From assembly GCA_947169975.1 (NCBI GenBank), contig CAMVRT010000019.1:1-34835 (forward strand): a stretch of 34,835 nt of DNA, read 5' to 3'. Within the stretch, counting starts at the first letter, position 1. The number at the start of each line of letters is the position of its first letter. Shown piece by piece: positions 1 to 34,835 of this stretch. Under the pieces are notes generated by a model. It saw only the letters and a program-made list of their open reading frames with translations. It made no database searches and was not told the origin of the DNA. The DNA is from an uncultured Oscillospiraceae bacterium. GTDB lineage: Bacteria; Bacillota; Clostridia; Oscillospirales; Oscillospiraceae. The translations under genes and the position numbers were made by a program.

Positions 1-74
1 GCAGGGTTGGTATATCGGTATTACAGCGGCTTCCCAAGCCGTTAAGGCGGGTTCGACTCCCGTACCCTGCTCCA
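1..74 (+). tRNA. tRNA-Gly(CCC)
   Basis: Acceptor strands GCAGGGT (1-7) and ACCCTGC (64-70) pair perfectly, T is the discriminator, and CCA (72-74) is encoded. The anticodon stem GCGGC/GCCGT flanks loop TTCCCAA, which gives anticodon CCC (glycine, GGG codons). The T-arm is GCGGGTTCGACTCCCGT. The gene starts at the first base of the window, so its promoter is outside. Confidence 0.95.
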
Positions 75-76
75 TG

Positions 77-108
77 AAAAAGGCACTTGCGTGAGCAAGT
101 GCCTTTTT
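77..108 (+). terminator. Rho-independent terminator of tRNA-Gly
   Basis: A perfect stem, AAAAAGGCACTTGC and its complement around a GTGA loop, ends in TTTTT. It starts three bases after the tRNA CCA end. Confidence 0.9.
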
Positions 109-110
109 CA

Positions 111-290
111 ACGAAATAAATCCCTTGCGGGATTTGTGAAATGCCCTTCGGGCGTGAAGTACGCCTGCGGCGTGTGAAATGCCTGCGGGCGTGGGGGATT
201 TATTTCACTTCACATTCGGCATCGCCGAATACTTCACGTTTGCCGCGAGACAAACATTTCACATCGAGCGCAGCGAGATACTTCACTATG
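111..290. repeat. Array of small hairpins with alternating GTGAAAT/GTGAAGT linkers
   Basis: The segment is almost wholly palindromic. The left half holds short hairpins (ATCCCttgcGGGAT, GCCCttcGGGC, CGCCtgcGGCG, GCCtgcGGGC) separated by GTGAAAT, GTGAAGTA and GTGAAAT. The right half holds hairpins TCGGCatcGCCGA, GTTTGccgcgagaCAAAC and TCGagcgcaGCGA separated by the complementary linkers ATTTCAC and ACTTCAC. An outer inverted repeat, AAATAAATCCC (114-124) and GGGATTTATTT (195-205), brackets the left half. It ends at the ribosome binding site of the four-helix-bundle gene and holds no credible ORF. It could be a leader RNA, a regulatory structure, or the end of a mobile element. Confidence 0.75.
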
Positions 291-305
291 ACGGGAGGAA
301 CAACC

Positions 306-653
306 ATGGCGGAATCCAAGCTGAGAGACTTATCCGTTCAATTCGCCGTTGACACGATCAAATTCTGCGAAACGATCAAGGGACATTCCTCTCTCGTCAA
401 TCAACTGGAACGCTCCGCCTCATCGATTGGGGCAAACATTCACGAGGCAAACTACGCTCACGGAAGGGCCGATTTTGTCGCCAAGCTGCAGATCGCCTTG
501 AAGGAGTGCTTTGAAACCGAATACTGGCTTGAACTGTTTGTCAAGGCGGGGTTAGCTGACCGGGAGATCATTAAGCCGCTGTATGACCAATGCGGAACCA
601 TCCGGAGGCTGCTCGTCGCATCTGTCAAAACGGCCAAGGGGGAGCAGAAATGA
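306..653 (+). CDS. Four-helix-bundle protein (23S rRNA intervening-sequence / S23 family)
   Basis: A 115-residue, mostly helical protein. The family signature is visible: an early FAVDTIKFCETIKG-like helix, the SLVNQLERSASSIGANIHEA core, and a later FVAKLQIALKECFETEYWLEL helix. The family (PF05635, TIGR02436) is known from ORFs inside 23S rRNA intervening sequences and is structurally related to Avd, the accessory protein of diversity-generating retroelements; the function of free-standing copies is not settled. The ATG at 306 was chosen because GGGAGG lies 8 bases upstream; a longer reading from 141 would run through the hairpin array. No reverse transcriptase or template repeat is in the window. 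The gene overlaps the next by 4 bases (ATGA). It is less GC-rich than its neighbours, consistent with transfer (inference). Confidence 0.85.
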   Translation: MAESKLRDLSVQFAVDTIKFCETIKGHSSLVNQLERSASSIGANIHEANYAHGRADFVAKLQIALKECFETEYWLELFVKAGLADREIIKPLYDQCGTIRRLLVASVKTAKGEQK

Positions 654-1087
654 TCTTGCGTCTGGGAGAAAGGTCGGCATTCATACCCGGAGAGGTGTTT
701 TATTACAGATTTCGAGGCAAGATCTACGGGGCACTCAGCCTCTTTCGGCAGGGTGACTACCGCTTGATTGCTATATCCGAGGAGATACAAGCCGCCCCAC
801 AGCATATCACCGTGGAGGCCGTTCTGGACGCTCCGCTGTATACGCTGGGCTGGTTTTCAGACGCTGACATGCTTTCCGAAAACAGGATCCATCGGATCGG
901 GGTTGTCACCATCCGCGGGGATTACACCAACAGCGCCGGCCTGATTATCGGATCGGACGGAAGCATTGTTCTTAAGAACAGCGGCCAATTCGCGACCTGG
1001 CGACACGATTTCCGGGCTTTTGCCCTGCCCGGCGCAACGGTCAGAGATGCGCTGGATATGAGGCATATCCCGAATACCACCCCATAA
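650..1087 (+). CDS. Unknown 145-residue protein coupled to the four-helix-bundle gene
   Basis: I do not recognise this protein. The ATG overlaps the stop codon of the preceding gene (ATGA), with GGGGGAG upstream, so the two are very likely translationally coupled and act together. It has no signal peptide or membrane segment and looks like a mixed beta-rich soluble protein: alternating hydrophobic strands around GEVFYYRFRGKIYGAL, HRIGVVTIRGDYT and AGLIIGSDGSIVL. The C-terminal end is short and polar. It ends 25 bases before the aldo/keto reductase start, with only an AAAGGAGGC ribosome binding site between, so read-through into that gene is possible. Confidence 0.65.
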   Translation: MILRLGERSAFIPGEVFYYRFRGKIYGALSLFRQGDYRLIAISEEIQAAPQHITVEAVLDAPLYTLGWFSDADMLSENRIHRIGVVTIRGDYTNSAGLIIGSDGSIVLKNSGQFATWRHDFRAFALPGATVRDALDMRHIPNTTP

Positions 1088-1112
1088 CACACCCCCAAAA
1101 GGAGGCACCACC

Positions 1113-2291
1113 ATGCAATATCGCCACGACAAATACGGCAATCCCGTGTCCGTGCTGGGCTACGGGTGCATGCGCTTTACCCAGAAGGCCGGACGGATCG
1201 ATCTGGACAAGGCGGAAAAGGAGCTGCTTTCCGCCATTGAGGCCGGGGTCAACTACTTTGACACCGCCTATATCTACCCCGGCAGCGAGGCTGCCCTGGG
1301 CGCCATTCTGGAGCGCAACGGCCTGAGGGACAAGGTGAACATCGCCACCAAGCTGCCCCACTATCTCATCAAGTCCCGGGAGAATCTGGACAAGTACTTC
1401 AACGAGGAGCTGCGCCGCCTGCGCACCGACCACGTGGACTACTACCTCATGCACATGCTCACCGATGACAAGACCTGGGAGCGGCTGAAGGCGCTGGGCA
1501 TCGAGGCGTGGCTGGCGGAGAAGAAGGCCTCCGGCGCCATCCGGCAGGTGGGCTTTTCCTACCACGGCAACTCCGATGTGTTCTGCCGTCTGGTGGACGC
1601 CTGGGACTGGGACTTCTGCCAGATCCAGTACAACTATCTGGACGAGCACAGCCAGGCCGGGCGCACCGGCCTCCAATACGCCGCATCCAAGGGGCTGATG
1701 GTGGTCATCATGGAGCCTCTCCGTGGCGGACGGCTGGTGAACAACCTGCCGCCGGAGGCCAAAAAGCTGTTTGCCGCCCATCCCAGCCGCCGCAGCGCCG
1801 CCGAGTGGGGCCTTCGCTGGCTGTGGGATCAGAGCGAGGTCACCTGCGTCCTCAGCGGCATGAACTCCCTGGAGATGGTGGCGGAGAACGTGCGCATCGC
1901 CGACGCCGCCCGCGCCGGTGAGTTCACCGAGGAAGACCGCGCCCTGCTGGAGAAGGTGGTGGCCGCCATCAACGCCAAAATGAAGGTGGGCTGCACCGGC
2001 TGCCGCTACTGCATGCCCTGCCCTCGCGGGGTGGACATCCCCGGCACCTTTGCCGCCTATAACCGCAGCGTCTCCGACGGAAAGCTCCGGGGCATGACGG
2101 ACTACATCATGTGCACTGCCCTGCGCAAGGAGTCCGCCGAGGCCTCCCGCTGCGTGGGCTGCGGCAAGTGCGAGCAGCACTGCCCCCAGCACATCCCCAT
2201 CCGGCAGGAGCTGAAGAACGCCCGCAAGGCGCTGGAAGGCCCGCTTTACCAGGTGGGCAAGCGGGTGGTCAAGCTGGTCATGAAGTATTGA
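1113..2291 (+). CDS. Aldo/keto reductase with C-terminal [4Fe-4S] motifs
   Basis: A 392-residue cytoplasmic protein. The N-terminal aldo/keto reductase barrel carries the catalytic tetrad D50, Y55, K80 and H114 (FDTAYIY, IATK, YLMH). The C-terminal part has two cysteine clusters: C294, C297, C300, C303 followed by proline, and the ferredoxin-like C347, C350, C353, C357 followed by proline. This matches the large clostridial subfamily of aldo/keto reductases carrying a 4Fe-4S ferredoxin domain, presumed oxidoreductases of unknown substrate. AAAGGAGGC precedes the ATG. It is followed by a long hairpin at about 2318-2360. The general family is certain; the substrate cannot be inferred. Confidence 0.92.
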   Translation: MQYRHDKYGNPVSVLGYGCMRFTQKAGRIDLDKAEKELLSAIEAGVNYFDTAYIYPGSEAALGAILERNGLRDKVNIATKLPHYLIKSRENLDKYFNEELRRLRTDHVDYYLMHMLTDDKTWERLKALGIEAWLAEKKASGAIRQVGFSYHGNSDVFCRLVDAWDWDFCQIQYNYLDEHSQAGRTGLQYAASKGLMVVIMEPLRGGRLVNNLPPEAKKLFAAHPSRRSAAEWGLRWLWDQSEVTCVLSGMNSLEMVAENVRIADAARAGEFTEEDRALLEKVVAAINAKMKVGCTGCRYCMPCPRGVDIPGTFAAYNRSVSDGKLRGMTDYIMCTALRKESAEASRCVGCGKCEQHCPQHIPIRQELKNARKALEGPLYQVGKRVVKLVMKY

Positions 2292-2317
2292 GGTGACGGA
2301 CTCCGCAAATGTCCCCA

Positions 2318-2363
2318 ACAGCAACACAGCCCCGGTCGAAGCTTTCGACCGGGGCTGTGCTGT
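2318..2363 (+). terminator. Long hairpin after the aldo/keto reductase, probable terminator
   Basis: ACAGCCCCGGTCGAA (2326-2340) pairs perfectly with TTCGACCGGGGCTGT (2344-2358) around GCT, and AACAGCA/GCTGTT extends it imperfectly. There is no long T tract, so termination is inferred from strength and position. Confidence 0.55.
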
Positions 2364-2376
2364 TAACAGGGTATTG

Positions 2377-2530
2377 CGGATTGCTGCATCGGGAAAGGCC
2401 CTCCTCGCAATGGCGGGAAACGGGACGCTTGCGCTATTGTCATTCCGAGGGCTGCAAGCCTGTGGGAATCCGTCCTTTTGAACGAGAATTACGGATTGCC
2501 GCGGCCAGAGTGCGAATCGGCCACGCAACG
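2377..2530. repeat. Three degenerate REP-like palindromes in a gene-free spacer
   Basis: The spacer 2292-2589 has no credible ORF. It holds three palindromic units: 2377-2413 (CGGATTGC...CGCAATGG), 2441-2472 (ATTCCgagGGCTtgcaAGCCtgtGGGAAT) and 2492-2530 (CGGATTGCcgcGGCC...GGCCacGCAA). Units 1 and 3 share the CGGATTGC start. They look like decayed copies of a dispersed palindromic repeat. Confidence 0.5.
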
Positions 2531-2539
2531 AAAGGCAAA

Positions 2540-2563
2540 GGGGAGGGGACAGAGCCCCTCCCC
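2540..2563 (-). terminator. Probable terminator of the LRR gene
   Basis: GGGGAGGGG pairs with CCCCTCCCC around ACAGAG. On the minus strand it is followed by TTTGCCTTT, downstream of the LRR stop codon at 2590. Confidence 0.5.
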
Positions 2564-2589
2564 TACACAGGAAAACGGATTTGGAAAGC

Positions 2590-5046
2590 TTACTTCACCG
2601 TCAGGGTGGCGGCGGAGGAGATCAGCTTCGTGCCGTTGGCGTCTACGATGACGCAGCGGTACTGATAGCCGTTCATGCTGGCCGAGGGCGTGACCGTCAG
2701 CGTGGCGGTGTCGTGGCCCGTGGCGCCGGAGTTCTTCCAGCTGCCGGTGCTGCTGGTGCGGTACTGCCAGCGGTAGGTCAGGCCTGCACCGGTGGCCTGC
2801 ACCGTGAACTTCACCGCCGTCCCCGCGGTGGTGCTCTTGTTGGACGGCTGGGACGTGATCTTGGGCTTCACGATCAGCTTCGCCGTGGCGGAGATGGTCT
2901 TGTTGCCGTTCTTGTCCGTCACCACGCAGCGGTACTGCTGGCCGTTCCGGGCGGCGGTGATGCCCACGGACAGCGTGGCGGTGTCATGTCCGGTGAGGCC
3001 GGAGTTCTTCCATGTGCTGCCGGTGTAATACTGCCAGCGATAGGTCAGGCCGTCTCCGCTGGCCTCCACCGTGAACTTGGCGGTGCCGCCCACGTAGCCG
3101 GTCTGGTCTTCGGGCTGGGTGAAGATCCTGGGCTTCACCGTCAGCGTGGCGGCAGAGGAGGTAACGGAGCCCGCCGCGTTGCTGACGACGCAGCGATACT
3201 GGTAGCCGTTGCGGTAGGGCATGGCCTCCACCGCCAGGCTGGCGGTGTCGCTTCCGGCGACGCCGCTCTTTTTCCACGTTCCCGTGGCGGACGTGCGGTA
3301 ATACCACTGATACGACAATCCCGTGCCGGTGGCGGTCACATTGAAGTGCGTCAGCACGTACGCCTCCGTGGTTCGGCTCTTGGGCTGGGTGGTGATGGTG
3401 GGCTTGGCCGCAGCGGTCACCGTCAGCGTGGCGGCATTGGAGATGGCTTTGCCCTTCTCGTTCTCCACCACGCAGCGGTACTGGTAGCCGTTGCGGGAGG
3501 TGGCGGCGGAGATGGTCAGGGTACGGGTATTGCAGCCCGTGGCGCCGGAGTTCTTCCAGCTGCCGGTGCTGCTGGTGCGGTACTGCCAGCGGTAGGTCAG
3601 ATTTCCGCCGGTGGCGGCCACCGTGAACTGTACGCTCTCACCCGCCACGGCGCTCTTGTCGGCAGGCTGGGTTTTGATGGCGGGCTTGACGATCTCGGTC
3701 ACGACCTCGGTGGTCTGGTCTATACTCAAATAGCCCTGAACCTCCAGAGAATAATAGTACCAATATTTTACGCCGCTCCAGCTGGTCTGTGCCTGGTGCG
3801 CACCGTGGAAGGCGCTGATCAGATTCGGACAGTTACGGATATCCAGCTCCGCCAGCTGGTTGCCATAGCAATTCAACTGCACAATCGCCGAATTCTTGCT
3901 TACATCCAGCGCGGTCAGTTGGTTGTCGTTGCAGCTAAAATACGCCAACGCCGTATTCTTGCTGACGTCAATGGCTGTCAGCTGGTTGCTGTAGCATTGC
4001 AGATCCGTCAGCGCCGTGTTCTTGCTCACGTTCAGTGATGTCAGCTGGTTGCTGCCGCATTGCAGATTCGTCAGCGCCGTGTTCTTGCTCACGTTCAGTG
4101 ATGTCAGCTGGTTCTTATAGCAGGACAGCACATGAAGCGCCGTGTTCTTGCTCACGTCCAGGGCAGCCAGCTGGTTGCTGTAGCACACCAGCTTTTTCAA
4201 CTCTGCAGCACCAGCCACGTTCAGCGTCTTTAGCTGGTTGCTGTAGCAATACAGCTCCTCCAGCGCGGTGTTTTTGCTCACGTCCAGAGATGTCAGCTGA
4301 TTCTTATAGCAGGACAGCAGATGAAGCGCCGTATTCTTGCTCACGTCCAGCGACGTCAGCTGGTTGTTATAGCAGTAGAGGTAATAGAGCTCCGGGTTAT
4401 TGCTGACGTCCAGACTTGTCAGTTTGTTATCTCTGCACGACAGATAGGACAGCGCCGTATTCTTACTCACATCCAGCGCCGTCAGCTGGTTGCCCGCGCA
4501 CTGCAGCTCAAAGAGCGCGGTGTTTTTGCTCACATCAATGGCTGCCAGCTGATTGCCGCTGAAGGTCAGCGTGTCCAGCTTTGTATTTTTGCTGACGTCC
4601 AGCGACGTCAGCTGGTTGTTGTCGCAGTACAGCGTGTCCAGCTTCGTATTTTTGCTCACATCCAACGCCGTTAAGCTGTTGTTGGCGCAGTTGATGTGGG
4701 TCAGGGCCGTGTTCTTGCTCACGTCCAGCGCTGTCAAGCTGTTTTTGTAGCAGTACAGGAGCTTCAGTGCCGTGAAATACTCCACGCCCTTCAGCGAAGT
4801 GATGCCTCTCTGTCCCACGTCGAGCTCCGTCACTGCGGCGATTTCCGACGTGCTGAGCTTGCCGTCGCCGTTGCTGTCGATGTTGTTGGACACGTAGCTG
4901 CGGAAGTTCTCGTCCGGGAAGTTGGTGGCGTTGATGGTCACGTCGCCGGCGGCCTCTGCCGTGGGAATCACACCCGGCGCCAGCATGGTCAGCACCATGG
5001 CCAGCGCGAGGATCAGCGCGGTCAGTATGTTTGTGTATTTTCGCAT
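2590..5046 (-). CDS. Secreted leucine-rich repeat protein with four Ig-like domains
   Basis: An 818-residue protein. Residues 1-33 form a signal peptide (basic MRKY start, long hydrophobic stretch, then AEA). An EF-hand-like motif (DSNGDGKLSTSE) follows. Fifteen consecutive 21-residue leucine-rich repeats of the pattern L..L.CY.NQLTSLDVSKNTA come next. The rest is four Ig-like domains of about 85 residues, each with a QP near the start, a (Y/W)RWQY-type core and NGYQYRCVV at the end. There is no LPXTG, membrane tail or S-layer domain, so attachment to the cell is unclear. The start at 5046 has AAGGAGG upstream. Such proteins are usually surface adhesins or recognition proteins; no ligand can be named. 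The 63-base DNA period of the repeats invites copy-number change. Expression may be linked to the divergent XRE gene. Confidence 0.88.
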   Translation of the reverse strand: MRKYTNILTALILALAMVLTMLAPGVIPTAEAAGDVTINATNFPDENFRSYVSNNIDSNGDGKLSTSEIAAVTELDVGQRGITSLKGVEYFTALKLLYCYKNSLTALDVSKNTALTHINCANNSLTALDVSKNTKLDTLYCDNNQLTSLDVSKNTKLDTLTFSGNQLAAIDVSKNTALFELQCAGNQLTALDVSKNTALSYLSCRDNKLTSLDVSNNPELYYLYCYNNQLTSLDVSKNTALHLLSCYKNQLTSLDVSKNTALEELYCYSNQLKTLNVAGAAELKKLVCYSNQLAALDVSKNTALHVLSCYKNQLTSLNVSKNTALTNLQCGSNQLTSLNVSKNTALTDLQCYSNQLTAIDVSKNTALAYFSCNDNQLTALDVSKNSAIVQLNCYGNQLAELDIRNCPNLISAFHGAHQAQTSWSGVKYWYYYSLEVQGYLSIDQTTEVVTEIVKPAIKTQPADKSAVAGESVQFTVAATGGNLTYRWQYRTSSTGSWKNSGATGCNTRTLTISAATSRNGYQYRCVVENEKGKAISNAATLTVTAAAKPTITTQPKSRTTEAYVLTHFNVTATGTGLSYQWYYRTSATGTWKKSGVAGSDTASLAVEAMPYRNGYQYRCVVSNAAGSVTSSAATLTVKPRIFTQPEDQTGYVGGTAKFTVEASGDGLTYRWQYYTGSTWKNSGLTGHDTATLSVGITAARNGQQYRCVVTDKNGNKTISATAKLIVKPKITSQPSNKSTTAGTAVKFTVQATGAGLTYRWQYRTSSTGSWKNSGATGHDTATLTVTPSASMNGYQYRCVIVDANGTKLISSAATLTVK

Positions 5047-5070
5047 ACAATCAGCCTCCTTGCACATATT

Positions 5071-5089
5071 TAAGATTTTATAAATCTTA
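5071..5089. promoter_or_regulatory. Perfect inverted repeat in the LRR-gene leader, candidate operator
   Basis: TAAGATTT-TAT-AAATCTTA lies between the LRR promoter -10 and its ribosome binding site, next to a divergent XRE-family gene. Operator function is inferred. Confidence 0.4.
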
Positions 5090-5097
5090 TTTATTAC

Positions 5098-5126
5098 ATT
5101 TTAGGATGTATATTATCGCCTGTCAA
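5098..5126 (-). promoter_or_regulatory. Sigma-A-type promoter of the LRR gene
   Basis: On the minus strand TTGACA (5126-5121), a 17-base spacer, and TAAAAT (5103-5098). Confidence 0.75.
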
Positions 5127-5171
5127 GAAAAATATGATAGCAGATATCGCAAATTATAGCATATCACAACA

Positions 5172-5177
5172 TATAAT
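5172..5177 (+). promoter_or_regulatory. -10 element of the XRE gene
   Basis: A perfect TATAAT lies 18 bases before the chosen ATG at 5195. No good -35 is visible. A transcript from here would start near 5184, which argues against the GTG at 5180 as the start codon. Confidence 0.5.
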
Positions 5178-5194
5178 ATGTGGCGGTGATGCAT

Positions 5195-5509
5195 ATGAAC
5201 GAACAGTTTTTCTCCGACCGGCTGGCGGAGCTGCGCATACAGAAGAACGTCTCCGCCCGCGAGATGAGCCTGGCCATCGGGCAGAATCCCAGCTATATCA
5301 ACCGAATCGAAAACGGGCTGACCTACCCCTCCATGCAGGTGTTCTTTTATATTTGTGAATACCTGGGGGTGACGCCGGCGGAGTTTTTCGACGGAGGAAA
5401 CAGCGCGCCGGTCCTGCGGCGGGAGCTGCACGGCGCCGTGGATCGGCTCAACGAGGCGCAGGCCCGGCTGGTGATGGCCCTGATCGACGGACTGACGGAT
5501 AAAAAGTAG
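5195..5509 (+). CDS. Small XRE-family helix-turn-helix regulator
   Basis: A 104-residue DNA-binding protein. The Cro/C1 helix-turn-helix fills residues 6-60: VSAREMSLAIGQNPSYINRI is the helix-turn-helix core, followed by TYPSMQVFFYICEYLGVTP. The short C-terminal helix (LRRELHGAVDRLNEAQARLVMALIDGL) probably dimerises. The ATG at 5195 was chosen because GGCGGTGAT fits the anti-Shine-Dalgarno sequence well; ATG 5189 and GTG 5180 are alternatives. It is divergent from the LRR gene, 148 bases apart, with an inverted repeat between, so it may control that gene or itself (inference). Confidence 0.88.
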   Translation: MNEQFFSDRLAELRIQKNVSAREMSLAIGQNPSYINRIENGLTYPSMQVFFYICEYLGVTPAEFFDGGNSAPVLRRELHGAVDRLNEAQARLVMALIDGLTDKK

Positions 5510-5549
5510 AGGAAGCGAACCGAGGGATTTCGGATCGCTTCCTCTTTCC
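5510..5549. terminator. Bidirectional terminator between XRE and VanZ genes
   Basis: AGGAAGCGA (5510-5518) pairs with TCGCTTCCT (5535-5543), with inner CCGA/TCGG. T-rich tails exist on both sides, and the flanking genes converge here. Confidence 0.75.
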
Positions 5550-5565
5550 TATGTTCGGGAACGTG

Positions 5566-6066
5566 TTATTTGTTCTTGCGCGTCAGCAGGCGGCGGCAGA
5601 GCAGGAAAAACAGCACGCCCAGGATCACGCCGACGGCGTCGACGCCGACGTCGTAGAGCCGCGCCGCCCGGCCGGGGACAAGGAGCTGGTGCAGCTCGTC
5701 GGTAATGGCATAGACCGCGCCGATGGAGAGGGCCCACAGCCAGGGGCGGCGGATGGAGCGGTATCTGCCCAGCGCGGCCAGGTGGAGGCGCAGGGCAAAG
5801 CCCAGCGCGGCGAACTCGAGGACATGGGCCGTCTTGCGGACAAGAACCGTCACCGTCCGCCGGATCAGCCGCTGCCGCTCGCCGGGCAGGGACTGGAAAT
5901 CAGGCAGGAAAAACCGGAGCAGTTTCGTGACGAAGCCGCCGCTGGTGCCGCTGGACTGCCTGGCGGGCATGGCGGAGAAGTAGAAGATCACGCCCATGAT
6001 CACCAGCACCAGCAGCAGACTCAGCCATATGCGTGGGTCGGTCCACCCCCGTTTTTTCCCTTCCAT
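5566..6066 (-). CDS. VanZ family membrane protein
   Basis: A 166-residue integral membrane protein with about four hydrophobic segments. VanZ-family features are visible: a first membrane helix ending in FYFSAMPA, then RKTAHVLEFAALGF, then AVYAITDELHQLLVPGRAARLYDVGVDAVG, then a last helix. VanZ was first described with teicoplanin resistance, but most homologues have no proven role. The ATG at 6066 was chosen because GAGGAGT precedes it at good spacing; the ATG at 6081 is 5 codons longer. It begins 21 bases after the YibE/F gene ends and is surely co-transcribed with it. Confidence 0.88.
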   Translation of the reverse strand: MEGKKRGWTDPRIWLSLLLVLVIMGVIFYFSAMPARQSSGTSGGFVTKLLRFFLPDFQSLPGERQRLIRRTVTVLVRKTAHVLEFAALGFALRLHLAALGRYRSIRRPWLWALSIGAVYAITDELHQLLVPGRAARLYDVGVDAVGVILGVLFFLLCRRLLTRKNK

Positions 6067-6087
6067 GACGTTACTCCTCATGCTGTC

Positions 6088-7314
6088 TCAGGCGGCTTGC
6101 GTCCTTTTCCGGGCGATCAGCGCAGCGCTGATGAAGGCGGTCAGCGGGATGGCCAGGATCATGCCGGCGCTGCTGGCGATGCCGCTGATGACCTCGATGG
6201 ACATGTAGGGGGAGCTGAACAGGACGTATTTGTCCGGGCTCAGGGAGTAGAGGTACAGGATCAGAGAGAAGCCGCTGCCCAGGAAGGCCAGGATCAGGGT
6301 GTTGGTCATGGTGCCCACCATGTCACGGCCGATGTTCATGCCGGAGCGGAACAGCTCCCGCAGCCCCAACTCGGGGTTGGCGTCATGGACCTCCTCCAGC
6401 GCCGACGAGATGCTCATAGCCACGTCCATCACGGCGCCGAGGGCGCTGATGACCAGGCCGCCCACCAGCAGTCCCCGCAATCCCAGCGGCGTGCCGGACT
6501 GGCGCAGCTGCAGCAGGGGCTCCATGTGGTCAAAGCGCAGGCCGTCGATCCGGGCAAAGTGCTGGGCCAGCAGGCCGAAGCCCAGGGCGAGGGCGGTGCC
6601 GGCCACGGTGCCCAGCATGGCGCACACGCTCTTGCGGTGCAGTCCGCCCAGAATGGTGAAGCTGACCACGGCGATGAACACGCACACGGCGAACACCGTG
6701 GGCAGCGTGGGTGCGCCGCGCATCAGCGCCGGCAGCAGCACCAGGAAAAGGCAGGCCACGGTAAGGGCCAGGGCCACCAGAGATTTGAGGCCCGTCTTCC
6801 GTCCCACCAGGAGCGTCACCAGGAAGAACACCGCCACCACGGCGATCAGTATGGGGATGCGGTTGTACTCGTAAATGTTGACGCGGACCTCTCCGCCGGC
6901 GGAGTAGGTGTCCACCTGCAGGATCACGCTGTCGCCCTCCCGGAGCGGCACGCTGTAGAGCGGATTGACCGGGTAGTTCTTGACCAGATACACCTTCCCG
7001 GCATATTGGCCGGTTTCCACCTTCACGTTGAGCCACTGCTCGCCCCGCCACGCGCCGTCGGAGGCGGGATCCTGCACCAGCTTGCCCACGGGCAGCACCT
7101 CGTCGACCACGCCCTTTTCGTATTCCACGTAGTCCGCCCTGGGCAGAGCCTGCTTTGCCTCCGGCCGCAGCCGGAGGCAGGCGGCAGCGAACAGCACAGC
7201 GGCCACAGCCAGCACAAGGAGCCCCCATTTTTCCCGCTTCAGCCAGACGATGAAGCGGCCGGAGCTGCCGGCTGCTTTTTGCGGCTGCTTTTGCTTTTGC
7301 GTTTGCTTCTTCAT
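6088..7314 (-). CDS. YibE/F-like multipass membrane protein
   Basis: A 408-residue protein. It has a Lys/Gln-rich cytoplasmic start, one membrane helix near residues 32-48, an extracytoplasmic beta-rich region to about 150, then seven or eight membrane helices. The conserved family stretch GLVISALGAVMDVAMSISSA followed by NIGRDMVGTMTNTLILAFLG is present. The YibE/F family is widespread in Bacillota and its role is unproven (possibly transport). The chosen ATG at 7314 is preceded by GGAGG; an upstream extension to 7362 would overlap the promoter. It is the first gene of a two-gene operon with VanZ. Confidence 0.88.
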   Translation of the reverse strand: MKKQTQKQKQPQKAAGSSGRFIVWLKREKWGLLVLAVAAVLFAAACLRLRPEAKQALPRADYVEYEKGVVDEVLPVGKLVQDPASDGAWRGEQWLNVKVETGQYAGKVYLVKNYPVNPLYSVPLREGDSVILQVDTYSAGGEVRVNIYEYNRIPILIAVVAVFFLVTLLVGRKTGLKSLVALALTVACLFLVLLPALMRGAPTLPTVFAVCVFIAVVSFTILGGLHRKSVCAMLGTVAGTALALGFGLLAQHFARIDGLRFDHMEPLLQLRQSGTPLGLRGLLVGGLVISALGAVMDVAMSISSALEEVHDANPELGLRELFRSGMNIGRDMVGTMTNTLILAFLGSGFSLILYLYSLSPDKYVLFSSPYMSIEVISGIASSAGMILAIPLTAFISAALIARKRTQAA

Positions 7315-7352
7315 AGCTGCCTCCTCCCGACAAATGACAATATCACACATCA

Positions 7353-7381
7353 AGCATAACAAGTTTGCTTCACGGTGTCAA
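7353..7381 (-). promoter_or_regulatory. Promoter of the YibE/F-VanZ operon
   Basis: On the minus strand TTGACA (7381-7376), a 17-base spacer, and TATGCT (7358-7353), 39 bases before the start codon. Confidence 0.75.
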
Positions 7382-7438
7382 TCCGTGAAAAAAAGACGGT
7401 AAAAGCGGGAAAAAAAGATGGATTTTGAGAGGAAATGC

Positions 7439-7447
7439 TGATATAAT
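7439..7447 (+). promoter_or_regulatory. Extended -10 promoter of the giant PHP gene
   Basis: TGATATAAT is a perfect extended -10. No convincing -35 is visible. The leader of about 55 bases ends in AAAGGAGG before the ATG at 7510. Confidence 0.6.
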
Positions 7448-7509
7448 AAATTGCTTTATTAAAAAACGCCGCGCATTGCGGCAACAGTTATTTCAAAGGA
7501 GGACGACAG

Positions 7510-10500
7510 ATGCACACACAAAAGAGCACGCGCATCGCGCGCAAGCTCCTCTCGCTGCTCCTCGCTCTGGGCATGATCATCAGCATGCTGCCCATGAGTG
7601 CACTGGCACTGCAGAGGGCGACCAGCGACACGTGGACCAAGGTGGATCTGGCCGACATCACGGCTGACGACACCGTGGCCATCACCATGACCGCAAGCTC
7701 CGGCGCGACCTACATCCTGCCGAATGCGGCTGCCACCAGTGCCGGCCCCGCCGCTGTGGCAGTCACGCCCGAGGGTGACACGCTCACCGCGGACAGCGCC
7801 GCCTACGGCTGGACCGTTTCACCCAACGGGGACGGCACCTATGCCATCACCGGCCCCAACGGCGGCCTGAACTTGACCGCGGCCAACACGGGTGTCCGTG
7901 TGAAAGGGACGTCCGGCGTCTGGAGCGTGACCAACGGTTATCTGACCAGCCCGGATACCAACAGCGTCATCCGCTATCTCGGCGTTTATGAAACCAAGCC
8001 CGACTGGCGCTGCTACACGACGATCCACGCCAACATCGCCGACCAGACCCTGCAGTTCTGGAAGCTGAACACCGAGCCGGTGAACCCCACCGCCCCCGCC
8101 GCCCCCACGGCTGACGTGGCCGCCGGCGCGGTAGCCGCGGGCACCGTGGTGACCTTCTCCACCACCACCGAGGGCGCCACCATCAGCATCAGCACCGACG
8201 GCGGCGCCACCTGGACCGAGGGCAGCACCTACACCGTCAACGAGGCCGTGACCCTTCAGGTCAAGGCCACGCTGAACGGCGTGGACAGCGCCGTTGCCAC
8301 CTTCGCCTACACCATCAAGGCCGAGGTGGTCCTCTCCACCATTGCCGAAGCCGTAGCCGGCGCCGACAGCGCCTCCTTCAGCGTGAAGGGCGCCGTGACC
8401 CTGCTGGACGGCAAGAACGTCTACGTTCAGGATGAGACCGGCGGCATCTGCCTGCGCTTCAGCGCGGCGCCCAACGATCTGTCTCTGGGCGACACCGTGC
8501 TCTCCACCGGCACCAAGTCCACCTACAACGGCATGCCCCAGCTGGCGTGCCAGGAGTACGAGAAGTCCGCCGACCTGACTCTGGCGGCAAAGGACGCCAC
8601 CATCGGCGCGCTGACCACCGCTGACGTGTGCACCTACGTGCACATGACCGGCCTGGCAGTCACCGAGGTCTATGACAACAACGGCGCTTACTCCAACCCC
8701 AATATCACCTTCCAGGATGAGAGCGGCAATACCATCCAGCTCTATAAGGCTGTGATCGGCAAGACCGACGGCGCCTGGGACGTGAGCGTGGGCGACACCG
8801 TGGAGCTGAACGCTGCGGTGGGCATCAACAATTCCACCCTGCAGCTGCGCAACACCCTGGCCAGCGAGATCACCGTGACCTCCGCCGGCGTAAAGGCCCC
8901 CACGGCTGACGTGGCCGCCGGCGCCGTGGCTGCCGGCACCGTGGTGACCTTCTCCACCGCCACCGAGGGCGCCACCATCAGTATCAGCACCGACGGCGGC
9001 GCCAACTGGACCGAGGGCAGCACCTACACCGTCAACGAGGCCGTGACCCTCACCGTCAAGGCCACCCTGAACGGCGTGGACAGCCCGGTCGCCACCTTTG
9101 CCTACACCATCAAGACCGCTGCTCCCACCGTGTTGGATAAGCTCACCGAGGCTCCCGCCGACGGCAGCCTGGTGGTGCTCCATCACCCCGGCAGCAATAT
9201 GGCCCTGACCGCCAACGCCAGCGGCAGCAAGCTGGCCGGCACGGCCGCCACCCCGACCGACGGTCGGCTGGAGCTGGCCGACACCATGGCCTACATGACC
9301 GTCCACGTCACCAACGACGTGTACACCTTTGAGCTGAACGGCAGCTACCTGACCTCCGGCGAGACCGGCAACAGCCTGACCTTTGCCGCCGACGGCACCA
9401 GCGAGCTGGCCCAGTGGACGCTGGAGCAGCAGACCGACGGCACCTGGTATCTGATGAACGTGGGCGCGGCTTTCAACGGCAGCCACAACCAGGCGCTGGA
9501 GTACTACAACGGCTTCACCACCTACGGCGTCAAGACCGACAACGCCGCCTATAAGTTCGACTTCTACGGCGTCACCGCCACCTACGGCCTGGTCACCGAT
9601 CTGGAGCAGCTGACCGACGGTGCCTACGTGGTCATCTACAACCCGGGCAACAGCCTGGCCATGACCTCCGAGACCTACGGCGACTGGTATCTGATGCCCG
9701 GCGAAGCCACCATTACCGAGGGCGTCGTGGCCGAGCCTGCCGCCAACCAGATCTGGAAGGTCACCGTCAACGAGGACGGCACCTATACCTTCACCCAGGA
9801 CAGCTATGCCGTGGCAGCGTGGCTCAGCGTCAACGGCACCAAGACCTACGTGGAGCTGACCAACAACGGCTCTTACAATGACGCCACCGACACCACCTGG
9901 TATCTGGATGTGTGCAACGCCGAGACCAGCACCTTCTATATGCGCAGCGGCACCCTGACCGTGTCCCCCTATGAGGGCGTCTATGCCGAGGTATATAACA
10001 AGACCATCAACGGCACTTCCACGCCGGTGTTCTGCGGCTATGCCACCAACGCCAGCAGCCTCACCGAGTCGGCCTACGGCATGCAGTTCTATCTGGTGCC
10101 CGCACCCCAGCAGACCGAGCCCGCCACCGGCGAGACCTACGGCCTGACCTCCACCCTGGCCACCGGCGATGAGGTCATCCTCTACAACGCCGCCAGCGGC
10201 ATGGGCATGGGCAACGCCATTGTCAGCCACAAGGTGTCCGGCGTGGCGCTGACTCCGGTTGACGGCGTCATCACCACCGACAAGACCGACGTGGTGTGGA
10301 CGGTCACCGTCAACGCCGACGGCACCTATACCTTCACCCAGGGCAACTACACCCTGGGCGGCGTGGTGAGCGGCGATTACAACAACCTGGTTGTTGAGGG
10401 CGCTGCCTACACCAACTGGACCCTGACCGGCCCGGACAGCAGTGATTTCAATTACTTCCTGTCCCTGAACGACATGGCCACCAACTTCGGCAAGCTCTAT

Positions 10501-13500
10501 ATGGAGTACTACAACGGCTTTACTCTGTACGGCAGCACCGCTCCCGACAAGACCGCTTTCGGTATCACCTTCTACAAGAAGGGCGCCGAGGCCGAGACTC
10601 CCAATCCCGAAGAGACCGGCGATCTGGTCACCAGCCTGGATCAGCTGACCGACGGCGCCACCGTGGCCATCTACAGCCCCGGCCATAAGACCGCCATCAG
10701 CACCAAGCCCAACGGCGACTGGTACCTGAAGGCCAACCAGGCCACCGTTGAAAACGGCAAGGTGGTCAACTTCACCGAGGACTTCGTCTGGACCGTGAAG
10801 AAGAACGCCGACGGTACCTACAGCTTCTACGCCAACGGCGACGAGAGCCGCAGCATCACCGTCTGGAAGAGCGACACCTATGCCGAGCTGAGCCTCAACG
10901 TGGCCACCTACCCCGACAACACCTGGACGCTGACCCCCGCCAAGACGGCCAACTGCTACTACTTCAGCAGCCCCACCGTGTCCGGCGACCGCGGCCCGGC
11001 CTACATCGAGGCCTATGTCCGCAACGAGTTTGAGGTGTTCTCCGGCTACTTCACCACCACTACCTCCAACAAGTTCACCGAGAGCGAGTTCGCCCTCCAG
11101 TTCTATCTGGTCAATCCCGATGACGCCATTGCCGCCTATGACGACGGCGAGTGGGACGGCGTGCTGCAGAAGGGCGGCCAGTACGTGGCCTACAACGCCA
11201 CGGCGGCTTCCTCCATCGGTCTGTTCGCCGAGGCCAACTACTCCATGCGGGCCATCCCCACCACCATTGAGGGCGGCAAGGCCAACGCCGGCAACGGCGC
11301 CTACGTGTTCACCGTGGACACCATGGGCCGCTACTACACCTTCAAGGTGGGCGACAAGTTCTTTGCCACCAACGCCAGCGAGGAGCTGCTGTTCGTGGAG
11401 CCCAACGAGGACGGCTCCGCCCCCGAAAACGCCAAGTGGTTCCTGCAGGCCAAGGACGGCGGCTACATCATCTACAACAAGGACGCCACCTACAACGGCA
11501 CGCCTGTCTGCGTGGAGTACTACTCCAGCGTGTTCTCCGGCTGGACCTTCTCCACCAAGAACGACGTGGGCATCTACCTCTTCAACTTCTATGAGGTGGT
11601 GGACGGCACCGAGATCCGCGAGGGCGTGGTGCAGGCTCCCACCGTCATCTTCGACTGCGATGACTCCCGCTACGTGGAGCAGGACTACGTCTGCTCCTTC
11701 TCTCTGGACGATCTGGCCGAGAGCATCAGCACCATCGCCATCACCTACACCGCCGGCGACCGCACCGGCACCGTGGCGCTGGAGGACTGCACCGTCTCCT
11801 CCGACGGCAAGAGCTACAGCTTCACCATTCCCGCCGCCGACATCGACGCAGGCGAGGTGCTGCCCAGCTTCACCATCCGCGTGAACGTCACCAACAGCTA
11901 CGACATCACCTATTCCGGCGAGAAGACCGTCACCATCATCGACGAGCCCTTCTTCACCGACCTGACTCCCGCCCCCAACAGCCAGACCCGCGACGACAAG
12001 CGTCCCACCATCTCCGTCAAGGCGGGCAACGTGGGCGAGAATCCCACCCTCACCATGACCGTCAACGGCCAGGCGGTGGCAGCAACCTTTGAAAACGGCG
12101 TCCTGTCCTACACGCCCAACCAGGACATGGCGGACGGCCGTGTCACCGTGGCCGTCACCGCGGTGCGCGCCGACGGCGTGAAGGCGGAGAAGACCTGGAA
12201 CTTTACCGTGGGTATCGCGGAGTATCAGCTGTACTTCGGTCAGCTCCACTCCCACACCACCTACTCCGACGGCTCCGGTACCCTGGATACCGCTCTGGAG
12301 TACATCGCCTCCCTGCCGGAGAGCGCCAACATCCAGTTCGTGGCCTTCACCGACCACTCCAACTACTTCGACACCACCAGCGCCGCCAACCCCGCTGACG
12401 CCCTGAACGACAAGTCCCTGATGACCGACGCCAGCCGCGCTCTGTGGGAGGAGTACAAGGGCAAGGCCGCGGCCTTCAATGCCAGCCACGACAATCTCCT
12501 GGCCATCGCCGGCTTTGAGATGACCTGGTCCGGCGGTCCCGGCCACATCAACACCTTTGACTCCGACGGTCTGGTGTCCCGCAACAACGCCGCGCTGAAC
12601 AACAAGTCCGGCGACGCGGGCATGAAGCTCTACTACGAGACCGTCAACAAGGGCGATTCCATCAACCAGTTCAACCACCCCGGCACCACCTTCGGCAACT
12701 TCACCGACTTCTCCTACCGGGACGATAGCACCGATGAGCACATGTTCCTGGTGGAGGTGGGCAACGGCGAGGGCCAGATCGGCGCCGGCGGCTACTACCC
12801 CAGCTATGAGCAGTATATCATCGCGCTGGACAAGGGCTGGCACGTGGCCCCCACCAACAACCAGGATAACCACAAGGGCCGCTGGGGCAACGCCAACGAC
12901 GCCCGCGACGTCATCCTGACCAACGACTTCAGCGAGCAGGGCATCTACGACGCCATCCGCGCCCTGCGGGTGTACGCCACCGAGGACAAGAACCTGCAGA
13001 TCAGCTACACCATCAACGATGAGCCCATGGGCACCGTCTTCACCGATGAGAACGCCCCCGAGAAGCTGAACGTGGTCGTCACCCTGTTCGATCCCGACGC
13101 CGGCGACAGCATCAGCAAGGTGGAGCTGGTTTCCAATGCCGGCGTGACCGCCTACACCTGGGACAACGCCGCCGATCTGGCCAGCGGCCAGCTGACTGCG
13201 GAGCTGGATCCGGAGTACAGCTACTATTTCGTCCGCGTCACCCAGAAGGACGGCGATCTGGCTGTCACCGCTCCCGTGTGGGTGGGTCAGGCCGCCAAGC
13301 TGGGCATCCAGAGCTTCGCCTCCACCGCCGAGCAGGTGTATGTCAATGAGTCCACCACGCTGACCACCACTCTCTTCAACAACGAGACCGCCGCGGCCAC
13401 CGTCAAGTCCCTGATCTACACGGTGGGCGGCAGCGAGGTCATCGGCACCGACACCAACACCTACACCATCCCCGCCGGCGGCACCGTGGACGTCAGCTTC

Positions 13501-14673
13501 GCCCACACCTTCACCACCGCCAAGCTCACCACCGTCACCGTAACGGCCATCGTGGAGCAGGACGGCAAGGAGTACACCTTCACCGCCAACGTGGAGCTGG
13601 ATATCCTGGACCGCGCCACCGCCGATGATGTGACGCCCATCGCCGACGTCCGCGCCGCTTCCGATCCCGCCGACACCGGCTATCGCTTCACCATCGAGGG
13701 CGTGGTCACCTCCAACGCCTCCGGCTACGACAAGGACACCGCGTTCTTCGACTGCATCTATGTTCAGGACGAGACCGGCGGCATCTGCTGCTTCCCCGTT
13801 TCCGGCGAGTACAAGATCGGCGACAAGGTCCGCATCGTGGGCCACACCGACTTCTACCAGGGTGAGCCCGAGCTCCAGGTGAAGACCATCGAGGTCATCG
13901 GCGAGGGCACCGTGACGCCCTCTGCCATCGCCGCTGCGGAGCTGAACGACCGCAGCGCCGAGGGCAAGCTGGTCACCGTCACCGGTACCGTGGAAAGCGT
14001 CGAGGAGGCCAACGGCCTGATCCAGACCATCATGGTCAAGGACGCCAACGGCGATCTGGCCCGGGTGTTCATCGACGGTTACATCACCACCGGTCATGAG
14101 GTGGAGAACTGCGTCGTCGGCGCCCAGATCAGCGCCACCGGCCTTGCCTCCTATGACGACACCTTCAACGATCCCGAGGGTCCGTTCCCGCGCATCCGCA
14201 TCCGCGACCGTGCCGACGTGGTCTGCACCGCACCGGCCGAGGGCTATCACATTATCGTGACCGACTACACCAAGGGCGCAGCCACCACCGACATCGTGGC
14301 CGATCAGACTTACAGCGGCGAGGTGACCTTCACCGTGACGTGCGACATCGCCTGCGTGGTTGCCATCGACAATGGTGAGGACAGCTACACGAAGCTGGAT
14401 TGCACCACCACGGAGAGCGGCGAGCATCAGTTCACCGTGACGGTGACAGATGCCGATGTGACCATCGCCATCGCTCTGAAGGGCGACGCCACACTGGACG
14501 GCCAGATCAAGAGCAACGACGCCGTCAGCGCCAAGCAGGCGGCGGCGGGAACCAGGACTCTGACCGGAATGAAGCTGCTGACGGTTGATACCAACAACGA
14601 CGGCAGGATCCGGATGAACGAGGCCACGAAGGTGGTTCAGGTCGCTGCCGGCAACAGCACCTTCGACTGGTAA
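7510..14673 (+). CDS. Giant secreted multi-module protein with PHP-type metallohydrolase and dockerin-like end
   Basis: A 2387-residue protein. The signal peptide is residues 1-33 (ends ALA). An N-terminal module is followed by a chitobiase-like Ig fold (about 198-270), an OB-fold-like domain with YVQDETGGIC (about 272-460) and a second Ig-like copy (463-536). Five related beta-rich modules of 150-170 residues follow (about 543-1365), each opening like LTDGAYVVIYNPG and ending near an aromatic LxFY. After two Ig-like segments, a PHP domain carries H1580, H1582, D1615, H1616, E1670, H1679, H1723, D1786 and H1788 (LHSHTTYSDG, FTDHS, NHPG, QDNH), a complete-looking metal site. A CARDB-like segment, a second OB-like domain and a dockerin-like pair of Ca loops (from about 2324) end the protein. 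PHP proteins of the CehA/McbA type hydrolyse phosphoesters or related bonds; the substrate here is unknown. AAAGGAGG precedes the ATG. Confidence 0.85.
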   Translation: MHTQKSTRIARKLLSLLLALGMIISMLPMSALALQRATSDTWTKVDLADITADDTVAITMTASSGATYILPNAAATSAGPAAVAVTPEGDTLTADSAAYGWTVSPNGDGTYAITGPNGGLNLTAANTGVRVKGTSGVWSVTNGYLTSPDTNSVIRYLGVYETKPDWRCYTTIHANIADQTLQFWKLNTEPVNPTAPAAPTADVAAGAVAAGTVVTFSTTTEGATISISTDGGATWTEGSTYTVNEAVTLQVKATLNGVDSAVATFAYTIKAEVVLSTIAEAVAGADSASFSVKGAVTLLDGKNVYVQDETGGICLRFSAAPNDLSLGDTVLSTGTKSTYNGMPQLACQEYEKSADLTLAAKDATIGALTTADVCTYVHMTGLAVTEVYDNNGAYSNPNITFQDESGNTIQLYKAVIGKTDGAWDVSVGDTVELNAAVGINNSTLQLRNTLASEITVTSAGVKAPTADVAAGAVAAGTVVTFSTATEGATISISTDGGANWTEGSTYTVNEAVTLTVKATLNGVDSPVATFAYTIKTAAPTVLDKLTEAPADGSLVVLHHPGSNMALTANASGSKLAGTAATPTDGRLELADTMAYMTVHVTNDVYTFELNGSYLTSGETGNSLTFAADGTSELAQWTLEQQTDGTWYLMNVGAAFNGSHNQALEYYNGFTTYGVKTDNAAYKFDFYGVTATYGLVTDLEQLTDGAYVVIYNPGNSLAMTSETYGDWYLMPGEATITEGVVAEPAANQIWKVTVNEDGTYTFTQDSYAVAAWLSVNGTKTYVELTNNGSYNDATDTTWYLDVCNAETSTFYMRSGTLTVSPYEGVYAEVYNKTINGTSTPVFCGYATNASSLTESAYGMQFYLVPAPQQTEPATGETYGLTSTLATGDEVILYNAASGMGMGNAIVSHKVSGVALTPVDGVITTDKTDVVWTVTVNADGTYTFTQGNYTLGGVVSGDYNNLVVEGAAYTNWTLTGPDSSDFNYFLSLNDMATNFGKLYMEYYNGFTLYGSTAPDKTAFGITFYKKGAEAETPNPEETGDLVTSLDQLTDGATVAIYSPGHKTAISTKPNGDWYLKANQATVENGKVVNFTEDFVWTVKKNADGTYSFYANGDESRSITVWKSDTYAELSLNVATYPDNTWTLTPAKTANCYYFSSPTVSGDRGPAYIEAYVRNEFEVFSGYFTTTTSNKFTESEFALQFYLVNPDDAIAAYDDGEWDGVLQKGGQYVAYNATAASSIGLFAEANYSMRAIPTTIEGGKANAGNGAYVFTVDTMGRYYTFKVGDKFFATNASEELLFVEPNEDGSAPENAKWFLQAKDGGYIIYNKDATYNGTPVCVEYYSSVFSGWTFSTKNDVGIYLFNFYEVVDGTEIREGVVQAPTVIFDCDDSRYVEQDYVCSFSLDDLAESISTIAITYTAGDRTGTVALEDCTVSSDGKSYSFTIPAADIDAGEVLPSFTIRVNVTNSYDITYSGEKTVTIIDEPFFTDLTPAPNSQTRDDKRPTISVKAGNVGENPTLTMTVNGQAVAATFENGVLSYTPNQDMADGRVTVAVTAVRADGVKAEKTWNFTVGIAEYQLYFGQLHSHTTYSDGSGTLDTALEYIASLPESANIQFVAFTDHSNYFDTTSAANPADALNDKSLMTDASRALWEEYKGKAAAFNASHDNLLAIAGFEMTWSGGPGHINTFDSDGLVSRNNAALNNKSGDAGMKLYYETVNKGDSINQFNHPGTTFGNFTDFSYRDDSTDEHMFLVEVGNGEGQIGAGGYYPSYEQYIIALDKGWHVAPTNNQDNHKGRWGNANDARDVILTNDFSEQGIYDAIRALRVYATEDKNLQISYTINDEPMGTVFTDENAPEKLNVVVTLFDPDAGDSISKVELVSNAGVTAYTWDNAADLASGQLTAELDPEYSYYFVRVTQKDGDLAVTAPVWVGQAAKLGIQSFASTAEQVYVNESTTLTTTLFNNETAAATVKSLIYTVGGSEVIGTDTNTYTIPAGGTVDVSFAHTFTTAKLTTVTVTAIVEQDGKEYTFTANVELDILDRATADDVTPIADVRAASDPADTGYRFTIEGVVTSNASGYDKDTAFFDCIYVQDETGGICCFPVSGEYKIGDKVRIVGHTDFYQGEPELQVKTIEVIGEGTVTPSAIAAAELNDRSAEGKLVTVTGTVESVEEANGLIQTIMVKDANGDLARVFIDGYITTGHEVENCVVGAQISATGLASYDDTFNDPEGPFPRIRIRDRADVVCTAPAEGYHIIVTDYTKGAATTDIVADQTYSGEVTFTVTCDIACVVAIDNGEDSYTKLDCTTTESGEHQFTVTVTDADVTIAIALKGDATLDGQIKSNDAVSAKQAAAGTRTLTGMKLLTVDTNNDGRIRMNEATKVVQVAAGNSTFDW
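8101..8320 (+). repeat. Direct repeat copy 1 inside the PHP gene
   Basis: 220 bases encoding the Ig-like domain TADVAAGAV...TIK. It is nearly identical to 8896-9115, at an in-frame offset of 795 bases. Confidence 0.85.
8896..9115 (+). repeat. Direct repeat copy 2 inside the PHP gene
   Basis: Second copy of the 220-base segment at 8101-8320. Recombination between the copies would delete 265 codons in frame, including the first OB-like domain. Confidence 0.85.
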
Positions 14674-14701
14674 CGGTTTCACACCAAGCCACAAGACACA
14701 C

Positions 14702-14737
14702 AAAAAAACACCCCCGGACATCCGGGGGTGTTTTTTT
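14702..14737. terminator. Bidirectional terminator between the PHP and pyrophosphatase genes
   Basis: ACACCCCCGGA and TCCGGGGGTGT pair around CA, flanked by seven A and seven T. The flanking genes converge. Confidence 0.92.
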
Positions 14738-14757
14738 GGTATGCCGGTTCGTCGTTT

Positions 14758-16371
14758 TCAGCCCCACAGGGCGGTGAGCATGGGGATGACCTGCTTTTTC
14801 CGGGACATGACGCCGGGCAGGAACAGGGCCTGATCCTTCGGCTCTGCGGCGAAGGCGTTGCGGATCACGTCCTCACTGCCTACAAACAGGAGCTGTGTGC
14901 CCTCCAGCAGCACGTCGGTAAACATGGTGATGACCATGTCGTAACCCCGCTGGCGCTGCAGCTGGGCCATGACGTCCAGGAACTCGTCCCGCCGCTCCAG
15001 CATCCGGGCGGAGTCCATGCAGGTGATCTGGCCCACGCCCAGGTTATGCTCGGCGATGTGGAACTGCTTGAAGTCGCTCATCAGCAGATCCTGGGCGCTC
15101 TTGCTGTCGGTGTCGGCGGCGGAGAACAGATCCCGCCCCAGATCCTCCAGAGAGACGCCTGCCATGCGTGCCATCCGCTCGGCCATGGCGATATCCCGCT
15201 TGGTGCAGGTGGGGGACTTGAACATAACGGTATCGGACAAAATGGCCGCGGCCATGAGTCCCGCCAGCTTGGGGGAGGGCAGCACGCCGTGCTCCTGGAA
15301 CATGGTGGCGATGATGGTGTTGGTGCTGCCCACCGGCTCATTGCGCACGTGGACGGGCTGTGCGGTCTGGATATCGGCCAGCCGGTGGTGGTCGATAATG
15401 GCCAGCACCTCCGCCTGCTCCAGCCCGGGCACGGTCTGGGCCAGCTCATTGTGGTCCACCAGCACCACCCGCTTGCGGCGTGGCTTGAGCAGGTGGAAAC
15501 GGGACAGGGTGCCCACCACACGGTCGTTCTCATCCAGCACGGGATAGGCCCGGTAGCGGCTCTTGAGCACCACCTCGCGCACGTCGTCTATGTAGTCGGT
15601 GAGGCGGAAGGTGATCAGGTCGTCGGTGTGGCAGGAGCGGGCGATGGGGATGGCCTGATACACCAGCCGCGCCACCCGGCTTGCCTCGAAGGGGGTGGAG
15701 ATCACGCAGGTGTCCCCGGCGTTTTCCAGCCACTGGGGATCCACGTCGGTCTGACACAGGATCAGGCAGGACACGCCGATGTCCAGCGCCCGGCGGATCA
15801 TATCCGGCTGATTGCCGCACAGCACAATGCTTTCTTTCGAGTGGAACAGCAGGTTTTCGCAGCTCTGGGGCAGGGCGACGGTCACCTGCCCGCTGACGGT
15901 GTCGGCCATGGCGCCGCTTTCGTTGAGGAGCCGCCCCTCCAGCACGCTCAGAAGGTTGAACAGGGGCAGCCGGTCCACGGTGGGGTCGGCGATGGTCTCC
16001 ATGTTGTAGGTGGCGATGTCCCCGGCGGAGAGCATGCCGTACAGGGAGCCGTCCTCATTGCCCACGGGGATCACCGGCAGATGCTGCTCCCGCATGACGT
16101 GCCAGGCCCGGTCCATGGTCACGGATTTGTCCATCACCGGCGGCCGGTCAAAGTCCAGATCCACCACCTGGGTGCGCATGGACTGGACGAGCCGGGGCGG
16201 CTCCATACCGAACCGGTCCAGGATGCGCCGTGTCTCGTCGTTCACATCGCCCAGCCGGGCAGCCACGTATTCATGCTCGCCCAGGGCGTGGCGCAGGGCG
16301 GTGTAGGACATGGCAGCCACGATGGAGTCGGTGTCCGGGTTCCGGTGCCCGGTGACAAAGATCTCATTCAT
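14758..16371 (-). CDS. ppaC: Family II manganese-dependent inorganic pyrophosphatase with CBS and DRTGG domains
   Basis: A 537-residue cytoplasmic enzyme that splits pyrophosphate to two phosphates. The DHH phosphoesterase start GHRNPDTDSI carries metal ligands H9, D13 and D15. The DHH part is split by an insert of about 240 residues with two CBS motifs (HVMREQHLPVIP; RAYPVLDENDRVVG) and a DRTGG-like region between. The core resumes with VDHNE and IIDHH (D327, H328, H329). The DHHA2 end carries the substrate motif SRKKQVIP. The length fits CBS-type family II enzymes (about 540), not the short form (about 310). CBS pairs in this family bind adenine nucleotides and adjust activity. GGAGG precedes the ATG. 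The gene is divergent from the MATE gene. Confidence 0.93.
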   Translation of the reverse strand: MNEIFVTGHRNPDTDSIVAAMSYTALRHALGEHEYVAARLGDVNDETRRILDRFGMEPPRLVQSMRTQVVDLDFDRPPVMDKSVTMDRAWHVMREQHLPVIPVGNEDGSLYGMLSAGDIATYNMETIADPTVDRLPLFNLLSVLEGRLLNESGAMADTVSGQVTVALPQSCENLLFHSKESIVLCGNQPDMIRRALDIGVSCLILCQTDVDPQWLENAGDTCVISTPFEASRVARLVYQAIPIARSCHTDDLITFRLTDYIDDVREVVLKSRYRAYPVLDENDRVVGTLSRFHLLKPRRKRVVLVDHNELAQTVPGLEQAEVLAIIDHHRLADIQTAQPVHVRNEPVGSTNTIIATMFQEHGVLPSPKLAGLMAAAILSDTVMFKSPTCTKRDIAMAERMARMAGVSLEDLGRDLFSAADTDSKSAQDLLMSDFKQFHIAEHNLGVGQITCMDSARMLERRDEFLDVMAQLQRQRGYDMVITMFTDVLLEGTQLLFVGSEDVIRNAFAAEPKDQALFLPGVMSRKKQVIPMLTALWG

Positions 16372-16408
16372 GGTGAGGCAACCTCCTCCGCTGCTTTATC
16401 TTACTACC

Positions 16409-16436
16409 ATTATAAATCGAACCGCCCGTTTGTCAA
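16409..16436 (-). promoter_or_regulatory. Promoter of the pyrophosphatase gene
   Basis: On the minus strand a consensus TTGACA (16436-16431), a 16-base spacer and a consensus TATAAT (16414-16409). Confidence 0.85.
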
Positions 16437-16449
16437 CGGCGGATCGCCC

Positions 16450-16478
16450 TTGATTTGCGCGGCGCGGTGTGATAAGAT
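16450..16478 (+). promoter_or_regulatory. Promoter of the MATE gene
   Basis: TTGATT (16450-16455), a 17-base spacer, and TAAGAT (16473-16478). Confidence 0.65.
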
Positions 16479-16512
16479 AACCCCGCTGTGTTTTTAGAGA
16501 GAGGTGAGCGCC

Positions 16513-17886
16513 GTGAACGATCAGCAGCAGGAAAAGTACATCCGCATGACCACCGCCCCGGTGGGACGGCTCATCTGCCGTTTGGCGGTGCCCACCATCA
16601 TCTCCATGATGATCACCGCCGCCTACAACATGGTGGACACCTTCTTTGTGGGCCAGCTCCACAGCAACAGCGCCACCGGCGCCGTGGGCGTGGCCTTCTC
16701 CCTCATGGCCATTTTCCAGGCCACCGGCTTCTTCTTCGGCCACGGCAGCGGCAACTACATCTCCATGGAGCTGGGGAAGAAGAACACGGAGAACGCCGCC
16801 AAAATGGCCGCCACCGGCGTGGTGTACGCCCTGCTGGCCGGCGGCGTGATATTGGCGCTGGGCGAGATCTTCCTCGACCCGCTGGCCCGTCTGCTGGGCT
16901 CCACCGAGACGATCCTGCCCTATGCCCGGGACTATCTGCGCATCATCCTTATCGGCGCGCCGTGGATCACCGCGTCCTTCGTGCTGAATAACCAGCTCCG
17001 CTTTCAGGGCAGCGCGGCCTACGGCATGGTGGGCATCGTGCTGGGCGCGGTGCTGAACGTGGGGCTGGACCCCCTGCTCATGTTTGTGTTCGGCATGGGC
17101 ATTGCCGGCGCTGCGCTGGCCACCATCATCAGCCAGTTCACATCCTTTTGCCTGCTGCTCATCATGTGCACCCGGGGCGGCAACCTCTCCGTCCGGCTGC
17201 GGAACGCGCAGTTCCACTGGCGCTGGTTCATCCAGATCTGCAAGGGCGGCCTGCCCTCCCTGTGCCGTCAGGGCCTCATGTCCATTTCCACCATCTGCCT
17301 CAATAACGCCGCCGGCGCCTTCGGCGGCGGCGACGCCGCCATCGCGGCCATGAGCGTGGTGCAGCGGGCCATGATGATGGCCAACTCCGCCCTCATCGGC
17401 TTCGGCCAGGGCTTCCAGCCGGTTTGCGGCTTCAACCACGGCGCGAAGAAGTACGACCGGGTGCTGAAGGGCTACTGGTTCTGCGTCCGCTGGTCCACGG
17501 TGTTTCTGGCCGTAGCCGGAGCGGTGATCTTCGCCTTTGCCCCGGATATCATTGCCGTTTTCCGCGACGACCCGGACGTGGTGGATTTCGGCAAGGTGGC
17601 CATGCGGGCTCAGTGCTGCACCTTCTTCCTGTGCGGCTTCAACATGGTGTCCAGCATGATGACCCAGACCATCAACAAGGTGGCGCAGGCGTCGGTGCTG
17701 GCGGTGGCGCGGCAGGGCCTGTTTTTCATCCCCGTGGTGCTGATCCTGCCCCGCTTTATCGGCGCGCTGGGCATCCAGCTGGCCCAGCCCATCTGCGATG
17801 TGTGCGCCTTTTTGCTGACCATCCCTTTGACCGCCGGCGTCCTGCGGGAGATGAAGGAGGCGCAAAAAGCCGTGGAAAACGGATGA
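16513..17886 (+). CDS. MATE family efflux transporter
   Basis: A 457-residue inner-membrane protein with about twelve hydrophobic helices in two similar halves. The start KYIRMTTAPVGRLICRLAVP followed by ISMMITAAYNMVDTFFVG is typical of clostridial MATE proteins. The second half opens near FIQICKGGLPSLCRQGLMSI and includes IGFGQGFQPVCGFNHGA. MATE proteins expel cationic or hydrophobic compounds using sodium or proton gradients; the substrate cannot be read here. The GTG at 16513 was chosen because AGAGGTGA lies at good spacing; the GTG at 16504 overlaps that site. Confidence 0.92.
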   Translation: MNDQQQEKYIRMTTAPVGRLICRLAVPTIISMMITAAYNMVDTFFVGQLHSNSATGAVGVAFSLMAIFQATGFFFGHGSGNYISMELGKKNTENAAKMAATGVVYALLAGGVILALGEIFLDPLARLLGSTETILPYARDYLRIILIGAPWITASFVLNNQLRFQGSAAYGMVGIVLGAVLNVGLDPLLMFVFGMGIAGAALATIISQFTSFCLLLIMCTRGGNLSVRLRNAQFHWRWFIQICKGGLPSLCRQGLMSISTICLNNAAGAFGGGDAAIAAMSVVQRAMMMANSALIGFGQGFQPVCGFNHGAKKYDRVLKGYWFCVRWSTVFLAVAGAVIFAFAPDIIAVFRDDPDVVDFGKVAMRAQCCTFFLCGFNMVSSMMTQTINKVAQASVLAVARQGLFFIPVVLILPRFIGALGIQLAQPICDVCAFLLTIPLTAGVLREMKEAQKAVENG

Positions 17887-17892
17887 TTTGCC

Positions 17893-17921
17893 TTTACAGA
17901 ACAGCACAATTCGGATATAAT
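17893..17921 (+). promoter_or_regulatory. Promoter of prfB
   Basis: TTTACA (17893-17898), a 17-base spacer, and consensus TATAAT (17916-17921), directly after the MATE stop codon. Confidence 0.8.
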
Positions 17922-17961
17922 ATATAAGATATCGAACTTTAGAAGATAGGAGACCACCGTT

Positions 17962-19086
17962 ATGGCAGTCATTGAATACGACGAGTACAAGCAGAAGCTG
18001 CTGGCCCTGGAGGAGACGCTGGGCGAGCTGGAGCGCGCGCTGGGCATCCCCAAGGCCCGTGAGGAGCTGGCCGCGCTGCAGAAGGAGACGGAGCAGGAGG
18101 GCTTCTGGAACGATCTGGACCGGAGCCAGAAGGTTTCCCAGCAGATTAAGCGGCTGGAGAACAAAATCAAACGCCACGACCGTCTGGTGGGCGACTGGGA
18201 GGACTGCCTGACCCTGTGCGAGATGGGTCAGGAGGAGGACGACGCCTCATTGCTCTCCGACGTCACCGAGGGCTACAGCACGCTGGAGAAGGAGATCAGC
18301 GAGCGCCGTCTGGCCGCCCTGCTCAGCGGCGAGTACGACGCCAACAACGCCATTCTCACCTTCCACGCCGGCGCCGGCGGCACCGAGGCCCAGGACTGGA
18401 CGGAGATGCTCTACCGCATGTATACCCGCTGGGCCGAGCGCCACGGCTACACCTATCAGCTGATGGACTACGAGGCCGGCGACGAGGCGGGCATCAAATC
18501 CGCCACCATCCTCATCGAGGGCGAGAACGCCTACGGCTATCTGAAGAGCGAGAACGGCGTCCACCGTCTGGTCCGCGTCAGCCCCTTTGACGCCAACGCC
18601 CGCCGCCAGACCTCCTTTGCCGCGCTGGAGGTCATGCCCGAGCTGCCCGATGACAGCGACATCGAGATCCGCCCCGAGGATATCGAGATGCAGGCCTGCC
18701 GCTCCTCCGGCGCCGGCGGCCAGCACATCAACAAGACCAGCTCCGCCGTCCGTCTGACCCACCTGCCCACCGGCATCGTGGTGTTCTGCCAGACCGAGCG
18801 CAGCCAGTTCCAGAACCGTGACAACGCCATGAAGATGCTGCGCGCCCGTCTGGCGGAGCTGAAGCTGCAGCAGCACGCCGAGAAGATCAGCGACCTGAAG
18901 GGCGTGCAGATGAAGATCGAGTGGGGCAGCCAGATCCGCTCCTACGTGTTCATGCCCTACCAGCTGGTGAAGGACACCCGCACCGGCTATGAGAACGGCA
19001 ACATCAACAGCGTCATGGACGGCGATCTGGACGGCTTCATCAACGCCTACCTCACCGCCGCCGCCAACGGCGAGCTGAAAAAGTAA
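17962..19086 (+). CDS. prfB: Peptide chain release factor 2
   Basis: A 374-residue translation termination factor that reads UGA and UAA stop codons and releases the peptide. The stop-recognition tripeptide SPF is at residues 207-209 and the catalytic GGQ at 252-254 (GAGGQHINKT). SPF rather than PxT sets it apart from release factor 1. The length is normal. The reading frame is continuous from the ATG: the usual self-regulating +1 frameshift site (an in-frame UGA near codon 25) is absent; the matching region reads LGELERALGIPKAREELAAL. TAGGAG precedes the ATG. It is followed after 32 bases by the zinc-ribbon gene, probably one transcript. Confidence 0.97.
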   Translation: MAVIEYDEYKQKLLALEETLGELERALGIPKAREELAALQKETEQEGFWNDLDRSQKVSQQIKRLENKIKRHDRLVGDWEDCLTLCEMGQEEDDASLLSDVTEGYSTLEKEISERRLAALLSGEYDANNAILTFHAGAGGTEAQDWTEMLYRMYTRWAERHGYTYQLMDYEAGDEAGIKSATILIEGENAYGYLKSENGVHRLVRVSPFDANARRQTSFAALEVMPELPDDSDIEIRPEDIEMQACRSSGAGGQHINKTSSAVRLTHLPTGIVVFCQTERSQFQNRDNAMKMLRARLAELKLQQHAEKISDLKGVQMKIEWGSQIRSYVFMPYQLVKDTRTGYENGNINSVMDGDLDGFINAYLTAAANGELKK

Positions 19087-19118
19087 CTCACACGAAAAAG
19101 AGAGAAAGGGTGGATTTC

Positions 19119-19610
19119 ATGAACTGTCCCTATTGCGGCGCGAGCATTCCCAATCAGTCCCAGTTCTGTCCCGGCTGCGGCACGAAAATTCCCAGCCAGA
19201 CAGTCCGACCCTACAGTCCCGAGCAGCCGGCGCCCGCTCCGCATCCGGTTCAGCCGGTGCTGGGCATGATCTTCGGGATCATCGGCGCTGTTTTGTCCGT
19301 CGTGGCGTATGTTGTCATGCTGGATGGCGCCATCTCCGGTGAGGAGTCCGCCGCGGTGTTCCCCGTGCTGGTTATCCTTACGCTGGTCGCCGCCGTTCTC
19401 GGCCTGATCTTCTCCATTATCGGCATGGTTCGCTCCATCCGTACCGGCGGCCGGAGGAAGTACGTGGCGGGCATCGTGTTTTCCGCCGTGGGCATCTCCT
19501 GCGCGGTCTTTGCCTTCATTTATCTGATTCTGACCGTCTTCCTCGGCGCGGTTTTCAGCGATATCAACGATATCAGTGACACCGCATACCGGTATGGAAG
19601 CTACTATTGA
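19119..19610 (+). CDS. Zinc-ribbon membrane protein
   Basis: A 163-residue protein. Residues 1-25 form a zinc ribbon with two CxxC pairs (CPYCG and CPGCG). After a proline-rich linker come three or four hydrophobic segments (VLGMIFGIIGAVLSVVAYVV, VFPVLVILTLVAAVLGLIFS, and a final long stretch to about 150) with a basic RTGGRRK turn, similar to DUF4190-type proteins. The ATG at 19119 follows AAAGGGTGG; GTG 19110 overlaps that site. It probably shares the prfB transcript and ends at a shared terminator. Its function is unknown. Confidence 0.85.
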   Translation: MNCPYCGASIPNQSQFCPGCGTKIPSQTVRPYSPEQPAPAPHPVQPVLGMIFGIIGAVLSVVAYVVMLDGAISGEESAAVFPVLVILTLVAAVLGLIFSIIGMVRSIRTGGRRKYVAGIVFSAVGISCAVFAFIYLILTVFLGAVFSDINDISDTAYRYGSYY

Positions 19611-19625
19611 TTCCCATAAATGTAT

Positions 19626-19657
19626 AAAAAAAGGCACCCCGCCGGGGGTGCCTTTTT
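19626..19657. terminator. Bidirectional terminator between the zinc-ribbon and M23 genes
   Basis: AAAAAAGGCACCCC...GGGGTGCCTTTTT lies between converging genes. Confidence 0.92.
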
Positions 19658-19664
19658 CCATGTG

Positions 19665-20381
19665 TTATCCCACGTAGTCGCTGGGGTTGATGAGCTTGCC
19701 GTTCTGGCTGACGGAAAAGTGGAGATGGGGTCCCATGGAGCTCTCCGCCGCGGCGGTGGAGCCCACGTAGCCGATGATATCACCGGCGCTGACCTCCTGC
19801 CCCACCTTCACCGGGGGCTCGACCTGCAGGCTGCTGTACTGGGTGGTGTAGCCGCCGGCGTGGGAGATGACCACGGTGGTGCCCATGAGTCCGTCGTCGT
19901 TGACCATCTGCACCGTGCCGGCCGCCGCGGTCTTGACGGCGTCGCCCTCTCCGGCCTGGATGTCCACGCCGTTGTGGGTGCGCCAGTCGGCCATGGTCTC
20001 ATCGTACATCAGCTCCGTCATGCTGAACACCGTCACCGTTGTGCCGTCCAGCGGCGACACCACCTGGGGCATCAGCTCCAGCGGCGAGCCCACGGGCTCG
20101 GGATCCGGCGTGGGTTCCGGCTTCAGCACCGGCTTGTGAGGCACGGTTTCCGTGGTGTTCGGTTTGTCCTGCACCTTTTCCGGCTGCAGCACCGGCGTTG
20201 TGGGCGACTTGTCCCCCTGCACGGTCGGCGCTGCGGCCGCCTGGGTCTTCTGTGCCGGCTTGGCGCGGGGTGCGCCGGTGATGGCCAGCGTGATCACGCC
20301 GGCCAGGAGCATACACATAGCAAGGGCTATGTAGCCGCCCTTGCCGCCGAACCCCGGCCTGGATCGTTTGTTGTCGTTCAT
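19665..20381 (-). CDS. M23/LytM-domain peptidase, SpoIIQ-like
   Basis: A 238-residue protein with a short basic cytoplasmic start, one membrane helix (about residues 17-36), a long Pro/Lys/Thr linker to about 100 and a LytM domain to the end. The zinc motifs are present: H136xxxD140 (HNGVD) and HLH at 219-221, with H174 between. One-helix, linker, LytM is the layout of SpoIIQ, which meets SpoIIIAH across the two membranes around the forespore. Bacillus SpoIIQ is catalytically degenerate while clostridial forms often keep the zinc ligands, as here. No SpoIID or other sporulation gene is adjacent, so a general cell-wall endopeptidase remains possible. The leader carries a 20-base GC palindrome (20399-20418) just before the ribosome binding site. 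Confidence 0.8.
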   Translation of the reverse strand: MNDNKRSRPGFGGKGGYIALAMCMLLAGVITLAITGAPRAKPAQKTQAAAAPTVQGDKSPTTPVLQPEKVQDKPNTTETVPHKPVLKPEPTPDPEPVGSPLELMPQVVSPLDGTTVTVFSMTELMYDETMADWRTHNGVDIQAGEGDAVKTAAAGTVQMVNDDGLMGTTVVISHAGGYTTQYSSLQVEPPVKVGQEVSAGDIIGYVGSTAAAESSMGPHLHFSVSQNGKLINPSDYVG

Positions 20382-20454
20382 GATATTGCACCTTTCCCGG
20401 CCGGAGCGCGCTCCGGCCGCCGCATCGTTTCGGCCTGCGGCGGGCCAAAATGTT

Positions 20455-20502
20455 CAAAAAAGAACCTCTGGCTCCATTATGGACAGCCAGAGGTTTTTTT
20501 AT
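20455..20502 (-). terminator. Terminator of the trmL-pgk-tpiA-gpmI operon
   Basis: AACCTCTGGCT (20463-20473) pairs with AGCCAGAGGTT. On the minus strand it is followed by a T tract. A T tract on the plus side makes it potentially bidirectional. Confidence 0.85.
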
Positions 20503-20534
20503 TCATGGATAGAAAGATGCTTTTATTGATGCTT

Positions 20535-22046
20535 TTATTTCAGGATCAGCGTTCTGCCGTCCATCTCCGGGGGACAGGCCAGGCCCATCACGTCCAGAAT
20601 GGTGGGGGCGATGTCGGCCAGACGGCCGGGGCGCAGCTCGGTGCCGGCGCCGCAGAGGATAAAGGGCACCAGATTGGTGGTGTGGGCAGTCATGGGGGAT
20701 CCGTCCGGCTGCACCATCTGCTCGGCGTTGCCGTGGTCGGCGGTGATCATGGCGATGCCGCCCATCTGCAGCGTGGCGTCCACCACGCGGCCCACGCAGG
20801 TATCCACGGTCTCCACGGCCTTCACGGCGGCGCTGAGCACGCCGGTGTGGCCCACCATGTCGCAGTTGGCGAAGTTGAGGATGATCACGTCATAGGCGCC
20901 GGACTGGATCCGCTCCACGCACTTGTCACATACCTCATAGGCGCTCATCTCCGGCTGCAGGTCGTAGGTAGCCACCTTGGGAGAGGCCACCAGCACCCGA
21001 TCCTCGCCGGGGTACTGCTTTTCCACGCCGCCGTTGAAAAAGAAGGTGACGTGGGCGTACTTCTCCGTCTCGGCAATGCGCAGCTGGGTCAGGCCCAGGG
21101 AGCTGAGATACTCGCCCAGCCCGTTGTTGACCCGGATGCGGGGCCACGCCACCGTCACATTGGGCATGGCGGCGTCATACTCGGTGTTGCAGATATAGGT
21201 GGTGGGGAAGAACTCCCGCTGGAAGCCGTCAAAGTCGGGATCCACAATGGCACGGGTGATCTCCCGTGCCCGGTCGGGCCGGAAGTTGAAGAAGATCACG
21301 CTGTCGTTGTCGGAGATGGTGCCGCTGGGATCGCACACCACCGGCTCCATAAACTCGTCGGTGACGCCGGCGGCATAGGACTGTGCTACCGCGTCCACGG
21401 GATCCTCGTTCTGGATGCCCTCGCCGTAGACCATGGCGTCATAGGCCAGCTGCAGCCGTTCCCAGCGCTTGTCGCGGTCCATGGCGTAGTAGCGGCCCAT
21501 GACCGTGGCGATCTTGCCCACACCGATCTCGGCGCACTTGTCCCGCAAAGCGGCCACAAAGCCCTTGCCGCTGGTGGGGGACACGTCACGCCCGTCCAGG
21601 AAGCAGTGGACATAGACCTTCTCCAGCCCCTTGTCCTTGGCCATCTGCAGCAGGGCGTACAGATGGGTGATGTGGGAGTGAACGCCGCCGTCGCTCAAAA
21701 GGCCGTACAGGTGCAGGGACGTGCCCTTCTCGAGACAGGCGTCCATGGCCTTGGTGTAGGCCTCGTTTTTGAAGAAGCTGCCGTCCTCGATGGCGCGGCT
21801 GATGCGGGGCAGGTCCTGGAACACCACGCGGCCGCCGCCGATGTTGGTGTGTCCCACCTCGCTGTTGCCCATCTGCCCGTCGGGCAGACCCACGTCCAGT
21901 CCGCTGGCGGACAGGGTGGTGTGGGCGTATTCCTTTGCCAGCCGATCCAGCACAGGGGTGGCGGCCAGAGACACGGCGTTGGCCGGACCCGGATCGGCCA
22001 GCCCGAAGCCGTCCATGATGATCAGCGTAGTCGGTGTTTTATTCAT
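20535..22046 (-). CDS. gpmI: Phosphoglycerate mutase, 2,3-bisphosphoglycerate-independent
   Basis: A 503-residue glycolytic enzyme converting 3-phosphoglycerate to 2-phosphoglycerate in a two-manganese alkaline-phosphatase-like fold. D12 (MDGFG) and the nucleophile S62 (GNSEVGHTNIG) are in place, and ITADHGNAEQM supplies late metal ligands. The length is normal (about 505-515). GAGGAGG precedes the ATG. It is the last gene of the operon, 45 bases after tpiA, and ends before a strong terminator. Confidence 0.96.
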   Translation of the reverse strand: MNKTPTTLIIMDGFGLADPGPANAVSLAATPVLDRLAKEYAHTTLSASGLDVGLPDGQMGNSEVGHTNIGGGRVVFQDLPRISRAIEDGSFFKNEAYTKAMDACLEKGTSLHLYGLLSDGGVHSHITHLYALLQMAKDKGLEKVYVHCFLDGRDVSPTSGKGFVAALRDKCAEIGVGKIATVMGRYYAMDRDKRWERLQLAYDAMVYGEGIQNEDPVDAVAQSYAAGVTDEFMEPVVCDPSGTISDNDSVIFFNFRPDRAREITRAIVDPDFDGFQREFFPTTYICNTEYDAAMPNVTVAWPRIRVNNGLGEYLSSLGLTQLRIAETEKYAHVTFFFNGGVEKQYPGEDRVLVASPKVATYDLQPEMSAYEVCDKCVERIQSGAYDVIILNFANCDMVGHTGVLSAAVKAVETVDTCVGRVVDATLQMGGIAMITADHGNAEQMVQPDGSPMTAHTTNLVPFILCGAGTELRPGRLADIAPTILDVMGLACPPEMDGRTLILK

Positions 22047-22091
22047 GTAAAAACCTCCTCGTTCAAAACCGGAAGATTTTGAGCGGACTCC

Positions 22092-22865
22092 TTACTCCTG
22101 ATTGGCGGCGCGGATGATGTCCACAAACTCGCCGCTCTTCAGGGCGGCGCCGCCGATGAGGCCGCCGTCGATATCCGGCTGGGCCAGCAGCTCCACCGCG
22201 TTGGCGGGCTTCATGGAGCCGCCGTACTGGATGGTGACGGAGCGGGCGATGCGTGCGCCGTACAGGTGGCGGATGGTGGCGCGGATGGCGGTGCAGACCT
22301 CGGCGGCCTGCTCTGCGGTGGCGGTCTTGCCGGTGCCGATGGCCCACACGGGCTCATAGGCGATGACGCACTTGCGCACCTTCTCGGCGCTGACGCCGCA
22401 CAGGGCGGCCTTCACCTGCAGCGTCACCAGCTCCATGGTAATGCCCATCTCCCGCTGCTCCAGGCTCTCGCCCACGCAGATGATGGGGTGCAGGCCCGCC
22501 TCCAGAGCGGCGTGCACCTTCTTGTTCACGGTCACGTCGGTCTCGCCGAAATACTGGCGGCGCTCACTGTGGCCGATGATGACGTACTTCACGCCCAGGT
22601 CCTTCAGCATGTCGGCGGACACCTCGCCGGTGTATGCGCCGGACTTTTCATAAAACAGGTTCTGTGCGCCCACGGACACCCGCAGGTCCTTGAATGCTTT
22701 TACAGCGGTCTGGATATTCACGGCCGGCACGCACACCACGACCTCGCACCACTTGGCGCGGGGCAGGGTGGCCTTCAGCTCCTCGGCGAACTTCTTGGTC
22801 TCGGTGGCGGTTTTGTTCATTTTCCAGTTACCGGCGATGATGGTCTTGCGATATCTGCGATTCAT
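22092..22865 (-). CDS. tpiA: Triosephosphate isomerase
   Basis: A 257-residue TIM-barrel enzyme interconverting dihydroxyacetone phosphate and glyceraldehyde 3-phosphate. The active-site residues are present: N13 and K15 (GNWKMNKT), H99 (IIGHSERR) and the catalytic E171 ([12 protein letters not shown]), plus the phosphate-binding YGGSM and GGAALKS stretches. The ATG at 22865 follows GAGGAG; a longer reading to 22898 runs into the intergenic space. It lies 47 bases after pgk. Confidence 0.97.
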
Positions 22866-22912
22866 GTTGTTTACTCCTCTGACTATATTTATATACACAT
22901 TTGGCGAAATGA

Positions 22913-24181
<1,269 letters not shown>

Positions 24182-24205
24182 AGAGTTTGACCTCCTTTAT
24201 GATAT

Positions 24206-24703
24206 TCAGCGTGATTGCTCCGCCATCTCGCCCACCCCGGTGAGACCGGGAAAGCCGTTCTGCCGCAGGGCCTCGTAGGTGAGGATGGCCACGGAGTTGC
24301 TGAGGTTTAGGCTCCGGGCCTCTGTGCGCATGGGCAGGCGGATGCAGCGGTCATAGTATTTTTGGCGCAGCCAGGCGGGCAGGCCTGCCGTCTCCTTGCC
24401 GAAGAAGAGCCAGCTGTCCGGGGAAAAGCGGGCGGCGGTGTAGTCCCGGGGCGCCTTGGTGGTGGCCAGCCAGCCGTCTGCCATGGCCTCGGGATGGGCG
24501 GCAAAAAAGGTGTCGATGTTCTCGTAGTCGAACACCTCCACCAGATGCCAATAATCCAGCCCGGCCCGTCGCACGGCTCGCTCCGAGATGTCGAAGCCCA
24601 GCGGGCGCACCAGATGGAGCTGGCTGAGCGTGGCGGCGCAGGTGCGGGCGATATTGCCGCAGTTCTGCGGGATCTCCGGCTCCACCAGCACGATATGCAG
24701 CAC
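24206..24703 (-). CDS. trmL: tRNA (cytidine/uridine(34)-2'-O)-methyltransferase
   Basis: A 165-residue SPOUT methyltransferase that methylates the wobble ribose of tRNA-Leu species. The start MLHIVLVEPEIPQNCGNIAR is characteristic, followed by FGKETAGLP and the knot region IRLPM...EARSLNLSNSVAI. The GTG at 24703 was chosen because GGAGGT lies at ideal spacing and the protein then begins as in known TrmL; GTG 24712 is inside the ribosome binding site. It is the first gene of the operon with pgk, tpiA and gpmI. A tRNA-Leu(TAA), the known substrate type, lies elsewhere in this window at 33532. Confidence 0.93.
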   Translation of the reverse strand: MLHIVLVEPEIPQNCGNIARTCAATLSQLHLVRPLGFDISERAVRRAGLDYWHLVEVFDYENIDTFFAAHPEAMADGWLATTKAPRDYTAARFSPDSWLFFGKETAGLPAWLRQKYYDRCIRLPMRTEARSLNLSNSVAILTYEALRQNGFPGLTGVGEMAEQSR

Positions 24704-24729
24704 CCCCACCACCTCCGTTCAAGAATCAC

Positions 24730-24758
24730 ATTGTAATCCATGAAACTGAAAAATTCAA
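24730..24758 (-). promoter_or_regulatory. Promoter of the trmL-pgk-tpiA-gpmI operon
   Basis: On the minus strand TTGAAT (24758-24753), a 17-base spacer, and TACAAT (24735-24730). Confidence 0.7.
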
Positions 24759-24910
24759 CTATGAATTCATAAAAATCGCCATTTTTAATAGAAATATAAA
24801 ATTTAGACAAACCTTTGCAACAAAAAATGACAATCTGCACAGTGAGGGAAAAGCCTGTTTTCCATTTCCCGCCGCCGGAGAAAAAAGAGGAGGATATTTG
24901 GATAAAAGGG

Positions 24911-24939
24911 TTGGCTTTTCACGGCAGTTCTGATATAAT
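24911..24939 (+). promoter_or_regulatory. Promoter of the glmU-like operon
   Basis: TTGGCT (24911-24916), a 17-base spacer, and an extended -10 TGATATAAT (24931-24939). Confidence 0.75.
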
Positions 24940-24949
24940 GTATCAGAAC
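24927..24949. promoter_or_regulatory. Perfect inverted repeat over the -10 box, candidate operator
   Basis: GTTCTGATA-TAATG-TATCAGAAC is a perfect 9+9 palindrome that covers the -10 and the likely transcription start, so a bound dimer would block initiation. The regulator is unknown. Confidence 0.5.
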
Positions 24950-24980
24950 GATCAGACGATGAAAGGGGAGGCGTTTTCCG

Positions 24981-25985
24981 ATGGGCTATCATACCGCTCT
25001 GCTGGATCTCCGGAATGGCTGCGCCAACGGAGAGAAACCGCTCATGCTGCGCGCGCTCCTGTTCTGCCCGGTTTTGACCTGGGTATGTCAGGAGCTGAAG
25101 GAGCGCGGTGTGGAGCGGTTTTTTGTCGTCTGTGACGAGGCGTGGCGCGCTGAAGCGGAAAAGGCGGTTGCCTGCTTTGACGCTATGGTGAACGGCGAAG
25201 TGCCGGCGGGCGACGCGCTGGTGATCAACGCCCCCGTGCTGCCCATCCCCTCCGGTGAGACGGCCTGTGACCTTGCCCCGCTGAGGAGCGTCGAAGCCGT
25301 CGCCGCCGCGATCCCTGCCTGCCGTGCGCGCGTGCTGGATAAGCTGGCAAACCGCGGCGTCACCGTCATCGACCCCGCCAACACCTACGTGGACCCCACC
25401 TGCACCGTGGGCGCGGGAACGGTCCTGCTGCCCGGCACCATCCTCCGGGGCAACACCCATATCGGCGAAAACTGCGAGATCGGCCCCAATTCCATGATCC
25501 GCGACAGCGTCATCGGCGAGGGCACCACCGTCAACGCCTCTCAGGTCAACGAGAGCACCGTGGGCTGCCACACCACCGTTGGTCCCTTTACCTATGTCCG
25601 CCCCAACTGCACCATCGGCGACCATTGCCGGGTGGGCGACTTCGTGGAGATGAAGAACTCCGTTATCGGCAACGGCACCAAGATCTCCCATCTGACCTAC
25701 GTGGGTGACAGCGACGTGGGCCAGCGTGTCAACTTCGGCTGCGGCACCGTCACCACCAACTACGACGGCCATAAGAAATACCGCTGCACCATCGGGGACG
25801 ACGTGTTCCTGGGCTGCAACACCAACCTCATCGCCCCCGTGACCCTGGGCAACGGCAGCTACACCGCCGCCGGCTCCACCGTTACCGACGACGTGCCCGC
25901 CGACGCTCTGGCTATGGCCCGCAGCCGCCAGACCAACATCAACGGCTGGGCCGCCCGCTTCCGCAAGAGCTGGGAGAAGAAGTAA
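24981..25985 (+). CDS. GlmU-like protein with intact acetyltransferase and degenerate N-terminal domain
   Basis: A 334-residue protein; normal GlmU is about 455. From about residue 125 it is a typical GlmU left-handed beta-helix: GVTVIDPANTYVDP, many hexapeptide turns, H237 (SHLTYVGDS, the catalytic base position) and N260-Y261-D262 (TTNYDG), then GDDVFLGCNTNLIAPVTLG. This half makes N-acetylglucosamine 1-phosphate from glucosamine 1-phosphate. The first 124 residues lack the LAAGxGTRM uridylyltransferase signature, though GEKPLMLRAL and GVERFFVVCDEAW suggest a shrunken nucleotidyltransferase relic. AAAGGGGAGG precedes the ATG. The order glmU-prs-pth-mfd matches Bacillus gcaD-prs-ctc-spoVC-mfd, supporting orthology. 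Confidence 0.85.
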   Translation: MGYHTALLDLRNGCANGEKPLMLRALLFCPVLTWVCQELKERGVERFFVVCDEAWRAEAEKAVACFDAMVNGEVPAGDALVINAPVLPIPSGETACDLAPLRSVEAVAAAIPACRARVLDKLANRGVTVIDPANTYVDPTCTVGAGTVLLPGTILRGNTHIGENCEIGPNSMIRDSVIGEGTTVNASQVNESTVGCHTTVGPFTYVRPNCTIGDHCRVGDFVEMKNSVIGNGTKISHLTYVGDSDVGQRVNFGCGTVTTNYDGHKKYRCTIGDDVFLGCNTNLIAPVTLGNGSYTAAGSTVTDDVPADALAMARSRQTNINGWAARFRKSWEKK

Positions 25986-26016
25986 AACGCGAGCAACAGG
26001 CGACCGCCTGCCTCTA

Positions 26017-26022
26017 TATAAT
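26017..26022 (+). promoter_or_regulatory. Possible internal -10 box before prs
   Basis: A perfect TATAAT follows a small hairpin (CAGGCgaccGCCTG, 25997-26010). No clear -35 is visible. Confidence 0.35.
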
Positions 26023-26072
26023 ACATGAGAAACCGATTTTGAGAAAACGAAAGAAAGCGAGTGTGTGCAAAA

Positions 26073-27032
26073 ATGATTTCTCACGGCAAGGATATCAAGA
26101 TTTTCACCGGCAACTCCAATCCGGACCTGGCGGCCGAGATCTGCAAGATCATCGGTACCAAGCTGGGCGAATCCGAGGTCAAGACCTTTGCTGACGGCGA
26201 GGTTTCCGTCTCCCTGTATGAGACGGTCCGCGGCAGCGACGTGTTCCTGATCAACTCCACCTGCAAGCCCGTCAATGACAGCCTCATGGAGCTGCTCATC
26301 ATGATCGACGCCTGCAAGCGCGCCTCCGCCGGCCGTGTCACCGCCGTGGTGCCCTACTTCGGCTATGCCCGGCAGGACCGCAAGGCCAAGAGCCGCGATC
26401 CCATCTCCGCCAAGCTGGTGGCCAACATGATCACCGCCGCCGGCGCCGACCGGGTGCTGACCATGGACCTCCACGCCGCCCAGATCCAGGGCTTCTTTGA
26501 TATCCCCGTGGACAATCTGTTCGGCAACCCCGTTTTCGTGGACTATTACGCCAAGAAGTTCGGCGAAAAGGCCGAGGACATGGTGGTGGTGTCCCCCGAC
26601 GTGGGCTCTGTGGCCCGCGCCCGCACCTTTGCCCAGAAGCTGCACATGGGCCTGGCCATCGTGGACAAGCGCCGCCAGCGCGCCAATCAGAGCGAGGTCA
26701 TGAACGTCATCGGCGACGTGGAGGGCAAGGACTGCATCCTCTTTGACGACATGGTGGATACCGCCGGCTCCCTGGTGGGCGCGGCCAAGGCCATCGTGGA
26801 GGTGGGCGGCGCCAAGAACGTGTACGCCTGCGCCAGCCACGGCCTGCTGTCCGGCCCGGCCATCGAGCGTCTGGAGAACAGCTACATCAAGGAGCTGGCT
26901 CTGCTGAACACCCTGCCCACCAACCTGGGCGAGGGCTGCAGCAAGGTCAAGTACCTGTCCGTGGCTCCCATGTTCGCCGAGGCCATCGAGCGGATTTATC
27001 AGGAAATTTCCATCGCCAAGCTGTTCAACTGA
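26073..27032 (+). CDS. prs: Ribose-phosphate pyrophosphokinase
   Basis: A 319-residue enzyme making PRPP from ribose 5-phosphate and ATP for nucleotide, histidine and tryptophan synthesis. Family marks in order: FTGNSNPDLA, FADGEVSVSLYETVRG, the flexible-loop YARQDRK, the metal-binding DLHAAQIQGFF, SPDVGSVARA and the PRPP-binding DDMVDTAGSL. The ATG at 26073 gives the typical MISHGKDIKIF start; GTG 26061 would add four residues. No strong ribosome binding site is seen before either. Confidence 0.95.
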   Translation: MISHGKDIKIFTGNSNPDLAAEICKIIGTKLGESEVKTFADGEVSVSLYETVRGSDVFLINSTCKPVNDSLMELLIMIDACKRASAGRVTAVVPYFGYARQDRKAKSRDPISAKLVANMITAAGADRVLTMDLHAAQIQGFFDIPVDNLFGNPVFVDYYAKKFGEKAEDMVVVSPDVGSVARARTFAQKLHMGLAIVDKRRQRANQSEVMNVIGDVEGKDCILFDDMVDTAGSLVGAAKAIVEVGGAKNVYACASHGLLSGPAIERLENSYIKELALLNTLPTNLGEGCSKVKYLSVAPMFAEAIERIYQEISIAKLFN

Positions 27033-27041
27033 CCGAAAGTG

Positions 27042-27050
27042 TGATATAAT
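27042..27050 (+). promoter_or_regulatory. Extended -10 promoter for pth
   Basis: TGATATAAT is a perfect extended -10. The predicted start near 27057 lies inside the left arm of the following terminator hairpin. The -35 is weak. Confidence 0.55.
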
Positions 27051-27051
27051 C

Positions 27052-27082
27052 AAAGGACTGCGCGAGCAGTCCTTTGATTTTT
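27052..27082 (+). terminator. Terminator between prs and pth
   Basis: AAAGGACTGC-GCGA-GCAGTCCTTT (27052-27075) is a perfect stem, followed by GATTTTTTA. Confidence 0.8.
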
Positions 27083-27113
27083 TACGCAAATCTTTTCCAA
27101 GGAGCATGAATAT

Positions 27114-27704
27114 ATGTTTTTCAAGCGTGACAACGGCGGCTATACCTGGCTGCTGGTGGGCCTGGGCAATCCGGGCCTGAAATATGAGTCCACCCGTCAC
27201 AACATGGGCTTTCTGGCCGTGGATAAGCTGGCGGAGAACGAGCATTTCAAGTTCAGCAAGCTGCGCTTCAAGGCGTGGACGGCCACGGCGGAGCTGGGGG
27301 GCGAGAAGGTGCTGGTGATGAAGCCCCAGACCTACATGAACCTCAGCGGCGAGTCCGTGGGCCAGGCCGCCCGGTTCTATAAGATCCCCCCGGAGCACGT
27401 GCTGGTGATCTCCGACGATATCAGCCTGCCCATCGGCAAGCTGCGCATCCGGGCGAATGGCAGCGCCGGCGGCCACAACGGCCTCAAGAACATCATCCGG
27501 CATTTGGGCAGCGATCAGTTTCCCCGCATCAAGGTGGGGGTGGGCATGCCGGAAAACGCCGACTACGACATCGCCGACTGGGTGACCGGCCGTCCCATGG
27601 GCAACGAGCAGAAGCCCCTGATGGAGGCGCTGGACAAGGCGGTGGCCGCCGTGCCGGTGCTGATCCGGGACGGTGTGGACAAGGCCCAAAACAAGTTTAA
27701 CTGA
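27114..27704 (+). CDS. pth: Peptidyl-tRNA hydrolase
   Basis: A 196-residue enzyme that frees tRNA from stalled peptidyl-tRNA. LVGLGNPGLKYESTRHNMGF contains the catalytic H29; PQTYMNLSG, VISDDISLPIGKLRIR and GSAGGHNGLKNI follow, and GVGMPENADYDIADWV is the usual C-terminal part. About ten extra residues (MFFKRDNGGY) precede the conserved start; AAGGAG upstream supports the chosen ATG. It is the spoVC equivalent in the Bacillus gene order. Confidence 0.96.
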   Translation: MFFKRDNGGYTWLLVGLGNPGLKYESTRHNMGFLAVDKLAENEHFKFSKLRFKAWTATAELGGEKVLVMKPQTYMNLSGESVGQAARFYKIPPEHVLVISDDISLPIGKLRIRANGSAGGHNGLKNIIRHLGSDQFPRIKVGVGMPENADYDIADWVTGRPMGNEQKPLMEALDKAVAAVPVLIRDGVDKAQNKFN

Positions 27705-27734
27705 CCGGAGCATTAGAAGAAAAAGCATCGCAGA

Positions 27735-27886
27735 TTTCGCGTCCGCAGACGCGAAAATATGAAATCGTTTTTCGCCGCGGCGTGTACGTGGCGAAAAACA
27801 CCGCTCAGTCCGCAAGTGTGCGAGCACAGCGAGTGCATGCGGCGGACTGTATACTTTACTCGTCAAAAATCATCAGATTTTTGACG
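27735..27886. repeat. Four consecutive hairpins in the pth-mfd spacer
   Basis: Perfect stems: TTTCGCGTC/GACGCGAAA (27735-27756), GTTTTTCGCC/GGCGAAAAAC (27767-27799), CAGTCCGC/GCGGACTG (27806-27849, with inner GCAC/GTGC) and CGTCAAAAATC/GATTTTTGACG (27861-27886). The 206-base spacer has no ORF. The mfd ribosome binding site follows at once. It could be an inserted repeat element or a structured leader of mfd. Confidence 0.7.
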
Positions 27887-27910
27887 AAATAAGAAAGGAG
27901 GGGACGGAGC

Positions 27911-30900
27911 GTGCAAAACCTGATCGACCTTTTGCTGACGCTGCCGCAGGTGCGGGAGCTCACCGAAGCCGTGGAGCGCGGAGATTGTCCCGCCCAGATC
28001 ACGGGCCTCAGCCCGGTCCACCGGGCCCAGATCGCCGCGGCGGTGCGCCATGCCACGGGCCGTCCCCTGCTGATGCTGTGCGCCGACGAGCGGGAGGCGG
28101 AGCGCCAGGCCGCCGATTTGCGGATCCTCACCGGCAGGGACGTCACCGTCTTGCCCCGCCGGGAGTGGCAGCTGCGCCCCTCCGCCGCCAGCCGGGACTG
28201 GGAGCACCGCCGGCTGCGTGCCCTCTACGACATGGAGCACGCGGAGATCACGGTGACCACGGTGGACGCCCTCGTTCAGCGCACCATCCCGCCGGAGATC
28301 CTGCGCCATTCCGTATTGACGCTGGACGCCGACGGGCGCTACGATGTGGCCGACCTCACCCGCCGCCTCACCGCCGCGGGCTATACCCGGTCCGACCAGG
28401 TGGAGGGACCCGGCCAGTTCGCCCTTCGCGGCGGCATTCTGGACGTGTACTCCCCCGGCATGGACCAGCCGGTGCGCTGCGAGTTTTTTGACGACGAGGT
28501 GGACTCCCTGGGCTGGTTTGACGTGGCCACCCAGCGCCGCACCGCCAACTGCCGACAGGCGCTGATCCTTCCCGCCGGGGAGGTGCTGCCCCACCGGGGC
28601 GATGCTGTCGGCATCGCGGACCGGCTGGAGAGTGCCGCCGCCCGGGTAAAGGGGGAGAGTGGGCAGAGGCTGCGCGCCACTGCCGCCTCCGACGCCGAGC
28701 AGCTCCGTCAGGGCCTGACCCCTGCCGGAGCGGACCGCTATATGGCCGCCGTCTATCCGGATATGACCACGGCGCTGGACTATCTCCGGCCCGATATGCT
28801 GATCTGTGTCAGCGACAGCGCCCGGGTGGGCGAAGCCCTGCGCACCTTCCTGTGGCAGCTGAAGGAGGACGTCACCGCCGCCATGGAGGCGGGATATCTG
28901 TGCGGCGCCTTTGCAGATTTCGCGTTGAGCGAGGGCGACCTGCAGAAAAAGCTGGCGGATTATGCCCTCTGCCAGCTGGAGAGCCTGCCCACCAGCCGCT
29001 GCCTGCTGCCGCCCAAAAGCCTCTGGCAGATCGGCGCCAAGCAGCTGAGCGCCTACGGCGGCTCCCTGGACGCCGCCGCCACCGATCTGGTGCACTATCT
29101 CACCGCCGGCTACAGCGTGCTGGTGCTGTGCGGCGGCGAGGTGCGGGCCAAAAACCTGCTGCATTTTCTCGCCGAGCGGAGGATCCCCGCCGCGCTGGAC
29201 TTTACCGGCGCCGAGACGCTCCGCCGCAACACCGTGCTCATCGGCATCGGCGCCATCAGCGCCGGATGCGAGTACCCGGAGCTGAAGCTGGCGGTCCTCA
29301 CCGAGGGCCAGCTTACCGCCCCGGTCAGCGGCAAGGCGAAAAAACCCCGCGTCAGGCGGGATGACAGCCGCCGGAAGATCCAGTCCTACACCGACCTGAC
29401 ACCTGGCGATCTGGTGGTCCACGTCCACCACGGCATCGGCCGCTTCGCCGGCGTCACCCGGATGCCGGTGGACGGGGTGGAGAAGGACTATATCAAGATC
29501 AACTACGCCGGCACCGACTGCCTGTACGTACCCTGCACGTCGCTGGATCTGGTGAGCAAGTACATCGGCTCCGGCGGCGAGGACGCCGAAAAGCCCGTCA
29601 AGCTCAACAAGCTGGGCGGCGCCGAGTGGGCCAAGACCACCTACCGTGCCAAGGCCGCCGCCCGGAATCTGGCCAAGGGCCTCATCAAGCTGTATGCCCA
29701 GCGCCAGCGGCTGGGAGGCTACGCCTTCTCAACCGACAGCCCGTGGCAGCGGGAATTTGAGGACGCCTTTGAGTACGAGGAGACGGACGATCAGCTCCGT
29801 GCCGCCGCCGAGATCAAGGCGGATATGGAGAAGCCGATACCCATGGATCGCCTGCTGTGCGGCGACGTGGGCTATGGCAAGACGGAGGTTGCTCTCCGCG
29901 CCGTGATGAAGTGCATCATGGACGGCAAGCAGGCCGCCCTGCTGGTGCCCACCACCGTGCTGGCCCAGCAGCACTACGCCACCGCCGTCAACCGCTTCCG
30001 CGCCTTCCCCGTCACCATCGAGGTGCTCTCCCGCTTCCGCAGTCCCAAACAGCTGAAGGACACGCTGGAGCGGACGAAGCAGGGCAGAGTCGATCTGCTG
30101 ATCGGCACCCACAAGCTGCTGCAGAAGAGCGTGGAGTTCAAGGATCTGGGCCTCCTCATCATCGACGAGGAGCAGCGCTTCGGCGTGGCCGCCAAGGAGC
30201 GGCTCCGGGAGCGCAGCCGCCAGGTGGACACCCTGACTCTCTCCGCCACCCCCATTCCCCGCACGCTGAACATGGCCCTCTCCGGCATCCGGGATATGAG
30301 CACCATCGAACAGCCTCCTCACGACCGCCAGAGCGTCCAGACCTACGTGCTGGAGCACGACTGGGGCATTGTCGCCGACGCCATCCGCCGGGAACTGGGC
30401 CGCGGCGGTCAGGTGTACTATCTCCACAACCGGGTGGAGAACATCGACGCCACCGCCTCACGCCTCCGCCAGCTGCTGGGTGACGACGTCACCGTGGCCA
30501 CCGCCCACGGCAAAATGGCCGAGGCGGACCTGAGCCGCACCATGCAGCAGATGGCCGAGGGAGATATTCAGGTGCTGGTGTGCACCACCATCATCGAGAC
30601 CGGCATCGACATCCCCAACGTGAACACCCTCATCATCGAGGACGCGGACCGGCTGGGCCTGAGCCAGCTGCACCAGATCCGCGGCCGCATCGGCCGCAGT
30701 CCCCGCCGTGCCTATGCCTACCTCACCTACCGCACCGGCAAGGTGCTGACGGAGGTGGCCGCCAAGCGTCTGGGCGCCATCCGGGAGTACGTGGAGTTTG
30801 GCTCCGGCTTCAAGATCGCCATGCGGGATCTGGAGATCCGGGGCGCCGGCAATCTGCTGGGCCCGGAGCAGTCCGGCTATATGATGAGTGTGGGCTATGA

Positions 30901-31465
30901 TATGTATCTGAAGCTGCTGAACGACGCCGTGCTGGAGGAGCAGGGCCTGGGCCACCGCAAGCGGCCGGAGTGCTCCGCCGACCTCACCGTCGCCGCCCAT
31001 ATTCCGGAGTGGTATGTGCCCTCCGCCCAGCAGCGGATGGATCTCTACCGCCGCATCGCCGCCGTCACCGGAGCCGAGGATGCCGACGATCTCACCGACG
31101 AGCTGCTGGACCGCTTCGGCGATGTGCCGAAGAGCGTCCGGGCTCTGCTGGATGTGGCGCTGCTTCGCGCCGCTGCGGTGGAGGTGTCCGTCACCGACGT
31201 GACCCAGAAGGGACGGCAGCTGCTGTTCAGCTTTGCCGATACGCTGGACGTAAATGCGCTGATGGAGCTGTGTACCCAGCCCAGCTACCGCAGCCGGCTG
31301 CTGCTGTCTGCCGGGGAGCATCCCCGTCTCACGCTCTACCTCAAGGAGGGGGAGGACGCGCTGAACGCCGCCGGCGAGCTGGTGAACCGGCTGAAGGCCG
31401 GTCAGACCGCTCATGAACAAGAGAAAACGCCGCCCGAGAGCGGCGGAACAGGAGGCACCATATGA
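27911..31465 (+). CDS. mfd: Transcription-repair coupling factor
   Basis: An 1184-residue DNA translocase that removes RNA polymerase stalled at DNA damage and recruits UvrA. The N-terminal third is UvrB-like (QFALRGGILDVYSPG). The RNA-polymerase-interacting region begins near LTPGDLVVHVHHGIGRF. The helicase motor has Walker A GDVGYGKT (651-658), the DEEQ box (752-755) and late motifs TTIIETGIDIPN and QIRGRIGR. The TRCF domain closes the protein. The start codon is GTG, with AGGAGG 8 bases upstream. Its stop overlaps the next ATG by 4 bases (ATGA). The length is normal (about 1150-1180). Confidence 0.97.
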   Translation: MQNLIDLLLTLPQVRELTEAVERGDCPAQITGLSPVHRAQIAAAVRHATGRPLLMLCADEREAERQAADLRILTGRDVTVLPRREWQLRPSAASRDWEHRRLRALYDMEHAEITVTTVDALVQRTIPPEILRHSVLTLDADGRYDVADLTRRLTAAGYTRSDQVEGPGQFALRGGILDVYSPGMDQPVRCEFFDDEVDSLGWFDVATQRRTANCRQALILPAGEVLPHRGDAVGIADRLESAAARVKGESGQRLRATAASDAEQLRQGLTPAGADRYMAAVYPDMTTALDYLRPDMLICVSDSARVGEALRTFLWQLKEDVTAAMEAGYLCGAFADFALSEGDLQKKLADYALCQLESLPTSRCLLPPKSLWQIGAKQLSAYGGSLDAAATDLVHYLTAGYSVLVLCGGEVRAKNLLHFLAERRIPAALDFTGAETLRRNTVLIGIGAISAGCEYPELKLAVLTEGQLTAPVSGKAKKPRVRRDDSRRKIQSYTDLTPGDLVVHVHHGIGRFAGVTRMPVDGVEKDYIKINYAGTDCLYVPCTSLDLVSKYIGSGGEDAEKPVKLNKLGGAEWAKTTYRAKAAARNLAKGLIKLYAQRQRLGGYAFSTDSPWQREFEDAFEYEETDDQLRAAAEIKADMEKPIPMDRLLCGDVGYGKTEVALRAVMKCIMDGKQAALLVPTTVLAQQHYATAVNRFRAFPVTIEVLSRFRSPKQLKDTLERTKQGRVDLLIGTHKLLQKSVEFKDLGLLIIDEEQRFGVAAKERLRERSRQVDTLTLSATPIPRTLNMALSGIRDMSTIEQPPHDRQSVQTYVLEHDWGIVADAIRRELGRGGQVYYLHNRVENIDATASRLRQLLGDDVTVATAHGKMAEADLSRTMQQMAEGDIQVLVCTTIIETGIDIPNVNTLIIEDADRLGLSQLHQIRGRIGRSPRRAYAYLTYRTGKVLTEVAAKRLGAIREYVEFGSGFKIAMRDLEIRGAGNLLGPEQSGYMMSVGYDMYLKLLNDAVLEEQGLGHRKRPECSADLTVAAHIPEWYVPSAQQRMDLYRRIAAVTGAEDADDLTDELLDRFGDVPKSVRALLDVALLRAAAVEVSVTDVTQKGRQLLFSFADTLDVNALMELCTQPSYRSRLLLSAGEHPRLTLYLKEGEDALNAAGELVNRLKAGQTAHEQEKTPPESGGTGGTI

Positions 31466-32544
31466 AAAAGATCCGAATCCTTGCGCTGGTGCTGGCTGCG
31501 CTGACGCTGCTGGCCGCCTGCGGAAAGACCCCGGAAACGCCCGCCGGGGAAACGCCCGCCGGTGAAAAGCCCTCGGGCCTCTTCTACGAGGCCAGCGGTA
31601 TCGATCCCAAGTCCACCATCGCCGCCGTCAACGGCCGGGAGATCTCCGCCGAGGAGTATCTGTACTGGCTGGCGTATCACTGCGAGTCCATTTTGGCTGA
31701 CCGCGGAGGCAGCGTCAAGTGGGACGAGGTCATCTCCGATGACATCACCTACGGCGAGTACGCCCGCCGCAGCGCCCTGGCCACGGTGATCCAGTTTTCC
31801 GTGGCCCGGGATTTCTCCGAGAAGTACGGTGTGGGTCTCACCGATGCCGACCGCGCGCAGCTTCAGAAGAAGAAGGAGGACGACGTACTGCGCTGCGGCG
31901 GCAGGGAAGGCTATCTTCGCTATCTGGAGCGGATCGGCGTCAGCGAGGAGACCTATGACCGTATTGACGAGAACTATGTACTGACCAACCGTCTTGTGGA
32001 GACCGCCGGCGTCGAGGGCAGCGATCTCTATCCCTCCCAGGAGACGCTGGACAACTTTATGAAGGGGAAGGACTACGCCACGGTGCGTCTGATCGTCCTG
32101 CCCGTTGCCGGGATGAGCGACGAGGAGAAGGCGGAGCAGCGGGACATGCTGGCGCAGTGCGCCCGGCAGATCAGAGAGGCTGAGGATCCCGCCGCCAAGC
32201 TGGCGGAGATTGCCCGGTCTCTGGGCCTTTCCGACGGCGACAGGGATCAGACGCTTGCCTCCAATGCGGTGGATATTACACTGATGCAGGCCGTCCGGGA
32301 GCTGGAGACCGGCGAGGTCAGCGATGTGGTGGAGACCAACGGCGCCATGTGCGTTGCGCTGCGCCGTCCGCTGGATAAGAACGCTATTGCCCGGGAGTGC
32401 TTCAGCGCCTATCTGGTGCAGGCACGGCAAAACGCCAAGGTGGAGATCAGCGACAGCTATAAGAATCTGAACGTGGGCACGTTTTACACCTCTCTGGAGG
32501 AGCTGCGCAAGACCATGTTCGATGATGCCGCCGTCAAACAGTAA
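31462..32544 (+). CDS. Lipoprotein of the parvulin/SurA-type foldase family
   Basis: A 360-residue lipoprotein: a basic start, hydrophobic stretch and lipobox LLAAC with C20 as the lipid site, then a Pro/Gly/Glu-rich repeat (ETPAGE). The SurA_N-like part opens with IAAVNGREISAEEYLYWLAY. Around residues 210-310, VRLIVLPVAG...ELETGEVSDVVETNGAMCVALRR fits a parvulin prolyl-isomerase-like domain of the PrsA type. It would help exported proteins fold at the membrane outer face. The domain is divergent, so isomerase activity is uncertain. Translational coupling to mfd (ATGA) is typical of a shared transcript. Confidence 0.82.
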   Translation: MKKIRILALVLAALTLLAACGKTPETPAGETPAGEKPSGLFYEASGIDPKSTIAAVNGREISAEEYLYWLAYHCESILADRGGSVKWDEVISDDITYGEYARRSALATVIQFSVARDFSEKYGVGLTDADRAQLQKKKEDDVLRCGGREGYLRYLERIGVSEETYDRIDENYVLTNRLVETAGVEGSDLYPSQETLDNFMKGKDYATVRLIVLPVAGMSDEEKAEQRDMLAQCARQIREAEDPAAKLAEIARSLGLSDGDRDQTLASNAVDITLMQAVRELETGEVSDVVETNGAMCVALRRPLDKNAIARECFSAYLVQARQNAKVEISDSYKNLNVGTFYTSLEELRKTMFDDAAVKQ

Positions 32545-32632
32545 TGGCCGTTCTGGCCGCGGGAGAAGCGCGGGGCGCGTCTCCCCATCAGAAAAAAGAA
32601 AGGCGTGCGGCAAAAAGCTCACGTCTGTCATC

Positions 32633-32669
32633 CACGGAAAATGCCGCCCGACGGGCGGCATTTTCCGTG
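32633..32669. terminator. Strong hairpin terminator
   Basis: A 17-base-pair perfect stem with loop GAC (core GGAAAATGCCGCCC/GGGCGGCATTTTCC). It lies after the lipoprotein gene and, on the minus strand, after the tRNA-like RNA region, so it may serve both directions. Confidence 0.75.
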
Positions 32670-32817
32670 AAATGGCGGATTGCAGGCATTTTGCAATGCG
32701 CGCTTCCTGTGCGGATGTGTACGCGGAAAGACCCCGTGCCCACCCTCGTCCGGCGGCCAATGCTGGGTCGTACGTTGTAAACGGTATCGGTGCAGGTATA
32801 CGCGATCGGGGCGTCAC
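32670..32817 (-). other. Structured gene-free region downstream of the tRNA-like element
   Basis: On the minus strand this holds GACGCCCCG (32815-32807) and a second copy of the 11-mer GGCACGGGGTC (32740-32730) that can pair with it. The first copy of that 11-mer is in the T-arm of the tRNA-like element (32845-32835). CGTTtacAACG and TTGCA...TGCAA hairpins follow. A 99-codon reading frame crosses it but has no ribosome binding site or recognisable protein. Confidence 0.35.
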
Positions 32818-32935
32818 AATACAGCGGGGATTCGGACCCCGTGCCGGCCCGGCGGCACACCACCTGTGTGGACTCATTCTCAGCCACAGAGATCGCATTC
32901 GCTCCGCGGGACTACCGACTTTCCGCGCTGTTATA
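32818..32935 (-). ncRNA. Candidate tRNA-mimic RNA directly after the DIP1984-family gene
   Basis: Read on the minus strand: acceptor-like ACAGC (32931-32927); a hairpin (arms CGCGG/CCGCG, or GGA/TCC) whose loop is the canonical D-loop AGTCGGTAG (32920-32912); a middle arm TGTGG/CCACA; a hairpin GTGCCG-CCGGGC-CGGCAC (32858-32841) like a long variable arm; a T-arm CGGGG-TCCGAAT-CCCCG (32841-32825), one base from the TTCGAAT consensus; and GCTGT (32825-32821), which closes with the acceptor-like strand. No CCA and no 7-base anticodon loop is present. Tests: covariance in homologues, Northern blot. Known parallels are bacterial Y RNAs and the tRNA part of tmRNA. Confidence 0.5.
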
Positions 32936-33385
32936 CTATAGGTCGGTGGTCCAGTTGGTCTGCTGGATGGTATTGTCCAGCAGCCGCAGCTGGTGGGACA
33001 TGGCGTCCACCTGCTTCTGCAGGGCGGCCACGTCCACGGTGCTGAGCACCTTGATTTCGGTGCCCCGTGCCCGGTAGGCGGTCTGGCTGGCGTTGTCCAG
33101 CAGCTGCCGGTAAGCCCCGATCTGCAGCGTCAGGCAGTCCCTCTGGGCAAGAAGCTCCGTCAGGGTTTTGCCGTCCACGGTGGTGCGGCAGTTCACCAGG
33201 TTGATCTGTGCGATGCGCCCCTCCAGCGCCGCCACGCAGCGATCCAGCTCAGAGAGCAGCTCTCCGGGGTCCTCGGCGGGCTTTTCCCCCTCCTGCACCG
33301 TGGCGTTGGCTGCCAGACGGCTGCGCAGGTCGGCGATCCGGCGGTTGAGGTCGGCGCGCTCCTGCAATGCTTCGGCAAGTTTCAT
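32936..33385 (-). CDS. DIP1984-family protein (DUF6847)
   Basis: A 149-residue, mainly helical, coiled-coil-like soluble protein. It starts MKLAEALQERADLNRRIADL, then EGEKPAEDPGELLSELDRC, the conserved INLVNCRTTVDGKTLTELLAQRD, EIKVLSTVDVAALQKQVD and the closing LDNTIQQTNWTTDL. The family is named from Corynebacterium diphtheriae DIP1984; some members carry the unsupported name septicolysin. I know of no proven function. GGGAGGA precedes the ATG at 33385. The stop codon is one base from the tRNA-like element, so both are probably on one transcript. A minus-strand promoter lies at 33446-33418. Confidence 0.88.
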   Translation of the reverse strand: MKLAEALQERADLNRRIADLRSRLAANATVQEGEKPAEDPGELLSELDRCVAALEGRIAQINLVNCRTTVDGKTLTELLAQRDCLTLQIGAYRQLLDNASQTAYRARGTEIKVLSTVDVAALQKQVDAMSHQLRLLDNTIQQTNWTTDL

Positions 33386-33417
33386 GGTCTGTCCTCCCTG
33401 CATATTTTTTCAATGAC

Positions 33418-33446
33418 AGCATATCATAATTCAGGCGGCAGCGCAA
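33418..33446 (-). promoter_or_regulatory. Promoter of the DIP1984-family gene
   Basis: On the minus strand TTGCGC (33446-33441), a 17-base spacer, and TATGCT (33423-33418). Confidence 0.55.
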
Positions 33447-33485
33447 GGGCGCGAGGGCGATCGAAAAGTTTCCGAAGGAAAAGGG

Positions 33486-33514
33486 TTGACATTCCGGCAC
33501 CGGTGTGGTATTCT
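33486..33514 (+). promoter_or_regulatory. Promoter of the tRNA-Leu/tRNA-Met unit
   Basis: Consensus TTGACA (33486-33491), a 17-base spacer, and TATTCT (33509-33514), 17 bases before the tRNA. Confidence 0.8.
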
Positions 33515-33531
33515 AATCCTTGCCAATATCC

Positions 33532-33617
33532 GCCGGTGTGGTGGAATGGTAGACACGGGAGACTTAAAATCTCCTGCTGACAACAGCGTACCGGTTCGAG
33601 TCCGGTCACCGGCACCA
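33532..33617 (+). tRNA. tRNA-Leu(TAA)
   Basis: Acceptor GCCGGTG pairs with CACCGGC; the anticodon stem GGAGA/TCTCC has loop CTTAAAA (anticodon TAA); a long variable arm follows (class II tRNA); T-arm CGGTTCGAGTCCG; discriminator A and encoded CCA. Confidence 0.96.
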
Positions 33618-33634
33618 AACCGGAAAGTAAATAT

Positions 33635-33710
33635 CGCGGAGTAGAGCAGTTGGCAGCTCGTCGGGCTCATAACCCGGAGGTCGGAGGTTCAAGTCCTCCC
33701 TCCGCAACCA
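33635..33710 (+). tRNA. Initiator tRNA-fMet(CAT)
   Basis: Acceptor CGCGGAG and CTCCGCA leave the C1-A72 mismatch that marks initiator tRNAs. The anticodon stem has three GC pairs (CGGG/CCCG) with loop CTCATAA. CCA is encoded. It lies 17 bases after tRNA-Leu. Confidence 0.96.
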
Positions 33711-33740
33711 TATTGTGCGACCAAAATAGATATCGCACCG

Positions 33741-33776
33741 GAAAACCCCGATACCACAACGGTTTCGGGGTTTTTT
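33741..33776 (+). terminator. Terminator of the tRNA pair
   Basis: GAAAACCCCGA pairs with TCGGGGTTTTTT around a 13-base loop. Confidence 0.85.
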
Positions 33777-33820
33777 CGTGCCCATTTTGAATGAAAATAA
33801 AAAGATATTTTTCCGGTTTG

Positions 33821-33846
33821 AGAGGACCTGAACCTCCGGCCCCACC
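33821..33846 (-). other. Inverted fragment of a tRNA T-arm region
   Basis: On the minus strand GGCCGGAGGTTCAGGTCCTCT closely resembles the matching part of the nearby tRNA-fMet (GGTCGGAGGTTCAAGTCCTCC), in opposite orientation. No complete tRNA is present. It may be a relic of integration or rearrangement. Confidence 0.5.
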
Positions 33847-33850
33847 GTTT

Positions 33851-33900
33851 AGAGGCGGATTTTGAGAGAACTTTTCCCCCAAAATCCGCCTCTTTTCTCT
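33851..33900 (+). terminator. Hairpin terminator after the tRNA fragment
   Basis: AGAGGCGGATTTTG (33851-33864) pairs perfectly with CAAAATCCGCCTCT (33880-33893), followed by TTTCTCTTTT. Confidence 0.7.
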
Positions 33901-33913
33901 TTTCAGCGAAAAA

Positions 33914-34197
33914 ATGATTGTAGAAATTTCAAAACGGTTTTTGTTACATGTGACAATGAGACAACCCCAACAATCCGCCCCTTTTCTATTCTGGTACAGA
34001 GAGACAAACGCAAAGGAGCAAATCGCCGCCCGCATCGCACAGAAGCGGGTCATGCTCATGAGCCCTCAAACCGAGTTCAACTCAGCCTATATGAAGGAGT
34101 TCCCGACTATAAGATCTGGAATGAAGATGAATCTATAGAATGGGATCTTACTGAACCGGAGGCACTGTACGACTTCATCACAACGGAATGCAAATAA
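33914..34197 (+). pseudogene. Frameshifted remnant of an unknown gene
   Basis: Two overlapping frames each read like part of a protein. The first (ATG 33914) gives AKEQIAARIAQKRVMLMSPQ and ends at 34138. The other carries DYKIWNEDESIEWDLTEPEA to a stop at 34197. A single frame change near 34090-34110 would join them into a protein of about 90 residues. No ribosome binding site is seen. Family unknown. It is AT-richer than the housekeeping genes. Confidence 0.35.
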
Positions 34198-34201
34198 GGC
34201 T

Positions 34202-34306
34202 TTGCCAATGCAACCGGGTCGAGATCTGCAGATCACGGCGCGGAGAGGTGAATTCTCCTGCAACAGCCCCCGGTAATGGCAGTAATGCCAATGCCAAGGG
34301 CTGTTC
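34202..34306 (+). ncRNA. Structured element, possibly a degenerate cobalamin-riboswitch-like RNA
   Basis: Nested stems: GATCtgcaGATC-like palindrome, GGAGA-GGTGAAT-TCTCC, and AACAGCCC (34262-34269)/GGGCTGTT (34298-34305) enclosing TGGCA-GTAA-TGCCA with a GNRA loop. The order GGTGAAT...GCAACAGCCCCCGGTAATGG recalls the cobalamin riboswitch core, but the match is partial. A strong promoter lies after it, so it need not belong to the next gene's transcript. It could instead be the terminator region of the remnant. Confidence 0.3.
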
Positions 34307-34318
34307 CACGGTATGTTA

Positions 34319-34347
34319 TTGACATATGTCAGAAAATGTGCTATACT
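34319..34347 (+). promoter_or_regulatory. Promoter with a palindrome over the -35 box
   Basis: Consensus TTGACA (34319-34324), a 17-base spacer, and TATACT (34342-34347). TGACATATGTCA (34320-34331) is a perfect palindrome across the -35, a plausible operator. Confidence 0.8.
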
Positions 34348-34372
34348 GGTTTATAGGAAGGAGATGAAGCCT

Positions 34373-34835
34373 ATGCCGCGCCCGACACGATGCAGACAGA
34401 TTGGCCAACTACCGATGTTTCGCAGTTTTTCGCCGGATGACGTTGATACTATCAGCAACGTAACCATGACGGTCGATGAATATGAGGTAGTTCGGCTCCT
34501 TGATCATGAGGGGCTTAATCAGGAAGTATGCGCTTCCAGAATGAATGTCTCACGAACGACCGTGACAGCGATCTATGAGAGCGCCAGAAAAAAGATGGCA
34601 GATATGCTGGTGAACGGTAAACGCCTTTTGATTGCCGGCGGCAATTATCATTTCCCTCCGGTTGACATTCCGCAAACTATAAATATCAAAGGAGATCATG
34701 TTATGAGAATCGCAGTCACTTATGAAAACGGAGAGGTTTTTCAACACTTCGGGCATTCCGAACAGTTCAAGCTGTATGACGTGGAGGATGGGAAAATCGT
34801 CAATGAACAGGTCGTTGACACCAACGGCAGCGGCC
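34373..34835 (+). CDS. DUF134 regulator-like domain fused in frame to a NifX/NifB-type domain (partial)
   Basis: The frame is open from the ATG at 34373 to the window end (154 codons visible), so the C-terminus is missing. Residues 1-95 are a DUF134 protein: MPRPTRCRQI start, TMTVDEYEVVRLLDHEGLNQ, then a helix-turn-helix (CASRMNVSRTTVTAIYESAR). After a linker, residue 111 (MRIAVTYENG, VFQHFGHSEQFKLYDV) begins a dinitrogenase iron-molybdenum-cofactor (NifX-like) domain, a family that binds metal clusters. These two are often adjacent genes. AGGAAGGAG precedes the first ATG, and a second AAAGGAG precedes codon 111, so a separate NifX product may also be made. The role is probably metal-cluster handling or sensing. 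Confidence 0.85.
   Translation, partial: MPRPTRCRQIGQLPMFRSFSPDDVDTISNVTMTVDEYEVVRLLDHEGLNQEVCASRMNVSRTTVTAIYESARKKMADMLVNGKRLLIAGGNYHFPPVDIPQTINIKGDHVMRIAVTYENGEVFQHFGHSEQFKLYDVEDGKIVNEQVVDTNGSG
34688..34705 (+). promoter_or_regulatory. Internal ribosome binding site and ATG in the DUF134-NifX frame
   Basis: AAAGGAG (34688-34694) lies 8 bases before an in-frame ATG (34703), exactly where the NifX-like domain begins. Confidence 0.65.

Follow-up and report, generated by a model that had tools for sequence, protein, structure and literature searches.

A conserved pseudoknotted non-coding RNA accompanies DIP1984-family genes in bacteria

The stretch of DNA analysed here (the window) comprises 34,835 nucleotides of a contig from an uncultured Oscillospiraceae bacterium. 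Its minus strand carries a DIP1984-family gene, and a structured RNA begins a few bases 3' of the stop codon, with one copy of each in the genome (Table 1). Both had been proposed from the sequence of the window, and both are borne out. The gene at 32936-33385 matches the profiles NF038048 (181.1 bits, cut-off 70, 149/149 positions covered) and PF20935 DUF6847 (172.3 bits, cut-off 27). Directly upstream of it, on the opposite strand, are genes for tRNA-Leu(taa) and tRNA-Met (33532-33710, +), and the same tRNA pair lies upstream in two relatives (L004, L005). A tRNA-gene site was rejected as the general setting, because tRNA or tmRNA genes are present in just 9 of the 60 loci scanned. Elsewhere in the window we noticed a Gut-1 RNA (RF01706; 109-185, +, 74.3 bits) and an M23 RNA (RF03006; 20391-20447, −, 50.4 bits).

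Table 1. Features of the DIP1984 locus in the window, in 5' to 3' order of the minus strand
Feature	Position	Strand	Remark or basis
DIP1984-family gene (NF038048 / PF20935 DUF6847)	32936..33385	-	149 aa; stop codon 32936-32938
Whole structured RNA, about 207 nt, P0 strand to P0 strand	32721..32928	-	ends approximate
Outer helix P0, 5' strand GCGCGGAAAG	32919..32928	-	pairs with 32721-32730
Internal loop, 5' side TCGGTAGTC (D-loop of the original prediction)	32910..32918	-	GGTAG at 32912-32916
Helix P1, 5' strand	32904..32908	-	pairs with 32752-32756; both-side changes at every pair
G-C-G between P1 and P2	32900..32902	-	C32901 pairs with G32758
Helix P2, 5' strand AATGCG	32894..32899	-	pairs with 32759-32764
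H-type pseudoknot pk1	32867..32892	-	TCTC 32889-32892 with GAGA 32878-32881; TGTGG 32884-32888 with CCACA 32867-32871
Hairpin P5, GTGCC/GGCAC, loop GCCGGGCC	32841..32858	-	covariation
Pseudoknot pk2, 5' strand GGGC in P5 loop	32847..32850	-	pairs with GCCC 32809-32812
Facultative tRNA-like T-arm CGGGG-TCCGAAT-CCCCG	32825..32841	-	strict count
3' strand with conserved adenines, spacing mostly 6-8 nt	32765..32820	-	
3' strands of P2 and P1	32752..32764	-	covariation
G-rich element GAGGGTGGGCACGGGG, 3' side of internal loop	32732..32747	-	possible G-quadruplex
Outer helix P0, 3' strand CTTTCCGCGT	32721..32730	-	
Inverted repeat between two convergent genes, likely bidirectional terminator	32636..32666	.	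sequence
Convergent gene beyond the terminator	31462-32544	+	

The protein has a solved homologue, PDB 3kdq (E 8.5e-22 with a single sequence, 4.4e-34 with a profile). Residues that are constant or nearly constant across 22 diverse members include Q31, N62, N65, R105, E110, R134, D137, Q141, N144 and W145. No obvious catalytic set is found among the constant residues of these members, so binding appears more likely than catalysis as the function of DIP1984. In the window protein acidic residues outnumber basic ones (21 D+E versus 18 K+R in 149 aa), and besides DUF6847 it has no Pfam match over the cut-off and no toxin domain. Note that some records annotate the gene as 'septicolysin', although the family shows no toxin domain. 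The openly licensed main texts consulted on DIP1984 (a plasmid gene list), DUF6847 and septicolysin link no RNA to the gene, and for DUF6847 no paper was found in the openly licensed literature. It is possible that the RNA is described elsewhere, for example in the supplements of PMC8040213.

From the outside in, the RNA is ordered as P0, internal loop, P1, a pair of unpaired G, P2, pk1, P5, pk2, the optional T-arm and the adenine strand. The original prediction had ended the element at 32818, while the RNA continues to about 32721. The T-arm hairpin that it described, CGGGG-UCCGAAU-CCCCG, is present at 32825-32841; other parts of its fold were read differently once relatives were compared. 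Covariation closes the structure not at the proposed ACAGC/GCTGT strands but at P1/P2 (32894-32908 with 32752-32764), with P0 as the outer helix. The supposed D-arm hairpin, AGTCGGTAG, is the 5' side of an internal loop and stands opposite the G-rich element. Two further hairpins had been drawn in the middle: the first is the H-type pseudoknot pk1, and the loop of the second pairs with 32809-32812 to form pk2.

Relatives of the protein were collected by scanning GTDB genome contigs, and the best 80 of at least 489 confirmed relatives were kept as loci. In nearly all of these best 80 the same RNA was recognised downstream of the stop codon. Together with the window and later loci they gave 104 downstream stretches; an anchor search yielded a core in 95, and 9 were without a usable one (L014, L038, L085, L094-L097, L104, L105). 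Alignment A2 has 73 rows, 22 of the 95 being omitted (18 near-duplicates and 4 unusual rows picked out by hand). Mutual information, calculated on A2 free of any structure, ranked the P1/P2 helix first, and RNAalifold gave the same helix with 11 pairs, each with compensatory changes. A covariance model built from A2 (R1) matched 98 of 99 sources, most of which had trained it, and produced alignment A3 of 98 rows; that search omitted, among others, L090, L094-L098 and L103-L107. Mutual information in A3 added two further helices, namely P5 and the pairing of the P5 loop with a downstream strand, the latter absent from R1.

In A3, 88.1% of cells are paired as compared to 67.5% in shuffles, double-change cells number 514 versus 160.8, and the covariation score is 0.536 versus 0.199, with 0 of 500 shuffles attaining 0.536. 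Changes on both sides occur at 24 of 25 pairs, and shifting the partner by 1-3 columns leaves 33-39% pairing. It is important to note that the model to which A3 was fitted included P1, P2, P5 and the T-arm, so that these counts favour those helices; pk2 was not part of it. Since related sequences can beat shuffles without any structure, the slide control and the variety of pair types outweigh the shuffle count. Folded by itself, the window RNA does no better than shuffles (z −1.41 over 120 nt and −0.31 over 216 nt), and it is the comparison of relatives that decides. The original prediction called for a covariation search downstream of the gene, and covariation is there in the core helix, P5 and the pseudoknot; the D-loop, T-loop and closing helix are not the conserved unit. 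That the RNA is real is near certain.

Regarding the core, both G of the G-C-G are invariant (97/97 each) and read as unpaired, and the pair C32901-G32758 is C-G or U-A in relatives. A K-turn reading of GGCGA/TGAC was rejected because C8 pairs with G299 and covaries. The topology of pk1 recurs in many relatives with unrelated sequences (mean z 1.3). It reaches p ≤ 0.05 in 53 of 92 distinct segments, the remaining 39 being individually non-significant, and a different knot scored best in a number of rows (L028, L050, L082 and L120 among them). pk2 is absent from the aligning model, yet its columns 118-222 pair in 96 of the 96 cells counted. A GGGGC/GCCCC closing helix was discarded, its 3' strand being paired with the P5 loop. 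Along the adenine strand the commonest spacings are 6, 8, 7, 8, 6, 7, 7 and 3, and four of the spaced A are conserved at 96-97 of 98. Some rows (e.g. L013, L017, L053) carry a small hairpin-like insert between two adenines in A3 columns 252-275, with the other spacing kept.

P0 is a helix of free sequence: strands of other sequence are likewise paired in relatives, e.g. L004, L020, L050, L091 and L121, and a clear P0 is not evident in every relative. Inside it a GGTAG-like 5' side of the internal loop faces a GAGGGYGGGNANGGGG-like 3' side. The strict G-rich pattern is present in 82/98 relatives, and with loose patterns both sides of the loop are present in 84/98, both absent in 6/98 and discordant in 8/98. 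The G-rich part is missing in Acinetobacter (L082) and in six Bacteroidota-labelled bins (L024, L030, L032, L034, L039, L058); two other Bacteroidota-labelled rows (L056, L061) have it. By eye, the 3' strand of P0 merges into terminator-like T-runs in L024, L032, L034 and L058. In an Enterococcus copy (L084) and a phage record (L085) runs of G occupy both sides of the loop (GGGTGGG versus GGTGGG or GGGTAGGG), because of which a G-quadruplex in the internal loop may be considered possible.

The T-arm deserves separate attention, since it had led to the proposal of a tRNA mimic. By a strict count, arms with TTCGAAT-type loops occur in 54 of 98 relatives and 44 are without one; a looser count gave 58, some of them false, and the strict one is preferred. 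The stem shows the weakest covariation (66.5% paired, main helix), with gaps in 35-43 of 98 rows, and on the protein tree (88 rows) the state of the arm switches at least 11 times. In raw counts the GG of the supposed D-loop is associated with the arm (50/4 versus 31/13, Fisher p 0.006), an association not found in phylogenetically independent pairs (4 supported pairs, little power). Of the Rfam families, the tRNA-like mascRNA scores highest in the region; it matches over the T-arm and stays below gathering (27.8 bits, gathering 42.5, E 0.0026). Neither in the window nor in 60 loci did ARAGORN call a tRNA or tmRNA in the RNA. A tRNA mimic built on a D/T elbow is therefore a most improbable reading: the frequent TTCGAAT-type loops, the weak mascRNA match and the raw association with the 5' GG speak for it, but the arm is lacking in 44 relatives and comes or goes repeatedly on the tree, the independent pairs, with their low power, lend it no support, and neither an acceptor-like closing nor the layout of D-loop, T-loop and acceptor is conserved. 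As a defining feature, tRNA mimicry is largely refuted.

The RNA follows DIP1984 genes in records of Bacillota, Bacteroidota, Pseudomonadota, Cyanobacteriota and Actinomycetota and in a viral contig. The rows of A3 are labelled Bacillota (67), Bacteroidota (8) and Synergistota (1), with 22 unlabelled; many are metagenome bins, the labels of which are fallible. Among the training rows, plasmids of A. baumannii (L082, 47.3 bits) and Paracoccus (L083, 51.9 bits) have the RNA after the gene. So do, outside the training set, plasmids of Enterococcus (L084, 37 bits), Picosynechococcus sp. PCC 7003 (L121, 57.9 bits) and Mycolicibacterium (L122, 51.7 bits) and an IMG/VR contig (L120, 19.2 bits, E 0.0014). 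Further loci outside that set score 87 bits (L038), 57.6 (L085) and 43 (L052). Near the Enterococcus copy there is a T-box-like leader (L084, 1097-1326, −; 88 bits versus a gathering threshold of 93).

In 79 of the 80 loci kept from the at least 489 relatives, most of which loci trained the model, the RNA lies next to the gene or is separated from it by one ORF. When the phylum was sampled evenly, 19 of 299 genomes had a protein match (17 over the cut-off) and 12 of 299 had the RNA; all 12 are among those 19, and each carries a single RNA immediately behind the gene. No RNA match was found in the 280 genomes without the gene, and it is on these that the test rests, because the carrier RNAs or near-copies of them had trained the model. 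Of the other seven genomes with a protein match, G149 (E 0.010), G048 (0.025) and G226 (0.29) have weak RNA matches at the right place, three have none (see below), and in G158 the protein match itself is sub-threshold only; note that the large genome scans used stricter filters, with which weak matches are lost. Among 60 related genomes the same 12 hold the gene over the cut-off and the RNA, one each, and 48 are without the RNA, one of them (G339) having a protein match below the cut-off. Seven of these 12 carriers score identically to first-scan loci or the window and are hence probably the same genomes; five are new (G301, G320, G322, G324, G326; 79-87 bits). In the genus of the window, 12 of 32 genomes have gene and RNA. 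As a specificity control, viral contigs were searched with a 15-base pattern, and in 80 of at least 120 stretches there was no model match below E 0.66.

Three genomes (G028, G223, G295) have the gene over the cut-off and no model match, with the G-rich motif visible by eye. DIP1984 genes occur in tandem in two cases (L089/L105 in G011, L090/L104 in G097); the second copies, L104 and L105, have no model match and are followed by a decayed-looking RNA in which the core helix is kept by eye. Divergent Bacillota families (L094-L096, L097-L099) have a strongly altered RNA with the G-rich element, which calls for a model of its own. The divergent cases G028, G223, G295, L104 and L105 weaken the universality of the pairing. 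Protein distances and RNA distances are correlated (Mantel r 0.73, n=88; 0 of 999 permutations gave a value as large), which shows joint inheritance only; this and the distances from stop codon to core, the tree and the neighbour counts refer to the 88 of 98 rows with a script-located gene end. The evidence that the RNA is paired with the DIP1984 gene is very strong. Of the protein-RNA pair suggested originally, the strict genomic pairing across phyla and a covarying RNA have stood, and a tRNA mimic as the partner has not.

In one of the 80 loci kept (L014) there is no RNA beside the gene. Its bin, the Oscillospiraceae metagenome-assembled genome G357, has one DIP1984 gene and one RNA (97.3 bits) on another contig, intact from P0 (ACAAAGAA/TTCTTTGT) to the G-rich element. 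It is followed by an inverted repeat with T-runs, which a scan lists on the opposite strand only. No DIP1984 match was found within 1.5 kb on either side of this RNA. A gene near it is 80% identical to one in L018, for which reason the RNA locus may once have had a DIP1984 gene of its own. Because G357 is a metagenome-assembled genome, mis-binning is possible; a sound bin would mean that both partners were retained although no longer linked. Gene and RNA are separated by an ORF of 148 aa (3453-3899) in L038. These cases, one metagenome-assembled genome and one separated locus, are suggestive of an RNA that acts in trans. They also bear on the possibility that the RNA is a cis-acting 3' UTR element, at which DIP1984 would bind at its own stop codon and control the stability or translation of its own mRNA. 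We regard that as unlikely. The core does start close to the stop codon (median 21 nt, 45 nt or less in 76/88 loci), so that in most loci there would be little room for a separate promoter, but the RNA is intact away from the gene in G357 and behind another ORF in L038. Autoregulatory sites are usually simpler than a core helix with two pseudoknots and accessory domains.

Apart from the DIP1984-RNA pair itself, no constant neighbour gene was found in 88 loci. Clustering by sequence gave 60 groups for the 87 upstream ORFs (largest 9) and 62 for the 83 downstream ORFs (largest 5). Out of 20 upstream proteins scanned, 14 have Pfam matches over the cut-off, mostly to unrelated families, 2 match DUF2229 below the cut-off and 4 match nothing. 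Since 36 of the 87 upstream ORFs are on the same strand and 35 nt or less away, the gene is often in some operon, with differing partners; a conserved operon partner was rejected, as flanking genes differ between loci. The largest neighbour cluster consists of homologous upstream ORFs in nine loci (L013, L017, L023, L027, L036, L043, L053, L057, L079); they are 430-438 aa long, stop just short of the DIP1984 gene, and show a sub-threshold DUF2229 match in the two scanned. On the 8.7-kb A. baumannii plasmid pAB0057 (L123 / NC_011585.2) gene and RNA adjoin znuD2, and BrnT/BrnA are found further up.

We consider it improbable that the two form a toxin-antitoxin-like or defence pair, with the RNA restraining the protein or the reverse. 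Such a pair would fit the patchy presence (12/60 relatives over the cut-off, 19/299 in the phylum sample), the 370 plasmid records in which the family is present (341 from Acinetobacter), BrnT/BrnA on pAB0057, and the Acinetobacter dif module that a passage of PMC6160057 names abkAB-tonB-septicolysin. However, PADLOC matched 0 of 3 proteins to an anti-phage system, PHROG gave only matches of E 0.02 or worse, and several chromosomal copies adjoin metabolic genes. In type III toxin-antitoxin systems of the ToxIN kind, RNA repeats precede the gene of an endoribonuclease toxin. They resemble our pair in having a pseudoknotted RNA beside one protein gene and in occurring on plasmids; here, by contrast, a single RNA unit (by eye) follows the gene, and DUF6847 is the only Pfam match of the protein over the cut-off.

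Analogies with bacterial Y RNAs and tmRNA had been drawn as well, and they do not hold as class membership. The RNA has no match in Rfam 15 (the window at gathering, the window region and 13 diverse loci at a looser threshold), Y RNA families included. Ro/TROVE (PF05731) is present in just 1 of 17 DIP1984 genomes and not in that of the window, on which ground a Y RNA was rejected; the single match (L107, G105:C1:1395120-1395431) is about 62 kb from the DIP1984 locus. A coding frame was rejected likewise: the three frames are open in 22, 20 and 12 cores out of 98, core lengths fall in all classes modulo 3, and no open frame is conserved. A riboswitch of the next gene does not agree with downstream ORFs that form 62 clusters in 83 loci and lie on both strands. 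The Ro site of Y RNAs is a stem with bulges near AA/UU pairs, and the core-stem bulges beside AA/UU pairs loosely recall it. Against this likeness stand the missing Rfam match, the rarity of Ro and the diversity of downstream ORFs, so that there is hardly any probability left that the RNA belongs unrecognised to a known class (Y RNA, tmRNA, riboswitch). Judged by sequence comparison, it appears to be a new conserved class of structured RNA, absent from Rfam 15.

The RNA is thus pseudoknotted and non-coding, it is present or absent with one gene family, and it is normally found at the stop codon of that gene. Probably DIP1984 and the RNA together make up a single ribonucleoprotein module, in which DIP1984 would bind the RNA. 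Transcription would yield the RNA as the 3' portion of the DIP1984 mRNA, and helix P0 would close the RNA domain, leading to its release or protection. DIP1984 would then bind in trans, most likely gripping the invariant bulged G-C-G in P1/P2 and the regularly spaced adenines. Plug-in effector sites could be provided by the internal loop with its G-rich side and by the T-arm where there is one, the latter recruiting enzymes that normally handle the T-arms of tRNAs. A more elaborate and quite tentative version is a mobile ribonucleoprotein. DIP1984 might form a symmetric particle, with the strand of adenines spaced by about 7 bases wound round it, one A per subunit, and P1/P2 docked on it; a G-quadruplex and the interchangeable T-arm might act as effector or sensor modules, and the trans-acting whole might spread as a two-part cassette via plasmids and phage-like elements. 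By analogy, our best guess for the role of the module is an accessory small ribonucleoprotein that may regulate or protect RNA under some stress, similar to Ro-Y RNA and unrelated to it.

DIP1984 has had a solved structure and no known function, and a constant RNA partner makes that function directly testable. It is unusual for an RNA of such complexity, with records from at least five phyla, to be missing in Rfam 15. With its optional T-arm it shows that a part of tRNA has repeatedly been gained by, or lost from, another RNA.

Besides the type III toxin-antitoxin systems, three known pairs of an RNA and a protein come closest. With tmRNA-SmpB the RNA shares a T-arm and pseudoknots; it differs in receiving no ARAGORN call and having no conserved reading frame. 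One DIP1984 locus (L068) has a separate tmRNA gene. OLE RNA, of about 600 nt, has the membrane protein OapA as partner. A structured RNA with a dedicated small helical partner, whose function has long been unknown, is common to both systems, whereas the length of OLE RNA and its membrane protein set it apart from the DIP1984-linked RNA, which has no Rfam match. In the Ro60/Rsr system with Y RNA or YrlA the partner is TROVE and here it is DIP1984, and the RNA described here is without an Rfam match. The vertebrate Ro site, as given in a passage of PMC4726728, has a single C bulging from one strand and three nucleotides from the other, while the DIP1984-linked RNA has two unpaired G on one strand. 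YrlA bears a tRNA-like domain according to a section of PMC7790460. What the Ro and DIP1984 systems have in common is a non-coding RNA with a conserved bulged stem, encoded beside its protein in scattered bacteria.
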